Shown here piece by piece: positions 1-64,000 of a stretch of 64,000 nt of DNA. The notes under the pieces are model-generated. The model was given only the letters and a program-made list of their open reading frames with translations, was not told the origin of the DNA and did no database searches. Within the stretch, counting starts at the first letter, position 1. Each line of letters starts with the position of its first letter. The position numbers and the translations under genes are program-made. The stretch is from Flavobacteriaceae bacterium. GTDB taxonomy: Bacteria; Bacteroidota; Bacteroidia; Flavobacteriales; Flavobacteriaceae. Location of the stretch: assembly GCA_030726725.1 (NCBI GenBank), contig JANRDC010000018.1, positions 1 through 64,000 on the forward strand, in the 5' to 3' direction.

Positions 1-10
1 GGTTGTCCAT

Positions 11-48
11 AAAAAAACCCGCCCAGAGCAATCTAGGCGGGTTTTTTT
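11..48. terminator. Bidirectional rho-independent terminator
   Basis: Arms CCCGCC (18-23) and GGCGGG (36-41) are flanked by A7 on the left and T7 on the right, around a 12-nt loop. Transcripts from either side would end in a GC hairpin followed by a U run. It closes the minus-strand icd-DUF6095 unit. Confidence 0.9.
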
Positions 49-66
49 GTTGGGGTAAGAAGAGTA

Positions 67-288
67 TCAGTCGTTAAAAATGCCCTTCACCACGGTAAGT
101 ATACCTTTAAAACCCATGTAAATCGCTCCAAAAAAGGCGAGGATTCCTGCTCCGAGCACTGGGTAGAACAGTGGGTGTTGTTGGTTCTTCAGTGCTTGGT
201 TAAGCAGTAAGGGCCCCAAGACCATCAAAAATATAGTCTTCACTAGAGTTTTAACGCCACTGATGATTTTGGGCTGATTGACTGGCAT
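67..288 (-). CDS. DUF6095-type small membrane protein
   Basis: A protein of 73 residues with two predicted membrane helices, at about residues 12-30 and 42-62. The pattern resembles the DUF6095 family of Flavobacteriia, as I recall it: a conserved QHPLFYPVLG-like stretch between the helices and a GFKGI motif near the C-terminus. Its function is unknown. I chose the ATG at 288 because it lies just after the icd stop codon; an ATG at 306 would overlap icd by 14 nt. The gene follows icd on the same strand and shares its terminator at 11-48, so the two are probably co-transcribed. Family assignment is from memory of the pattern. Confidence 0.7.
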   Translation of the reverse strand: MPVNQPKIISGVKTLVKTIFLMVLGPLLLNQALKNQQHPLFYPVLGAGILAFFGAIYMGFKGILTVVKGIFND

Positions 289-292
289 TGGC

Positions 293-2588
<2,296 letters not shown>

Positions 2589-2613
2589 CTCAATTCGATT
2601 GAAGAAAGGGAAT

Positions 2614-2964
2614 TTAAGAGCGAACTTCTTTAATTCTGGCTTTTTTACCAGTAAGTCCTCTAAAGTAGTAGATTCTTGATCTGCGTACTTTACCTTTCTT
2701 GTTGACTTCAATTTTCTGCAATGCAGGAAGGTTGACGGGGAAGATACGCTCAACACCCACATCACCAGACATTTTTCTAATGGTGAAGGTTTCTGAAGCA
2801 CCTTCTCCACGGCGTTGAATAACTACGCCTTTAAAAAACTGGGTTCTGGTTTTTTCACCTTCTTTAATTTCGTAATAAGCGGTGATGGTATCTCCAGAAG
2901 AGAAAGCAGGAAAATCCTTTTTTGCGATGAATTCGTCCTGAACAAATTTAATTAATGATTCCAT
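2614..2964 (-). CDS. rplS: 50S ribosomal protein L19
   Basis: Ribosomal protein bL19 of the large subunit, located near the interface with 16S rRNA. The 116 residues are normal for the family. Recognisable blocks are FSSGDTITAYYEIKEGEKTR, FKGVVIQRRGEGASETFTIR and VERIFPVNLP, ending in the basic KVRRSRIYYFRGLTGKKARI segment. The ATG at 2964 is preceded by a leader of about 66 nt with its own promoter and a bulged hairpin (see separate entries). It is therefore probably transcribed independently of the upstream trmD, although trmD-rplS adjacency is classical. A strong terminator follows. Confidence 0.97.
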   Translation of the reverse strand: MESLIKFVQDEFIAKKDFPAFSSGDTITAYYEIKEGEKTRTQFFKGVVIQRRGEGASETFTIRKMSGDVGVERIFPVNLPALQKIEVNKKGKVRRSRIYYFRGLTGKKARIKEVRS

Positions 2965-2987
2965 GTGTTAAAAAAAATCAAGTTTTG

Positions 2988-3027
2988 TTAAATCAACATT
3001 CACGGATCTCGTCAGAGGTTGAATTTA
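2988..3027 (-). promoter_or_regulatory. Structured 5' leader of rplS (candidate L19 autoregulatory element)
   Basis: Inverted arms 2988-2997 and 3018-3027 pair over 10 bp with one bulged base. They enclose a small CTC/GAG hairpin (3008-3017). The element begins within a few nt of the predicted transcription start (about 3030) and ends about 24 nt before the rplS ATG. Ribosomal leaders controlling L19 have, to my recollection, been proposed in Flavobacteria. That this is one of them is inference. Confidence 0.5.
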
Positions 3028-3035
3028 ATCGTGTG

Positions 3036-3066
3036 CAAAAATAATGCATTGAATTGGATTCTGCAA
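3036..3066 (-). promoter_or_regulatory. Promoter of rplS
   Basis: On the minus strand the -7 box TATTTTTG (3036-3043) and a -33 TTG (3064-3066) are separated by 20 nt. This is a full match to the Bacteroidota primary-sigma consensus. Confidence 0.75.
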
Positions 3067-3080
3067 TACAGATCGAGGAT

Positions 3081-3758
3081 TTATTGCTCTAGTAAATCAG
3101 GTCTTCTTTCTTGGGTCCTGGCCAATGCCTGTTCTTCCCGCCAAGCCTCAATTTGTCCTGCATGTCCACTGAGCAATACTTTCGGAACAGATAGCCCTTT
3201 GTACTCTGCTGGTCTTGTGTACACAGGCGGCGCCAGTAAGTTGTCCTGAAAACTGTCTGTTAGCGCTGAAGTTTCGTCGTTGAGCACGCCTGGAAGCAGT
3301 CGAATCACCGCATCACAAAGCACTGCAGCACCTAGTTCACCACCGGAAAGCACATAGTCCCCAACTGAAATCTCCCGTGTAATCAAGAGGTCTCTCACCC
3401 GTTGGTCTACTCCTTTATAGTGACCACACAGCATGATGATATTTCCTTTGAGGGATAATTGGTTGGCCATGCTTTGGTGAAACGTTTCGCCATCCGGGGT
3501 GAGATAAATCACTTCGTCATAGACTCGCTCAGCCTTTAGTGCAGAGATACATGCGTCAATGGGTTCAATCATCATCACCATTCCAGCGCCTCCGCCGTAT
3601 TGATAGTCATCCACTTGATTATAGCTCAGGGTAGTGTAATCCCTTAAGTTGTGAAAGTGTACACTGACCAAACCCTTCTCGATGGCCCTTTTCATGATGG
3701 ATGCCTCAAAAGGGCTTTTCAGCAACTCGGGTAATACGGTAATTATATCAATCCTCAT
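3081..3758 (-). CDS. trmD: tRNA (guanine37-N1)-methyltransferase TrmD
   Basis: Transfers a methyl group from SAM to N1 of G37 in tRNAs, which prevents +1 frameshifting. The 225 residues begin directly with [20 protein letters not shown]. The trefoil-knot SAM site is visible as [19 protein letters not shown] (about residues 130-150), and the YGGGAGMVM motif lies at about 54-62. Length is typical of Bacteroidota TrmD, which lacks part of the C-terminal extension of the E. coli enzyme. Upstream lies the HtrA gene with a 38-nt gap; downstream is rplS. Confidence 0.96.
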
Positions 3759-3796
3759 GGGGCAAATCTAGGGGATTAACCAGAACTTACCAACCT

Positions 3797-5167
3797 CTAT
3801 TGCAGGATCAGACGCTCTTTCTCTCCCTCTTGATCAATCATGCTGATGACTGTCCTTCGGTATTTAGATATTTGGCCAAACACCTGTTGTGCTTGTGTGA
3901 TGTTTTCCACGGCTAAATCATCTACTGCGACAATTACTTTTCCGATAAGACCATAGCCTTTATACCCTTCTGGAACCCCAATTATTTTTACGCCTTTCTT
4001 GATTTTATATGTCTTTTGGTCCTCTTCACTGAGGTTTTTTACAGTCAATCCGATCAATGGTAAGTTTAGGGTGTTTCTTTTTTTGAGTACGACGGGGAGC
4101 TCACGTGTCTTTCCATCGCGCAATAGTGTCAGCAATACCTTGTCTTCAGGTCTTTTGGAAGATAGATAACCGGTAAGGTCTGCATACTTCTTGATTTTTA
4201 CACGGTCGATTTGGACAATAATATCGCCTTGTTTCACACCGGCAAGGTCAGCCCCAGATGCTGACTCAACTCCTTCTACATAGACCCCTTCCAGCTGTTT
4301 AATGCCTCTTTCCTTGGCCAAGTATTCTGGAGAAGTAATGGTTTGAATCCCCAGTATACCAGTCTGAACAGTGCCAAACTCCATGATGTCCTCCACTACT
4401 TTTTTGGCAATATTGGCGGGAACGGCAAATGAGTAGCCCACATAAGCCCCAGTGACTGAAGAGATGGCGGTGTTGATCCCTATGAGGTGTCCCTGGGTAT
4501 TGACCAAGGCGCCTCCGCTGTTGCCGGGATTTACAGCGGCGTCTGTTTGTATAAATGATTGATTTTTTCCCAGGTCTCTTGCTTTGGCACTGATGATGCC
4601 TGCGGTGACTGTAGAAGTTAGGTTAAATGGATTTCCGACGGCCAATACCCATTCGCCTATTTGGGTTTGGTCAGAGTCCCCAAAGGGCAAATAGGGAAGA
4701 GGTTCCCCAGGTTCTATTTTGAGCAGGGCTATATCAGAGTTGGGATCAGACCCCACCATTTGAGCCGCGTAAGTTTGGTTGTTGTTAAGGGTTACCTCTA
4801 AACTTTGTGCGGATGAAACCACGTGGTGGTTGGTGACGATATATCCATCAGGGGATATGATCACCCCGGAACCTGTTCCCACTTGAGGGGCTTCTTGGAA
4901 TTTAAATCCATAAAAAAACTCCATCAAGGAGGGGGTATTGTTGCTTTGCGCTACATTTTTTACGTGCACTACAGCGTGAATCGTTTTTTCTGCAGCAGTG
5001 GTGAATTCGGTGGGTGCTATGGGTTGGTTGTACGCCACTTGAGTCACTAAATCTTGTGTCGGTTGAACCCCTGTGTTTTTGGGCTTTGGAAAGGTCCAAA
5101 ATAGCACTCCATAAGTAGCCGCGCTGCTGACCACAGCAATTAAAACAGTTTTTAAAGTTGTTTTCAT
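3797..5167 (-). CDS. htrA: HtrA/Deg-family periplasmic serine protease with two PDZ domains
   Basis: An envelope protease/chaperone for misfolded proteins. An N-terminal signal anchor (about residues 5-26) is followed by a trypsin-like domain with the triad His115, Asp145 and Ser217; the serine lies in the GNSGG motif. Two PDZ domains follow (about 270-365 and 370-456), the second weakly conserved. The 456 residues match Do-like proteases of Bacteroidota. A weak promoter on the minus strand (TATTTTTA at 5188-5195 with TTG near 5212) faces the dapF promoter in the 108-nt divergent gap. Whether it is DegP-like or DegQ-like cannot be told from sequence. Confidence 0.93.
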   Translation of the reverse strand: MKTTLKTVLIAVVSSAATYGVLFWTFPKPKNTGVQPTQDLVTQVAYNQPIAPTEFTTAAEKTIHAVVHVKNVAQSNNTPSLMEFFYGFKFQEAPQVGTGSGVIISPDGYIVTNHHVVSSAQSLEVTLNNNQTYAAQMVGSDPNSDIALLKIEPGEPLPYLPFGDSDQTQIGEWVLAVGNPFNLTSTVTAGIISAKARDLGKNQSFIQTDAAVNPGNSGGALVNTQGHLIGINTAISSVTGAYVGYSFAVPANIAKKVVEDIMEFGTVQTGILGIQTITSPEYLAKERGIKQLEGVYVEGVESASGADLAGVKQGDIIVQIDRVKIKKYADLTGYLSSKRPEDKVLLTLLRDGKTRELPVVLKKRNTLNLPLIGLTVKNLSEEDQKTYKIKKGVKIIGVPEGYKGYGLIGKVIVAVDDLAVENITQAQQVFGQISKYRRTVISMIDQEGEKERLILQ

Positions 5168-5242
5168 AGCGTGAAAAATTAGTGGTGTAAAAATAATGGG
5201 AAAATGAACCTCAAAATTGAGCTTAACTAGACTTTAACGCAC

Positions 5243-5271
5243 TTGCTCGGAGGGATATATGTATATATTTG
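5243..5271 (+). promoter_or_regulatory. Promoter of dapF, probably giving a leaderless mRNA
   Basis: -33 TTG (5243-5245), 18-nt spacer and -7 box TATATTTG (5264-5271). Only 4 nt separate the box from the dapF ATG at 5276, so the predicted start of transcription falls on or next to the start codon. Confidence 0.75.
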
Positions 5272-5275
5272 CCGT

Positions 5276-6064
5276 ATGGAAAAACTGCTGCCATTTTCAA
5301 AGTACCAAGGTACGGGCAATGATTTTGTGATGATTGACAATCGTTTAGGTATTTTTCCCAAGGAAAATCAAGCCTTGGTGGCCCGTTTGTGCCACCGCAA
5401 GTTTGGGGTTGGGGCGGATGGACTTATCCTCATTGAAAATCACGATGTTCAAGATTTTTCCATGGTATACTACAACGCTGACGGTGCCCCCTCTACCATG
5501 TGTGGTAATGGAGGTAGGTGCTTGGTCGCATTTGCCAGGCAGTTGGGCATCATAAAGAATTCAGCGTCGTTTATGGCGGTTGATGGAGTACACCTGGCTA
5601 CCATAGCTGATGAACGAGTTCAACTTCAGATGAAGGATGTTGCAGAAGTACGCGCTTTGGACGGGGCGTTTTTTTTAGATACAGGTTCACCACACCACGT
5701 TGCTATGGTCGACGCTGTGCAAAACCTAGACGTGGCTGAGTTGGGTGCCTCTATTCGCTACGGCATTTACGGTGATGTCGGAGCCAATGTCAACTTTGTA
5801 TCTCCACGAGCTGATGGAACTTTTTTTGTGCGCACGTATGAGCGCGGTGTAGAAGGGGAGACCCTTTCTTGTGGAACAGGAGTCACAGCGGCGGCTATCG
5901 CCATGAATTTCGCACATAAAACCGAGGGCTCTTCTATCGATATTCAAACGCTTGGAGGTGATTTGCAAGTGCGTTTTGAGCGCACAGCGCACGGGTATCA
6001 GCAGGTATATCTAATCGGTCCAGCCGTACACGTTTTTGATGGAACAACGACAATACATGATTAA
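5276..6064 (+). CDS. dapF: Diaminopimelate epimerase
   Basis: Interconverts LL- and meso-diaminopimelate for lysine and peptidoglycan synthesis (EC 5.1.1.7). The two catalytic cysteines are visible in MCGNGGRC (about residues 74-81) and LSCGTGVTAAA (about 198-208). The N-terminal FSKYQGTGNDFVMIDN block is conserved. I start at the ATG at 5276 (262 residues); an in-frame TTG at 5243 is rejected because it is part of the promoter and would add an unconserved tail. The stop overlaps the start of the next acetyltransferase gene by 8 nt, implying an operon that runs through mltG. DapA lies 11 kb away. Confidence 0.96.
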   Translation: MEKLLPFSKYQGTGNDFVMIDNRLGIFPKENQALVARLCHRKFGVGADGLILIENHDVQDFSMVYYNADGAPSTMCGNGGRCLVAFARQLGIIKNSASFMAVDGVHLATIADERVQLQMKDVAEVRALDGAFFLDTGSPHHVAMVDAVQNLDVAELGASIRYGIYGDVGANVNFVSPRADGTFFVRTYERGVEGETLSCGTGVTAAAIAMNFAHKTEGSSIDIQTLGGDLQVRFERTAHGYQQVYLIGPAVHVFDGTTTIHD

Positions 6065-6569
6065 AGGACAAGATGTTTTGTTGCGCGCACTAGAACCAGC
6101 TGACCTAGACTGGTTGTATCACATGGAGAATGATCCAGCACTTTGGTCGTGGTCAGATGTTGTTCAGCCTTATTCCGCTTACCAACTGTCAGAGTACATC
6201 CTTAAATCTCAGTCAGATTTGATACAAACCGGTCAATATCGTTGGGTCATCGCTGACCTTCAAAAAAATCCCATAGGTTTGTTGGATATCTACCACTATC
6301 ACCACAAACACTTGCGTGCCGCAGTCGGTATTGTGGTCTCGCCAGAGCAACGCAAAAAAGGGGTGGGCAGGCAAGCCTTATCACTTTTGTCGCTTTGGGC
6401 GAAAAATCAGTTGGGAATAAAGCAGCTGTATGCCGAAGTCCCTCATTTAAACCAAGCAAGTAGATCCTTGTTTTTATCTGGAGGTTATCGACAAGCTGCT
6501 GAAATTAAAGATTGGTATCGACACGGAGATCAAATACAACATCAAATCATCTATCAAAAATGGCTTTAA
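6057..6569 (+). CDS. GNAT-family N-acetyltransferase (RimJ/RimL/SpeG-like)
   Basis: A 170-residue GNAT enzyme that should transfer acetyl from acetyl-CoA to an amine. It carries the characteristic start of the family (VLLRALEPADLDWLYHMEND), the acetyl-CoA pyrophosphate-binding segment near EQRKKGVGRQAL (residues about 100-112) and the C-terminal NQASRSLFLSGGYRQ motif. The substrate cannot be told; polyamines or ribosomal N-termini are known in related enzymes. The ATG at 6057 lies inside the end of dapF; an ATG at 6036 is less likely. The 3' end overlaps mltG by 10 nt. Confidence 0.85.
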   Translation: MIKGQDVLLRALEPADLDWLYHMENDPALWSWSDVVQPYSAYQLSEYILKSQSDLIQTGQYRWVIADLQKNPIGLLDIYHYHHKHLRAAVGIVVSPEQRKKGVGRQALSLLSLWAKNQLGIKQLYAEVPHLNQASRSLFLSGGYRQAAEIKDWYRHGDQIQHQIIYQKWL

Positions 6570-7609
6570 CACAGAATAACCGCAAAGTTCTTTTTTGGGG
6601 CATAGTCAGCCTGGTCATTTTAGGGCTCCTCACTCGATTTGTGTACTTATTGGTTTGGTCACCGAACACCCAGTTTGAAGACCAACAGGTCATTTATATA
6701 CCTACCGGCGCTGATCAAGCTGTATTTATGGAAAGAGTGGCACCCTACCTAAAAAACCCGAGTTCATTTGAGCGTTTTGTCGGTTTGCGCGGTGGTTGGG
6801 AAGTCATTAAGCCAGGAAAGTTCACCTTGATTGAATCGATGAGTAACCTGGCTTTGTTGCGCAAATTTAGACAAGGATCAGAAACTGTTCGCGTGGTATT
6901 TAACAATCAAGATCGGCTTGAATTGCTGGCCGCACGTGTGGCCACGCAAATTGAGGCGGACAGTTTGTCGCTGATCAATGCCTGGACTGATCCACGGTTT
7001 TTGGCGGAAAAGCAATTGACTAAAGATCAGGTATTGGCTGTTTTCTTACCCAATTCCTATGAGTTTTTCTGGAATACAGATGCAGTCACTTTTAGGGATC
7101 GCATGTGGTCCTACTACGAAGCGTATTGGACAGATGAACGCAAGCAGTTGGCGCAACAACTCGGGCTTACGCCAATCGAAGTGGCTGCTCTGGCCGCTGT
7201 GGTGCATAAAGAAACAGTGAAGCCTGAGGAGCGTTCTAGGGTTGCAGGGGTATATATCAATAGATTAAATATCGGCATGAAACTACAGGCTGATCCTACC
7301 GTAATCTTTGCCATCAAACACCAGAGCAATGATTTTGATCAAGTGATTAAACGCGTATTTCACAAAGACTTGACGATTGATTCGCCATTCAATACTTATC
7401 GATATAAAGGAGTGCCTCCAGGACTTATAGCGATGCCTGATTTGTCTGCGATTGAAGCAGTATTACACCCAGAGCAACACAATTATTTGTTTTTTGTCGC
7501 TGATCCAAAAAAGCCAGGTTACCACCGTTTTTCTACCCATTACGGCCAACACATCAACCAAAGCAAAAGCTACACCCGTTGGGTTGATCGTCTAGGTATC
7601 CAGCGTTAA
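6560..7609 (+). CDS. mltG: Endolytic murein transglycosylase MltG
   Basis: Cleaves nascent glycan strands at the inner membrane and so limits peptidoglycan chain length. The 349 residues have a single N-terminal membrane helix (about 10-32) and a YceG-like domain. The catalytic glutamate is Glu218 in the VVHKETVKPEERSRVAGVYINRL region, followed by the substrate-groove motif LQADPTV. The ATG at 6560 overlaps the end of the acetyltransferase gene; translation probably couples. It precedes another exported peptidoglycan-type enzyme at 7712, but a promoter lies between them. Confidence 0.94.
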   Translation: MALTQNNRKVLFWGIVSLVILGLLTRFVYLLVWSPNTQFEDQQVIYIPTGADQAVFMERVAPYLKNPSSFERFVGLRGGWEVIKPGKFTLIESMSNLALLRKFRQGSETVRVVFNNQDRLELLAARVATQIEADSLSLINAWTDPRFLAEKQLTKDQVLAVFLPNSYEFFWNTDAVTFRDRMWSYYEAYWTDERKQLAQQLGLTPIEVAALAAVVHKETVKPEERSRVAGVYINRLNIGMKLQADPTVIFAIKHQSNDFDQVIKRVFHKDLTIDSPFNTYRYKGVPPGLIAMPDLSAIEAVLHPEQHNYLFFVADPKKPGYHRFSTHYGQHINQSKSYTRWVDRLGIQR

Positions 7610-7640
7610 AATTTGTTAATTTACTCATTTTCAGACAGTT

Positions 7641-7684
7641 GTTTGTTTTTGTAACAAACTATTTGACAAATAGTTGTATATTTG
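7641..7684 (+). promoter_or_regulatory. Promoter with overlapping palindromic operator candidate
   Basis: The -7 box TATATTTG (7677-7684) is directly preceded by a perfect 9-bp inverted repeat with a 1-nt centre (AACTATTTG at 7657-7665, CAAATAGTT at 7667-7675). A second inverted repeat, GTTTGTT (7641-7647) and AACAAAC (7653-7659), lies just upstream and overlaps it by 3 nt. Such symmetry between the -33 and -7 positions would suit a dimeric repressor. The regulator is unknown. Confidence 0.55.
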
Positions 7685-7711
7685 CAGCGTTTTGGCCTTA
7701 ATGCCTTACCG

Positions 7712-8359
7712 ATGCATACTGTAACTCGTTTTTTACTCATTGGGCTTTTTCTAGCGTTTAGCTTATGGGGATCATTGGCTCCATTTTGGAGATATGCTCT
7801 TCCAGATTCAGCCAAAGTCACTGAATTTCATGAAGAATTTGGTGCTCAAAATGAGGCAGTAAATTTTGAATTTCCTTTTTTGTCAAAAGATTACAACGGA
7901 TTTAAAGAGGCCTTGGCTTTTTTTGAGTCTCGAGGTATGTACCACAAGATCAACCCTTATGGATACATCGGCAAGTATCAGTTTGGCGCGCAAACTTTGT
8001 CTCTGATGGGTGTGGATCGCGTAGCGTGTTTTGTTCGAGATCCATCTTTGCAAGAAAAAGTATTCTATCACCACACAGCCCGCAATAAATGGATATTGCG
8101 CAAGGATATTCCCCGTTCGGCAGGACAAATGATCGACGGTCATGTGGTGGATGAATCGGGTATATTGGCCGCTGCTCATTTAGCCGGAGCAGGCAATGTG
8201 AAAAAATATCTCAGATCACAAGGTCAAGAGGAATTTAAGGATGCTAACGGCACCCAAATCAAAGATTACTTGGTCCGTTTTTCAGGGTATGACCTAGAAT
8301 TCGTCTCTAAAACGAAAAATCCTTCCTTTTTAGCTGCCCGGCGCTCACTAAAAAAATAG
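7712..8359 (+). CDS. Exported muramidase/transglycosylase-like protein
   Basis: A 215-residue protein with an N-terminal signal or anchor helix (about residues 5-24). Its core resembles the lysozyme-like fold seen in Bacteroidota proteins often labelled as LysM-type peptidoglycan-binding: FKEALAFFESRG, with candidate catalytic Glu72, followed by INPYGYIGKYQFG (80-92) and a helix with HLAGAGNVKKYL. No LysM domain is present. The role is inferred to be peptidoglycan cleavage in the periplasm. I choose the ATG at 7712 because the upstream TTG (7682) lies inside the -7 box. The last 53 nt overlap the convergent methylase gene. Confidence 0.65.
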   Translation: MHTVTRFLLIGLFLAFSLWGSLAPFWRYALPDSAKVTEFHEEFGAQNEAVNFEFPFLSKDYNGFKEALAFFESRGMYHKINPYGYIGKYQFGAQTLSLMGVDRVACFVRDPSLQEKVFYHHTARNKWILRKDIPRSAGQMIDGHVVDESGILAAAHLAGAGNVKKYLRSQGQEEFKDANGTQIKDYLVRFSGYDLEFVSKTKNPSFLAARRSLKK

Positions 8360-9041
8360 CAGGTCTCTTCTGTAGGAACGCTGCGTCTGTTTTTTTCCAC
8401 AATCCAATCGACTTGGTCTGAATCCATTGCGTAGGGAGTGAAAGATCGCAGGCGATGCACAGCAGCGTCGTCTCCTGTAGCTGCTGGCAAAAATCTTGCA
8501 ACAAAGCTAGATTTCTGTAGGGAGTCTCAATCCACATCTGTGTTTCGCCGGCTGTTTGGGCTGTTTTTTCAGCTTGTTTGATCCCTGCTTTTCGCGCTGC
8601 CTTGTCAATGGGCAAATACCCGTGAAATACAAAGCGTTGGCCACTAAAACCACTACCCATCAGGGCGAGAAGCAATGATGAAGGTCCAATTAAGGGGTAT
8701 ACGCTGATTTGTCGTTGATGTGCATAACCGACCAAATCTGCACCTGGGTCTGCGATACCTGGGCAACCCGCTTCTGACAATACCCCTAAATCAATTCCTT
8801 TGGTGCACACCTCTAAATAGGACTTAAGGGCCTCCGTATCAGTGTACTTGTCCATGGGGTAGAGTATCCACTCGGATTGAGGAACCAGTGGCGCTGCAGC
8901 TTTTAGAAATTTTCTAGCGGATTTTTCGTTTTCAACGACTAAATGCCGCAGACGTTGTACCAGAGTTAAAACATGGGGCGTGAGGACCTCACTGGGGTCT
9001 TGATCTCCTAAAGGTGTTGGGATTAAGTATAGTCCACCCAT
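8307..9041 (-). CDS. RsmI-like SAM-dependent methyltransferase (tetrapyrrole methylase fold)
   Basis: The protein belongs to the tetrapyrrole (corrin/porphyrin) methylase superfamily. It shows the N-terminal LYLIPTPLGD motif and the SAM loop SEAGCPGIADPGADLVGYAHQ (about residues 75-95). Family members act on 16S rRNA C1402 (RsmI) or are an uncharacterised shorter branch; at about 244 residues and with IPTPLG instead of the RsmI ATPIGN motif, this is the shorter branch. The start may be the ATG at 9041, or one at 9060-9062 immediately after the dnaA stop codon. Co-transcription with dnaA is likely. The 3' end overlaps the convergent muramidase-like gene by 53 nt. Confidence 0.82.
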   Translation of the reverse strand: MGGLYLIPTPLGDQDPSEVLTPHVLTLVQRLRHLVVENEKSARKFLKAAAPLVPQSEWILYPMDKYTDTEALKSYLEVCTKGIDLGVLSEAGCPGIADPGADLVGYAHQRQISVYPLIGPSSLLLALMGSGFSGQRFVFHGYLPIDKAARKAGIKQAEKTAQTAGETQMWIETPYRNLALLQDFCQQLQETTLLCIACDLSLPTQWIQTKSIGLWKKTDAAFLQKRPAIFLVSAGQLKRKDFSF

Positions 9042-9062
9042 GGAGGAATCCCTTTCCGTCAT

Positions 9063-10490
9063 TTAGGATAGTTTTTTAGACAGGTCTTCGATGTATTTTT
9101 TAAACTGTTTGTCAGTTTCTGCTAGGTTGTCCACTGTTTTGCAAGCGTGAAGTACTGTTGCGTGGTCCCTTTTACCGATTTGAGACCCGATACTGGCCAG
9201 CGAAGCTTTGGTATATTTTTTGGCAAAAAACATGGCCAATTGTCTCGCTTGTACAATATGTCTTTTTCGAGTCTTGGATTGCAAGGTGTTGACATCCATT
9301 TCAAAGTAGTCAGAGACCACTTTTTGAATGTAATCGATGGATACTTCTCTTTTGGTGTTTTTAACAAACTTTTCTACGACTTGTTGCGCTAGATCAATGG
9401 TGATCTCACGTTTGTTAAATGAGGATTGAGCGATGAGCGAAATGATGGCCCCCTCGAGTTCTCTGATGTTTGACTTGATGTGTTTGGCTACATACTCGAC
9501 AATTTCTTCATCCATTTCAACCCCATCTTTGTAGAGTTTGTTTTTTAGGATGGATACCCTTGTTTCGTAGTCAGGACTTTGCAATTCAGCAGAAAGTCCC
9601 CACTTGAAACGGGATAGAAGCCTTTGTTCTATGTCTTGCATATCCACGGGAGCCTTGTCTGAAGTCAAAATCACCTGTTTCCCATTTTGGTGCAAATGGT
9701 TGAAAATATGGAAGAATACGTCTTGGGTGCCAGATTTGCCAGAGAGGAATTGAACATCATCGATGATCAATACATCGATTTGCTGGTAGAAATGTATGAA
9801 ATCTGTCCGCGTATTTTTCTTGACCGAGTCAATATACTGCTGGGTGAATTTTTCAGCGGAGATATACAATACAATTTTATCCGGATACTTGTCCTTGATC
9901 TCAATACCGATGGCATGGGCCAAGTGTGTTTTGCCTAAGCCCACTCCGCCAAATACCAAAAGGGGATTGAAGGATGTTCCACCAGGTTTGTTGGAAACCG
10001 CTAAACCAGCTGATCTAGCGAGTCTGTTGGCATCACCTTCTAGGAAATTTTCAAAACTGTAGTTCGGATTGAGCTGAGATTCAATTTTCACATTTCTGAT
10101 CCCAGGAATGATGAATGGATTTTTTAGCTCTGGATTCTTTGATTTGATAGGAGCATCTACCTCTTGTGGCATCATGGCCGAAGACCGGTTGGCTGAAGGA
10201 ATCTTTTCGGTAAAAGGTTCTTTGTTGCCATAGGTGTTCTCCATCTTGATGATGTAGATGAGTTTTGCTTGTTCTCCGAGTTGTTTGGTGAGGGCTGCTT
10301 TGAGCAACTTTACATAGTGTTCTTCAAGCCACTCGTAAAAGAATTTACTGGGTACCTGAATGCTCAAGGCATTTTCTGTGAGTTTGACGGGTTTGATCGG
10401 TTCAAACCATGTTTTGAAGGCTTGTGGTTGAATGTTATCTTTGATAAAAATCAAGCATTCATTCCATATAGCGTTCGCGTCATTACTCAT
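9063..10490 (-). CDS. dnaA: Chromosomal replication initiator protein DnaA
   Basis: Binds DnaA boxes at oriC and opens the origin. The 475 residues contain the N-terminal DnaB-interaction domain (1-85), a variable linker, the AAA+ domain with Walker A GGVGLGKT (181-188) and Walker B LIIDDVQFL, and the C-terminal DNA-binding domain with the signature GKRDHATVLHACKTV. The ATG at 10490 fits the family N-terminus (SNDANAIWNECLIFIK); upstream in-frame starts lie in non-coding sequence. I saw no convincing DnaA-box cluster in the adjacent 200 nt, so oriC is not evident here. Confidence 0.97.
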   Translation of the reverse strand: MSNDANAIWNECLIFIKDNIQPQAFKTWFEPIKPVKLTENALSIQVPSKFFYEWLEEHYVKLLKAALTKQLGEQAKLIYIIKMENTYGNKEPFTEKIPSANRSSAMMPQEVDAPIKSKNPELKNPFIIPGIRNVKIESQLNPNYSFENFLEGDANRLARSAGLAVSNKPGGTSFNPLLVFGGVGLGKTHLAHAIGIEIKDKYPDKIVLYISAEKFTQQYIDSVKKNTRTDFIHFYQQIDVLIIDDVQFLSGKSGTQDVFFHIFNHLHQNGKQVILTSDKAPVDMQDIEQRLLSRFKWGLSAELQSPDYETRVSILKNKLYKDGVEMDEEIVEYVAKHIKSNIRELEGAIISLIAQSSFNKREITIDLAQQVVEKFVKNTKREVSIDYIQKVVSDYFEMDVNTLQSKTRKRHIVQARQLAMFFAKKYTKASLASIGSQIGKRDHATVLHACKTVDNLAETDKQFKKYIEDLSKKLS

Positions 10491-10692
10491 TGTAAAATAG
10501 TAGGTATTATGTGGTTGGTTTAATCTGGGGCAATCCGCAATTTTGCTAGGCAATAATCGCTCTTGGACTGGTTGACAAATATGTGAACAATTATTTTAAA
10601 AAAAAAATGGATCAGTGCTAGATTTTGTTCTTTTTTTGTTTTTTAATCTTTATCAGTCTGTCTTTCACTAAAATATAAAATTACCCTTGAAA

Positions 10693-11103
10693 ATGTTAAA
10701 AAATTCTACCCGGATTAAGGTCCGATATGCCGAGACAGATCAGATGGGTGTTGTACACCATGCTAACTATGCGTTATACCTAGAGTTAGCGCGTATTGAG
10801 TGGCTTTCAGTGTTGGGTTTTTCCTATGCTGACATGGAAAAGGACGGTGTGATCCTACCCGTGGTCTCCTTGTTGGTCAACTACAAACGCCCCTTGTTTT
10901 TTGACCAAAATATTCAGGTAGTTTGTCAATTGCGTGAGACGCCCACATCTAAAATCACTTTTGACTATGAAATTCTTGATGAACAGGGTGTTTGTGTCGC
11001 TACAGCATCAACGGTATTGGCTTTTGTCAGCCAAGAAACCAAAAGACCTATTCCGTGTCCATCTGCGCTGATGCAGGTGCTTAAAGGATCCCTCAGTCAA
11101 TAG
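10693..11103 (+). CDS. Acyl-CoA thioesterase, YbgC/4-hydroxybenzoyl-CoA thioesterase family
   Basis: A 136-residue hot-dog-fold thioesterase that hydrolyses acyl-CoA or acyl-ACP esters in the cytoplasm. The family signature is clear: VRYAETDQMGVVHHANYALYLE, where the Asp of ETDQMG is the catalytic residue. The gene is transcribed divergently from dnaA across a 202-nt gap and ends by overlapping the convergent yigZ gene by 11 nt. I chose the ATG at 10693; an in-frame TTG lies two codons upstream. The substrate cannot be told from sequence; in Proteobacteria YbgC acts next to the Tol system, which is not seen here. Confidence 0.88.
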   Translation: MLKNSTRIKVRYAETDQMGVVHHANYALYLELARIEWLSVLGFSYADMEKDGVILPVVSLLVNYKRPLFFDQNIQVVCQLRETPTSKITFDYEILDEQGVCVATASTVLAFVSQETKRPIPCPSALMQVLKGSLSQ

Positions 11104-11713
11104 GTAGCCAAGTGCAGTCTTTCTTGTCGCCCCAGAGTTTTATGGAGGCTTCTACCATAGCCACGGGTACCTGGACCATCAATTCATATCCTGTGTTGAT
11201 GGGGACTTGTTGTACTAAAGCAATGCTGTTTTTTTGACTCCAGGACATAAATGTTTGAAAATGTGCGTGTGATATACGCGCTTTAAATGTTTGTGTGCGC
11301 ATAATATCTTTGATTTCAGCCTGGTTGAGTGTGCCTAGCGCTGTTTCTTTATACGCTTGAATCAATCCTCCCACACCTAATTTTACACCGCCAAATTCTC
11401 GGACAACTACCACAGCTGTTTGGGTGAGCTCAAACGCGTTGATTTGCCCCAGTATCGGTGTTCCAGCGCTAAAATTTGGTTCGCCATCGTCAAATGCCTT
11501 GGATTGATATTGATCGGGTTGGATTCCCAGGCGCCATGCATAGCAAAAGTGTCTTGCTTTTGGGTGTTTTTTACGCAGATCGGTCAGGATTTCCTTGAGA
11601 TCGCTTGGGGTGTTTATGGGAAATCCATAGCCCCAAAATTTGCTTTTTTTCTCCTTAAATAGGAAGGGTTCCGAGGGGGCAGTCAGTGTTTTATAGGAAT
11701 AGGAATCACTCAT
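11093..11713 (-). CDS. yigZ: YigZ/IMPACT family protein (UPF0029)
   Basis: A 206-residue member of the UPF0029/YigZ family. The signature lies at KHPKARHFCYAWRLG (about residues 49-63) and DDGEPNFSAGTPILGQI (about 75-91), followed by VVVVREFGGVKLGVGGLIQAY. Bacterial members have no firm function; eukaryotic IMPACT regulates GCN2. The start overlaps the stop of ribD by 4 nt, so it is the second gene of a ribD-yigZ unit. It converges with the thioesterase gene, overlapping it by 11 nt. Confidence 0.9.
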   Translation of the reverse strand: MSDSYSYKTLTAPSEPFLFKEKKSKFWGYGFPINTPSDLKEILTDLRKKHPKARHFCYAWRLGIQPDQYQSKAFDDGEPNFSAGTPILGQINAFELTQTAVVVVREFGGVKLGVGGLIQAYKETALGTLNQAEIKDIMRTQTFKARISHAHFQTFMSWSQKNSIALVQQVPINTGYELMVQVPVAMVEASIKLWGDKKDCTWLPID

Positions 11714-12747
11714 GACTGATTGAAATAATAATCAATACGGTCAGGTCCTAAATCCTCGCTGAAACGTTTAGTGCCTGCAAACTTGGGGGCCAATACACCG
11801 TTATTCAATTTTATCGGCGTATGAATCACCCTGATTTCATCCCATAAATCAGTGTCGATCCACTTGTTTAAAGTCGCACTACCTCCCTCGACCAAAATGC
11901 TGATGATCCCCTCTTGGTAGGCTTTTGCAAGCACATCAGCCACGGTGTATTGATCCAATGTCCAATGTTTGATATGATCGCCCAATTGAATCTTTGGGCC
12001 GATGTGAATAGCTCTAGGATGCTTCCACAGCGGCGCTGATTCTGGCGCCCTGCCGTGGGGGTCGAAAACCATGGGGATAGGGTCTGGGCCATCCCAATAC
12101 CGATTATTGAGCTGTGGAAGGTCGTCCAAAGCAGTTTGGACCCCTATGAGTATGGCCGCTTCCTCTGTTCTCCACTGGTGAACGCGTTGACTTGCGGGCA
12201 TGGAGGATAGACGATAAGGTTCTTTTGTTTTTCTATCGGCCTGGTTTGGGGCAATATGCCCTTGGGTTGTCTGTGCCCATTTTAGGGTGACATAGGGGCG
12301 TTTTTCCCTTTGAAAAGTCATGAATCTCTTGTGGTGTTTCAGGCACTCAGCCTCCAAAACCCCTAAGGTAACCTCGACTCCTACTTCATTTAGTTGACGG
12401 ATCCCAAGTCCAGACACCAGTGGATTGGGGTCTGTGCAGCCGATATACACCTGTTTGATTCCTGATTGAATGATGGCTAGTGAACACGGAGGTGTTTTTC
12501 CAAAGTGCGCACAAGGCTCCAGAGTGACGTATAGTGAGGCGCCGATCAGATCTTTTGGTTGGCGCACACTGTTGATTGCTGCCACTTCAGCGTGGGCGCC
12601 GCCGTATGCGGCGGTTGTCCCCTGGCCAATAATTCGACCATTGCTATCGACGATGACACAGCCAACCCTGGGGTTTGGGTAGCAACTGATCGAAGCATTT
12701 TTGGCGCATTCAATGGCCCGAAACATGTAAATTTCGTGTATATTCAC
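11710..12747 (-). CDS. ribD: Bifunctional riboflavin biosynthesis deaminase/reductase RibD
   Basis: Catalyses the second and third steps of riboflavin synthesis: deamination of the diaminopyrimidine and NADPH-dependent reduction of the ribosyl chain (EC 3.5.4.26 and 1.1.1.193). The N-terminal deaminase carries the zinc-binding HAEVAA and PCAHFGKTPPC motifs (about residues 50-85). The C-terminal reductase (about 145-345) contains VTLKWAQTTQGHIAP and ILVEGGSATLN. The 345 residues are full length. Other rib genes are not in the window. The gene is divergent from the acetyltransferase at 12793 across a 45-nt gap. Confidence 0.95.
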   Translation of the reverse strand: MNIHEIYMFRAIECAKNASISCYPNPRVGCVIVDSNGRIIGQGTTAAYGGAHAEVAAINSVRQPKDLIGASLYVTLEPCAHFGKTPPCSLAIIQSGIKQVYIGCTDPNPLVSGLGIRQLNEVGVEVTLGVLEAECLKHHKRFMTFQREKRPYVTLKWAQTTQGHIAPNQADRKTKEPYRLSSMPASQRVHQWRTEEAAILIGVQTALDDLPQLNNRYWDGPDPIPMVFDPHGRAPESAPLWKHPRAIHIGPKIQLGDHIKHWTLDQYTVADVLAKAYQEGIISILVEGGSATLNKWIDTDLWDEIRVIHTPIKLNNGVLAPKFAGTKRFSEDLGPDRIDYYFNQS

Positions 12748-12792
12748 GGTGCAAAAATAGGGTTTTTTGACCAGTCCTGATTCCTTGATTAC

Positions 12793-13272
12793 ATGAAGAT
12801 TAGCCCCTTAACTCCTCGCGAAAACCAAGCTGTTGCAGACTTGGTTCGCGCCGTAATTGTCGAACACGGAGTGCCCAAGGTGGGTACCGCCTACGCAGAT
12901 CAAGCTTTGGATGACCTATTTGACTATTACCAGAGGAATTCTGGGGTCTACTATGTGCTTAAAGATGAACAAGGGCAGGTTTTAGGGGGCGCCGGAATTG
13001 CTCCTCTGGAAAATTTCAACGGTCCGGTCTGTGAGCTGCAGAAGATGTATTTTTATCCAAGCGCAAGGGGTTTGGGATGGGGCAGTGCCATGATTGATCA
13101 GTGCTTGTCCAAAGCCAAAGAAATGGGTTTTGAACAGTGCTATTTGGAAACCATGCCGCAGATGTTAGATGCTCAGAAGCTATATGTCAAGAAGGGATTT
13201 AAGTATATCGATGGCCCCATGGGCGATACCGGACATTGTTCGTGTCCCATACACATGTTGTTAGACTTGTAA
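12793..13272 (+). CDS. GNAT-family N-acetyltransferase
   Basis: A 159-residue acetyltransferase. The acetyl-CoA-binding motif appears as FYPSARGLGWGSAMID (about residues 91-106), with the C-terminal DAQKLYVKKGFKYIDGPMGDTGH block typical of one GNAT branch. The substrate is unknown. The stop is followed after 1 nt by prmC, so the two are almost certainly co-transcribed. An acetyltransferase upstream of prmC is common in this lineage to my recollection. It might modify release factor or ribosomal proteins, but nothing in the sequence shows that. Confidence 0.85.
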   Translation: MKISPLTPRENQAVADLVRAVIVEHGVPKVGTAYADQALDDLFDYYQRNSGVYYVLKDEQGQVLGGAGIAPLENFNGPVCELQKMYFYPSARGLGWGSAMIDQCLSKAKEMGFEQCYLETMPQMLDAQKLYVKKGFKYIDGPMGDTGHCSCPIHMLLDL

Positions 13273-13273
13273 C

Positions 13274-16125
<2,852 letters not shown>

Positions 16126-16143
16126 TTTGTAACAAAATGTTTG

Positions 16144-16174
16144 TTTTGTAAATTGAACTTCTGAATTATATTTG
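16144..16174 (+). promoter_or_regulatory. Promoter upstream of the DUF6913-dapA pair
   Basis: TTTTG (16144-16148), 18-nt spacer and -7 box TATATTTG (16167-16174), 16 nt before the ATG at 16191. A partly symmetric TTTGTAACAAA element lies just upstream at 16126-16136. Confidence 0.7.
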
Positions 16175-16190
16175 CACAACAATAGTCGAA

Positions 16191-16718
16191 ATGCGCAACA
16201 GGATCTTCTCTTTGTATTATCAGTGGTGGTTTAAGTGGCGCATTAAGCGCATGGAGTCATCAAATTTTCAGTATTTGGCTGAAGACTTGGGCGCAGACCA
16301 TCCCATTGGTATTCTGGCTCTAGCTTCGCGTTTGACCCCAAACATGAATGCGGCTTGGTTTGCTCAACAGTTAAATATACCTGTGCACCAATTAAAATTA
16401 TTGGTGGTTGATGATGGAGTAGGACGTGTTGATTCAGTCGATCAGCTAACTTTTGAATCGCATTTAAAAAATTGTACTCAAAATACTGAATTAGAGTATT
16501 TTAAAAGCTATAAATTCAAGTATTTATTTCATGTTTATCCGCCTAATCTTTGGTCTGTTTTGTATTTGGGTTTACATGTTAAAGCTGGCAAGCACATTTC
16601 ATTTTGGACGCCCGATCAAGGTCCGGGTGAGTTGTTTTTGCCTACCCATGAATTTATGGATACAGAGTCATTGATGGTTTTGTGGAACGAATTAGCACCC
16701 CAACTCAAATGGAATTGA
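16191..16718 (+). CDS. DUF6913-like conserved protein of unknown function
   Basis: A 175-residue protein without signal peptide or membrane helix. The N-terminus is basic and aromatic (YYQWWFKWRIKR), followed by a region around HVYPPNLWSVLYLGLHVKAGKHISFW that looks like an alpha/beta fold. I recognise it as the family now called DUF6913, which in Flavobacteriia lies between ligA and dapA. No catalytic motif is evident. Its stop codon lies inside dapA (10-nt overlap), so the two are translated together; a link to dapA expression or to lysine/peptidoglycan synthesis is only a guess from position. Confidence 0.7.
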   Translation: MRNRIFSLYYQWWFKWRIKRMESSNFQYLAEDLGADHPIGILALASRLTPNMNAAWFAQQLNIPVHQLKLLVVDDGVGRVDSVDQLTFESHLKNCTQNTELEYFKSYKFKYLFHVYPPNLWSVLYLGLHVKAGKHISFWTPDQGPGELFLPTHEFMDTESLMVLWNELAPQLKWN

Positions 16719-17605
16719 ATCATTTATTGTCAGGAACAGGTGTCGCATTGGTCACTCCTATGGATGTAGAGGGTGGGGTTGATTATCAGGCGCTAGGCCG
16801 CCTGATCGAACACAACATTACCCACGGTGTAAATTATCTAGTGGTGTTGGGCACGACGGCGGAGTCGGTTACCCTTAACCCAGAAGAAAAGAGTTTGATT
16901 GCCAGTTTTGTTCGTCAACAGGTAGCTGGTCGAATTCCATTGGTTTTAGGTCATGGGGGTAACGACACTGCTGCGCTTGTGGCTGGTTTTGAACAGATGG
17001 ATCTAACTGGGTACTCAGCTTTGCTCTCCGTAACTCCTTATTACAACAGACCTAGTCAAAAGGGATTGGAGGCACATTATTTGGCGCTTGCAGCTGCCTC
17101 CCCTTTGCCGATCTTACTCTACAACGTTCCTTCTAGAACTGGCTGTAATTTGGAAAATGAAACCATTTGGGCTTTGTTGGCGCAGAGCTCCAAGTTTATT
17201 GGCGTTAAAGAGGCTTCAGCTGATTTTGATAAAACATTGGATTTGCTCGCCCAAAGACCCGAAGGATTTTTGGTGATTTCTGGAGATGATGGGACTGCAA
17301 GCGAGGCTATCCTGGCAGGTGCAGACGGGGTGATTTCTGTCATTGGACAAGCGCTGACCGCACCGTTTGTGGCATTGATCCATGCGTCTAGTTCAGGAGA
17401 TCGTCAGAAGACTCAAACATTGATGGGCGACCTGTCGGACTTGATCGATTTGATTTTTGAGGAAGGAAATCCTACGGGAATCAAGGCTTTATTGTCGATT
17501 TTAGGTATTTGCAGGTCGAATGTCAGACTTCCTTTAATTCCTGCCTCTACTGGACTGGAATCCAAACTCAGGCTGTCCCTGTTGAAGCGCGAAAACTTCG
17601 TGTAG
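16709..17605 (+). CDS. dapA: 4-hydroxy-tetrahydrodipicolinate synthase
   Basis: Condenses pyruvate with aspartate semialdehyde, the first committed step of lysine and diaminopimelate synthesis (EC 4.3.3.7). The 298-residue TIM barrel shows the Schiff-base lysine Lys167 in FIGVKEASAD, Tyr138 in LLYNVPSRTG and the GTTAES motif. I start at the ATG at 16709 inside the upstream gene, which gives the normal length; an in-frame start at 16682 is less likely. No riboswitch is visible upstream. Confidence 0.95.
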   Translation: MELNHLLSGTGVALVTPMDVEGGVDYQALGRLIEHNITHGVNYLVVLGTTAESVTLNPEEKSLIASFVRQQVAGRIPLVLGHGGNDTAALVAGFEQMDLTGYSALLSVTPYYNRPSQKGLEAHYLALAAASPLPILLYNVPSRTGCNLENETIWALLAQSSKFIGVKEASADFDKTLDLLAQRPEGFLVISGDDGTASEAILAGADGVISVIGQALTAPFVALIHASSSGDRQKTQTLMGDLSDLIDLIFEEGNPTGIKALLSILGICRSNVRLPLIPASTGLESKLRLSLLKRENFV

Positions 17606-17690
17606 ATTTAACGTTTTTTTTGGGGTAGGGCCTGCATTAAGTCATATTATTGCGGTCTTAAATACTTTTTCATTATCCGTTAAGTTTGCT

Positions 17691-17698
17691 TATTTTTG
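17691..17698 (+). promoter_or_regulatory. -7 box of bamD, probably leaderless
   Basis: TATTTTTG lies only 4 nt before the bamD ATG at 17703, so transcription should start at the start codon. No TTG is seen at the ideal -33 distance. Confidence 0.55.
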
Positions 17699-17702
17699 CC
17701 CC

Positions 17703-18521
17703 ATGCTTAAATTAAATCGTTTTTTCATAAGATTTCTTGTCTTGATGACGCTTTTTGCTACATCGTGTGGCGAGGCTTCAAAGATGCTTAAGTCTAAAGA
17801 CATCAAAGAGCAGTACGATTTTGCTGAAAGAATGTATGAAAGCGGTGAATATCGAAAAGCCAATTTGATTTTAACCCAAATCACGCCTAAATACATCGGT
17901 AAACCACAAGGTGAACGGGTCATGTTTTTTTTGGCGGATTCATATTATCAACTAAAAGACTACCAATTAGCTAGTTATCAGTTTGAGCGGTTTTTAAAGT
18001 CTTATCCACAAAGCGAAAAAGCGGAGCAAGCAGCATTCTTTGGTGCGAAAAGTTATTACCACTTGTCGCCCAAATACTCATTGGATCAAACAGATACCGA
18101 CACTGCTTTAGATAAACTTCAAGTGTTTATCAATATGTATCCCGAGTCGACCTATTTGTCGGAAGCCAATGTTTTGGCCAAGGAGTTAACGACCAAAAAA
18201 GAGCAAAAAGCCTTTGAAATAGCCAAGCAATACAACCGTTTAGGTTCTTACAACCTCACAGTGTTGGTTTCGGCAGTGAAAGCGTTAGACAATTTTTTAA
18301 TGGAGTATCCTGGCTCTGTATTTCGTGAAGATGCTTGGTTCTACAAGTTGGAATCACAATACACTATGGCGGTGAACAGCACTCCCGATAAAATACAAGA
18401 GCGTCTTCAAGAGGCAAAATCATCATACCAAAGCTTGATCAAGTACTTTCCCAACACAAAGCATCTTGAAAAGGCGGAGCAGATTTTGAAACAGATAGAA
18501 AAACAAACAACAAAACCATAA
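17703..18521 (+). CDS. bamD: Outer membrane assembly lipoprotein BamD
   Basis: An essential component of the BAM complex that inserts beta-barrel proteins into the outer membrane. The 272 residues begin with a lipoprotein signal (cleavage before Cys22 in FATSC) and consist of TPR-like helical repeats, for example AERMYESGEYRKANLILTQI and FFLADSYYQLKDYQLASYQF. The gene heads the block bamD-rpoZ-coaBC-porD-recN, with small gaps or overlaps up to porD. That gene order is, as I recall, common in Bacteroidota. Confidence 0.92.
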   Translation: MLKLNRFFIRFLVLMTLFATSCGEASKMLKSKDIKEQYDFAERMYESGEYRKANLILTQITPKYIGKPQGERVMFFLADSYYQLKDYQLASYQFERFLKSYPQSEKAEQAAFFGAKSYYHLSPKYSLDQTDTDTALDKLQVFINMYPESTYLSEANVLAKELTTKKEQKAFEIAKQYNRLGSYNLTVLVSAVKALDNFLMEYPGSVFREDAWFYKLESQYTMAVNSTPDKIQERLQEAKSSYQSLIKYFPNTKHLEKAEQILKQIEKQTTKP

Positions 18522-18531
18522 CACCGAAACG

Positions 18532-18858
18532 ATGAGTGATTTAAAAAATTCTAAAGCCCCGGTAACTACCTCTACCATCGACAAAAACAAGTTTGACGCT
18601 GCTACAGGTAATATATACGAAGCGATTTCGATTACAGCCAAGAGGGCGGTTCAAATCAATTCCGATATCAAAAAGGAATTGGTGGAAAAACTGGAAGAGT
18701 TTGCCACTTACAGCGATAGCTTAGAGGAAGTTTTTGAAAACAAAGAGCAAATCGAAGTATCTAAGTATTACGAAAAATTACCTAAACCTCATTCTATGGC
18801 TGCCTCAGAATGGTTAGACGGTAAAATTTACTACAGATCTACGGACAAACAATCATAA
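18532..18858 (+). CDS. rpoZ: DNA-directed RNA polymerase omega subunit (Rpb6-like)
   Basis: A 108-residue protein that fits the Bacteroidota omega subunit. The omega/Rpb6 core is visible as GNIYEAISITAKRAVQINSD (about residues 24-43), the helix that clamps the beta-prime C-terminus, followed by the LEEFATYSDSLEEVFENKEQ segment. It follows bamD by 10 nt and abuts coaBC directly. Omega genes next to coaBC are known in other phyla too, which supports the call. Confidence 0.88.
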   Translation: MSDLKNSKAPVTTSTIDKNKFDAATGNIYEAISITAKRAVQINSDIKKELVEKLEEFATYSDSLEEVFENKEQIEVSKYYEKLPKPHSMAASEWLDGKIYYRSTDKQS

Positions 18859-20055
18859 ATGCTCAGCGGTCGCCATATTTTATTAGGCGTAAGCGGAGGA
18901 ATTGCCGCGTATAAAACTGCTTTTTTAGTTCGTTTATTCAAACAGGCTGGCGCTGAAGTTAAAGTTGTTTTAACGGAAGCGGCCAGCCATTTTGTTTCTC
19001 CACTAACACTTTCGGTGCTCAGCGAAAATCCAGTTCAGCAAAATTTTACAGTTGAATGTGCCGAAGGAACCGTTTCTTGGAACAACCACGTTGAGTTGGC
19101 TCAATGGGCCGATATGATGGTCATCGCCCCATGTACAGCAAATACGTTGTCTAAAATGGTTTCGGGTACTGCAGATAATTTTCTGTTGGTGGCCTATATG
19201 TCGACTAGTTGTCCTGTATTCGTTGCTCCGGCCATGGACTTAGATATGTACGCCCATCCGTCTACCCAGGCACATTTAAAAAAACTGACTGATTTTGGTC
19301 ACTCAGTGATCCCAGCGGAAACTGGGTTTCTGGCTTCAGGTCTACACGGTACAGGTAGGATGGCAGAGCCAGAGCATATTTTGGCGCATATCAAACAATG
19401 GTGGCTAGATCGAATGCCGCTTCGCGGAAAGAAAGTTTTAATCACAGCTGGCCCCACTCATGAACCCATAGATCCGGTTAGGTTTATTGGCAATCAATCG
19501 AGTGGTAGAATGGGAATTGCTTTAGCTGATCAGGCGGCACGATTGGGCGCAGAAGTAGTATTAGTGCTAGGGCCTAGTGCTTTGGCGCCCCAACAAAATC
19601 AAGTGGTGGTTCACCGGGTACAAACAGCCCTTGAAATGCTGGAGGCTTGTCAAAAAAATTGGGCTGGTGTTGATGTAGGTGTTTTTGCTGCTGCAGTAGC
19701 TGATTACCGTCCTGAAAACATAGGTGCTCAAAAGATAAAGAGGTCTTCAGAGCCTTGGTCGATTTCAATGATGCCCAATCCAGATATTGCTGCTCACTTT
19801 GGCGCCATCAAGGGGAGTACCTATTTAGTGGGCTTTGCGTTAGAGACGCAAAATGGTATCTCTTATGCCCAGCAAAAAAGAACGGCTAAAAACCTCGACG
19901 CCATCATACTCAACAGTTTAGAGGATCCTGGAGCAGGGTTTGGCATGACCAATGTGGTTCACTGGATAGACCAACACCAAACAAAGTCCTTTGAGTTAAT
20001 GGAAAAAACCAAAGTGGCTGAAGTGCTTTGGGAACAAATCACTGCTCAGTTATGA
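18859..20055 (+). CDS. coaBC: Bifunctional phosphopantothenoylcysteine decarboxylase/synthase
   Basis: Performs two steps of coenzyme A synthesis: ligation of cysteine to 4'-phosphopantothenate (CoaB) and FMN-dependent decarboxylation (CoaC). The N-terminal flavoprotein domain (about residues 1-180) has GVSGGIAAYK, the active-site histidine in NNHVELAQWADM and PAMDLDMY. The C-terminal synthase (about 186-398) has GPTHEPIDPVRFIGNQSSG. The 398 residues are full length. It overlaps the next gene by 4 nt (ATGA). CoaE, the last step, lies 5.5 kb downstream. Confidence 0.96.
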   Translation: MLSGRHILLGVSGGIAAYKTAFLVRLFKQAGAEVKVVLTEAASHFVSPLTLSVLSENPVQQNFTVECAEGTVSWNNHVELAQWADMMVIAPCTANTLSKMVSGTADNFLLVAYMSTSCPVFVAPAMDLDMYAHPSTQAHLKKLTDFGHSVIPAETGFLASGLHGTGRMAEPEHILAHIKQWWLDRMPLRGKKVLITAGPTHEPIDPVRFIGNQSSGRMGIALADQAARLGAEVVLVLGPSALAPQQNQVVVHRVQTALEMLEACQKNWAGVDVGVFAAAVADYRPENIGAQKIKRSSEPWSISMMPNPDIAAHFGAIKGSTYLVGFALETQNGISYAQQKRTAKNLDAIILNSLEDPGAGFGMTNVVHWIDQHQTKSFELMEKTKVAEVLWEQITAQL

Positions 20056-20936
20056 AGGCGCTGGTTTCTCTGTGTTTGTTTTTATTGAGTTGGTCCACCT
20101 GGGCTCAAGACTTTAATGCGCAGATCCAAGTAGATGCTAGTAGGGTAGACATGTCCAATAAACAAGTGTTTGTAGCCTTGCAAAACGACTTAAACACTTG
20201 GTTTAATGCGACATCGTTTTCCGGCCTACGAAAAGTTGAGGATGAGAAAGTAAGGGTGCGGTTCTATTTGAATATTCTCTCTTATCAAGATGATTTTTTT
20301 ACCGCTACCCTCCAGATGCAGTTGAGTAGACCCATTTTTGGCACCACCTACGAGTCTCCTTTGCTTTCGGTGATGGATCGCGAAGTCTCCTTTGCCTACG
20401 AGCCTTTTTCTCCATTGGTATGGTCCAAAAACAATTTACAAAACAACCTCGTAGCCATTTTTGGTTATTACGCATACCTGGCTTTAGGCGTTGATGCGGA
20501 TACATTTGCCCCTATGGCCGGGACCCCTTATTTTATCTCTGCCCAACAGGTGGTCAATACAGCGCAATCCGCTTTTCCAGGATGGAATGACGGGTCGAAC
20601 ACCTACAGTAGATCAGCGATCACTCAGGCGTTTAACACGCCTGCCAACAAACCATTTAGAACTTTTTTATACCAATATCACTTACAGGGATTGGACCAAA
20701 TGACGGTTGATCCTGAAAAGTATCAGGTTTTTTTAGCAGAACAAATCAGCAGTTTAAAGTCATTGTTGCTCAGCAGGCCACAAAATCCGTTATTTGTTTT
20801 GCTTTTCGATGCTAAGTCTGATGAGTGGGTTCAGCTTTTTGGACAAGGGCCGAGTTTTGATGCGCAAAAATTAAAGGCAGATCTCGATGTGATGGCGCCT
20901 ATGTTTGCGCAAAAGTGGCGTTTGCTTGCCCGTTGA
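20052..20936 (+). CDS. porD: DUF4835/PorD-like exported protein
   Basis: A 294-residue protein with a cleavable signal peptide (about residues 1-18, ending SWSTWAQ). It corresponds to the DUF4835 family, which lies between coaBC and recN in Bacteroidota and is annotated as PorD in the type IX secretion and gliding literature, as I recall. Conserved features are FNAQIQVDASRV at the mature N-terminus, TSFSGLRKVEDEKVR and the SFAYEPFSPLVW stretch. Its precise role is unknown; no other type IX gene is present. The start overlaps the coaBC stop by 4 nt (ATGA). Confidence 0.75.
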   Translation: MKALVSLCLFLLSWSTWAQDFNAQIQVDASRVDMSNKQVFVALQNDLNTWFNATSFSGLRKVEDEKVRVRFYLNILSYQDDFFTATLQMQLSRPIFGTTYESPLLSVMDREVSFAYEPFSPLVWSKNNLQNNLVAIFGYYAYLALGVDADTFAPMAGTPYFISAQQVVNTAQSAFPGWNDGSNTYSRSAITQAFNTPANKPFRTFLYQYHLQGLDQMTVDPEKYQVFLAEQISSLKSLLLSRPQNPLFVLLFDAKSDEWVQLFGQGPSFDAQKLKADLDVMAPMFAQKWRLLAR

Positions 20937-20990
20937 TCACCCTTCTTTTTTTGGCGCTATTTGCTATATTTACTGATTATTTGACGCCCT

Positions 20991-22646
20991 GTGTTACAGA
21001 GATTAGAGATCCATAATTTTGCCATTATCCAGTCACTTTCAGTTGAGTTTGGGCCGGGTTTCTCCGTGATTACGGGGGAGACAGGTGCAGGTAAATCCAT
21101 TTTGCTCGAAGGACTGTCCTTGGCTCTGGGCAAAAGGGCTGATTTGTCTGTGCTTAAAGACAGCAGTCAGAAAGCGGTGATAGAAGCGCTTTTTTATATG
21201 CCTGCTAAACCCTTTAAGGATTTTTTTGACCTTCACGATTTGGACCAGGAATCCGAACTTAGATTGAGAAGGGAGCTTACCCCCAGCGGCAAATCACGCG
21301 CGTTTATCAACGACACCCCAGTAACTCTAGAGGTTCTGTCTTCACTTGGGGGACAATTAATCGATATCCACGCCCAACACCAAACACTTCAGTTGTTTGA
21401 TCAAAAAAATCAGCTCTCTATTTTAGATGGTTTGGCTGATGTTTCCTCTGTATTGGCGGAGTACACTACAAACTACCAAGAGTATGTTGCCATAAACAAG
21501 AAAATCACTCAGATCAACAGAGAAACCGCCGAAGCTATAGCCCAGCAAGATTACCTTTCCTTTTTGGCTGAAGAACTTTCAGGAGTAGACCTGGGCGAGG
21601 GCGTATATGAGGATTTAGTGGCTCAAGAACAAGAACTGGCCAATGCTTCTGAAATCTTAGCTCAATTAGGCCAGGTAGATATGCTCTGGAATGAGGAGCA
21701 AGTCGGTGTGTTGTCTGGGCTAAAGCAGCTCAGGTCTATATATGCTAGATTGTCATCAATAGGACCCTTCTATGAAGATTTAGCGCGACGAATTGAGGCT
21801 GCTTACATCGAGTTGAACGATATAGCTCAAGAGTCACAGCGCAAGGCTGAGGGAGTTGAGTCAGATCCAAATCAACTCCAATGGGTACAAGATCAGTTGG
21901 CACAACTCGACCGACTGATGCAAAAACACCAAGTAGCCACTGTTTCAGCATTGTCAGAAAAAAGACAACAAATCAATCGCTCGTTAGGGCTCATGGAGGA
22001 TCAACAATTTTTGTTGAAAGATCTTCAGGCTTCGCTAGCTAAGGTTCAAATTAAACTCGAAACGCTCTCAGGCGCGTTGACCCAAGCGCGTAAAAAAGCA
22101 GTGCCTGTGTTGGAAAAAGAGCTCGCTGCCCTTTTGGGCCCATTGGGAATGCCCAAAGCTAGGTTTAGTATTGTGCTCAGTTCGGATGGTCAGTACAAGC
22201 CCCAAGGTAGGGATCAGATCGAGTTTTTGTTTTCAGCCAACAGCGGATCGGCTTTTGGTCCATTGTCTAAAGTTGCTTCCGGGGGCGAATTATCCCGCAT
22301 TATGTTGAGTGTCAAATCTATTTTGGTCAGGTATACCTCTTGGCCTACCATCATTTTTGACGAGATTGATTCTGGGGTTTCCGGAGCCGTGTCCAACAAA
22401 ATGGGAGAAATTATGGCGCAGATGGCTGATCGCCTTCAAGTTTTTTCCATCACTCACCTGCCGCAAGTTGCCGCCTGTGGGTTGCATCATTACAAAGTCT
22501 ACAAACAAGACGACGGCATCAGCACCCAAACCCATATGTTAAAAATTGAGGCTGATGAGCGTGTTTTGGAGATTGCTGAGATGCTAGGAGGTAAGCCGGT
22601 AGTAGCGTCAGCAGTGGCGCATGCCAAACAGCTTTTGCTCAGGTAA
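20991..22646 (+). CDS. recN: DNA repair protein RecN
   Basis: An SMC-like ATPase involved in double-strand break repair. The 551 residues have Walker A GETGAGKS (29-36), a long coiled-coil middle with a central break, and the C-terminal signature ASGGELSRIMLSVK followed by Walker B TIIFDEIDSGVSG. Translation begins at GTG (20991). An upstream TATATTTA is a weak -7 match, so RecN may have its own promoter within the bamD block. No LexA box is seen. Confidence 0.95.
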   Translation: MLQRLEIHNFAIIQSLSVEFGPGFSVITGETGAGKSILLEGLSLALGKRADLSVLKDSSQKAVIEALFYMPAKPFKDFFDLHDLDQESELRLRRELTPSGKSRAFINDTPVTLEVLSSLGGQLIDIHAQHQTLQLFDQKNQLSILDGLADVSSVLAEYTTNYQEYVAINKKITQINRETAEAIAQQDYLSFLAEELSGVDLGEGVYEDLVAQEQELANASEILAQLGQVDMLWNEEQVGVLSGLKQLRSIYARLSSIGPFYEDLARRIEAAYIELNDIAQESQRKAEGVESDPNQLQWVQDQLAQLDRLMQKHQVATVSALSEKRQQINRSLGLMEDQQFLLKDLQASLAKVQIKLETLSGALTQARKKAVPVLEKELAALLGPLGMPKARFSIVLSSDGQYKPQGRDQIEFLFSANSGSAFGPLSKVASGGELSRIMLSVKSILVRYTSWPTIIFDEIDSGVSGAVSNKMGEIMAQMADRLQVFSITHLPQVAACGLHHYKVYKQDDGISTQTHMLKIEADERVLEIAEMLGGKPVVASAVAHAKQLLLR

Positions 22647-22685
22647 TTTTAATATATTTACAGCATTAATTTTCAAGTTTATCTT

Positions 22686-23498
22686 ATGAGTCATCAATTA
22701 TTGCAAGGAAAAAGAGGAATTATTTTCGGTGCTTTAGACCCAAACTCTATCGCATGGAAAACAGCTATGCGCGTACATGAAGAGGGTGGCGTTTTTGTGT
22801 TGACCAATGCACCCATCGCCATGCGCATGGGACAAATCAATGAATTGGCTGCTGCGACACAGTCCAGCATTGTTCCTTGCGATGCAACCAGCGAAGAGGA
22901 TTTAAATCAATTGGTGTCTCAAGCCGTAGAGATTTTAGGCGGTAAGCTTGACTTTGTACTTCACTCAATTGGCATGTCTGTAAATGTCCGCAAAGGAAAG
23001 GCGTATACCGATGAAAACTACGATTTTACAGCCAAGGGCTGGGATGTATCTGCCTTGTCTTTTCACAAAGTGATGCAAACCTTGTACAAACAAGATGCGA
23101 TGAATGAATGGGGAAGTATTGTAGCCCTTACCTATATGGCTGCTCAAAGAACTTTTCCAGATTACAACGATATGGCGGATAACAAAGCCTATCTAGAATC
23201 AGTAGCGCGTAGCTTTGGCTATTTCTTTGGCAAAGAAAAAAAGGTGCGGGTCAATACCATTTCTCAATCTCCCACACCTACCACAGCCGGACAAGGCGTT
23301 AAAGGGTTTGATGGTTTTATCAGTTATGCAGAAAAAATGTCCCCATTAGGGAATGCCACTGCTTTAGATTGCGCCAATTATACGGTGAGTTTGTTTTCTG
23401 ATTTAACCAGAAAAGTGACCATGCAAAATTTATTTCACGACGGAGGTTTTTCCAATACTGGGGTGAGCCAAGAAGTGATTGAGTATTTCTCAAAATAA
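22686..23498 (+). CDS. fabI: Enoyl-[acyl-carrier-protein] reductase FabI
   Basis: NADH-dependent reduction of the enoyl-ACP double bond, the last step of each fatty acid elongation round. The 270-residue SDR-type enzyme has the GALDPNSIAWKTA cofactor loop, the SIGMSVN segment and the catalytic Tyr/Lys arrangement in LTYMAAQRTFPDYNDMADNK (about residues 148-167). It is followed by a good terminator, so it is probably transcribed alone. It would be expected to be the target of triclosan-type inhibitors. Confidence 0.94.
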   Translation: MSHQLLQGKRGIIFGALDPNSIAWKTAMRVHEEGGVFVLTNAPIAMRMGQINELAAATQSSIVPCDATSEEDLNQLVSQAVEILGGKLDFVLHSIGMSVNVRKGKAYTDENYDFTAKGWDVSALSFHKVMQTLYKQDAMNEWGSIVALTYMAAQRTFPDYNDMADNKAYLESVARSFGYFFGKEKKVRVNTISQSPTPTTAGQGVKGFDGFISYAEKMSPLGNATALDCANYTVSLFSDLTRKVTMQNLFHDGGFSNTGVSQEVIEYFSK

Positions 23499-23514
23499 AT
23501 CAATGATGACCCAT

Positions 23515-23546
23515 ATAAAGCCATCCTTGAGGTGGCTTTATTTTTT
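23515..23546 (+). terminator. Terminator after fabI
   Basis: A 9-bp stem (ATAAAGCCA 23515-23523 with TGGCTTTAT 23533-23541) is followed by a T run to 23546. It ends 9 nt before the glycosyltransferase start codon. Confidence 0.8.
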
Positions 23547-23555
23547 ATAAGTATC

Positions 23556-24554
23556 ATGAAATCCTACAAGCTATCCATAGTTGTTCCTGTGTACAATCGA
23601 CCTGATGAGCTTTTGGCTCTATTAAACACATTGGTTGATCAAACTCGCGCTGTGGATGAGGTGGTGGTGGTTGAAGATGGGTCCTCAGAAGATTCGTCAA
23701 GTGTTGTTGCTCGGTTTACCGATCAATTGCCCTTGGTTTATTTGACAAAGCCCAATACAGGTCCTGGGGATAGTCGCAACTACGGTATGCGCCATGCGAC
23801 CGGAGACTATTTTATCATACTCGATTCTGACTGTGAATTGCCCAGTGGTTATATTGCGGCCATTCACGATTCTTTAGCTTTAAATCCAGTAGACTTTTTT
23901 GGCGGGCCAGATGCTGCAGCTGACGAATTTTCTGATCTGCAGAAAGCGATTAGTTTTTCGATGACTTCAGTTTTAACCACTGGAGGAATTAGGGGAGGTA
24001 GTCACAAAAAGTTTGAGCCCAGAAGTTTTAATATGGGTTTGTCTAGGAAGGCATTTGAATCAAGTGGTGGGTTCGGATTGATTCATCCCGGGGAAGACCC
24101 TGATTTAAGCATTCGACTTCGACAGATGGGATTTGTTTCCGCTTTATTTCAAACGGTATTTGTATATCACAAACGAAGGATTACTTGGGCGTCATTTTAT
24201 AAGCAGGTCTATCGTTTTGGCTCTGCTAGACCCATCTTGATGCGAAGGTATCCAGGTACATTTAGGTTGGCCTATGCCTTGCCCAGTCTATTTTTGATCG
24301 GAACCTTATGCGCACTTCTTTTCGCTTTGGTCGGTTGGTATCTCCCGATTGGCTTGTTGCTGTTTTATTTCTTATCTGTATTATTGGTCTCAGCCATACA
24401 GCACAAAAGCGGGTTGATCGCGTTGAAATCGCTCCAAGCGGTGATGGTTCAGCTGTACGGTTATGGTTGGGGATTTGCCAGAAGTTACGTCAAGCTATTC
24501 AATACGCGCAAAACACCAGAAGAGTTACTGCCAGAGCTTTTTTTTAGAAAATGA
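23556..24554 (+). CDS. Family 2 glycosyltransferase, membrane-anchored
   Basis: Transfers a sugar from a nucleotide-activated donor, probably for an envelope glycan. The N-terminal GT-A domain has the start SIVVPVYNRPDELLALLNTL and a DSD metal-binding motif in FIILDSDCELP (about residues 88-98). The HPGEDPDLSIRLRQMGF block (about 170-186) is typical of GT2 acceptors. Two C-terminal membrane helices lie at about 232-278. The 332 residues start at the ATG at 23556, just after the fabI terminator. The stop overlaps the ybbR-like gene by 4 nt. Confidence 0.88.
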   Translation: MKSYKLSIVVPVYNRPDELLALLNTLVDQTRAVDEVVVVEDGSSEDSSSVVARFTDQLPLVYLTKPNTGPGDSRNYGMRHATGDYFIILDSDCELPSGYIAAIHDSLALNPVDFFGGPDAAADEFSDLQKAISFSMTSVLTTGGIRGGSHKKFEPRSFNMGLSRKAFESSGGFGLIHPGEDPDLSIRLRQMGFVSALFQTVFVYHKRRITWASFYKQVYRFGSARPILMRRYPGTFRLAYALPSLFLIGTLCALLFALVGWYLPIGLLLFYFLSVLLVSAIQHKSGLIALKSLQAVMVQLYGYGWGFARSYVKLFNTRKTPEELLPELFFRK

Positions 24555-25513
24555 AGTCTGATTTGGTCACATATGGCGGATCATCCAACAAAAAGCTGAT
24601 TCAGTTTTTTGTGTTCTTGGCTTTGTCTTTTCTGATTTGGAGTATTCAATTGCTGTCGGAACCCAGTATGCGGTTGGTTGAGTTCTCTTATCAAGTGACC
24701 GGGGTTCCTCAAGGGATGTACTGGTCTAAAGAGAATCAAGAAACCATTGAAGTTCAGGTGTTGTCCAACGGTTTTTCTTGGTTAAAGTTGCTTCTTGATC
24801 GGCCGACCTTAAGTGTTGATCTCAGCGATGCCGTGGCAGATCAGGGGGTTTTCTTCTTGGAGGAACAAGCGTTGATCGCACAACTCAATGCAAAGGCCAC
24901 TCGAAAATTAACGTTTGATTCGACGCTGTTGGGCGCTGGTTTAAAGGTGAAGTTGTATCGACAGCGGTCTAAAAAAATTCCTGTTCAACTCAGTACTGTG
25001 GGTAAGAGAATGGCGCATTACGCACTTTCTCGCCCTACGATATCACCAGATTCCGTTTGGGTAAGCGGGCCAGCTGCTGTGGTGGATACCATGTCATACG
25101 TGCATACTTTCCCGATAGATTTGGCGCAGCAACAAGAAGATGTAGCTGAGGTGCTGGGGCTTGATTTGTCTCAGGCTTTCGGTATTTCCGTCGAGCCAGA
25201 GCAGGTGTTGTTTACCGCGCATTGGGTTAAATATGCTGAACACAAGATTGAAGTTCCTGTGGTTGTATTGGGCTTGCCTCAAGGATGGGTAGCCAAAACA
25301 TTTCCCCATAAAGTTGAGGTTTTGTTCCGGGCTCCCATAGAGCAGCTTAAATCTCCCTCAGTAACTGATTTTAAGGTCTATGTCCAATACAGCCAATTGC
25401 AGGCCGAAAACGGATTAAGCCTCTGGCCTTTGGTTTTAGAGGTGATTAACCCTGCGATTGAGCGCGCTTATCTATCTCATCAACGCGTAGAGCTTATCGT
25501 GCAAAAGCCATGA
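24551..25513 (+). CDS. YbbR/CdaR-like domain protein
   Basis: A 320-residue protein with one N-terminal membrane helix (about residues 18-35, after KKLIQFFVFLALSF) and a periplasmic part that resembles YbbR domains, with VWVSGPAAVVDTM as the clearest motif (about 175-187). YbbR domains in Firmicutes regulate the c-di-AMP cyclase CdaA, but no cyclase is next to this gene, so the role is open. It overlaps the flanking glycosyltransferase and coaE genes by 4 nt each. Confidence 0.75.
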   Translation: MKSDLVTYGGSSNKKLIQFFVFLALSFLIWSIQLLSEPSMRLVEFSYQVTGVPQGMYWSKENQETIEVQVLSNGFSWLKLLLDRPTLSVDLSDAVADQGVFFLEEQALIAQLNAKATRKLTFDSTLLGAGLKVKLYRQRSKKIPVQLSTVGKRMAHYALSRPTISPDSVWVSGPAAVVDTMSYVHTFPIDLAQQQEDVAEVLGLDLSQAFGISVEPEQVLFTAHWVKYAEHKIEVPVVVLGLPQGWVAKTFPHKVEVLFRAPIEQLKSPSVTDFKVYVQYSQLQAENGLSLWPLVLEVINPAIERAYLSHQRVELIVQKP

Positions 25514-26085
25514 AAAAGATCGGGGTCACTGGAGGAATAGGTTCTGGCAAATCCTTTGTCACACAAGCATTTGCCCAGTTGGGTGTTCCGGTTTTTGACT
25601 CAGATCAAGCCGCTAAAACCTTGATGGAAAAAGATGCTTCGCTCAGAGCTGCGATAATTAGATTGTTGGGACCTCAAGCTTATGTAGGAGAAGTGCTGCA
25701 AAAATCTTGGGTAGCTTCGGCTATTTTCGCTGACCCTGAATTGCGTCATCAAATAGCAAAAGAAGTTCACCCCAGGGTTTACGAGGCTTTTGATGATTGG
25801 TTAAAACAGCAAAATGCGCCATACATTCTTTTTGAGTCTGCGCTCTTGCTTGAAGGTGGTCGTGCCGATGATTTTGACCTGATCTGGGTGGTTGAAGCTC
25901 CCTTGTCGCTTAGGTTGTCGCGTCTTGAGGCTAGGGGATTGAAGCGAGAGGAAGCCTTACAGCGCATAAATGCTCAATGGACAGACGATGAGCGCAGGAT
26001 TTACGCTGATTTGATATGGGTTAATGACGAGTCTTCAGATATAATGTTAAAAATATTTGATATTCATAATGAATTAACTAAATAG
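25510..26085 (+). CDS. coaE: Dephospho-CoA kinase
   Basis: Phosphorylates dephospho-CoA on the 3' ribose hydroxyl, the final step of CoA synthesis. The 191-residue P-loop kinase begins with GVTGGIGSGKSFV (Walker A), followed by DSDQAAK and the lid segment RLSRLEARGLKREEALQRI (about residues 135-153). The start overlaps the upstream gene by 4 nt. An AT-rich 88-nt gap separates it from the two-component pair. Confidence 0.94.
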   Translation: MKKIGVTGGIGSGKSFVTQAFAQLGVPVFDSDQAAKTLMEKDASLRAAIIRLLGPQAYVGEVLQKSWVASAIFADPELRHQIAKEVHPRVYEAFDDWLKQQNAPYILFESALLLEGGRADDFDLIWVVEAPLSLRLSRLEARGLKREEALQRINAQWTDDERRIYADLIWVNDESSDIMLKIFDIHNELTK

Positions 26086-26158
26086 ATAATTTATTTCTTT
26101 ATTTGTTATTAAATAGTTAATATATTATTTCAAAATTAACTTTTTAATTAAAATTGAT

Positions 26159-26166
26159 TAATTTTG
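26159..26166 (+). promoter_or_regulatory. -7 box of the two-component operon
   Basis: TAATTTTG lies 7 nt before the ATG at 26174 in a very AT-rich 88-nt gap. Transcription should start within a few nt of the start codon. No well-placed TTG is seen. Confidence 0.5.
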
Positions 26167-26173
26167 TTAACAA

Positions 26174-27754
26174 ATGAAAAAATCCTATTTCTTTTTGTTG
26201 GTTGCTGTGATGTCGTTGGCCTTGGTCGGTGCTATCTCCGTACAGGGTTATTGGATCAAACAGTCCATTGCTTTAAAAGAGGATCAGTTCGACAGCGCGG
26301 TCTCTGACGTGCTGATTGAAACTTCTCAGAAAATTGCTCAGCGAGAAGTTTCTGATTATTACGAAGAGTTTTTGAAGCTCAAAGACTCAGTAGGCAACCC
26401 GGATAAAGCCCACTACAAAAATTTTTTCTTTTTTGACAAAGACCTCAATACCAACGAGACTACCTTTTATGCCCACGAAATTCTCGAGCAGGATTACAGT
26501 GTAGCCAATAAGATGTTCGACAACGGTTTTGGTCGCGATTCATCTTTGATCAGGGCCTATGTCAGCGAACGAACCAAGATGGTGTATCGCGAGGATTTTG
26601 GAATTGACGGAAAAAGAACAACCATTACACCGATTACTAAGTTAGCGATCAGCGGTAGACTTACCGAATACGATCGCGTTATCTTGGAGGATGTGCTTAA
26701 AGAAAGAGCCCGCTTGGTGCCGATTCATGAACGCATCAGCGCTCAAGAATTGGTATTGGCCTTAGATCGCGCTTTTGAACTCAGGGGTATAGATATCGAC
26801 TACGAATTCGGGGTGTACAGCAGTCAGCTACCCACCAAAATTAAAAGCGGTGGATTTGAATACAGTGCGAGTAATCCCTATAAAGTTCCACTGTTTACTG
26901 ACACTGAGGGCGATAGCGATTTTAGCCTTCATGTGACTTTTCCCCAAAAATCCACCTTTTTGTGGCGATCTATTTTGGGTACAGCAGTGCTTTCCGGTGT
27001 GTTTAGTTTACTGATATTGTTGGTGTTTGTCAGCGCTATTTATCAGTGGATTAAACAGAAGAAGCTCTCCGAGATCAAATCGGATTTCATCAACAACATG
27101 ACCCATGAGTTTAAAACTCCTATAGCGACCATCAATCTGGCTGTTGAAGCCTTGCGCAATCCCAAAATTTCTGGAGATGCTGAGAAGTTTGCGAAATACA
27201 CCCAGATGATCAAGGAGGAAAATAAACGGATGAACGAACAGGTGGAAAATGTGTTGCAAATTTCAAAATTGGACAAAAACCAACTGGATTTGATTCGTCA
27301 AGAAGTTGATTTTCATGATATTATCGAAGATGCGATCGCTGCAGTTTCTTTGATATTAGACAACAGTGGGGGGTACATCACCACCCATCTGTCAGCTGCC
27401 CCATCTGTGGTCTCTGTCAGTGAAATGCACATGACCAATGTGGTGGTTAACATTTTAGAAAACGCGGTCAAATACTCAGGCGAATCTCCAAAAATCGATG
27501 TATACACACAAACCAAAGGCAATAAATTGTTGATTTCCATCAAAGATCAAGGCCCGGGCATGAGCAAACAGGTGCTCAAGCAAATCTTTGAGAAATTCTA
27601 CCGAGAGCCCACAGGTGATTTACACAATATCAAAGGTCATGGTTTAGGTCTGGCCTATGTCAAAAAGATTGTTGCCCTTCATAAAGGGCAGGTTTACGCA
27701 GAAAGTGAAAAAGGGAAAGGGAGTACTTTCCACATAGAATTACCTTTAAATTAA
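26174..27754 (+). CDS. Sensor histidine kinase
   Basis: A 526-residue membrane kinase. Two membrane helices (about residues 5-25 and 264-293) enclose a roughly 240-residue periplasmic sensor domain of no recognised family. The cytoplasmic part has the H box with His311 in MTHEFKTP, the N box in NILENAVKYSG, and the G boxes KDQGPGMS and KGHGLGLAYVKKI. There is no HAMP domain evident between helix 2 and the H box. It pairs with the response regulator 6 nt downstream. The pair resembles the RprX/RprY type of Bacteroidota. The stimulus is unknown. Confidence 0.93.
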   Translation: MKKSYFFLLVAVMSLALVGAISVQGYWIKQSIALKEDQFDSAVSDVLIETSQKIAQREVSDYYEEFLKLKDSVGNPDKAHYKNFFFFDKDLNTNETTFYAHEILEQDYSVANKMFDNGFGRDSSLIRAYVSERTKMVYREDFGIDGKRTTITPITKLAISGRLTEYDRVILEDVLKERARLVPIHERISAQELVLALDRAFELRGIDIDYEFGVYSSQLPTKIKSGGFEYSASNPYKVPLFTDTEGDSDFSLHVTFPQKSTFLWRSILGTAVLSGVFSLLILLVFVSAIYQWIKQKKLSEIKSDFINNMTHEFKTPIATINLAVEALRNPKISGDAEKFAKYTQMIKEENKRMNEQVENVLQISKLDKNQLDLIRQEVDFHDIIEDAIAAVSLILDNSGGYITTHLSAAPSVVSVSEMHMTNVVVNILENAVKYSGESPKIDVYTQTKGNKLLISIKDQGPGMSKQVLKQIFEKFYREPTGDLHNIKGHGLGLAYVKKIVALHKGQVYAESEKGKGSTFHIELPLN

Positions 27755-27760
27755 GCAGAT

Positions 27761-28465
27761 ATGGAAGCGATGAAAAAAATTTTACTGGTAGAAGATGATC
27801 CCAATTTTGGCAGTATCCTCAAGGATTATCTGATGATGAATGACTTTGAAGTGGTCTTGGCCAAAAACGGCATGGAAGGCTTTGAAAAGTTTAAAAAAGA
27901 AACATTTGACGTCTGTATTTTAGATGTCATGATGCCTTATAAGGATGGGTTTACCTTAGCCAAAGAAATTCGCGAAAAAGACGACAGAATCCCCATTGTC
28001 TTTTTAACCGCAAAAACCATGAAAGAGGACGTGCTTAAAGGGTATAAAGCAGGAGCAGATGATTATCTAAACAAGCCCTTTGATTCCGAAGTATTGTTGG
28101 TGAAACTCAAAGCAATTATCCAGAGAAAGTCTACAGCTACCTTAGCTGAGAGCAATCAATTTGAGTTTGAAATCGGCGATTTCCACCTCAATGCTAAATT
28201 GAGGTTTTTGACCTACAAAGACGAGCCTGCCATCAAGTTGTCCCCTAAAGAGAATGAGTTGCTGCGCATGTTGGCCCTATATCAGAATGATTTAATGCCC
28301 AGAGAGTTAGCTTTAACCAAAATCTGGAGGGATGACAATTATTTTACCTCTAGGTCTATGGACGTTTATATCGCTAAATTGAGGAAGTACCTAAAGTTAG
28401 ATCCCAACGTATCTGTTTTAAATATACACGGAGAAGGATTTAGACTCGTGGTTAAGCAGGAGTAA
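27761..28465 (+). CDS. OmpR-family response regulator
   Basis: A 234-residue two-domain regulator. The receiver domain has the acidic pair EDD (11-13), the phosphorylated Asp55 in LDVMMP, the switch threonine in FLTAK and the lysine in NKPFDSE. The C-terminal winged helix (about 140-232) has the usual SPKENELLRML and SRSMDVYIAKLRKYL segments. It is the partner of the upstream kinase. An alternative start is the ATG three codons inside. The last 14 nt overlap the convergent miaA gene. Confidence 0.94.
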   Translation: MEAMKKILLVEDDPNFGSILKDYLMMNDFEVVLAKNGMEGFEKFKKETFDVCILDVMMPYKDGFTLAKEIREKDDRIPIVFLTAKTMKEDVLKGYKAGADDYLNKPFDSEVLLVKLKAIIQRKSTATLAESNQFEFEIGDFHLNAKLRFLTYKDEPAIKLSPKENELLRMLALYQNDLMPRELALTKIWRDDNYFTSRSMDVYIAKLRKYLKLDPNVSVLNIHGEGFRLVVKQE

Positions 28466-29381
28466 TACCCAATCCTTGAAGTGCACTGATCGCCTGAAGC
28501 TGTGGTTCAACTTCTGTCACCCAATGAATATCAGGTTGACGTCTAAACCAAGTTCCTTGTCTTTTGGCATAGCGTCGCGTATTGGTTTTGATGTCCTCTA
28601 TGGCCTGAGCTTCACTGATCAAACCGTTCATATAGGCAAATACCTCCGTGTATCCCACTGTTTTTAAGGCGTTCAAGTCTCTGTGCTCATACAAGGAGGC
28701 AGCCTCTTGAAATAATCCAGAAGCAACCATTTGGTCAACCCTCAAATTAATTCTTTGGTGGAGCCAAGTTCGAGGGCCTTCAATACCCAAGGCGATATTT
28801 TTAAAATTTCGCGCTGGTTTAGCTTTGCCCAAAAAATGGCTGTAAGGTTGTTTGCAGCTTAAGCATACGGATAGTGCCCGGATCAGCCTCATCGGATTTT
28901 GTAGGTCAACAGTTTTGGCATATTCAGGATCCAATTCCCTGAGCAGTTTTTGGAGGGCTTCGATACCCCGATCTTTCCATAATGCTTCCACATAAGTTTT
29001 GTGTTCTGGTGCTACCTCAGGAAACTCATCCAAGCCCTGGGTCAGGGCTTGAATATACAGTCCGCTTCCACCTACCAAAATGACCACAGGATTTTCAGCA
29101 AACAGTTGATCGAGCAGTGTTAGGGCTTCTTTTGCATAATCTCCTACAGTGTATGTGTCCTGGATGCTTTTGTGCTGTATGAGGTAATGTGCAGCTTGAG
29201 CTAGCTCATCTGAACTGGGCACTGCTGTACCAATACTCATTTCCCGGTAAAACTGCCTTGAATCTGCTGATACAATGGGCGCATTGAGCCAATTAGCCAG
29301 CTGAATGGCCAAGCTTGTTTTTCCCGATGCTGTAGCACCAAGCACGGAAATCAAGGTATTATTCGGGCTATTCAGGGTCAA
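28452..29381 (-). CDS. miaA: tRNA dimethylallyltransferase MiaA
   Basis: Adds the dimethylallyl group to N6 of A37 in tRNAs that read UNN codons. The 309 residues show the P-loop GATASGKT (14-21), the conserved DSRQFYREMSIGTA block (about 40-53) and the LVGGSGLYIQALTQGLD motif. It shares 14 nt with the upstream exonuclease gene, and its 3' end overlaps the response regulator gene by 14 nt in convergent orientation. Confidence 0.95.
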   Translation of the reverse strand: MTLNSPNNTLISVLGATASGKTSLAIQLANWLNAPIVSADSRQFYREMSIGTAVPSSDELAQAAHYLIQHKSIQDTYTVGDYAKEALTLLDQLFAENPVVILVGGSGLYIQALTQGLDEFPEVAPEHKTYVEALWKDRGIEALQKLLRELDPEYAKTVDLQNPMRLIRALSVCLSCKQPYSHFLGKAKPARNFKNIALGIEGPRTWLHQRINLRVDQMVASGLFQEAASLYEHRDLNALKTVGYTEVFAYMNGLISEAQAIEDIKTNTRRYAKRQGTWFRRQPDIHWVTEVEPQLQAISALQGLGITPA

Positions 29382-30456
29382 AGGAATGCCATTTAAGGTG
29401 TTGTTTCTCCTGATCGATCCACACCAAATAAGCGGGATCTGGAAAAATAGGGGTCAATAATTGCTCAAAAACCTGGTGGTTAACCAATTGGTAGTTGAGT
29501 TCAAAATAGGCGTAACCACAAACCATCCCATTTTTCATGTAGAGGCCACATCGTTCTCCTAGATGGCGACCTGGAGCGATCCACACACCGTGCATCCCCT
29601 GGTAAACATCGATCAATAAGGGATCGCTGATCAATTTTTTTCGCCGGTTGTATTTGGGCTTTAGTGATTTCAGATACAGATGATGCAGTATTTTGGTCAT
29701 CAGGGAGCTACCTGAGGGAAATGCTTCTATGCTTTTGGTTTCTTTGAGCACGCGTTTGTGGTGGTCGTCTGCCGATAAAAAAAGCTGATAGGTCGCTTTG
29801 TACATGTTTTTATCGGACAGTAGGTAGACCGCCTTTTGGTCTTTTCCCAAAAGCACCACCACCCCGGGTGTATCTGGTATTTCCTGAACTAATCCCCACT
29901 GTTTGTCTGAAACCAAGCTTTGTTCGGGCCCTTTGGTCATGGCGTGAAACAGTCCTTTTTCTAGGTCTTTCTCTAAGAGTACTTGGAATAATTTCAGCGT
30001 TGCTAAGGCATCACCACTGGCCCTATGCCTGTCGTGGATCGGGATGCCCAAGGATTTGACCAGTTTCCCCAGAGAATACGACTCTTGGTCTGGAATCAGT
30101 TTTTTGGCCAGATCAACAGTGCAAACGGTTTTGCGTTCATAGGTATATCCCAATCTGTCGTAACACAACTTTAAAATTCGGTAGTCAAACTGCGCATTAT
30201 GGGCCACTAGGACGCAACCCTCGGTGATTTCAACCACTCTTTTGGCCAATTCGTGAAACTTTGGTGCTGTGCGCACCATGGCATCGCTGATGCCGGTAAG
30301 TTTTTCCACAAATGGCTGTATCGGTGTTTCAGGATTGACCAAGCTGATCAGTTGATCGACTACTTCAGCGCCGTCAAATTTATAAATGGCAATTTCAGTA
30401 ATTCCTTCTTGATTGTATTTTCCTCCTGTGGTTTCTAGATCGATGATGGCGTACAT
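29368..30456 (-). CDS. DnaQ-type exonuclease fused to a degenerate GIY-YIG domain
   Basis: The N-terminal half is a DEDDh 3'-5' exonuclease with all catalytic residues: Asp6 and Glu8 in DLETTGG, Asp91 in HNAQFD, His144 and Asp149 in HRASGDA. After a linker, residues about 190-270 align with the GIY-YIG fold of the UvrC/Cho type (start PDTPG, end LKPKYN). However, GIY reads GVV, YIG reads YLL, the usual catalytic Arg aligns with Ala221 and the catalytic Glu with His258. A further 90-residue C-terminal segment is unassigned. The family (exonuclease plus UvrC-like nuclease) is thought to act in DNA repair. Here the second domain looks inactive and may only bind DNA. Confidence 0.85.
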   Translation of the reverse strand: MYAIIDLETTGGKYNQEGITEIAIYKFDGAEVVDQLISLVNPETPIQPFVEKLTGISDAMVRTAPKFHELAKRVVEITEGCVLVAHNAQFDYRILKLCYDRLGYTYERKTVCTVDLAKKLIPDQESYSLGKLVKSLGIPIHDRHRASGDALATLKLFQVLLEKDLEKGLFHAMTKGPEQSLVSDKQWGLVQEIPDTPGVVVLLGKDQKAVYLLSDKNMYKATYQLFLSADDHHKRVLKETKSIEAFPSGSSLMTKILHHLYLKSLKPKYNRRKKLISDPLLIDVYQGMHGVWIAPGRHLGERCGLYMKNGMVCGYAYFELNYQLVNHQVFEQLLTPIFPDPAYLVWIDQEKQHLKWHSFDPE

Positions 30457-30462
30457 AGGCTC

Positions 30463-31116
30463 CTAATTTCGTTCGCCAAAAATGGAACTGCCGATGCGTA
30501 CCATATTGCTGCCCATAGATATAGCCAAAGCGTAGTCTTGGCTCATACCCATAGAAAGCGTGTCCCAATGCGCATGGATTGCCTTTAGCTGGTCAAACAC
30601 TGACTTTAGGGAAGCAAATTCTTGTTTAATTTGATGTTCATCCGAGGTAAATGTCGCCATGCCCATTAATCCTTGAATGCGCACATGGGGATATTTCTCC
30701 AGCTGTTCTTGGGTAGCCCAGGAGACCAGCTCTTGGGGGTTCCATCCGAATTTAGTGGACTCCTCAGCGATATGAACCTGCAGTAAACAGGAGATGATTC
30801 GGTTGTTTTTTGCTCCTTGCTTCTCGATTTCATCCAGCAGTTCTGAACGGTCTACCCCGTGAATCAACGCCACATAGGGAGCGATATATTTTACTTTGTT
30901 GCTCTGAAGATGCCCAATCATGTGCCATTGTATGTCCTTGGGCATAGAGGACCATTTTGCGGTCATTTCTTGGGCCTTGTTTTCACCAAAAACGCGTTGT
31001 CCTGCCTCATAGGCTTCCATCAGGTCGGTTTCAGGTTTGGTTTTAGACACAGCTACCAGGGTAACCTGCTGGGGGAGTGATTGCTTGATGCGAAGTAAAC
31101 GGTCGGCTATTGACAT
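30463..31116 (-). CDS. yggS: YggS/PROSC-type pyridoxal phosphate homeostasis protein
   Basis: A 217-residue PLP-binding TIM-barrel protein that buffers PLP and affects amino acid balance; it has no known catalytic activity. The PLP lysine is in TLVAVSKTKP (about residues 21-30). Other family blocks are VFGENKAQEM, WHMIGHLQSNKVKYI, and LSMGMSQDYALAISMGSNMVRIGSSIFG at the C-terminus. The ATG at 31116 is 1 nt after the stop of the oxidoreductase gene; upstream in-frame starts lie within that gene. PdxH, a PLP-synthesis enzyme, lies far downstream. Confidence 0.93.
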   Translation of the reverse strand: MSIADRLLRIKQSLPQQVTLVAVSKTKPETDLMEAYEAGQRVFGENKAQEMTAKWSSMPKDIQWHMIGHLQSNKVKYIAPYVALIHGVDRSELLDEIEKQGAKNNRIISCLLQVHIAEESTKFGWNPQELVSWATQEQLEKYPHVRIQGLMGMATFTSDEHQIKQEFASLKSVFDQLKAIHAHWDTLSMGMSQDYALAISMGSNMVRIGSSIFGERN

Positions 31117-31117
31117 A

Positions 31118-32086
31118 TTAATTTTCGTAGGCTTTGATAATTTGAAGGGCAACATCTAACGCATTGGCCCCATCGACCAGGTCGACGATCGGTCTTTTAC
31201 CTTGAGTAATCGCCTGGGCAAATGTTTCCAATTCATCGAGAATGGCATTGTTGGCCTCAGGGGTGGGGTGTTCAAAATAGATCTGTTTAGAAACTCCTTC
31301 CGCATTGACCAAAATCATATCAAATGGTCCAGGCTGTTTCGGCGCATCTTTCATTTTAACAATCTCGGTTTTCTTTTCCAAAAAGTCGACAGATACGTAG
31401 GCGTCTTTCTGAAAAAAACGGGATTTTCGCATGTTTTTCATCGAGATTCTGCTGGCTGTTAGGTTGGCCACACAGCCGTTTTCAAAAACCAATCGAGCAT
31501 TGGCAATATCAGGGGATTGGCTGAGCACACGCACGCCGCTAGCCCGAACTTCAACCAATGGAGATTGAACTACAGATAAAATGATGTCGATATCGTGTAT
31601 CATCAAATCCAAGACAACAGGCACATCAGTGCCCCTGGGATTGAACTCGGCAAGTCGGTGTGTTTCGATAAACATGGGTTGATCCAATGCGCCCAAGGCA
31701 GCTTTAAAAGCGGGGTTAAAGCGCTCCACATGGCCTACTTGACCCAAAACACCATGCGCTTTGGCCAATGCGATCAGTTCCTGTGCCTGTTCTAAAGTGT
31801 GGGTAATCGGTTTTTCAATAAACACGTGTTTGCCCATGCTGATGGCTTGTTGGGCTACATCAAAGTGGGCTAGGGTAGGTGTGACAATGTCCACCACGTC
31901 CACAGCGGCCAACAATTGGCCTAAATCCTCAAAATGGGTATATCCCTTTTCGCGACTGAGTGCAGCCGCATTTTCTTGGTGGGGATCATAAAAACCAACC
32001 AAATCGTAAAGCGGAGAGGAATCTGCCAATTTGAGGTGAATTTTTCCCAGATGACCAGCACCCAAAACGCCAATGCGCAACTTCAT
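31118..32086 (-). CDS. Gfo/Idh/MocA-family oxidoreductase
   Basis: A 322-residue NAD(P)-dependent dehydrogenase, probably acting on a sugar or inositol derivative. The Rossmann motif GVLGAGHLGKIHLK lies at residues 5-18, the EKPITHT motif at about 93-99, and the second domain includes the LDLMIHDIDIILS stretch where the catalytic histidine is expected. The substrate cannot be told. The ATG at 32086 begins the conserved N-terminus; an upstream start at 32113 adds an unconserved tail. It probably leads the operon oxidoreductase-yggS-exonuclease-miaA. Confidence 0.87.
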   Translation of the reverse strand: MKLRIGVLGAGHLGKIHLKLADSSPLYDLVGFYDPHQENAAALSREKGYTHFEDLGQLLAAVDVVDIVTPTLAHFDVAQQAISMGKHVFIEKPITHTLEQAQELIALAKAHGVLGQVGHVERFNPAFKAALGALDQPMFIETHRLAEFNPRGTDVPVVLDLMIHDIDIILSVVQSPLVEVRASGVRVLSQSPDIANARLVFENGCVANLTASRISMKNMRKSRFFQKDAYVSVDFLEKKTEIVKMKDAPKQPGPFDMILVNAEGVSKQIYFEHPTPEANNAILDELETFAQAITQGKRPIVDLVDGANALDVALQIIKAYEN

Positions 32087-32150
32087 AAAACTATTTTTTT
32101 CAAAAATACACATTCCACCTGACCTGAAGCGTCCGTCCTTTTTTTTGTGC

Positions 32151-32158
32151 TAATTTTG
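32151..32158 (+). promoter_or_regulatory. -7 box of smpB
   Basis: TAATTTTG lies 7 nt before the smpB ATG at 32166, in the 79-nt gap shared with the divergent oxidoreductase gene. No TTG is seen at the ideal distance. Confidence 0.5.
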
Positions 32159-32165
32159 TGGACTG

Positions 32166-32630
32166 ATGAAAAACCGCATAGACATACAAAATAAAAAAGC
32201 CCGTTTCAATTACGAGTTACTCGATGGCTTTACCGCGGGTATTGTGTTGTCTGGCACGGAAATCAAGTCTTTAAGGCTTGGAAAAGCCTCCATTACTGAG
32301 TCGTTTTGTGAATTCAACGACACCGATGAGCTGTTTGTGGTGAATATGACTATTGAGGAGTACGCTCATGGTTCGCATTACAACCACCTCCCCAAGGCCA
32401 GCAGAAAGTTATTGCTCAACAAGAGAGAATTAAAAAAAATCCGACAGGCGGTTAAAATTTCCGGGAATACAGTAGTGCCGACACGACTGTTTATCAACGA
32501 GCGGGGATTGGCCAAGCTCAATATCAGTCTGGCCAAGGGGAAAAAACTCTTCGACAAGCGAGAGACCATCAAAGATAGAGACAACAAAAAACAATTGGAC
32601 CGCGTGAAAAAAGCGTTGATTCGTCACTGA
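32166..32630 (+). CDS. smpB: SsrA-binding protein SmpB
   Basis: Binds tmRNA and delivers it to stalled ribosomes for trans-translation. The 154 residues contain the family motifs IQNKKARFNYELLDGFTAGI, LSGTEIKSLRLGKASI and LFINERGLAKLNISLAKGKK, and a basic C-terminal tail with KDRDNKKQLDRVKKAL. The stop codon overlaps the pcm start codon by one base (TGATG). No tmRNA gene is visible in the window. Confidence 0.96.
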   Translation: MKNRIDIQNKKARFNYELLDGFTAGIVLSGTEIKSLRLGKASITESFCEFNDTDELFVVNMTIEEYAHGSHYNHLPKASRKLLLNKRELKKIRQAVKISGNTVVPTRLFINERGLAKLNISLAKGKKLFDKRETIKDRDNKKQLDRVKKALIRH

Positions 32631-33271
32631 TGATAGACACCCACAAACATCGCGGAAAAAGAAGATTACTCGCTCAGTCCCTGAGAGAGAAGGGGATTGT
32701 AGATCCACATGTGCTCTTTGCCATCGAGCAAGTGCCCAGGCATTTTTTTTTGGACAGTTCGTTTGAAGAACACGCTTACCAAGACAAGGCCTTTCCCATA
32801 GGTTGCGACCAGACCATATCACACCCGTATACGGTAGCTTTACAGACCCAATTGATGGGGTTGTCTCCAGGAGATAAGGTACTGGAAATCGGGACGGGAA
32901 GCGGGTACCAAACCGCTGTGTTGGTTCACATGAAGCTCCAGGTTTACTCCATTGAACGGCAGTCAATGCTCTTTAAAAAAGCACAACTGATGCTGCCTAA
33001 AATGCAATTAGCTCCCAAAAAGTTGATTTTTGGCGATGGATTTATCGGATATGCTCAAGCTGCTCCCTATCAGGGTATTATCGTTACTGCTGGGGCTCCT
33101 GAAGTGCCTAAGGCGTTGATGGCTCAGTTGGCTATTGGCGGGAAGTTAGTGATCCCAGTGGGTATGGGCACCCAGGAAATGATGGTGCTCACCCGAGTGG
33201 ATGAAAAGAGTTTTGAGCGGGAAACCCATGGGCAGTTTGCTTTTGTCCCTATGTTGGCCGATAAAAAATAG
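32630..33271 (+). CDS. pcm: Protein-L-isoaspartate O-methyltransferase
   Basis: Repairs isoaspartyl residues in ageing proteins by SAM-dependent methylation. The 213 residues show the PCMT motifs: GCDQTISHPYTVALQTQLMG, EIGTGSGYQTAVLV (SAM loop, about residues 85-98) and ITVTAGAPEVP-like IIVTAGAPEVPKAL. Translation is coupled to smpB through the one-base overlap. A bidirectional terminator follows. Confidence 0.94.
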   Translation: MIDTHKHRGKRRLLAQSLREKGIVDPHVLFAIEQVPRHFFLDSSFEEHAYQDKAFPIGCDQTISHPYTVALQTQLMGLSPGDKVLEIGTGSGYQTAVLVHMKLQVYSIERQSMLFKKAQLMLPKMQLAPKKLIFGDGFIGYAQAAPYQGIIVTAGAPEVPKALMAQLAIGGKLVIPVGMGTQEMMVLTRVDEKSFERETHGQFAFVPMLADKK

Positions 33272-33305
33272 GCGGCTCAAGCGCATCACTCAAGCCGCCT
33301 TTCTG
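33261..33305. terminator. Bidirectional terminator between pcm and clpB
   Basis: An 8-bp stem AGGCGGCT (33270-33277) with AGCCGCCT (33293-33300) is followed by TT on the plus strand and by a stretch of six T after TA on the minus strand. It serves the convergent pcm and clpB genes. Confidence 0.75.
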
Positions 33306-33311
33306 TTCATT

Positions 33312-35909
33312 TTAAAGGTTACTTTCCTGGTTTCTAAATACCAATTCCTGTTCAAAAGCGTCGATTAATACAATGCTGTCTCGTTTGATGGATCCTTTCA
33401 GCAATTCCTTGGACAGGTTGTTCAGTATTTTCTTTTGAATTATTCGCTTGATCGGTCTGGCGCCGTACTGGGGATCAAACCCGAGTTCAGCGAGTAAATC
33501 AATGGCTTCTGGCGTTGCGTCAATGGTAATTTCTTGCTCGGATAACATTTTTTGAAGTTGTTTTACTTGGAGTGCCACGATCTCCCGAACATGTTGGTTG
33601 TTGAGTGGGTGAAAGAGAACGATGTCATCGATTCTGTTCAAAAACTCAGGGCGAACACTTTGTTTTAACAGCGCCAATACTTTTTCTTGGGCTACTTGAG
33701 CCGCTTGATCAACATCCTGGTGCTGGGCAAATGCCTCGCTGATCAAATGACTGCCGATGTTGCTGGTCATCACGATGATACAATTTTTAAAGTCTGCAAC
33801 TCGACCCTTGTTGTCGGTGAGTCTTCCCTCGTCCAATACCTGTAGCAGTATGTTAAAGGTGTCGGGGTGAGCTTTCTCGATTTCATCGAGCAAGATGACA
33901 GAATACGGTTTTCTGCGCACCGCCTCGGTGAGTTGCCCACCTTCTTCATATCCGACATATCCTGGAGGTGCACCTACCAATCGACTGACCGCGTGCTTTT
34001 CTTGATATTCACTCATGTCGATTCGGGTCATGGCCGATTCATCGTCAAAGAGGTAGTCGGCTAGCGTCTTGGCGAGTTCGGTTTTACCAACGCCCGTAGT
34101 GCCGAGAAATAAGAAGGAACCTATGGGTTTTTTTTGGTCCTGCAAACCAGCACGTGATCTTCGGATGGCATCTGCTACAGCCTGTATGGCTTCATCTTGT
34201 CCGATCACCCGTTTGTGCAAAACATCTTCTAATCCCAGTAGCTTTTCCAAGTCGGATTGCATCATTTTGGTAATTGGAATCCCTGTCCATTTGGCCACCA
34301 CTTCTGCGATGTCCTCATAAGTGACTATTTCTTTGATCAAGGTACCTTCGTTTTGTTGGCTGTCCAATGCTTTTTGAAGTACTTCGAGCTGCTCTTGCGC
34401 TTCTTTGATCTTCCCGTACCTAATTTCAGCCACCAACGCGTAGTCTCCATTTCGCTCTGCGCGTTCTGCCGCTAGTTTGAGTTGTTCGATGGATTCTTTG
34501 GTTTTTTGCAATTGGTCCACAGCTGTTTTTTCTGCATCCCAACGCGCCCAGAGCGCCTGTCTGGTTTCTTTCAGGTTGGCCAATTCACTGTGCAAGGTTT
34601 TGAGTTTTACCTGATCGTCTTCTCGGGTAATCGCGGCCAATTCGATTTCTAACTGCATTACTTTGCGGTCGAGTTGGTCGAGTTCTTCGGGCTTTGAATT
34701 CATTTCCATCCGCAATTTAGAAGCAGCCTCATCCATCAAATCGATGGCTTTGTCCGGTAAAAAACGATCGCTGATATACCTTTGGGACAATAGTACAGCG
34801 GCGATTACAGCCTCGTCTTTGATCTGTACTTTGTGGTGGGCTTCGTATTTTTCTTTGATACCCCGCAAAATTGAAATGGCGCTTTCAGTGTCCGGTTCAT
34901 CTACCATGACTTTTTGGAACCTGCGCTCTAACGCCTTGTCTTTTTCAAAGTATTTCTGGTATTCATCTAGGGTAGTCGCTCCAATAGCGCGCAACTCTCC
35001 ACGTGCCAGGGCAGGTTTGAGGATGTTGGCCGCATCCATGGCTCCTTCACCGCCTCCAGCGCCTACTAGGGTGTGGATTTCATCGATAAATAACACGATG
35101 TCCCCCTCAGCCCCAATGACTTCTTTGACCACGGACTTTAATCGCTCTTCAAACTCTCCTTTGTATTTTGCTCCAGCGATCAGCGCCCCCATATCCAGAG
35201 AATAGATGACCTTGTCTTTTAGGTTTTCCGGCACATCACCAGTGACAATCCTGTGGGCCAATCCCTCAGCGATGGCGGTTTTTCCCACCCCTGGGGAACC
35301 TATAAGCATAGGGTTGTTTTTGGTGCGTCTGGACAATATTTGAAGCACCCTGCGGATTTCCTCATCTCTTCCGATGACCGGATCCAACATGCCTTTATCT
35401 GCAGCTTGGTTTAGATTTCTAGCATATTTCTCCAGAGATTGATAATTGGCCTCAGCGTCCTTGGACTGAACAGAGGCTCCTTGACGTAACTCTGCGATGG
35501 CTTTTTTTAAGTCTTTTTCATTGATTCCTTGTTCTTTGAGCAGTGTAGCTGCTCTGTGGCTAGCGTCTAAAAGGGCGAGTAGGAGATGTTCTACTGTGGT
35601 AAATTCATCCCCGAGTTTTTTGGCCCAGCTGGTAGCTTTTTGCAGGGTTTCTACGGCAGATCTTCCCCATTGAAGATTTCCACCTGCTACTTTTGATTGG
35701 GTCTCCAACAATTGTTTCACTTGGGCTTTGAGCTGATCTATATTTGCCCCAACTTTTTTGAGCAAATAGACAATGGCGTGTTCCTCACTTTCAATCAGTG
35801 CGGACAAAACATGTACAGGTTCCACTGATGCGTGCTCGGATTGTTGCGCGATGATCTGTGCAGATTCAATGATCTCTTGGGCTTTGATGGTGTATTGATT
35901 CAGTTGCAT
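33312..35909 (-). CDS. clpB: ATP-dependent disaggregase ClpB
   Basis: A hexameric Hsp100 chaperone that dissolves protein aggregates with DnaK. The 865 residues contain two N-terminal Clp repeats (about 1-145), the first AAA+ domain with GSPGVGKT (about 205), a coiled-coil middle domain (about 400-530), and the second AAA+ domain with GTTGVGKT (about 605). The ClpB-specific middle domain excludes ClpA and ClpC, and no ClpP-binding loop is evident. No heat-shock CIRCE element is seen upstream; the divergent gap contains a plus-strand promoter. Confidence 0.97.
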
Positions 35910-35935
35910 AGCTCGTGGTTGTTTGTGTATATTTG
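35904..35935 (+). promoter_or_regulatory. Promoter of ytxJ inside the clpB upstream region
   Basis: -33 TTG (35904-35906), 21-nt spacer and -7 box TATATTTG (35928-35935). The TTG lies within the first codons of the divergent clpB gene. A palindrome TTTGCAAA overlaps the end of the -7 box. The transcript would have a leader of about 100 nt. Confidence 0.6.
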
Positions 35936-36039
35936 CAAACCTTGCAACATTAGGGCCAGGCTTTTTTTTCGGACATTTTGTCTGCTTAAGCTATTGGTTA
36001 TAAGACATTTAGACATAGTTTCCCGCTAAATCATTTAAT

Positions 36040-36438
36040 ATGAGTTTGTTGAAAAAATGGTTTGATACCGACAAAAAGTCATCTGAGCCCAAATCTATCC
36101 AGAATCAACCCGCCGACACTTTTTGGATTCCACTGACTTCCCTGGACCAGCTAGCCGATTGGAACGATCAGCAAGCTGATCCCATCTATGTCTTTAAACA
36201 CTCCACCAGCTGTGGCATTTCCAAGATGGTGCTCAAGGACCTCACCCAGCGTTTGTCTGCTCAAAGAGGCCCAGGCCAATATTTTCTGTTGCACTTGATC
36301 GAGTACAGAGCCATCTCTAACGAATTAGCTGCTCGTTTCGGGGTGGTGCACCAGTCGCCTCAAATGTTGAAGATCGAGCAGGGCAGCTGCACTTTAAACG
36401 ATTCACACTACAGTATCTTGGACCATACCTGGTCCTGA
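36040..36438 (+). CDS. ytxJ: YtxJ-like bacillithiol-system redox protein
   Basis: A 132-residue thioredoxin-like protein. A single cysteine lies in the KHSTSCGISKMVL motif (about residues 51-63), matching the monothiol T-x-C-x-I-S motif of YtxJ proteins, which are thought to act as bacilliredoxins removing bacillithiol from protein thiols. The C-terminal HQSPQMLKIEQG stretch carries the cis-proline of the thioredoxin fold. Its presence suggests that the organism makes bacillithiol, but no bsh gene is in the window. Confidence 0.85.
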   Translation: MSLLKKWFDTDKKSSEPKSIQNQPADTFWIPLTSLDQLADWNDQQADPIYVFKHSTSCGISKMVLKDLTQRLSAQRGPGQYFLLHLIEYRAISNELAARFGVVHQSPQMLKIEQGSCTLNDSHYSILDHTWS

Positions 36439-36537
36439 TGGTGTTGATTGTTGTTTAATAACTCTGATCATATTTGGGGCCCACTTCAGATGTTTTATCG
36501 CACTAAGTGCTTAATTTTACACCCATAATTTAATCCC

Positions 36538-37812
36538 ATGGAAAGAGACCACATCATTTTTGACCTGATTCAAGACGAAGAACACAGACAACGCGAAGGC
36601 ATTGAGCTGATTGCCTCAGAAAATTTCACCAGTCCAGAGGTGATGGAAGCTGCTGGTTCAGTATTGACCAACAAGTATGCTGAAGGTTATCCGGGTAAAC
36701 GCTATTACGGGGGTTGTCAGATTGTTGATCAAGTAGAGCAAATCGCTATTGATCGCGCTAAGGCCCTTTTTGGAGCAGCTTATGCCAATGTGCAGCCTCA
36801 CTCAGGTTCTCAAGCAAATGCCTCAGTGTATCACGCATGTCTCACCCCTGGGGATACCATCTTAGGGTTTGATCTATCACACGGAGGTCACTTGACCCAC
36901 GGTTCCCCAGTTAACTTCTCTGGGAGACTCTATCGACCCGTATTTTATGGTGTAGAGCAAGAAACAGGCCGTTTAAACTACGACAAAATTGAAGAGATTG
37001 CATTGGCTGAAAAACCAAAGATGATCATTGCAGGAGCCTCTGCTTATTCAAGAGATATGGATTTTGCTCGCTTTAGAGCGATTGCTGACCGCGTAGGAGC
37101 GTTGTTGTTGGCTGATATTTCTCACCCAGCCGGGTTGATTGCCAAAGGACTGCTCAACGATCCGATTCCCCACTGTCACATAGTGACCACTACGACTCAT
37201 AAAACCCTAAGGGGGCCAAGAGGTGGATTGATTTTAATGGGTCAGGATTTTGAAAACCCTATGGGATTAAAAGGGCCAAAAGGCGAGGTGCGCATGATGT
37301 CCACTTTGTTGGACTTAGCTGTTTTTCCAGGGAACCAAGGGGGGCCTTTGGAGCACATTATCGCCGCTAAGGCTGTTGCTTTTGGGCAGTGCTTAACCGA
37401 TGAATTTTTACACTACGCCATTCAGGTGCAAAAAAATGCGCAGGCTTTGGCTCAGGCGTTTGTCAAAAGAGATTATCACCTGATTTCAGGGGGCACAGAC
37501 AACCACATGATGCTGATCGATTTGCGCAATAAGAACATCACTGGAAAAGAGGCTGAAAATGTTTTGGTGGCTGCTGATATTACCGCCAACAAAAACATGG
37601 TTCCTTTTGACGACAAGTCTCCGTTTGTCACCTCAGGAATACGTTTTGGAACACCAGCGGTGACTACACGCGGGTTGAAAGAGGCCGATATGGAAACCAT
37701 CGCAGCCCTAGTTGACCGGGTATTAACCCACAAGGACGATGCTGCAATAATCGCTCAGGTTAAGGAAGAAGTAAATGAATTGATGGGGGAAAGGCCTCTG
37801 TTTGTCGGCTAA
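36538..37812 (+). CDS. glyA: Serine hydroxymethyltransferase
   Basis: A PLP enzyme that converts serine and tetrahydrofolate to glycine and methylene-tetrahydrofolate. The 424 residues include [20 protein letters not shown], the PLP lysine in [14 protein letters not shown] (about residue 222) and NQGGPLEH. The upstream gap carries a weak -7 match (TAATTTTA near 36512) and a short perfect palindrome (GCACT-A-AGTGC, 36500-36510). The stop codon merges with the A run that serves as the U tract of the SRP RNA on the other strand. Confidence 0.97.
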
Positions 37813-37915
37813 AAAAAAAGGGCAAGAGGTCCACATCGCACCGCTACAACCTCATACCCTTGCTGTGTTCCCACCCTGGGGGATTTTGAGGGAGCTGGTC
37901 GTGTAGGTCTTGCCC
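37813..37915 (-). ncRNA. ffs: Signal recognition particle RNA (4.5S, small bacterial type)
   Basis: Read on the minus strand, the roughly 96-nt core (37915 to 37820) folds as one long hairpin: GGGCAAGA pairs with TCTTGCCC at the ends. The apical part carries the domain IV hallmarks, a GGAA tetraloop closed by GTG/CAC with the asymmetric CAGG and AGCA strands that bind Ffh. The transcript ends in a U run read from the A9 tract at 37811-37819. A consensus promoter lies immediately upstream. No protein-coding gene overlaps it. Confidence 0.93.
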
Positions 37916-37919
37916 GGCG

Positions 37920-37949
37920 CAAAGATAACTCCTTTTCTATTTTGAGCAA
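37920..37949 (-). promoter_or_regulatory. Promoter of the SRP RNA
   Basis: On the minus strand, TTG (37947-37949), a 19-nt spacer and TATCTTTG (37920-37927) form a full match to the Bacteroidota consensus. The start of the RNA hairpin is about 5 nt downstream. Confidence 0.8.
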
Positions 37950-37995
37950 GGAGTAAAAGGCTTTAAATTTAAGCACTGTAACTGATTCATTCTGT

Positions 37996-39036
37996 ATGGT
38001 TAAGCCACATTATATCGCGTTTTTATCGATTTTTTTGCTCGTTTCTTGCGGTCAAAAAACAAGCGAAAAGTCGGTGGCTGCCTTGGTGTTAACGCCGAGT
38101 AAAGATCTTTACACCCAAGGGGATACCCTAAGGTTTTCATGGAAAAACCCCAATCCCATCACTTTTGATTCCCTAGCATTTTCCTTAGCTGGTCATCCTT
38201 TGACCAGTGATGGAGATCAACTGGTATTAGACGCAACTATTCTAGGTGCACAAACAATCGAATGGGTAGGCTTCCAAAAAAAACAAGAGCTATCTCAAGG
38301 TTCCTTAAAGGTAAAGATCTTGGCCAAAGAGCCACCAAAGCTCTATACTTACGAAATTATAAACGCTTATCCGCACGATAGGCAGGCTTACACCCAAGGG
38401 CTTGAGTTTGCTGATGGTGTGCTCTATGAAAGCACTGGTTTGTTGGGCTATTCATCTCTGAGAAAAGTGGATTACAAGACGGGCCAAGTCTTGCAGCAAC
38501 ACGATCTTCCCCAGGATGTTTTTGGAGAGGGAATCACCATTTTTAACGATAAAATTTATCAGTTGACCTGGCAAAATGGATTTGGGTACATCTATGATAT
38601 GTCGTTTGAAGAACTGGGAAGATTTGCCTACGGAAATAGCAAGGAGGGTTGGGGATTGGCCCATGACGAAACAAAACTTTTCAAAAGCGACGGCTCAGAT
38701 CGGATATGGATTCTTGAACCGACACAAGGGGCAGAAATTGCCCAATTTTCTACCGTGACACATCAAGGGTTTTTTAATAGAGCTAATGAGTTGGAGTATG
38801 TGGATGGAAAAATATACGCCAATGTATATCAAAAAGAATCCATGATGATCATCGATGCGTTTAGCGGAGCCATAGTGGGTATTGTAGATTTTTCTGGCTT
38901 GAAGCAAAAGGTGACACAACACCCTGAGTTAGATGTACTAAACGGTGTTGCTTATCACCCGGAAAACAAGACTTTTTTTGTGACTGGAAAAAAATGGGAC
39001 CGTTTATTTGAGGTGCGTATCGTTCCGAAACCATGA
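37996..39036 (+). CDS. Glutaminyl-peptide cyclotransferase (glutamine cyclotransferase family), lipoprotein
   Basis: Converts N-terminal glutamine of peptides and exported proteins to pyroglutamate. The 346 residues begin with a lipoprotein signal (LLVSC, Cys about 18), followed by an Ig-like segment (about 30-110) and a five-bladed propeller (about 120-346) with HDRQAYTQGLEFADGVLYES, the family signature, and NELEYVDGKIYANVYQ. It should act in the periplasm; many Bacteroidota exported proteins start with Gln after signal cleavage. The stop overlaps the next start codon by 4 nt (ATGA). Confidence 0.9.
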   Translation: MVKPHYIAFLSIFLLVSCGQKTSEKSVAALVLTPSKDLYTQGDTLRFSWKNPNPITFDSLAFSLAGHPLTSDGDQLVLDATILGAQTIEWVGFQKKQELSQGSLKVKILAKEPPKLYTYEIINAYPHDRQAYTQGLEFADGVLYESTGLLGYSSLRKVDYKTGQVLQQHDLPQDVFGEGITIFNDKIYQLTWQNGFGYIYDMSFEELGRFAYGNSKEGWGLAHDETKLFKSDGSDRIWILEPTQGAEIAQFSTVTHQGFFNRANELEYVDGKIYANVYQKESMMIIDAFSGAIVGIVDFSGLKQKVTQHPELDVLNGVAYHPENKTFFVTGKKWDRLFEVRIVPKP

Positions 39037-39848
39037 GCACATCAAAGCCATATATTGTTTTAGTGACCGGAGCCTCCTCAGGGATAGGCCAGTCTATCGC
39101 CATGTATTTAAGCCAACATGGATGTATCGTATACGGAACAGCCAGGAATCCCCAAGTGTATCAACAGCCCAAAGAGTATACCTTACTGGCTTTAGATGTC
39201 CAACAAGTTTCAGGAATTGATGCTGCGGTGGCTCATATTTTATCCGTTCACGGCCGTATTGACGTATTGATCAACAATGCAGGAGTGGGCATAACCGGTC
39301 CTGTGGAACAAACGCCATTGGCGGAAATCGATCAGGTTTTTGATGTGAATCTAAAGGGTCCTATTCGCATGCTTCAAGCGGTACTTCCAGCCATGAGAAG
39401 TCAAGGCAGCGGTTTGGTGATCAACATCACGTCCATCGCTGGTGCTATGGGATTGCCTTTTCGAGGATTGTATTCTGCGACTAAATCATCCCTTTCATTG
39501 GTTACCGAATCCCTGCGCATGGAGTGTGCCCCGTTTGGTGTCCGTTTGTGCACGGTAGCGCCGGGTGATTACGCCACCAACATAGCTTCTGGCAGGTACC
39601 ACACCCCTGTGGACCATAATGGACCATACCACCCCCAGTATGACAAAACACTGGCAGGGATGAATGCCCATGTCGATCAAGGGTCTGATCCCGTTGAGGT
39701 GGCTCGATTGGTGTGGAAAATCATACAGTCAAAAAATCCAAAAGTGCATTACCGGGTGGGGAAACCACTTCAAAAAGCGGCTATTTGGATCAAATTCTTG
39801 TTGCCGGACACTTTATTTGAACGATTATTGCTTAAATTCTATTCCTAA
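39033..39848 (+). CDS. Short-chain dehydrogenase/reductase
   Basis: A 271-residue classical SDR enzyme. The cofactor motif is [10 protein letters not shown] (about residues 14-23), NNAGVG lies at about 87-92, and the active site is Ser in [11 protein letters not shown] plus Tyr and Lys in YSATKSS (about 148-154). It belongs to the branch that acts on sterols, retinol or 3-oxoacyl compounds, but the substrate cannot be predicted. The start overlaps the glutamine cyclotransferase stop by 4 nt, so the two are co-transcribed. A fructose-6-phosphate aldolase follows after 11 nt. Confidence 0.88.
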
Positions 39849-39859
39849 AACCTTTACCT

Positions 39860-40516
39860 ATGAAGTTTTTTATCGACACAGCCAATCTAGATCAAATCCG
39901 TGAAGCCCAATCACTTGGCGTACTTGATGGAGTGACCACCAATCCATCTTTGATGGCCAAAGAGGGTATTTCGGGTCAACAAGCCATTCTGGATCATTAC
40001 CAAGCGATTTGTCAATTGGTCGACGGGGATGTGTCTGCAGAGGTGATTGCCACAGAGTATGAGGCGATGATTGAGGAGGGAAAGATTTTAGCTGCGCTAC
40101 ATCCACAAATTGTGGTGAAAGTTCCGATGATCAAAGACGGAATTAAAGCGATCAAATATTTTAGCGACCACGGAATCAGAACTAATTGCACTTTGGTTTT
40201 CTCTGTGGGACAAGCTTTGTTAGCTGCAAAAGCTGGAGCCACCTATGTTTCTCCATTTATAGGTCGTTTGGATGACATTTCTACTGATGGACTGCATTTG
40301 ATCGCTGAAATCAGAGCTGTCTATGACAACTACGATTTTCCCACACAGATTTTAGCTGCCTCTGTGCGCCATACCATGCACGTGATTGACTGCGCTAAAA
40401 TCGGTGCTGATGTGATGACTGGACCTCTTTCCTCCATCACTGGATTGTTAAAGCATCCGTTGACCGATTCGGGATTGGCTCAATTTTTAGCCGATTACAA
40501 CCGAGTAAATGGGTAA
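39860..40516 (+). CDS. fsa: Fructose-6-phosphate aldolase / small transaldolase
   Basis: A 218-residue member of the short transaldolase family. The Schiff-base lysine is Lys87 in QIVVKVPM, and other blocks are [20 protein letters not shown] and [11 protein letters not shown]. Members either transfer dihydroxyacetone units in the pentose phosphate pathway or cleave fructose 6-phosphate; the sequence alone does not separate these well. It is 11 nt downstream of the SDR gene and convergent with the TlpA-like gene, with no clear terminator in the 34-nt gap. Confidence 0.9.
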
Positions 40517-40550
40517 TCAACAACAATCACCAGGTACGAGTCACCTAGTT

Positions 40551-41927
40551 CTACTGTTTTTGGAAGCTGGTCTGTAGATTGGCAAATCCATTGACAATCT
40601 TTCCATTTTCCAAAACGACGCTTTTAAATGCGTTGTCCCAAATCAGTCTGTTCTGTAGATCTTCAGGGTGGATAGATCGGTATTGAAGTTCAGGCTGCAT
40701 GTCGTATTCTTGAATGGTGGCTGACCACTGAGCAGCATCTTGATCTGGACTGATACCAATAAATTGGTATTCCGGCCACTTTTTCTGGAGTTCAGCTACT
40801 TTTTGTTGAATTCTAAACAGCATTCCTTCGTATTTGGAAGACCAAAAATAGAGCACTACTTTGCGGTCTGAAGCCAATTTTTGAAGATTAGTGAGGTCTC
40901 CCTGATGATTCACAACTGGAAGTGGCAATACCTGGCGGTTGGGCTGTAGCGAGAGGATCGATTGGTATACTTCATTGAGCTCGCTGGCATATCGGTTTTC
41001 CTTGAGATAAGGGGAGAATACCTGATGGAATTGGGTGATGCGGGCCTCCGAGTCTTGGGATTTCACCCAGTACTGCAAGGCTAATTGTCTCATCAACTGA
41101 TCTTTAAGTAAACGATCTTCCACTAAACTATCGATGATATTTAGTTTGTGCAGGTTAAAGTGAAGCGGTTTTTCTGGAGCGGGTATTTCACCACATTGCT
41201 CATTACAAGCTTCATAAGCCATATTGCCCAAGTGGAACTTCATGAACTGAAAATAGGGTCTAAAATGGCTCAAATCCCGGTTGTTTCGCTCTATATTTTT
41301 TCTGTAGTCAAAAAATTCTTGGGGAAAGTCTTTGACCTTAGGGCTGTTTTCGTGAAAGAATGGGTATTTTTCTTTGTGCACATACAGGTTGTAATCGATA
41401 TTGGCCGCAACCATGGATACCGCTCTTTCTGAGAGTGTCACCTCTTTTTGTAGGTCGCTGAGCATCGATAATTTGTCTGCCCGTATCGTCTCGATGAGCT
41501 GATGGAAAGGCTCAGGATCCAACACATAATTTTTTTCGATGCTGTAGGATTCTCTTTCATTGGTTAAGAACATCTCTAATATAAAGTTGTTCAGCTCTGA
41601 ACCACGTCCGGAAAACACCAAAGACTCATCAAAAGACACGGTATTGATCCTGATGTGTATGCTGTCTCCTTTTTGCAAATAGACGTAATTGTATTCGGGT
41701 GGGTGGTCAAAATGGTAGAGCCCCTCATCCAAGGATTCTAAACGAAGAGAAAAACGTCCGTATTGATCTAGAAATGCAGTGTCAATTAATTCCTCCTCGC
41801 GGTGAAGGGTGATGAAATCACTGGTGGGATTGACAATGGTGCCACTGAAATAGGTGGGTTGGGTTTTGGGATCGATGGCCCCACAACCCACCAAAAATAA
41901 AAGAAAAACTATGCTTGGATATTTCAT
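40551..41927 (-). CDS. TlpA-like lipoprotein lacking the catalytic cysteines
   Basis: A 458-residue exported lipoprotein (lipobox FLVGC, Cys15). The N-terminal part (about 25-110) resembles the DUF4369-like beta domain common in Bacteroidota TlpA proteins: TYFSGTIVNPTSDFITLHRE and GRFSLRLESLDEGLYHF. A helical middle region follows. The C-terminal 120 residues show a thioredoxin-like pattern (KVVLYFWSSKYEGMLFRIQQ), but the CxxC positions read Tyr and Met, so it cannot act as a disulfide oxidoreductase. Similar cysteine-less proteins exist in this phylum as far as I recall. Function unknown. Confidence 0.72.
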   Translation of the reverse strand: MKYPSIVFLLFLVGCGAIDPKTQPTYFSGTIVNPTSDFITLHREEELIDTAFLDQYGRFSLRLESLDEGLYHFDHPPEYNYVYLQKGDSIHIRINTVSFDESLVFSGRGSELNNFILEMFLTNERESYSIEKNYVLDPEPFHQLIETIRADKLSMLSDLQKEVTLSERAVSMVAANIDYNLYVHKEKYPFFHENSPKVKDFPQEFFDYRKNIERNNRDLSHFRPYFQFMKFHLGNMAYEACNEQCGEIPAPEKPLHFNLHKLNIIDSLVEDRLLKDQLMRQLALQYWVKSQDSEARITQFHQVFSPYLKENRYASELNEVYQSILSLQPNRQVLPLPVVNHQGDLTNLQKLASDRKVVLYFWSSKYEGMLFRIQQKVAELQKKWPEYQFIGISPDQDAAQWSATIQEYDMQPELQYRSIHPEDLQNRLIWDNAFKSVVLENGKIVNGFANLQTSFQKQ

Positions 41928-42006
41928 GTTCATTCAGGGGGTAAATGTAAAATAACCTGTCGCTTGAGCGCGTTAATGCTTCGTTAAAACTAAGGCGTAT
42001 CATTTA

Positions 42007-42038
42007 TTGGTATGTACCAAAGGGTTTGCCTATTTTTG
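42007..42038 (+). promoter_or_regulatory. Promoter of the ABC-F gene
   Basis: TTG (42007-42009), 21-nt spacer and TATTTTTG (42031-42038), 16 nt before the ATG at 42055. Confidence 0.7.
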
Positions 42039-42051
42039 CACCAAAATATAA

Positions 42052-43674
<1,623 letters not shown>

Positions 43675-43682
43675 TTGAGCGG

Positions 43683-46109
43683 TTAGCGCAGGTGAGCATT
43701 GAACTTTTGCTCAAATGCTGTCAATAATTTTTTCATGGACCGGTCTATTTGAGCCTCTGTTAACGTTTGTTCCGCATCGCTTAGGGTAAACCTCATTCCG
43801 TAGGATTTTTTGTCTGCAGCCAGATTTTTTCCGCTGTACACATCGAACAAGGCGACTTCTACCAAAAGATCTCCGATCGCGCGGTAAGCTTCAGATTTTA
43901 AGTCCTCAAAAGTGGTGTTTTCTCCCACCAACAAAGCTAAGTCTCGCGAAACGCTCGGGTATTTGGGAATCGATTTGAATTTTATTTCTTCATCGAGCAG
44001 CATGGATTGGATTTGATCCCAATCTATAACAGCATAGGCCACGGGAGTTTTGACATCATAGGGTTCGGTGAATTTTGGGTCAACCAAGCCCACGCTGAAC
44101 AAGAGATGTTCTGCTGAATAATAATGCAAACACTCCCTAAAAGGAAAGCGAACCTCATCAGAAGTATGAGTCGCTGAAATACGGCATCGCTGTAACAACT
44201 GCTCACAACTGGTTTTTATAGCAAAAAAGTCTGCTGATGGGGCCGTAGTAATCCACTGATCATCGTATTGTTTGCCTACGCCCCAAAGACACAAATGCAT
44301 TTGTTCTTTTCTGCCTTGAGGAGTCTGTACATAGGTTTTTCCAAATTCAAATAACCGTTGGTTATTTCGTTTTCTATTGTTGTTGTGCTTGATGACCTCT
44401 AAACCTGAGAAAAGCATGGAGGTTCTCAGTTGTGCTAAATCTTGACTCAAAGGGTTGAGTATGTCTACCGCTTTATGGTCCTGGGCCAATGGTACGGATT
44501 CCTGCTTTTTCGCAGCGGTAAGACTATTGGTCATGATTTCAAAATACCCAACACTGGCCAGGTATTCCCCCATTGATTTTTGAACGAGGTGGGCATCATT
44601 TTTTCCTACAATAGCGATGGATGCATTGAGTTTACTGGAATAATCTATATTGTTATAGCCGTACACCCTGAGTATCTCCTCAACCACATCTACTTCGCGC
44701 TGCACGTCAACTCTGTAAGGGGGGATGGCAAGTCCCATTCCTGTTTCGGTGCTGTTTAAGATTTTTATTTCCAAAGAAGTGAGTATCGATTTGATGATGT
44801 CCGCAGGTATTTCTTGGCCGATCAACCGCTTTATTTTTTCATAGCTCAAGAATACTTGCTGGGCTTCAGCTTTTTTGGGGTACAAATCTTCAATTTCTGA
44901 GGTGATTTGCCCGCCAGCGATTTCTTTGATGAGCAATGCTGCTCTTTTCAATGCGGTTTCCACCAACTCTATATCGATACCTCTTTCAAACCTAAATGAG
45001 GCGTCAGTCGATAAACCGTGTCTTTTGGCAGTTTTCCGAACAGATACCGGATTGAAATAAGCAGATTCAAGAAAAATATTCTTGGTCTCGTCGGTGACCC
45101 CTGAATCGAGTCCGCCAAATACACCAGCGATACACAAAGGCTTTTTGGCATCGCAAATCATCAAATCCTCTGGATGAAGCGTTCTCTCAACACCGTCTAG
45201 GGTAGTGAATTTTGTGCCAGATGCGACAGTGCGCACATTGATTTTTCCTCCTTCAATGCGGTCCGCATCAAAAGCGTGTAAAGGTTGACCAATTTCGTGC
45301 AGCACGTAATTGGTGGCATCTACCACATTGTTAATCGGTTTTAAACCTATGGATTTCAATCTGTTTTGCAGCCAGCTAGGACTGGGTTGTACGGACAATC
45401 CACTGATGGTGATTCCGCAGTATCTCGGCGCCAAAGCAGCATCTTGCACATCCACCGAAATCGTATTTGTTCGGCTGTCAATGGCAAATCCTGTAGTTGA
45501 AGGAAAAATCAATTCTTTGGCAATTCCCTGTTGTTTCAAACCCGCTCTTAGGTCTCTAGCGACCCCGTAATGACTCATCGCATCTGATCTATTGGGGGTC
45601 AATCCAATTTCAAAAACCTGATCTTTCTCAATGTCAAACAAGGTGTTTAAAGGAGTGCCGGGCTGGTGGTGATCTTCAAGTATCATGATCCCACTGTGGT
45701 CATTGCCCAGTCCAATTTCATCTTCTGCACAGATCATTCCATGGCTTTCCACACCCCGAATCTTCCCTTTTTCTAAAGTCCAAGCATCTCCTTGAATCGG
45801 GTAGATCGTAGTGCCGACAGGAGCCACAACTACAGTCAGGCCAGCAGCTGCATTTTTTGCGCCACAAACGATAGACAGTGGGGTGTCATTTCCAACATCC
45901 ACAGTGGTGACCTGTAAACGATCTGCATTTGGGTGCTTTTCAGCGGTGATGATTTTTCCGACAATCAGACCCTGCAGTCCTCCTGGGACACTTTCAAATT
46001 GTTCAATTCCCTCTACCTCAAGTCCTAAGTCAGTGAGTAAGGTGGCTGTTTTATCCGCATTCCAGTCTGTAGGTACAAACTGTTTGATCCATTGATAGGA
46101 AATCTTCAT
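43683..46109 (-). CDS. pheT: Phenylalanine-tRNA ligase beta subunit
   Basis: The larger subunit of the heterotetrameric PheRS; charges tRNA-Phe together with PheS. The 808 residues have the N-terminal tRNA-binding domain (about 40-150, with KHPNADRLQV), B3/B4 editing domain, B5, the catalytic-like core, and the C-terminal ferredoxin-fold anticodon-binding domain (FKSIPKYPSVSRDLALLV, about 715-808). PheS is not adjacent, which is common in Bacteroidota. The TlpA gene is divergent across a 101-nt gap. Confidence 0.97.
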   Translation of the reverse strand: MKISYQWIKQFVPTDWNADKTATLLTDLGLEVEGIEQFESVPGGLQGLIVGKIITAEKHPNADRLQVTTVDVGNDTPLSIVCGAKNAAAGLTVVVAPVGTTIYPIQGDAWTLEKGKIRGVESHGMICAEDEIGLGNDHSGIMILEDHHQPGTPLNTLFDIEKDQVFEIGLTPNRSDAMSHYGVARDLRAGLKQQGIAKELIFPSTTGFAIDSRTNTISVDVQDAALAPRYCGITISGLSVQPSPSWLQNRLKSIGLKPINNVVDATNYVLHEIGQPLHAFDADRIEGGKINVRTVASGTKFTTLDGVERTLHPEDLMICDAKKPLCIAGVFGGLDSGVTDETKNIFLESAYFNPVSVRKTAKRHGLSTDASFRFERGIDIELVETALKRAALLIKEIAGGQITSEIEDLYPKKAEAQQVFLSYEKIKRLIGQEIPADIIKSILTSLEIKILNSTETGMGLAIPPYRVDVQREVDVVEEILRVYGYNNIDYSSKLNASIAIVGKNDAHLVQKSMGEYLASVGYFEIMTNSLTAAKKQESVPLAQDHKAVDILNPLSQDLAQLRTSMLFSGLEVIKHNNNRKRNNQRLFEFGKTYVQTPQGRKEQMHLCLWGVGKQYDDQWITTAPSADFFAIKTSCEQLLQRCRISATHTSDEVRFPFRECLHYYSAEHLLFSVGLVDPKFTEPYDVKTPVAYAVIDWDQIQSMLLDEEIKFKSIPKYPSVSRDLALLVGENTTFEDLKSEAYRAIGDLLVEVALFDVYSGKNLAADKKSYGMRFTLSDAEQTLTEAQIDRSMKKLLTAFEQKFNAHLR

Positions 46110-46164
46110 GTCTACGCATTAATTCAAGCCACAAATATAATTAATGCCTGTCAAGCACACTCTA

Positions 46165-46197
46165 TTGAATTTGATTAATTGGGAACGCTTATCTTTG
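46165..46197 (+). promoter_or_regulatory. Promoter of the TlpA lipoprotein gene
   Basis: TTG (46165-46167), 22-nt spacer and -7 box TATCTTTG (46190-46197), 13 nt before the ATG at 46211. A second TTG ends at 46173. Confidence 0.6.
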
Positions 46198-46210
46198 TTT
46201 TTTTATTCCT

Positions 46211-47440
46211 ATGATGAAGAAAGCTCTGTTGTATTCCCTGATTTTTGGTGCTGTTTTGGGTTGTAAAAACCCTTCAGGCCTTCACGATCAATTCAAAGGT
46301 GCCTGGTTGGGTTCACTGACGGTTAAAGATGGAAATAAAATTGATTTCTCTATGGAAATAAAACCCTTAGGGGATCAATGGCAAATGACCCTGTACAACG
46401 ATCGAGAAACCATAGTTTACGACCAAGTGCGCATTGAGGGAGATTCCTTGTGGATTGCGTTGGCCCCCTATGACGCGGTGATTAAAGCCAAATATGAGCG
46501 AGGTGTACTCACTGGGGTTTATCACAAAGAGGACTTAAACCGAAGCACACCATTTAGCGCTGTTCCCCAATCTTATGTCGCAGAAAGATCGATAACTGCG
46601 CCATCAATCCAAGTAGGAGGTAGTTGGAAGGCTGAATTTTATCCCAAAGAGGGGGTGATCGATAGGGCACAAGCAGACTTGGTTCAAGTCGGCAGCCAGG
46701 TCAGCGGCACAGTGCGCACGCCCACCGGAGATTATCGATATTTATCTGGCTATGTTTTTGGAGATAGTTTGCGCTTATCCACCTTTGATGGGGCCCATCC
46801 CTATCTGTTTTTAGCCAAAAATACCGATCGAGGTTTAGCGGGACAGTTTTATTACGAAAACCATATGCAAACCCCTTTCTTGTGGACACAAGATGAGGCG
46901 TTTAGCCTCGATCAGTGGATGGAGGAACACCCATCGGCCTCAACTGATGTTCCAGTGTCATTTGCCTTTAAAGACACAGAAGGGGATCTGATCAATTACC
47001 CTGATCCCGTTTGGGAAAACAAGGTGGTGGTTTTGCAAGTCATGGGTTCATGGTGCCCCAACTGTTTGGATGAAACAAAATTTCTGATGGATTATTTGAA
47101 GAACAATAATCATCCTGATCTGGCAGTGATCGCGCTTGCTGTGGAATATGCGCCCACTGAGGAAAGGGCATGGCAGCGTTTGAAAAATCTGAAAAAGAGA
47201 TTTTCAATTCCCTATACAGTTACTCTGGCACAGTTTGGCACCTCAGATAAAGTGAAGGCACAAACGATTTTGCCTTTTATCGGGGAAATCAAGTCTTATC
47301 CTACCCTGGTAATTTTGGATCGACAAGGCAAAGTTTACGAGGTTCACTCAGGATTTGATGGTCCTGCCACCGGAGCTGCGCACGATCGATTTAAGCAAGA
47401 ATTCGACCAGAAAATAAAAGAGTTGTTGTCGCGAAATTAA
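46211..47440 (+). CDS. TlpA-family thiol-disulfide oxidoreductase, lipoprotein
   Basis: A 409-residue exported lipoprotein (Cys18 after FGAVLG). Residues about 25-240 form a beta-rich region of two related halves, each with a GxWxxxF- or GSWKAEFYP-type start, of unknown role. The C-terminal TlpA/ResA-like thioredoxin domain (about 245-405) has an intact active site, WCPNC (281-285), and the cis-proline region in [13 protein letters not shown]. It should reduce or oxidise thiols in the periplasm. The start may be either of two adjacent ATG codons. The stop overlaps the convergent leuA stop by 4 nt. Confidence 0.87.
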
Positions 47441-48597
47441 CGATCAATCGGACTCAGTTTGACGATTTCATGAATGTCGTCATCCAAAACTTCTTTTTTG
47501 CGATCCGCAAACACCAAAAATTGCTCGTAAACAATATCCAATTGGGTTTTGGTCAGCTCATAGCCTACTAGTTTTGCTCTGTAAGCTAAGGCCGCACGTC
47601 CAGATCTTGCCGTAAGAATGATAGAAGAAGCATTGACCCCAACATCTGCTGGGTCGATGATTTCGTAGGTCTCTCTGTTTTTTATGACGCCATCTTGATG
47701 GATTCCAGAGCTGTGGGCAAATGCGTTGGCCCCAACGATTGCTTTGTTGGGTTGAACAATCATGCCCATGTGGTGGGAGACCATTTGACTGGTGCTGTAG
47801 AGCAACTTGCTGTTGACTCTGGAGTCTAAGTTGAGGTGCGGGTGTTGTCTCAGTACCATGACCACTTCCTCTAGTGAAGTATTTCCAGCCCGTTCACCGA
47901 TACCGTTAATGGTGCACTCAATCTGTCTCGCTCCATTGATAACTCCCTCTATAGAGTTGGCTGTGGCTAATCCAAGATCATTGTGGCAATGACAGGACAA
48001 AATAGCTTTCTCAATTCCGGTTACATTTTCCTTGAGGTATTTGATTTTTGCCCCGTATTCAGCAGGCAAGCAGTAACCAGTGGTGTCGGGTATATTGAGT
48101 ACTGTAGCTCCAGCCTTAATCACTGCTTCACAAACCCTAGCTAAATATTCATTGTCTGTTCTTCCCGCATCTTCTGCATAAAATTCAACATCTTCGACGA
48201 AGGTTTTGGCATAAGAAACCGCAGCAACAGCGCGTTCAATGATTTGTTCTCTGGTGGAATTGAATTTGTATTTGATGTGTGAATCCGAGGTCCCTATTCC
48301 GGTGTGAATTCTCGGTCTTTTGGCTGCTTTAAGCGCCTGGGCAGCAACTTCAATGTCTTTCTGTACGGAACGGGTTAGTCCGCACACCGTGGCGTTTTTT
48401 ACCAGCGCAGCCACTTGAGCTACCGCCTTAAAATCTCCAGGACTGGAAACAGGAAATCCAGCTTCAATCACATCAACGCCTAATTCGTCCAATCGCGCAG
48501 CAATTTCTAATTTTTGAGGTGCATCGAGTTTGCATCCTGGAACTTGTTCGCCATCCCTTAGGGTAGTATCAAAAATCTGGACTAATTCTTTACTCAT
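47437..48597 (-). CDS. leuA: 2-isopropylmalate synthase, short form
   Basis: Condenses acetyl-CoA with 2-oxoisovalerate, the first step of leucine synthesis. The 386-residue protein consists of the DRE-TIM barrel ([26 protein letters not shown]) and a short tail with [17 protein letters not shown]. It ends before the C-terminal regulatory domain (about 120 residues) that binds leucine in E. coli LeuA. Feedback control must therefore differ or be absent. A close relative, homocitrate synthase, is not excluded. The leuBCD genes are not near. The upstream 146 nt hold two inverted repeats. Confidence 0.88.
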
Positions 48598-48650
48598 TAT
48601 AATTGCTTAGATTTGGTGCAAGTAACAAATAACGCCATAACTGAGCAAAT

Positions 48651-48714
48651 CGAAGTGAGGCACTTCGTTGAAATACTATGTTAACTAGGCTTAGTTACCG
48701 ACTATTTAGCTAAA
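48651..48714. promoter_or_regulatory. Cluster of inverted repeats between leuA and 48744
   Basis: Three symmetric elements lie in the divergent gap: a 7-bp hairpin CGAAGTG/CACTTCG (48651-48667), a 6-bp repeat TAACTA/TAGTTA with a 4-nt centre (48682-48697) and the palindrome TTTAGCTAAA (48705-48714). They could be operators or leader structures for leuA. No tandem Leu codons or T-box were seen. Confidence 0.35.
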
Positions 48715-48743
48715 ATACAATATTTTAGGACAAGTGCATTACG

Positions 48744-50285
48744 ATGACAAATACGCAAAAAGATCCCTTATTTGTACTGATTAAATCACTGACAAAGTCA
48801 GAAAAAAGACAGTTTAAACTCTATGTGGGTCGTTTAGATGTCAATGTGGATTCCAAGTTTATTTTGCTCTTTCACCTGATGGAAAAGAGTAAGTCCTACA
48901 ACGAAGATGAAATCATCAAAAGCGGTATTGTCGCCAAAACTCAAATCTCCAATCTCAAAGCTCATTTATACAAACAAATACTGATCAGTTTACGACTGAA
49001 TCCCGCCCACCACAACATCAGAATTCAGTTGAGGGAACAGCTTGATTTCGCCACAATCCTTTACCACAAGGGGCTTTATCGCCAAAGCTTAAAAATATTG
49101 GAAAAAGCCAAAAATACGGCCATCGCACATCAGGAGAAAAGTATTGCCCACGAAATTGTTGAGCTGGAAAAGGTCATTGAAACGCAGTATTTTGCCAAGA
49201 GTACTTCAGATCGGGTGCTTTCGCTGGTTACCCAGACCCAAGAATTAGTGGCTCAAAATACGGTAGCCAGTCAATGGTCTAATTTATCGCTGCAACTCTA
49301 TGCCATGATGCTGCAATTTGGCTATGCTCGAACAGCACAGGAACAAGAACGAGTGCGCAGTTTTTTTGAGTTAAACGCCCCGGATGAGCACATGGAGGAG
49401 TGGGGGATACGCGAAAAACTGTGGTATTACAAGGCACATCTGTGGTATCATTTTTTGCTTCAAGATTTTTTAACCTGTTACAAATACGCCCACAAGTGGG
49501 TGCAGCTATTTGACGAGCATCCTGAAATGATTCAGTTTCATCCCGTGTTTTACCTCAAGGGAAACAATTATCTTATGGAGAGCTTGTTTTATCTCCGCTA
49601 TCGATCTTTGTTTGAACGAACCCTGGAGCAGTTGGAATTCAAAACCAAACTGGCAGAATTCCCGCACAACGAAAATATAAGCAGTTTGGCGTTTTTGTAT
49701 CTGTCCAGTCACCGTATGAATCTTCATTTCATGAAGGGAAGCTTTTCCCAAGGATTGGAACGCGTGCCCCAAATCGAGGCTGGAATTTCCTTGCACAAAG
49801 ATCGATTGGACAAACACCACGTAATGGTTTTGTACTACAAGATTGCCTGTATGTATTTTGGTTCAGGAGATTACAAAAAGTCTATTGAATATTTAAAGAA
49901 AATCATTGCCAACAAGGATTTGCACATGCGGGAGGACTTGATGTGCTTTTCTCGATTGCTCAGCTTAATCGCTCATTACGAAGCGGGTATGGATTATCAT
50001 CTGGAGATTCAGCTTAAAGCTACCTACAAGTTTTTGTTGCGCATGAATGATTTGCAGCAGGTACAAAAAGAAATGATGCGTTTTATGAAGCGTTTGGGAT
50101 CTATTTTTCCACAAGATTTGCCACAGGCATTTCAAGAGCTGTACGACAGACTATTGGTCTTTGAACACCATCCCATAGAAAAAAGGGCCTTTTTGTATCT
50201 GGATGTGCTCTCCTGGCTGGAAAGCCACTTACAAAAAAGACCCTTTGCAGAGGTGATCATTGAAAAAGCCAAGAACGATCGTTAA
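48744..50285 (+). CDS. Large all-helical protein of unknown function
   Basis: A 513-residue soluble protein without signal peptide or membrane helix. It is rich in predicted helices with TPR-like pairs, such as ATILYHKGLYRQSLKILEKA (about residues 111-130) and YYKIACMYFGSGDYKKSIEY (about 368-387). The N-terminus (LFVLIKSLTKSEKRQFKLYV) is a pattern I recall from uncharacterised Bacteroidota proteins. No catalytic motif is seen. It is divergent from leuA and its stop overlaps the convergent head-GIN gene by 4 nt. A scaffold or interaction role is inferred only from the helical repeats. Confidence 0.6.
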   Translation: MTNTQKDPLFVLIKSLTKSEKRQFKLYVGRLDVNVDSKFILLFHLMEKSKSYNEDEIIKSGIVAKTQISNLKAHLYKQILISLRLNPAHHNIRIQLREQLDFATILYHKGLYRQSLKILEKAKNTAIAHQEKSIAHEIVELEKVIETQYFAKSTSDRVLSLVTQTQELVAQNTVASQWSNLSLQLYAMMLQFGYARTAQEQERVRSFFELNAPDEHMEEWGIREKLWYYKAHLWYHFLLQDFLTCYKYAHKWVQLFDEHPEMIQFHPVFYLKGNNYLMESLFYLRYRSLFERTLEQLEFKTKLAEFPHNENISSLAFLYLSSHRMNLHFMKGSFSQGLERVPQIEAGISLHKDRLDKHHVMVLYYKIACMYFGSGDYKKSIEYLKKIIANKDLHMREDLMCFSRLLSLIAHYEAGMDYHLEIQLKATYKFLLRMNDLQQVQKEMMRFMKRLGSIFPQDLPQAFQELYDRLLVFEHHPIEKRAFLYLDVLSWLESHLQKRPFAEVIIEKAKNDR

Positions 50286-51013
50286 TCGCGGCTTTTGATC
50301 AAGTCTCCAGAACCTACGATTTTACTGTCGATTTTTTTGGGGTTTCCTCGGTAGTAAATATCTCCTGACCCCACTATTTTAGCGCTCAGCAATTCACTGG
50401 CAGAGACCGATATGTCAGCTGATCCTGAAATGATGGCTTCAGTAATTCTAGTTGACAGATCAAACCCCTTAAAGTCGCCAGAACCAGAGAGATTGATGTT
50501 TGATCTGGTCGCTGTACCGCTTGCTGTAATGCTTCCAGAACCAGAAATTACTGCAATGAGTTCTGTGCATGCTAGATCCAAGTGAATATCTCCTGAGCCA
50601 GAAATAATGACTTCCATACTCGGATCGCGTAAGGTAGTGGTGCCCTCAATGGTGCCAGATCCGGAAAGCCTAAGCGCATCGATTTGTTTTACAGGTACCC
50701 TTAATTTTATGCGTTTTCCCCAACTAGGTCTCAGTTGAACGCCTGTGCGCGGTTTGATGATCAACTGTCCCGACTTTACTTGAGTGTCCACATAGGTCAG
50801 TAGGTTTGATTCGCCTTCAAGCTCGATTTTCCCTTCTTCTCCGCTAAAAAGCACTACGTCAAATGAGCTGGATACATTGATTTGGTCATAAGGCAGGGTC
50901 TGGCGAATAGTCGTGGTTTCCTGTCCGTTTCCGCGAATGTTTTTTCCCCATTGAGCCCAAGAAGTGTTCGTTGATGCGATGACCAGCAAGGAGATAATCA
51001 TTAATTTTTTCAT
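50282..51013 (-). CDS. Exported head-GIN (DUF2807) adhesin-like protein
   Basis: A 243-residue protein with a signal peptide (about 1-20, ending NTSWAQ). The mature part is a single-stranded beta-helix of the DUF2807/head-GIN type. GSG or GSA turns recur at residues 118, 139, 158, 177, 197, 216 and 235, spaced 19-21 residues. Such domains are common in Bacteroidota and thought to sit on the cell surface or in the periplasm. It is the last gene of the ECF sigma operon and overlaps the upstream gene by 4 nt. Binding partner unknown. Confidence 0.82.
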   Translation of the reverse strand: MKKLMIISLLVIASTNTSWAQWGKNIRGNGQETTTIRQTLPYDQINVSSSFDVVLFSGEEGKIELEGESNLLTYVDTQVKSGQLIIKPRTGVQLRPSWGKRIKLRVPVKQIDALRLSGSGTIEGTTTLRDPSMEVIISGSGDIHLDLACTELIAVISGSGSITASGTATRSNINLSGSGDFKGFDLSTRITEAIISGSADISVSASELLSAKIVGSGDIYYRGNPKKIDSKIVGSGDLIKSRD

Positions 51014-52209
51014 AATGTGCTGCTTTTTAATTGTATTGATCCGTATTGTGCGTTAATGATGAGTTGTTTTTTTTCGACAAGTTGTTTGAAATAGCCCTCA
51101 AAAGTAAATGTGCTTGACTTTTCGATGCGTCTGGTCGACTCAAGACTGGATAAACCTTTTGGGGTGATGTACGCGCCACTGATGTCTGTAGAGAAAGAAA
51201 ACAGCGGGTCATAGGTCAGAGAAATATCGGTGTATTGAGCCTCGATATCCACCAAGCTGGTGGGCCCTGACCATTGATTGATTTCTAATGAACCGTATTG
51301 CATATTTGCCCCAAATGAACTGTTGAGCTGATCGATGGCCACATCGGTGTAGGTGGCATTGAGTTTTGTGGTAGCTCCTGGGGAGATCAATTGTTTTACG
51401 CTGAGATCCCCGTAATCCATATCCAAATTAAACTGGCCAATGACCCCTAAGTTTACCTCAACGTAATCAGTGCTGCCATGAACAGCAGTGGCTGCGTCGA
51501 TATTTAGCTGGCCGTAATCCATCTCAATATCTGCTTTTTTAACCTGTGAAAAGGAGATGTCACTGTAGTCTGCATTCAGGTTAATATAGTTTGCCGATGC
51601 TATGTTTAGATTGCTGTAGTCCGCATCGATTTGCGCTTGGTTGATTTTTTCAATACGCGAACCGTTGGCATAGTCAATTTCAATTTGGTTCTTGTCCCCA
51701 GAGATTTGCCCTAAGTCAATATTGCCATAGGCGCAAATTACTTTGAGCGATTTTGTTGAGCGTTCGATTTCTATGTCCCCGTATTTTTGACTGACCTCCA
51801 TGATCAGGGATGCAGGGGCATGTACTAAATAGGTGATGTCATAACTGATGGAATTATTTTTCCAAAAAGACCAGTTCCATTGGGTGTTTCCAACGCGCGT
51901 TATGGCGCTAACACCTGTCTTATTTCCGGTGATGTCCACGAAAATTTCATCTAATTTGTCTTCAACACCACTCAATTGATTGCCCCAAACGCGGACCACC
52001 ACATCGATTTTGACTTTGTTTTCCTTGCTTTCTACGACTTTGATAGAGCCGTATCGGTTGTCCAATAACATCAGTGCATCGGGGTTAACCTCAAAATTTC
52101 GCAGATAGGTTTTTGTTTTCTCGTATTTGGGATTCTCGCTCGTAAAACTGTGCGCCCAAATCGGCAAAAACATCAGCAAAAGAAAAGACTTAAACAGCAG
52201 GTTTTTCAT
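51010..52209 (-). CDS. Exported beta-helix protein with a tyrosine ladder (DUF4097-like)
   Basis: A 399-residue protein with a signal peptide (about 1-21). From residue 143 a repeat of about 17-21 residues carries Tyr followed by a small or polar residue and a hydrophobic one: Tyr143, 161, 180, 198, 215, 232, 249, 266, 287, 305, 326, 347, and 389 after a break. An outlying copy is at Tyr53. This regularity indicates a parallel beta-helix with stacked tyrosines. It resembles DUF4097-type adhesin-like proteins. Its gene starts inside the anti-sigma gene (20-nt overlap) and ends over the head-GIN gene, so the four genes form one unit. Confidence 0.72.
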   Translation of the reverse strand: MKNLLFKSFLLLMFLPIWAHSFTSENPKYEKTKTYLRNFEVNPDALMLLDNRYGSIKVVESKENKVKIDVVVRVWGNQLSGVEDKLDEIFVDITGNKTGVSAITRVGNTQWNWSFWKNNSISYDITYLVHAPASLIMEVSQKYGDIEIERSTKSLKVICAYGNIDLGQISGDKNQIEIDYANGSRIEKINQAQIDADYSNLNIASANYINLNADYSDISFSQVKKADIEMDYGQLNIDAATAVHGSTDYVEVNLGVIGQFNLDMDYGDLSVKQLISPGATTKLNATYTDVAIDQLNSSFGANMQYGSLEINQWSGPTSLVDIEAQYTDISLTYDPLFSFSTDISGAYITPKGLSSLESTRRIEKSSTFTFEGYFKQLVEKKQLIINAQYGSIQLKSSTL

Positions 52210-52726
52210 AATTTTTAGATTGAGTGATCGTTGTATTTGATTTTAGTGTTTCTAGGAAAATAATTCTCTTTTCAAAATGTTCGATCAATGCCTTAAAGAT
52301 CAACACAGGATCGCCTCCATTTTCTAAGTCACGCATCATGTTTTGATACTCATGATCGAATTTACTGAGTTGTTTCATCGCTGTATAGCTTAGCGACTGA
52401 ACGACGGGGGTCGATTGTCCAGAAGCTACAGGTGCTTTCATTTGTTCGATGAACTGATTTTCCTGATCTTGAATGGTTTCATGCCAGGTGGCTATGGAGG
52501 CTAATTGCTCGTTTTGTTCGCCTTTATTCTGTGCTAACCAACCCGCACTCAATCCCAAAAACAACCCGATACTGGCAGCCCAAAACCAGTGTATTTTTTG
52601 GGAGTTTGCCGTTGTGTGATGACCCAATCTGCGGGACATCCGTTCTTGGTGTCCCTGTGTAAGCTCTTGCTCTGGCGCATCTGCCCAGACGCTGAGCATG
52701 CGTTCTAGTTCATCCTGTTTTTTCAT
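52190..52726 (-). CDS. Putative anti-sigma factor, single-pass membrane protein
   Basis: A 178-residue protein with one membrane helix at about residues 46-64 (HWFWAASIGLFLGLSAGWLA), so the N-terminal 45 residues are cytoplasmic and the rest periplasmic. The cytoplasmic part is short and charged (KKQDELERMLSVWADAPEQE), as in small anti-sigma factors that hold an ECF sigma, but no zinc-binding HxxxCxxC motif is present. The C-terminal half is helical and acidic. Assignment rests on position: its start overlaps the sigma gene stop by 4 nt. Confidence 0.6.
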   Translation of the reverse strand: MKKQDELERMLSVWADAPEQELTQGHQERMSRRLGHHTTANSQKIHWFWAASIGLFLGLSAGWLAQNKGEQNEQLASIATWHETIQDQENQFIEQMKAPVASGQSTPVVQSLSYTAMKQLSKFDHEYQNMMRDLENGGDPVLIFKALIEHFEKRIIFLETLKSNTTITQSKNYEKPAV

Positions 52727-53280
52727 ACGTTCAATAATTTTCTCATAGTCTCCTTGGCTCTGCTGAGGCTTGTTCTACAATTGGCTTCACTGATGTTTAA
52801 ATAGTGAGCAATTTCAGCGTGTTCTAGTCCCTCTTTGTAAAATAACCGTACAATAAGGGCTTGTTGCGTGGGCAGTTTAGCCAAAGCGTGTTCTATCCGT
52901 TTAATGTCATTTTGTTGTGGGTTGTCTTCTTCGTCTTGTTCAATCTGAAATACGGATTCTGAAGGGGTCTCATCCAGGTGGTTTTTCAAAAGTACCCTGG
53001 CTTGTTTTTGTTTGAGGCGAATACTTTTGTTAATCACTATCTTTTTTAACCATGCGCCAAAAGTAACTTCACCCCTGAATTGGTCCATCGAATTGAATGC
53101 GCTGAGCATCGATTCTTGTACAGCATCCTCCGCCTCGTCACTTTGACCGATGATCCGGAAAGCAACCCGGTACATGGCAGCTGCATATAGATCGTACAAA
53201 GCCATTTGGGCTTTGGGGTCAGCTGCTTTGCAGCCGATGATCAACTGATCAATAGATGATTCGGTAGGCACAACATTCAT
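52723..53280 (-). CDS. ECF-type RNA polymerase sigma factor
   Basis: A 185-residue sigma-70 family protein with region 2 (LYDLYAAAMYRVAFRIIGQSDEAEDAVQE, about 25-55) and region 4 (LPTQQALIVRLFYKEGLEHAEIAHYLNISE, about 130-165). It belongs to the extracytoplasmic function group. I start at the ATG at 53280 because in-frame sequence further upstream crosses the lon promoter region without conserved residues. It heads a four-gene operon with a putative membrane anti-sigma and two surface proteins, suggesting envelope-sensing. It diverges from lon over 190 nt. Confidence 0.9.
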   Translation of the reverse strand: MNVVPTESSIDQLIIGCKAADPKAQMALYDLYAAAMYRVAFRIIGQSDEAEDAVQESMLSAFNSMDQFRGEVTFGAWLKKIVINKSIRLKQKQARVLLKNHLDETPSESVFQIEQDEEDNPQQNDIKRIEHALAKLPTQQALIVRLFYKEGLEHAEIAHYLNISEANCRTSLSRAKETMRKLLNV

Positions 53281-53470
53281 TTCAAGACAATGATTCGGTA
53301 AAAGTACATTTGTTACACTAATTTTTTCTGTGGCATAAGAATTGCCTAATAGTAGTCGATAAACGGGCGTAATATAAGCTAGAGAGCACATTTCTAGCTC
53401 ATTATTTGGTTGACTCTTCAATTTTCGGAGGCAACTGTGTCTCTTTACATGACATTTTGACGCATAAGCT

Positions 53471-55924
53471 ATGGCAAAAACAAATTTTCTACACATGGAC
53501 AGTATGTCACTTCAACATTTAGACGATGAGGCGGATTTGATTCCGTTGATGACTCCTGAGGATGAAGAAGAAATAAATAACGAACCCTTACCCATTTCCC
53601 TGCCGATATTGCCCCTGAGAAATACAGTATTATTTCCGGGCGTAGTGGTCCCCATCACTGCGGGTAGGGATAAGTCGATTCAATTGATCAATGAGGCCAA
53701 TGCTGGCAACAAAGTGATCGGTGTGGTGGCGCAACGAGATCCAGATGTGGAAAATCCAAGCCCAGAACAATTGTATCAAACCGGTACTGTCGCGCGTATA
53801 CTACGAGTGCTCAAGATGCCTGATGGGAATACAACCGTCATTATTCAAGGGAAAAAGCCCTTTGAGATTGCTGCGTATACCCAAGAGGAACCCTATTTAA
53901 AAGCGGATATAAAACCTGCTGGATGGTTAAAGCCTGAGGTGGGAGACCCTGAGTTTTCCGCCATTGTTGAGTCGATCAAAGAGTTGGCTTATAAGATTAT
54001 TAAAAACAATCCCAATTTACCTAGCGAAGCCTCATTTGCCATAAAGAACATCGAGAGCAATGCATTTTTAGTTCACTTTGTTAGTGCTAATCTCAGTATT
54101 GATGTGGCCCAAAAACAGGCATTGTTAGAAATGACTGACCTAAAAGCTCGGGCTATGGCCGTTTTGGGCTATATGGATGTTGAATTGCAGAAACTTCAAC
54201 TGAAGAACGATATTCAATCCAAAGTGCGCAATGACCTGGATCAACAGCAGCGGGAATATTTTCTGCACCAGCAGATGAAGACCATTCAAGAGGAGCTCGG
54301 AGGAATCTCGTACGAAGAGGAAGTCAATGAGATGGTTGAGCAGTCAAAAAATAAGCTTTGGGATGAAAAAACAGCCAAACACTTTGATAAAGAGCTGCAG
54401 AAACTGCAGCGTATGAATCCACAAGTGGCTGAGTACGGCATCCAAAGAAATTATTTGGAATTGATGCTAGAGCTTCCATGGAATCAGTTTTCAACCGATG
54501 TGTTTGACCTCAAAAAAGCCCAGAAAATACTGGACCGAGATCATTTTGGTTTAGCAGACGTCAAAAAACGCATCATTGAACACCTAGCGGTACTGAAATT
54601 GCGCAACGACATGAAATCCCCTATTTTGTGTTTATACGGCCCTCCGGGTGTCGGTAAAACTTCTCTGGGCCGTTCTATTGCCGAGGCCTTGGGTCGTTCC
54701 TATGTGCGGATGTCTTTAGGTGGTTTGAGGGATGAAGCTGAGATTCGCGGACACCGAAAAACATATATCGGCGCTATGCCTGGACGCATTGTTCAAAACA
54801 TAAAAAAAGCAGAAACATCAAATCCTGTTTTCGTGCTCGACGAAATTGACAAACTGTCTCAAGGTTTTCAAGGAGATCCTTCTTCCGCTTTATTGGAGGT
54901 GTTGGATCCTGAACAGAACAACGCGTTTTACGATAACTTCCTTGAACTGGGTTACGATCTTTCTCGGGTGCTCTTTGTGGCTACGGCCAACAACCTATCC
55001 AATATTCAACCCGCTTTGTTGGACCGAATGGAGTTGATCCCGGTAAGTGGATATACCCAAGAAGAAAAAGTACAGATCGCCAAAAAGCATTTGTTGCCCA
55101 AACAGCTTAAAGAACATGGTTTGAAGTCGACAGACTTAAAGATATCTGCGACTTCTCTGCAAAAAATTGTTTCTGGATATACCCGTGAGTCTGGTGTGCG
55201 CCAGTTGGAAAAGCAGATCGCTAAAGCTGTGCGACATGCAGCTAAAAGCATAGCGATGGAGGAGGATTATGATAAAAATCCCGACCCTCAAACTATAGAG
55301 TCGATTTTAGGTGTTCCTAGAATGGAGCGTGACAGTTATGAGAACAATGAAGTGGCTGGAGTGGTTACGGGTTTGGCTTGGACTTCAGTGGGCGGAGATA
55401 TTTTGTTTATCGAGTCTATTCTGTCTCCAGGAAAAGGAGCCTTGAACATAACAGGGAATCTAGGTAAGGTGATGAAGGAGTCTGCAACCATAGCTTTGGA
55501 GTATATCAAAGCGCATGCAGATCAATGGAAAATTCCCCAAGAAGCGTTTGACAAGTACAATATTCATATCCACGTGCCCGAGGGTGCAACCCCGAAAGAT
55601 GGGCCAAGCGCAGGAATCACGATGCTCACCTCATTGGTTTCTTTGTTTACCCAAAGAAAAGTAAAATCCAAGTTGGCGATGACGGGTGAAATCACCTTGA
55701 GGGGACGTGTTTTGCCGGTGGGTGGTATCAAAGAGAAAATATTGGCCGCTAAGCGCGCCTCGATCAGGGAAATTATTCTTTGTGTCGACAACAAGAAGGA
55801 TATCGCAGAGATCGAGCCTGCTTACATCAAAGGACTGACTTTTCACTATGTACGCGAAATGAGTGAGGTGTTGGAGATTGCGGTGACCGCTCAAAAGGTG
55901 AAGAATCCAAAAAAAATCGCCTAA
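53471..55924 (+). CDS. lon: ATP-dependent protease Lon
   Basis: A hexameric AAA+ serine protease for damaged and regulatory proteins. The 817 residues have the N-terminal LON domain (about 40-245), an AAA+ domain with GPPGVGKT (about 390), Walker B FVLDEIDK, and the C-terminal protease domain with catalytic Ser in DGPSAG (about 715) and Lys in [10 protein letters not shown] (about 755). The first ATG (53471) gives an acidic extension typical of Bacteroidota Lon; internal ATGs at 53495 and 53504 are possible. The gap to the ECF sigma gene has no perfect promoter box. Confidence 0.97.
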
Positions 55925-55934
55925 GTTTACGTTT

Positions 55935-56630
55935 ATGATCCGGAAAATTACCATTGCGATTGACGGTTATTCGTCCACTGGAAAAAGTACCATGGCCAAA
56001 GCATTGGCCCAACACCTCGGTTATCTTTACGTGGATTCCGGTGCTATGTATCGCGCAGTGACCTGGTGGGCCATGAGTAGGGGATGGGTGAGTGATGATT
56101 TGATTGACGAGGCTGCCTTGACGCAGAATTTGCCGGATATGTCCTTGGAGCTGACCACCCTGGGTGATGGTATTCTCGAAGTTTTGGTAGATGGAGCGCG
56201 TATCACAGAAGCAATCAGGTCGATGGAGGTCGCCCAAAGAGTCAGCCAAATAGCCTCAATCCCAGAAGTCAGGAGTTTTTTAGTAGCCAAACAACAGTTG
56301 ATGGGCTTGCGAAAAGGAGTGGTGATGGATGGGCGAGATATAGGAACAGTGGTATTTCCTCAGGCAGAACTAAAGGTATTTGTGCAAGCTGACCCTCAGG
56401 TGCGCGCCCAAAGAAGATATGACGAGTTGACGGCTAAAGGGCAAATAGTTGATTTTCAGGATATTTTATCCAATATAAACGACCGCGATTACCAGGACAC
56501 ACACCGGTCTGTATCGCCTTTGGTGCAAGCCAAAGACGCACGTGTTTTGGACAATACCCACATGGGTATGGCAGAACAACTCGCCTTATTGATTTCATGG
56601 GCAGAGCTGGCGATCCAAGGCGAGCACTAA
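55935..56630 (+). CDS. cmk: Cytidylate kinase
   Basis: Phosphorylates CMP and dCMP using ATP. The 231 residues have the P-loop GYSSTGKST (9-17), VDSGAMYRAVTWW (about 33-45), and MDGRDIGTVVFPQAELKVFV, with the RRYDEL lid segment. The gene follows lon by 10 nt and probably shares its transcript. It precedes rpsA, as in many bacteria including E. coli, but a separate promoter and structured leader intervene. Confidence 0.95.
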   Translation: MIRKITIAIDGYSSTGKSTMAKALAQHLGYLYVDSGAMYRAVTWWAMSRGWVSDDLIDEAALTQNLPDMSLELTTLGDGILEVLVDGARITEAIRSMEVAQRVSQIASIPEVRSFLVAKQQLMGLRKGVVMDGRDIGTVVFPQAELKVFVQADPQVRAQRRYDELTAKGQIVDFQDILSNINDRDYQDTHRSVSPLVQAKDARVLDNTHMGMAEQLALLISWAELAIQGEH

Positions 56631-56644
56631 ATCCCCTTATTTTA

Positions 56645-56675
56645 TTTGTAAATCAATCAATTAATCGTATTTTTG
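56645..56675 (+). promoter_or_regulatory. Promoter of rpsA
   Basis: TTTG (56645-56648), 19-nt spacer and TATTTTTG (56668-56675), a perfect consensus. It implies a leader of about 105 nt. Confidence 0.75.
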
Positions 56676-56695
56676 CGCTCCTTTTTGGTGATAAT

Positions 56696-56754
56696 CGAGG
56701 GCCACTAAGGATTGATAAAATATAGAAAACCCTTTCAATGCGGTCTTTCCCTCG
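56696..56754 (+). promoter_or_regulatory. Structured leader of rpsA (candidate autoregulatory element)
   Basis: CGAGGG (56696-56701) pairs with CCCTCG (56749-56754) and CC (56702-56703) continues with GG (56742-56743). Inside lies a second stem ATTGA (56711-56715) with TCAAT (56735-56739). The folded region ends 30 nt before the rpsA ATG. Ribosomal protein S1 represses its own translation in E. coli, so an S1-binding role is plausible but not shown. Confidence 0.5.
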
Positions 56755-56784
56755 TAGCGTATTGAAATACAAAATCATCTTCAA

Positions 56785-58584
56785 ATGACTGAAGAAAACC
56801 AAAATCAAGCTGCGCAAGTAGCTGAGACAAAACAAGATCCACAAGCGTTTTTGGATCAATTTAACTGGGATAAATACGAGCAAGGAATTGAGCGTGTTGA
56901 TGAGGCTAAACTCAAAGAATTTGAGCAATTAGTTTCTAAAAACTTTGTGGATACCGCAGATGAAGAAGTAGTTGTTGGAACTGTTGTTTATTTGACAGAA
57001 CGCGAAGCAATTATCGATATCAACGCTAAATCTGAAGGAGTTATTTCCCTAAATGAGTTCCGCTACAATCCAGACCTAAAGGTAGGTGATCAAGTAGAGG
57101 TGCTTATTGACATCAGAGAAGATAAAACAGGACAATTGGTATTGTCTCACAGAAAAGCAAGAACCATCAAAGCATGGGATCGTGTGAACAAAGCCCATGA
57201 CGAAGAGTTGGTGGTGAATGGTTTTGTGAAGTGCAGAACTAAAGGAGGTATGATCGTTGATGTATTTGGTATTGAGGCGTTCTTGCCAGGATCTCAAATC
57301 GACGTGAAACCGATCAGAGACTACGATCAATACGTTGGAAAAACTATGGAATTCAAGGTGGTGAAAATCAACCACGAATTCAAAAACGTAGTGGTATCTC
57401 ACAAAGCGTTGATCGAAGCAGATATCGAAGAACAGAAAAAAGAAATCATCGGACAACTTGAAAAAGGTCAAGTTCTTGAAGGGGTGGTTAAAAACATCAC
57501 TTCATACGGTGTATTTATCGACTTGGGCGGCGTAGATGGATTGATCCACATCACTGACTTGTCTTGGAACAGAATCAACCATCCAAACGAGGTGGTAGAG
57601 TTAGACCAAAAACTCAACGTAGTTATTTTGGATTTTGACGATAACAAGTCAAGAATTCAATTAGGTCTTAAGCAATTGGAAAAACACCCATGGGAGGCTT
57701 TAAGTGAAACCATCCAAGTAGGAGATACCGTTAAGGGTAAAGTTGTTGTGATCGCTGATTACGGTGCTTTTGTTGAGGTAAGCGACGGTGTTGAAGGATT
57801 GGTACACGTTTCTGAAATGTCTTGGTCTACCCACTTGAGATCTGCTCAAGATTTCGTTAAGGTAGGTGATGAGGTTACTGCTGTGATCTTGACTTTAGAT
57901 AGAGAAGATCGCAAAATGTCTCTTGGTATTAAGCAGTTGAGCCAAGATCCTTGGACTGACATCACCGCTAAATATCCTGTAGGTTCTACCCACAAAGGTA
58001 TCGTTCGCAACTTCACCAACTTTGGTGTATTTGTTGAGCTAGAAGAAGGTATCGATGGATTGGTGTATATCTCAGACTTGTCTTGGACCAAGAAAATCAA
58101 ACATCCATCTGAATTTGTAGCCGTAGGTGACACACTTGAGGTGGTTGTTCTTGAATTGGATGTGGATGGTCGTAAGTTGAGCTTAGGCCACAAACAAACC
58201 ACTACTAATCCATGGGATAAATATGAGGATGACTTTGCTGTGGATACAGTTCACCAAGCAATCATCTCAGAAATTGTTGATAAGGGTGCTACCATCCAAT
58301 TCAATGAGGACATCCTTGCCTTTGTTCCACAAAGACATTTGGAGAAAGAAGATGGTTCTAAATTGAACAAAGGGGATGAGGCAGAATTCAAGATTATTGA
58401 ATTCAACAAAGACTTCAAACGAGTAGTGGCTAGCCATACTGCTTTGTTCAAAGAAGAAGAAAAACGCGCTGTAAAAGCAGCAGTTAAAAAACAAACAGCA
58501 AAAGCTGATGAGGCTAAGCCAACCATCGGTGATGCTAACGAAGCGCTTCAAGCTTTGAAAGATAAAATGGAAGGTAAAGCGTAA
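56785..58584 (+). CDS. rpsA: 30S ribosomal protein S1
   Basis: Binds mRNA at the ribosome platform. The 599 residues contain six S1-type OB domains, each with a motif such as GVVKNITSYGVFIDLGGVDG or GIVRNFTNFGVFVELEEGID. The N-terminal 45 residues are acidic and the C-terminal tail is basic and alanine/lysine-rich. Codon choice appears more biased than in neighbours (for instance GGT, AAA and CTT-poor), as expected for a highly expressed gene. It is remarkable that S1 is kept in a genome with almost no Shine-Dalgarno sequences. A strong terminator follows. Confidence 0.97.
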   Translation: MTEENQNQAAQVAETKQDPQAFLDQFNWDKYEQGIERVDEAKLKEFEQLVSKNFVDTADEEVVVGTVVYLTEREAIIDINAKSEGVISLNEFRYNPDLKVGDQVEVLIDIREDKTGQLVLSHRKARTIKAWDRVNKAHDEELVVNGFVKCRTKGGMIVDVFGIEAFLPGSQIDVKPIRDYDQYVGKTMEFKVVKINHEFKNVVVSHKALIEADIEEQKKEIIGQLEKGQVLEGVVKNITSYGVFIDLGGVDGLIHITDLSWNRINHPNEVVELDQKLNVVILDFDDNKSRIQLGLKQLEKHPWEALSETIQVGDTVKGKVVVIADYGAFVEVSDGVEGLVHVSEMSWSTHLRSAQDFVKVGDEVTAVILTLDREDRKMSLGIKQLSQDPWTDITAKYPVGSTHKGIVRNFTNFGVFVELEEGIDGLVYISDLSWTKKIKHPSEFVAVGDTLEVVVLELDVDGRKLSLGHKQTTTNPWDKYEDDFAVDTVHQAIISEIVDKGATIQFNEDILAFVPQRHLEKEDGSKLNKGDEAEFKIIEFNKDFKRVVASHTALFKEEEKRAVKAAVKKQTAKADEAKPTIGDANEALQALKDKMEGKA

Positions 58585-58602
58585 GTTTTATCGACCTAAT
58601 TT

Positions 58603-58635
58603 TAAAAGCCTGTCTCAGTGACAGGCTTTTTTTTT
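58603..58635 (+). terminator. Terminator after rpsA
   Basis: Stem AAAAGCCTGTC with GACAGGCTTTT, 5-nt loop, followed by a T run to 58635. Its T run overlaps the -33 element of the next promoter. Confidence 0.88.
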
Positions 58636-58661
58636 GGAGTGAAATAAAATGTGTAGTTTTG
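58634..58661 (+). promoter_or_regulatory. Promoter of the pyrR-pyrB operon
   Basis: TTG (58634-58636), 17-nt spacer and TAGTTTTG (58654-58661). The ATG at 58673 is 11 nt downstream, so the 5' leader would be only a few nt long. Confidence 0.65.
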
Positions 58662-58672
58662 TACACCGAGGA

Positions 58673-59224
58673 ATGACAAGTACTATGGGGCAAAAAATCC
58701 TTTTATCCGCACAAGAGATCCATATCATCCTGCATCGCTTGGCTTGTCAATTGTTGGAAAATCACCTTCACTTTAAAGATACTGTGCTGATTGGATTACA
58801 ACCCAGGGGTACAGCTTTGGCCCAAAGATTGGCCAAAATTCTCAAGGAAGACTACCGACAAGAAGTTTCGTTAGGATTTTTAGACATCACCTTTTTTAGG
58901 GATGATTTCAGACGAAATGACAAAACCCTCACGGCCAATAAGACCGACATTCCCTTTCTAATCGACGACAAAAAAGTAGTGTTGATCGATGATGTTTTGT
59001 TTACAGGTAGGAGCATACGCGCGGCACTAACCGCGTTACAATCTTTTGGAAGGCCTGATAAAATTGAGTTGTTAACCTTGATCGATCGCAGATTTAGCAG
59101 GCATTTGCCCATTCAACCTGAGTATAGGGGAAGACAAGTCGATGTGATTAATCACGAAAAAGTTAAAGTAATGTGGGCGGAAACCGACGGTCAAGACGCC
59201 ATATATATAGTCAACGAACCATAA
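58673..59224 (+). CDS. pyrR: PyrR-like uracil phosphoribosyltransferase/regulator
   Basis: PRTase-fold protein. In Firmicutes PyrR binds pyr mRNA and also has weak UPRTase activity. The PRPP loop VVLIDDVLFTGRSIRAAL (about residues 99-116) and the FRDDF loop mark the family. I choose the ATG at 58673 (183 residues); an ATG at 58685 is an alternative, and an in-frame ATG at 58649 lies inside the promoter. The leader is too short for an attenuator, so RNA control by the Firmicutes mechanism is unlikely at this site. It is 4 nt upstream of pyrB, in one operon. Confidence 0.88.
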   Translation: MTSTMGQKILLSAQEIHIILHRLACQLLENHLHFKDTVLIGLQPRGTALAQRLAKILKEDYRQEVSLGFLDITFFRDDFRRNDKTLTANKTDIPFLIDDKKVVLIDDVLFTGRSIRAALTALQSFGRPDKIELLTLIDRRFSRHLPIQPEYRGRQVDVINHEKVKVMWAETDGQDAIYIVNEP

Positions 59225-59228
59225 GCAC

Positions 59229-60155
59229 ATGAGTGAATTAAGTGTACAACACTTATTGGGAATTAAGTACCTCAAACCAGCAGATATTCAGCTTATTTTT
59301 GAGACGGCTGATCATTTTAAGGAAGTGATTAATCGCTCTATTAAAAAGGTTCCTTCACTTAGGGATATTACCATTGCCAATATCTTTTTTGAAAACAGCA
59401 CCCGGACTAGATTGTCTTTTGAACTTGCCCAGAAAAGGCTCTCAGCGGATGTTATCAATTTTTCAGCAGCTCAATCTTCGGTTAAGAAAGGGGAGACCCT
59501 GATTGACACCGTAAATAATATCTTGTCCATGAAGGTGGATATGGTGGTGATGCGTCACCCTAATCCAGGAGCTGGGATCTTTTTGTCTAAACACATCAAA
59601 GCATCCATTGTCAACGCAGGAGATGGCGCACATGAGCACCCTACTCAAGCCTTGTTAGATTCCTTTTCGATTAGGGAGCGATTGGGTGAGGTCGGCGGAA
59701 AGAAAGTGGTCATTGTGGGTGATATTTTGCACTCCAGGGTAGCCCTTTCCAATATATACGCTTTGCAAATGCAAGGTGCGGAAGTGGCGGTTTGCGGCCC
59801 CAAAACACTCATTCCTAAGCACATAGAATCTTTGGGCGTGCGGGTTGAGCTCGACTTAGAAAAGGCGCTTGCCTGGTGTGATGTGGCCAATATGCTGCGG
59901 GTTCAAAACGAACGCATGGACATGAGCTATTTTCCCAATACCCGGGAGTACACCATGTTGTACGGCTTAAACAAAGAGCGTTTAGACCGTCTAGATAAGG
60001 AAATTGTCATCATGCACCCTGGTCCGATTAACCGAGGTGTTGAGATCACCTCTGATGTGGCGGATTCCCCGCATTCCATCATTCTCAATCAGGTGGAGAA
60101 TGGCGTGGCGATACGCATGGCAGTCATTTACTTATTAGCTTCAAAAATCAAGTAG
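59229..60155 (+). CDS. pyrB: Aspartate carbamoyltransferase catalytic subunit
   Basis: Forms N-carbamoyl-aspartate from carbamoyl phosphate and aspartate, an early step of pyrimidine synthesis. The 308 residues contain the carbamoyl-phosphate loop FFENSTRTRLSFELAQ (about 55-70), HPNPGAGIF, GDGAHEHPTQALLD and the C-terminal MHPGPINRGVEI motif. No regulatory subunit gene (pyrI) is adjacent. It follows pyrR by 4 nt and precedes a small conserved gene by 2 nt. Confidence 0.96.
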   Translation: MSELSVQHLLGIKYLKPADIQLIFETADHFKEVINRSIKKVPSLRDITIANIFFENSTRTRLSFELAQKRLSADVINFSAAQSSVKKGETLIDTVNNILSMKVDMVVMRHPNPGAGIFLSKHIKASIVNAGDGAHEHPTQALLDSFSIRERLGEVGGKKVVIVGDILHSRVALSNIYALQMQGAEVAVCGPKTLIPKHIESLGVRVELDLEKALAWCDVANMLRVQNERMDMSYFPNTREYTMLYGLNKERLDRLDKEIVIMHPGPINRGVEITSDVADSPHSIILNQVENGVAIRMAVIYLLASKIK

Positions 60156-60157
60156 TC

Positions 60158-60478
60158 TTGGAGGTATCTTCATTTAAAGATTGTTTGCTGTGGATTCAAG
60201 AGGAATCTTCAGAATTATTGATCCGCGCAGTGGGCGACCACTGGCCTGAAGCTAGTGAAGCCGATTTAATCATACAGCTTACAGACGTCAACACCCCAAT
60301 CAATGAGTTTGTGTCTTGGTCAAATCAACACAGAAAAAGAGGTTTTTCTCTGGTACTCGTCGGCTCTTTTTTACATTTTGATGACCTGGAGTCTATGGCC
60401 ATTACCGCTGCCCCAACACTTCAAGAAGCGTACGATTTAATTGAAATGGAGCGCATTGAAAGGGATTTAGGATTTTGA
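60158..60478 (+). CDS. Small conserved protein between pyrB and rnz (STAS-like)
   Basis: A 106-residue cytoplasmic protein starting at TTG (60158), 2 nt after pyrB. Its alternation of strands and helices (LIIQLTDV, FVSWSNQH, FSLVLVGSF) resembles a STAS-type fold. The C-terminus, APTLQEAYDLIEMERIERDLGF, matches a tail I recall from Flavobacteriia proteins encoded just before RNase Z and often mislabelled as RNase Z. It has no metallo-beta-lactamase motif. The stop overlaps the rnz start by 4 nt, suggesting a functional tie with RNase Z. Confidence 0.75.
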   Translation: MEVSSFKDCLLWIQEESSELLIRAVGDHWPEASEADLIIQLTDVNTPINEFVSWSNQHRKRGFSLVLVGSFLHFDDLESMAITAAPTLQEAYDLIEMERIERDLGF

Positions 60479-61377
60479 AAGTCACCGTGCTAGGTTGCCA
60501 TGCAGCGACCCCGAGAACATTGACGAGCCCCACTGCACAGGTTGTTTTTTCGGGAAAGCACGTGATGCTTATCGATTGCGGAGAGGGTACCCAATCACAG
60601 CTCAGGCGTTATAAAGTTCGTTTTCAAGACATTCAACACATTTTTATCTCCCACCTACACGGGGATCATTTTTTTGGTTTACCAGGACTGATTGCTACAT
60701 TTCGATTATTGGGTAGACACCACCCGTTGCATGTGTACGGACCCCAAGGAATGAAAGATGCGGTGATGGGCATGCTTTTAGCCGGGCAAACCCATATTGA
60801 TTACCCACTTTTTTTTCACGAGGTAGATACACGTGTACCTCAGGTATTGTTTGAAGATCAAGGATTGATCGTGCGCACATTTCCCTTAAATCATCGAGTA
60901 CCTACGCAAGGATTTGTATTTGAGCAAAAAGCTGGGCCGCGGCATATTCGCCGTTCCATGATTGCAGAAACCTTACCCAAATACGCCTATGATCTGCTCA
61001 AGAGCGGTAGAGATTATATCAGCGAGCAAGGTGATTGTTATTCTGCTGAAGCGTATACCAAGGCTGGTACGCCCACCAGGAAGTACGCATTTTGCAGCGA
61101 TACGCAGTATGACGCCAAAATTGTACCCCACATACAAGGAGTTGATCTCTTATACCACGAAAGCACTTTTTTAAACACTGAACTTTCACTGGCCAAAAAA
61201 ACGGGGCATTCCACAGCAGAGCAAGCTGGAATGATTGCTTCCATGGCCCGTGTAGAGACCTTGTTATTGGGACACTTCTCGACGAGATACCCATCAACAG
61301 ATGTTTTTGCCACAGAGGCCAAACTTCATTTTGACCGTGTTTTATGCGCCTATGAGGGAATGGAGCTTTCCCTGTGA
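60475..61377 (+). CDS. rnz: Ribonuclease Z
   Basis: Endonuclease that removes the 3' trailer of tRNA precursors. The 300-residue metallo-beta-lactamase protein has the zinc motif His60-x-His62-x-Asp64-His65 in SHLHGDHFFGLPGL, the GHSTAEQAG segment and the C-terminal LLLGHFSTRY motif. Translation begins at TTG in a TTGA overlap with the upstream stop codon. It ends the pyr operon as read here, with a promoter for pdxH shortly downstream. Confidence 0.93.
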   Translation: MKVTVLGCHAATPRTLTSPTAQVVFSGKHVMLIDCGEGTQSQLRRYKVRFQDIQHIFISHLHGDHFFGLPGLIATFRLLGRHHPLHVYGPQGMKDAVMGMLLAGQTHIDYPLFFHEVDTRVPQVLFEDQGLIVRTFPLNHRVPTQGFVFEQKAGPRHIRRSMIAETLPKYAYDLLKSGRDYISEQGDCYSAEAYTKAGTPTRKYAFCSDTQYDAKIVPHIQGVDLLYHESTFLNTELSLAKKTGHSTAEQAGMIASMARVETLLLGHFSTRYPSTDVFATEAKLHFDRVLCAYEGMELSL

Positions 61378-61407
61378 AACACCTTTTTTTAACACAGGCT
61401 TAAAGCG

Positions 61408-61415
61408 TACATTTG
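61408..61415 (+). promoter_or_regulatory. -7 box of pdxH
   Basis: TACATTTG lies 22 nt before the pdxH ATG at 61438. No TTG sits at the usual -33 distance, so the call is moderate. Confidence 0.5.
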
Positions 61416-61437
61416 CACAACAAACTATATTTATTCC

Positions 61438-62085
61438 ATGGAAAAAGACCTCGGCCACTACCGAAAATCTTATGAGCAAGGTTCCCTCGATGAATCACAA
61501 CTCGACGACAATCCCATGGGTCTTTTTAACCTCTGGTTTCACCAAGCAGATGAGTATCCCGGTGCGCAGGAAACCAATGCGATGACTTTAAGCACCATAG
61601 GGATTGACGGATTTCCTAAGTCAAGAGTTGTGTTGCTGAAAAAGTTTGATGAAAACGGTTTTGTTTTTTACACCAATTACTTGAGTGAGAAAGGAAAAGC
61701 ATTGGCCAATAATCCAAATGTTTGTCTCTCATTCCATTGGCATGCTCTTGAACGTCAGGTGATTATCAAGGGTATTGCCCAAAAAACAGAACCAAACATC
61801 TCTGATTTATATTTTGACAGTAGGCCATTAGGCAGTAGATTAGGCGCTATGGTATCCGCACAAAGCGAGGTGATTAAAAGCCGTGATGTGCTTGAAAAAG
61901 AACTCAGCAAACTCGAACAGCAGTATGCGGATCAAGCGCCCAAACGACCTGAACATTGGGGTGGATATTTGGTAAGGCCTCATGAAATAGAATTTTGGCA
62001 AGGAAGGCCTAACCGCCTCCACGACCGCATCAGATATAGAATTGTCGACAATATTGACTGGGTATTTGAACGACTTGCCCCATAA
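61438..62085 (+). CDS. pdxH: Pyridoxamine/pyridoxine 5'-phosphate oxidase
   Basis: An FMN-dependent oxidase that forms pyridoxal 5'-phosphate. The 215 residues show the family features: NAMTLSTIGIDGFPKSRVVLLK (FMN phosphate site, about residues 49-70), FYTNYLSEKGKALANNPNVC, ALERQVIIKG, and the C-terminal EFWQGRPNRLHDRIRY motif. The gene is 9 nt upstream of ppk1, so they probably share a transcript. Confidence 0.95.
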   Translation: MEKDLGHYRKSYEQGSLDESQLDDNPMGLFNLWFHQADEYPGAQETNAMTLSTIGIDGFPKSRVVLLKKFDENGFVFYTNYLSEKGKALANNPNVCLSFHWHALERQVIIKGIAQKTEPNISDLYFDSRPLGSRLGAMVSAQSEVIKSRDVLEKELSKLEQQYADQAPKRPEHWGGYLVRPHEIEFWQGRPNRLHDRIRYRIVDNIDWVFERLAP

Positions 62086-62094
62086 CACACCTCC

Positions 62095-64000
62095 ATGAGT
62101 ACAGAGAATAGATATGTCAACAGGGAGCTAAGCTGGCTCAGATTTAATGAACGCGTGTTACAGGAGTGCGCCGATGTCACTGTGCCACTGATTGAGCGTT
62201 TGCGTTTTTTAGGTATTTTCTCCAACAACCTAGACGAGTTTTTTAGGGTGCGCTATGCCACTGTAAAACGCATTGTCGACGCGGGAGCTAAGTTGGTCAA
62301 TCCTTTGGGATTGAGTGATCCCAAGGCTTTACTCGATGAAATTACATCTATTGTCATCGACCAACAGCAAAGGTCCTTAGACATCTTAAAAGCGATTGAG
62401 AAAGAGCTGGAATCCAACGGTATACATTTGGTAGATGACAAGAATTTAGAGCCAGATCAAGCTCAATTTGTCTCTGATTATTTTGTACAACAGGTGAGTA
62501 ATGTGTTGATGACTGTGATTCTACAGGAAAAAACACCTTTCCCCACCTTAAAGGATACCGCAGCTTATTTAGTGGTTGAAATAGTGTTAAATGCGGCAAA
62601 AAACAGTTTGCTTCCATTGAGAAAAAAACCTGAGGTCAGGTATGCGCTGATTGAAATACCCAGAGAGATCGATCGATTTGTGGTTTTACCCAACAAGCAC
62701 AACAAACAGTGCATCATGATGTTGGACGACGTGATTCGCTGTAATCTCGACAAGATTTTCACCATGTTTTCACACAAGAAGCTCAATGCTTATATGATCA
62801 AGATCACACGAGATGCTGAGCTTGATTTGGACAATGACGTCAGCAAAAGCTTTATTGAAAAATTGTATTCCGGTGTGGAACACCGCAAAGTCAGTGACCC
62901 TGTTCGGTTTGTATATGACAGAAATATTCCCTTGTCTACGCTTAAATTCATCAAAGCGAAAATGCAAATTGAAAACACGGACAGTGTGATCCCTGGGGGG
63001 CGTTACCACAACAGACGCGATTACATGGGGTTTCCGAGTTTGGGCAGACAAGATTTGCTGTATGAGCGCATTGTGCCGTTACCCATTAAGGGATTGGATA
63101 TTGAGGGCAGTTTGTTTCAACAAATCGCAAAACGCGATTTTCTGCAATACACCCCTTACCATACTTTTTCGTACATCACTCGTCTGCTGAAAGAAGCCGC
63201 GTTAGACCCTCAAGTTCAGCGTATTGACATAACGGTTTACCGTTTATCAAGAAACTCTCAAGTCGCTGCTGCCTTGGTCAATGCCGCTAGAAATGGCAAA
63301 AAAGTGACCGTAGTTTTGGAACTTCAAGCGCGTTTTGACGAACAGGCCAATATCGAGTATGCGGAGCAACTCCAAACCGAGGGAATTAAGTTGGTATTTG
63401 GTGTGCGCGGTTTAAAGGTGCATAGCAAAATCTGCGTTATTGAGCGTTTAGAGCAACAAAAATCTGTTCGCTATGGGTTTGTCAGCACCGGTAATTTCAA
63501 TGAGTCTACAGCCAAAATATACACGGATTACACCTTGTTTACGGCCAATAAATCCATAATGAAGGAATTGAGCAAAGTTTTTGAATTTATTCAAACCCCG
63601 TACATGGTGCAAAAATACAAGCACCTGATCGTATCCCCACACTATACCCGAGCGCGTTTTGAAAAGTTAATCGATCAGGAAATTGCCGCTGCCCAGGCTG
63701 GTAAACCCGCTTTTATCAAAATCAAGATGAACAGCTTTACCTCTTATTACATGGTCGATAAACTCTACGAGGCAAGCCGTGCAGGTGTTCAAGTTCAATT
63801 GATTGTTCGAGGTATATGTTGTTTGATTCCTGGAGTTCCAGGAATGAGTGAAAACATTGAGGCCATCAGTATTGTAGATAAATTTTTGGAGCACCCGCGG
63901 ATATTTATTTTTGGCAATCAAAACAATCCATTGGTGTTTATTTCTTCAGCAGATTGGATGACCAGAAATATAGAAAATAGGGTAGAGGTTGGTTGTCCGA
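62095..64000 (+). CDS. ppk1: Polyphosphate kinase 1 (truncated by the window edge)
   Basis: Builds and degrades inorganic polyphosphate from ATP. The first 635 codons are present with no stop; about 50-60 residues should lie beyond the window. The N-terminus RYVNRELSWLRFNERVLQEC is typical. The catalytic histidine is His443 in LKVHSKICVIE, and the second conserved histidine is His600 in FLEHPRIFIFGN. The VTVVLELQARFDEQANI block lies between. The start at 62095 is 9 nt after pdxH. Confidence 0.96.
   Translation, partial: MSTENRYVNRELSWLRFNERVLQECADVTVPLIERLRFLGIFSNNLDEFFRVRYATVKRIVDAGAKLVNPLGLSDPKALLDEITSIVIDQQQRSLDILKAIEKELESNGIHLVDDKNLEPDQAQFVSDYFVQQVSNVLMTVILQEKTPFPTLKDTAAYLVVEIVLNAAKNSLLPLRKKPEVRYALIEIPREIDRFVVLPNKHNKQCIMMLDDVIRCNLDKIFTMFSHKKLNAYMIKITRDAELDLDNDVSKSFIEKLYSGVEHRKVSDPVRFVYDRNIPLSTLKFIKAKMQIENTDSVIPGGRYHNRRDYMGFPSLGRQDLLYERIVPLPIKGLDIEGSLFQQIAKRDFLQYTPYHTFSYITRLLKEAALDPQVQRIDITVYRLSRNSQVAAALVNAARNGKKVTVVLELQARFDEQANIEYAEQLQTEGIKLVFGVRGLKVHSKICVIERLEQQKSVRYGFVSTGNFNESTAKIYTDYTLFTANKSIMKELSKVFEFIQTPYMVQKYKHLIVSPHYTRARFEKLIDQEIAAAQAGKPAFIKIKMNSFTSYYMVDKLYEASRAGVQVQLIVRGICCLIPGVPGMSENIEAISIVDKFLEHPRIFIFGNQNNPLVFISSADWMTRNIENRVEVGCP

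Follow-up and report, generated by a model that had tools for sequence, protein, structure and literature searches.

Does the perfect palindrome that abuts the promoter of a muramidase-like gene in a Flavobacteriaceae genome mark the operator of a dedicated regulator, or can the promoter itself account for it? The question is raised by positions 7641-7684 of a 64,000-nt stretch of DNA (the window, by which we mean the whole stretch that was analysed), which take in two inverted repeats and a promoter box. A preliminary description had proposed an operator conferring specific control on an exported peptidoglycan enzyme. The features on which the argument draws are as follows.

6512..7609, plus strand: mltG (YceG family; Pfam PF02618, E 2.5e-64), the upstream neighbour, with conserved gene order
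7610..7644, plus strand: conserved block from the mltG stop to the linker; three genomes agree in 29 of its 35 columns
7641..7659, no strand: second, overlapping inverted repeat GTTTGTT/AACAAAC, 7-bp arms and 5-nt centre, taking in the unconserved linker 7645-7656
7657..7675, no strand: perfect palindrome AACTATTTG-A-CAAATAGTT in the predicted promoter's spacer, at about -32 to -14 (left arm AACTATTTG 7657-7665, centre A 7666, right arm CAAATAGTT 7667-7675)
7668..7674, plus strand: A/T-rich patch near -18, AAATAGT, within the right arm
7677..7684, plus strand: TATATTTG, the -7 element of a sigma-A promoter of the Bacteroidota type, fitting the TAHHTTTG of PMC6847099; start predicted near 7689
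7712..8359, plus strand: gene whose 215-aa product has a hydrophobic stretch at its N-terminus and a domain of predicted lytic-transglycosylase-like fold

Layout of the palindrome and the predicted promoter

Direct reading of the sequence bears out the described layout. Positions 7657-7675 (AACTATTTGACAAATAGTT) form a perfect dyad (9 of 9 pairs) with 9-bp arms about one central base, the second repeat (GTTTGTT at 7641-7647, AACAAAC at 7653-7659) overlaps its left end, and a Bacteroidota-type TAnnTTTG promoter box (TATATTTG, 7677-7684) starts one base past it. The palindrome lies 47 bp beyond the mltG stop (7609), and 36 bp separate its end from the ATG (7712) of the muramidase-like gene.

In the sections of the Flavobacterium johnsoniae promoter study drawn on here (PMC6847099), the -7 element TAHHTTTG occupies -12 to -5, in many cases 4-5 nt ahead of the start, A/T-rich motifs are centred at -18 and -28, and the -33 element is weak and far less evident than the -7 element; excerpts of a study of F. 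psychrophilum sigma-A (PMC9723704) give the same -7 consensus. With T-12 set at 7677, the start is predicted near 7689, which places the dyad at about -32 to -14 and leaves a leader of about 23 nt. The arms of the dyad then fall on A/T patches, ACTATTT near -28 and AAATAGT near -18 (CTATTT at -30 to -25, AAATA at -21 to -17). When 98 promoter-like sites in intergenic DNA of this genome are taken together, the A/T fraction reaches its peak of 0.85-0.87 at -18/-17 and falls to 0.52-0.55 at -26 to -23. The -18 patch is clear in this genome, and the -28 patch is weakly visible because the A/T fraction at -31 to -27 (0.62-0.68 over the same sites) is no higher than in much of the upstream background.

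A -33 element usually has its TTG ending 17-23 nt before the box. No TTG ends in that interval here, the TTGs ending 11 and 25 nt before the box. The site resembles the Bacteroidota sigma-ABfr promoter (-33/-7, TTTG/TANNTTTG) in its TATATTTG box, its A/T patches near -18 and -28 and its short leader, and differs from it in having no -33 TTTG at the usual distance and a perfect dyad for a spacer; we still class it as a sigma-ABfr promoter because the -33 element is far less evident in F. johnsoniae (PMC6847099, in the sections used). A sigma-70-type candidate elsewhere (7584-7612), one weak promoter-like match where shuffles give 0.9, was rejected.

How unusual such a dyad is depends on the background chosen. 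The 64-kb window holds a single perfect dyad whose arms reach 9 bp or more around a centre of 0-1 nt; simulating the window 20 times with a first-order Markov model gave 0.6 on average. A further 100 simulations at intergenic composition (G+C 0.387) gave 0.42 per 28.2 kb, or about 0.08 for the 5.3 kb of intergenic DNA in the window. Given these two means, the dyad is unremarkable across the window and mildly unusual, not extraordinary, for intergenic DNA. In 464 kb of the host genome there are 12 such dyads, six of them labelled intergenic: three GC-rich terminator-like hairpins, the A/T-rich TTGAATTTTTAAAAAATTCAA, the present site and GGATTTGATCGATCAAATCC, which when read lies in fact inside coding sequence. 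At the 98 promoter-like sites, pairs about -23 average 2.4 of 9, and the present site alone reaches 9.

Conservation and recurrence of the palindrome

Within the genus set, the protein is present in 11 of 12 genomes, the window's own counted; its closest orthologues, in genomes G002 and G007, share 78-79% protein identity and eight others 46-50%. The perfect dyad occurs at the window's locus alone among the 11 genus orthologues. Symmetric Watson-Crick pairs number 9/9 in the window, 7/9 in G002 and 3/9 in G007, and not one pair is altered on both sides among these three. A pairing tool that counts G-T as a pair scored 85.2% of cells as paired, with shuffles also at 85.2% and slid versions at 22-63%, as expected when one row defined the structure.

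It is the box side that is conserved. In the three close genomes, identical columns make up 29/35 of positions 7610-7644, 2/12 of the linker 7645-7656, 6/9 of the left arm, 7/10 of the centre and right arm, 10/10 of 7676-7685 and 21/26 of the leader, and TAGTTGTATATTTGC is identical in all three. At 46% protein identity, two loci (L012 and L013) retain AAATAGTTGTA[AT]ATTTGC / AAATAGTTGTAAATTTGC with an unrelated left half. G002 retains 17/19 dyad bases, including a perfect ACTATTT-GAT-AAATAGT, and agrees with the window at just 2/12 bases of the linker, the region's least conserved stretch and a part of the second repeat; the spacer is therefore constrained, not free to drift, and we take the constraint to reflect promoter function. 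The 35-nt block that follows the mltG stop (7610-7644) is more conserved than the palindrome arms, and it would be at least as good a regulatory candidate, if anything upstream regulates.

Farther out, a profile of the 11 proteins was searched against 100 Flavobacteriaceae genomes, one per genus and the window's genome among them, and matched the family in 86. Forty loci were analysed, comprising 29 family loci (leaving out L053, which is the window) and the 11 genus loci; two (L063 and L074) had no protein anchor motif and were not scored, leaving 38 anchored loci, the window included. All 38 carry some TAnnTTTG in the searched stretch, and 37 carry it at the leader position, where L055 has TATCTTTA. 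None of the other anchored loci has a dyad with 9-bp arms (centre 0-4 nt) within 45 nt before a TAnnTTTG box. The next largest dyads have 8-bp arms, one within mltG in L007 and one in the leader of L009, each preceding some other TAnnTTTG; G002 has 7-bp arms. As for gene order, mltG is upstream on the same strand in 39/39 orthologue loci tested. Conservation upstream of orthologues, which the preliminary description had made a test of its proposal, is partial in G002, with symmetry lost in G007 and no comparable dyad immediately ahead of the box in those more distant orthologues that were examined.

Nor does the palindrome recur: a genome search found no second copy of the 19-mer within 2 mismatches in the 1.73-Mb assembly. 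At 3 mismatches there is one extra site, against 3 forward matches for a reversed control pattern. The same pattern matches only the orthologous site in G002 (68% complete; 2 mismatches; control, 2 forward), and in G007 it finds one unrelated place (3 mismatches) and does not match the orthologous site. The 13-mer core TATTTGNCAAATA, at up to 1 mismatch, occurs in 15 places, compared with 8 for the control. By a simple ORF call, 10 of these lie inside ORFs, the only other exact core among them, and the five outside are the palindrome itself and L182, L185, L186 and L187; a small regulon of degenerate sites may exist.

Several other repeats were noted in the same genome. The motif TAGTTGTAnnTTTGC occurs 9 times at up to 1 mismatch, against 2 for its reversed control, and the second repeat (TTTGTAACAAAC) is not enriched at that threshold, with 4 hits on each strand where the reversed control has 8 forward and 18 reverse. 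A near-copy of the second repeat at 16126-16137 precedes another TAnnTTTG of the window (box at 16167). Elsewhere in the assembly an exact TAGTTGTAnnTTTGC is found just once, where a contig ends (G000 C17:77-91, L016); after TAGTTGTATTTTTGC there, what we take by eye to be the start of a cut-off tRNA-Glu seems to come next, and ARAGORN found no tRNA in L016. We give this apparent tRNA no weight here. Two intergenic hairpins on contig C4 of the same assembly (about 143902-143928 and 169984-170012) have a common core GGCGCCCAATGGGCGCC and perfect arms of 13 and 14 bp, and are probably terminators related to each other or members of a small family of repeats.

The downstream protein and its mRNA leader

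The 215-aa protein begins with a hydrophobic stretch (by eye) and has no Pfam match at E 1 and no NCBIfam match. Nine of the family's 11 members give a hit to PF06737 (Transglycosylase-like) with E of at most 1 (best 0.0016), the window's own not being among them. A first structure model, from 3 sequences, was poor (mean pLDDT 40.9) and was set aside; a model from 40 sequences (37 of them viral) reached block-mean pLDDT values of 86-95 over residues 61-190 and 76.6 overall. With this model Foldseek returned nothing at E 0.001 or better, its best matches being phage phiKZ gp144 and MltE (E 0.021). Run over the Foldseek candidates, VIA-align gave Z up to 10.9 (rmsd 3.1 over 122 residues, soluble lytic transglycosylase Cj0843), a value that helical models can reach without kinship. 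Its first 22 rows, at Z 9.2-10.9 over 119-132 residues and 13-17% identity, are lytic transglycosylases, lysozymes and phage core or lysin proteins. E72-S73 and GKYQFG are invariant in the 11 bacterial proteins, and E72 is also kept in the 40 mixed sequences. A profile of the family, run against the sequences of the PDB, produced only weak and implausible hits (best E 0.1), which were discarded.

Any likeness to lytic transglycosylases of the SLT/MltE/Cj0843 type and to phiKZ gp144 is one of predicted fold; in sequence the protein differs from lytic transglycosylases (13-17% identity), and small phage proteins are much closer (34-51%). The gene product is predicted to be anchored and to fold like a lytic transglycosylase, and it has relatives in phages. 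The earlier view of a muramidase-like exported enzyme accords with the hydrophobic N-terminus seen by eye and with the predicted fold (best Z 10.9): 'muramidase-like' appears a fair label, lytic transglycosylase a likelier one. On viral contigs 165 relatives were found and 80 kept (L083-L162), with 34-51% identity in the 37 aligned; the six that were read have an N-terminal hydrophobic stretch and the same domain as the window's protein, and in all three tested the best PHROG is 27932, baseplate hub/tail lysozyme.

In ten genera (L054-L062, L073), the mRNA leader contains a conserved hairpin between the TAnnTTTG box (TATCTTTA in L055) and the ATG. It takes the forms TTAAG...CTTAA, CTAAG...CTTAG and CTATG...CATAG; of 6 pairs, 2 are changed on both sides, and the subset of ten leaders yields a stem of weak energy (-0.9 kcal/mol). 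A model built from them and run over 100 genomes hits just these 10, a single time in each and adjoining the gene, and also scores L066 (31.5 bits) among the loci collected. RNAalifold, given 26 leaders aligned with MAFFT, proposed no pairing, and leader folding relative to shuffles was weak, with a mean z of -1.16 for 36 leaders and of -0.95 for the 25 that start with L054. By eye, stems of differing sequence seem to occupy the same place in the leaders of further genera, and RNAalifold gave them no support. The window's own box-to-ATG stretch is 27 nt long, with a GGC/GCC remnant. An Rfam search of 8 loci gave one sub-threshold L20-leader match, in L070 and away from the palindrome site, which was dismissed.

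Alternative explanations for the palindrome

We consider it probable that an ordinary Bacteroidota sigma-A promoter has the palindrome for its spacer and that the symmetry is coincidental. A sigma-A (sigma-ABfr) promoter would transcribe the lytic-transglycosylase-like gene: RNA polymerase would recognise TATATTTG at -12 to -5, assisted by the A/T-rich patches near -28 (ACTATTT) and -18 (AAATAGT), which lie about one helical turn apart and in this genome are reverse complements about a TTTGACAAA centre, by coincidence in this reading. The promoter would work with no DNA-binding protein of its own. In favour of this reading are the conserved box side, the box at the leader position in 37 of 38 loci, the lack of recurrence and of compensatory change, and the excess of TAGTTGTAnnTTTGC over its control. 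In this reading, two A/T-rich patches one turn apart would raise the odds of near-symmetry, and the perfect match itself would remain coincidence. Against it stand the expectation of about 0.08 such dyads for the window's intergenic DNA, the uniqueness of the site among 98, the 17/19 bases kept in G002, the weakness of the -28 patch and the want of a -33 TTG.

Some of the same observations favour a repressor special to the lineage, whose dimer would sit on the dyad (-32 to -14) and block RNA polymerase, the site having been lost in G007, so that the cell-wall enzyme would be made only in some condition. The perfect dyad overlaps the promoter, chance would put only about 0.08 of its kind in the intergenic part of the window, and its near-perfect state in G002 (17/19 bases) is one point in favour; the core TATTTGNCAAATA does exceed its control (15 places vs 8), and 4 of its 14 other places lie outside called ORFs, but 10 of the 15 are in ORFs, including the only other exact core. 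Single-site operators exist, and the want of another 19-bp site within 2 mismatches weakens the claim. The orthologous site of G007 goes unmatched (the 3-mismatch place found there is unrelated), symmetry there falls to 3/9 with no compensatory changes, and no dedicated regulator is seen beside the site, where the neighbours are a GNAT protein, mltG and an RsmI-like methyltransferase, with dnaA two genes on (by eye). Taken whole, this explanation strikes us as unlikely. The proposed operator fails both tests that the preliminary description set for it, genome recurrence and orthologue conservation, save for the partial retention in G002; with no match to the two LexA palindromes of PMC8565304 and no comparable dyad close before the box in the more distant orthologues examined, specific control is not borne out.

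A variant, in which the dyad would be the single operator of a lineage-only repressor for a core lytic transglycosylase that distant relatives would control by an mRNA-leader hairpin (the stem of the ten genera, which covaries), control having moved from RNA to DNA, appears very unlikely. Still less probable is a role at the RNA level, with the inverted repeat serving mltG as terminator or hairpin. Its place 47 bp past the mltG stop (7609) would allow a 9-bp stem in read-through RNA, yet the stem is A/T-rich with a 1-nt centre and no T-run, no terminator-like site was found in 7500-7800, the repeat is not retained in the orthologues examined, and, lying upstream of the predicted start, it would be absent from the downstream gene's own mRNA. 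We give least credence of all to an SOS (LexA-like) box. Bacteroidota SOS regulators do bind palindromes in promoter regions, with lineage-specific divergence, in the portion of PMC8565304 consulted, but the dyad here (CTAT-N7-ATAG) departs in half-site and spacing from the CTAA-N5-TTAG and GGA-N5-TCC reported there, is present in a single copy, and precedes a gene outside the DNA-repair set that those regulators are described as controlling (PMC8565304, same portion).

Should the operator reading nonetheless be true, it would offer a way into how Flavobacteriaceae control a core lytic enzyme of the cell wall. Under the favoured promoter-spacer reading, a striking palindrome can arise from ordinary promoter architecture, with A/T patches one turn apart and no regulator. 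Since near-symmetry can come from such patches, palindrome calls in A/T-rich Bacteroidota promoters need an orthologue test.
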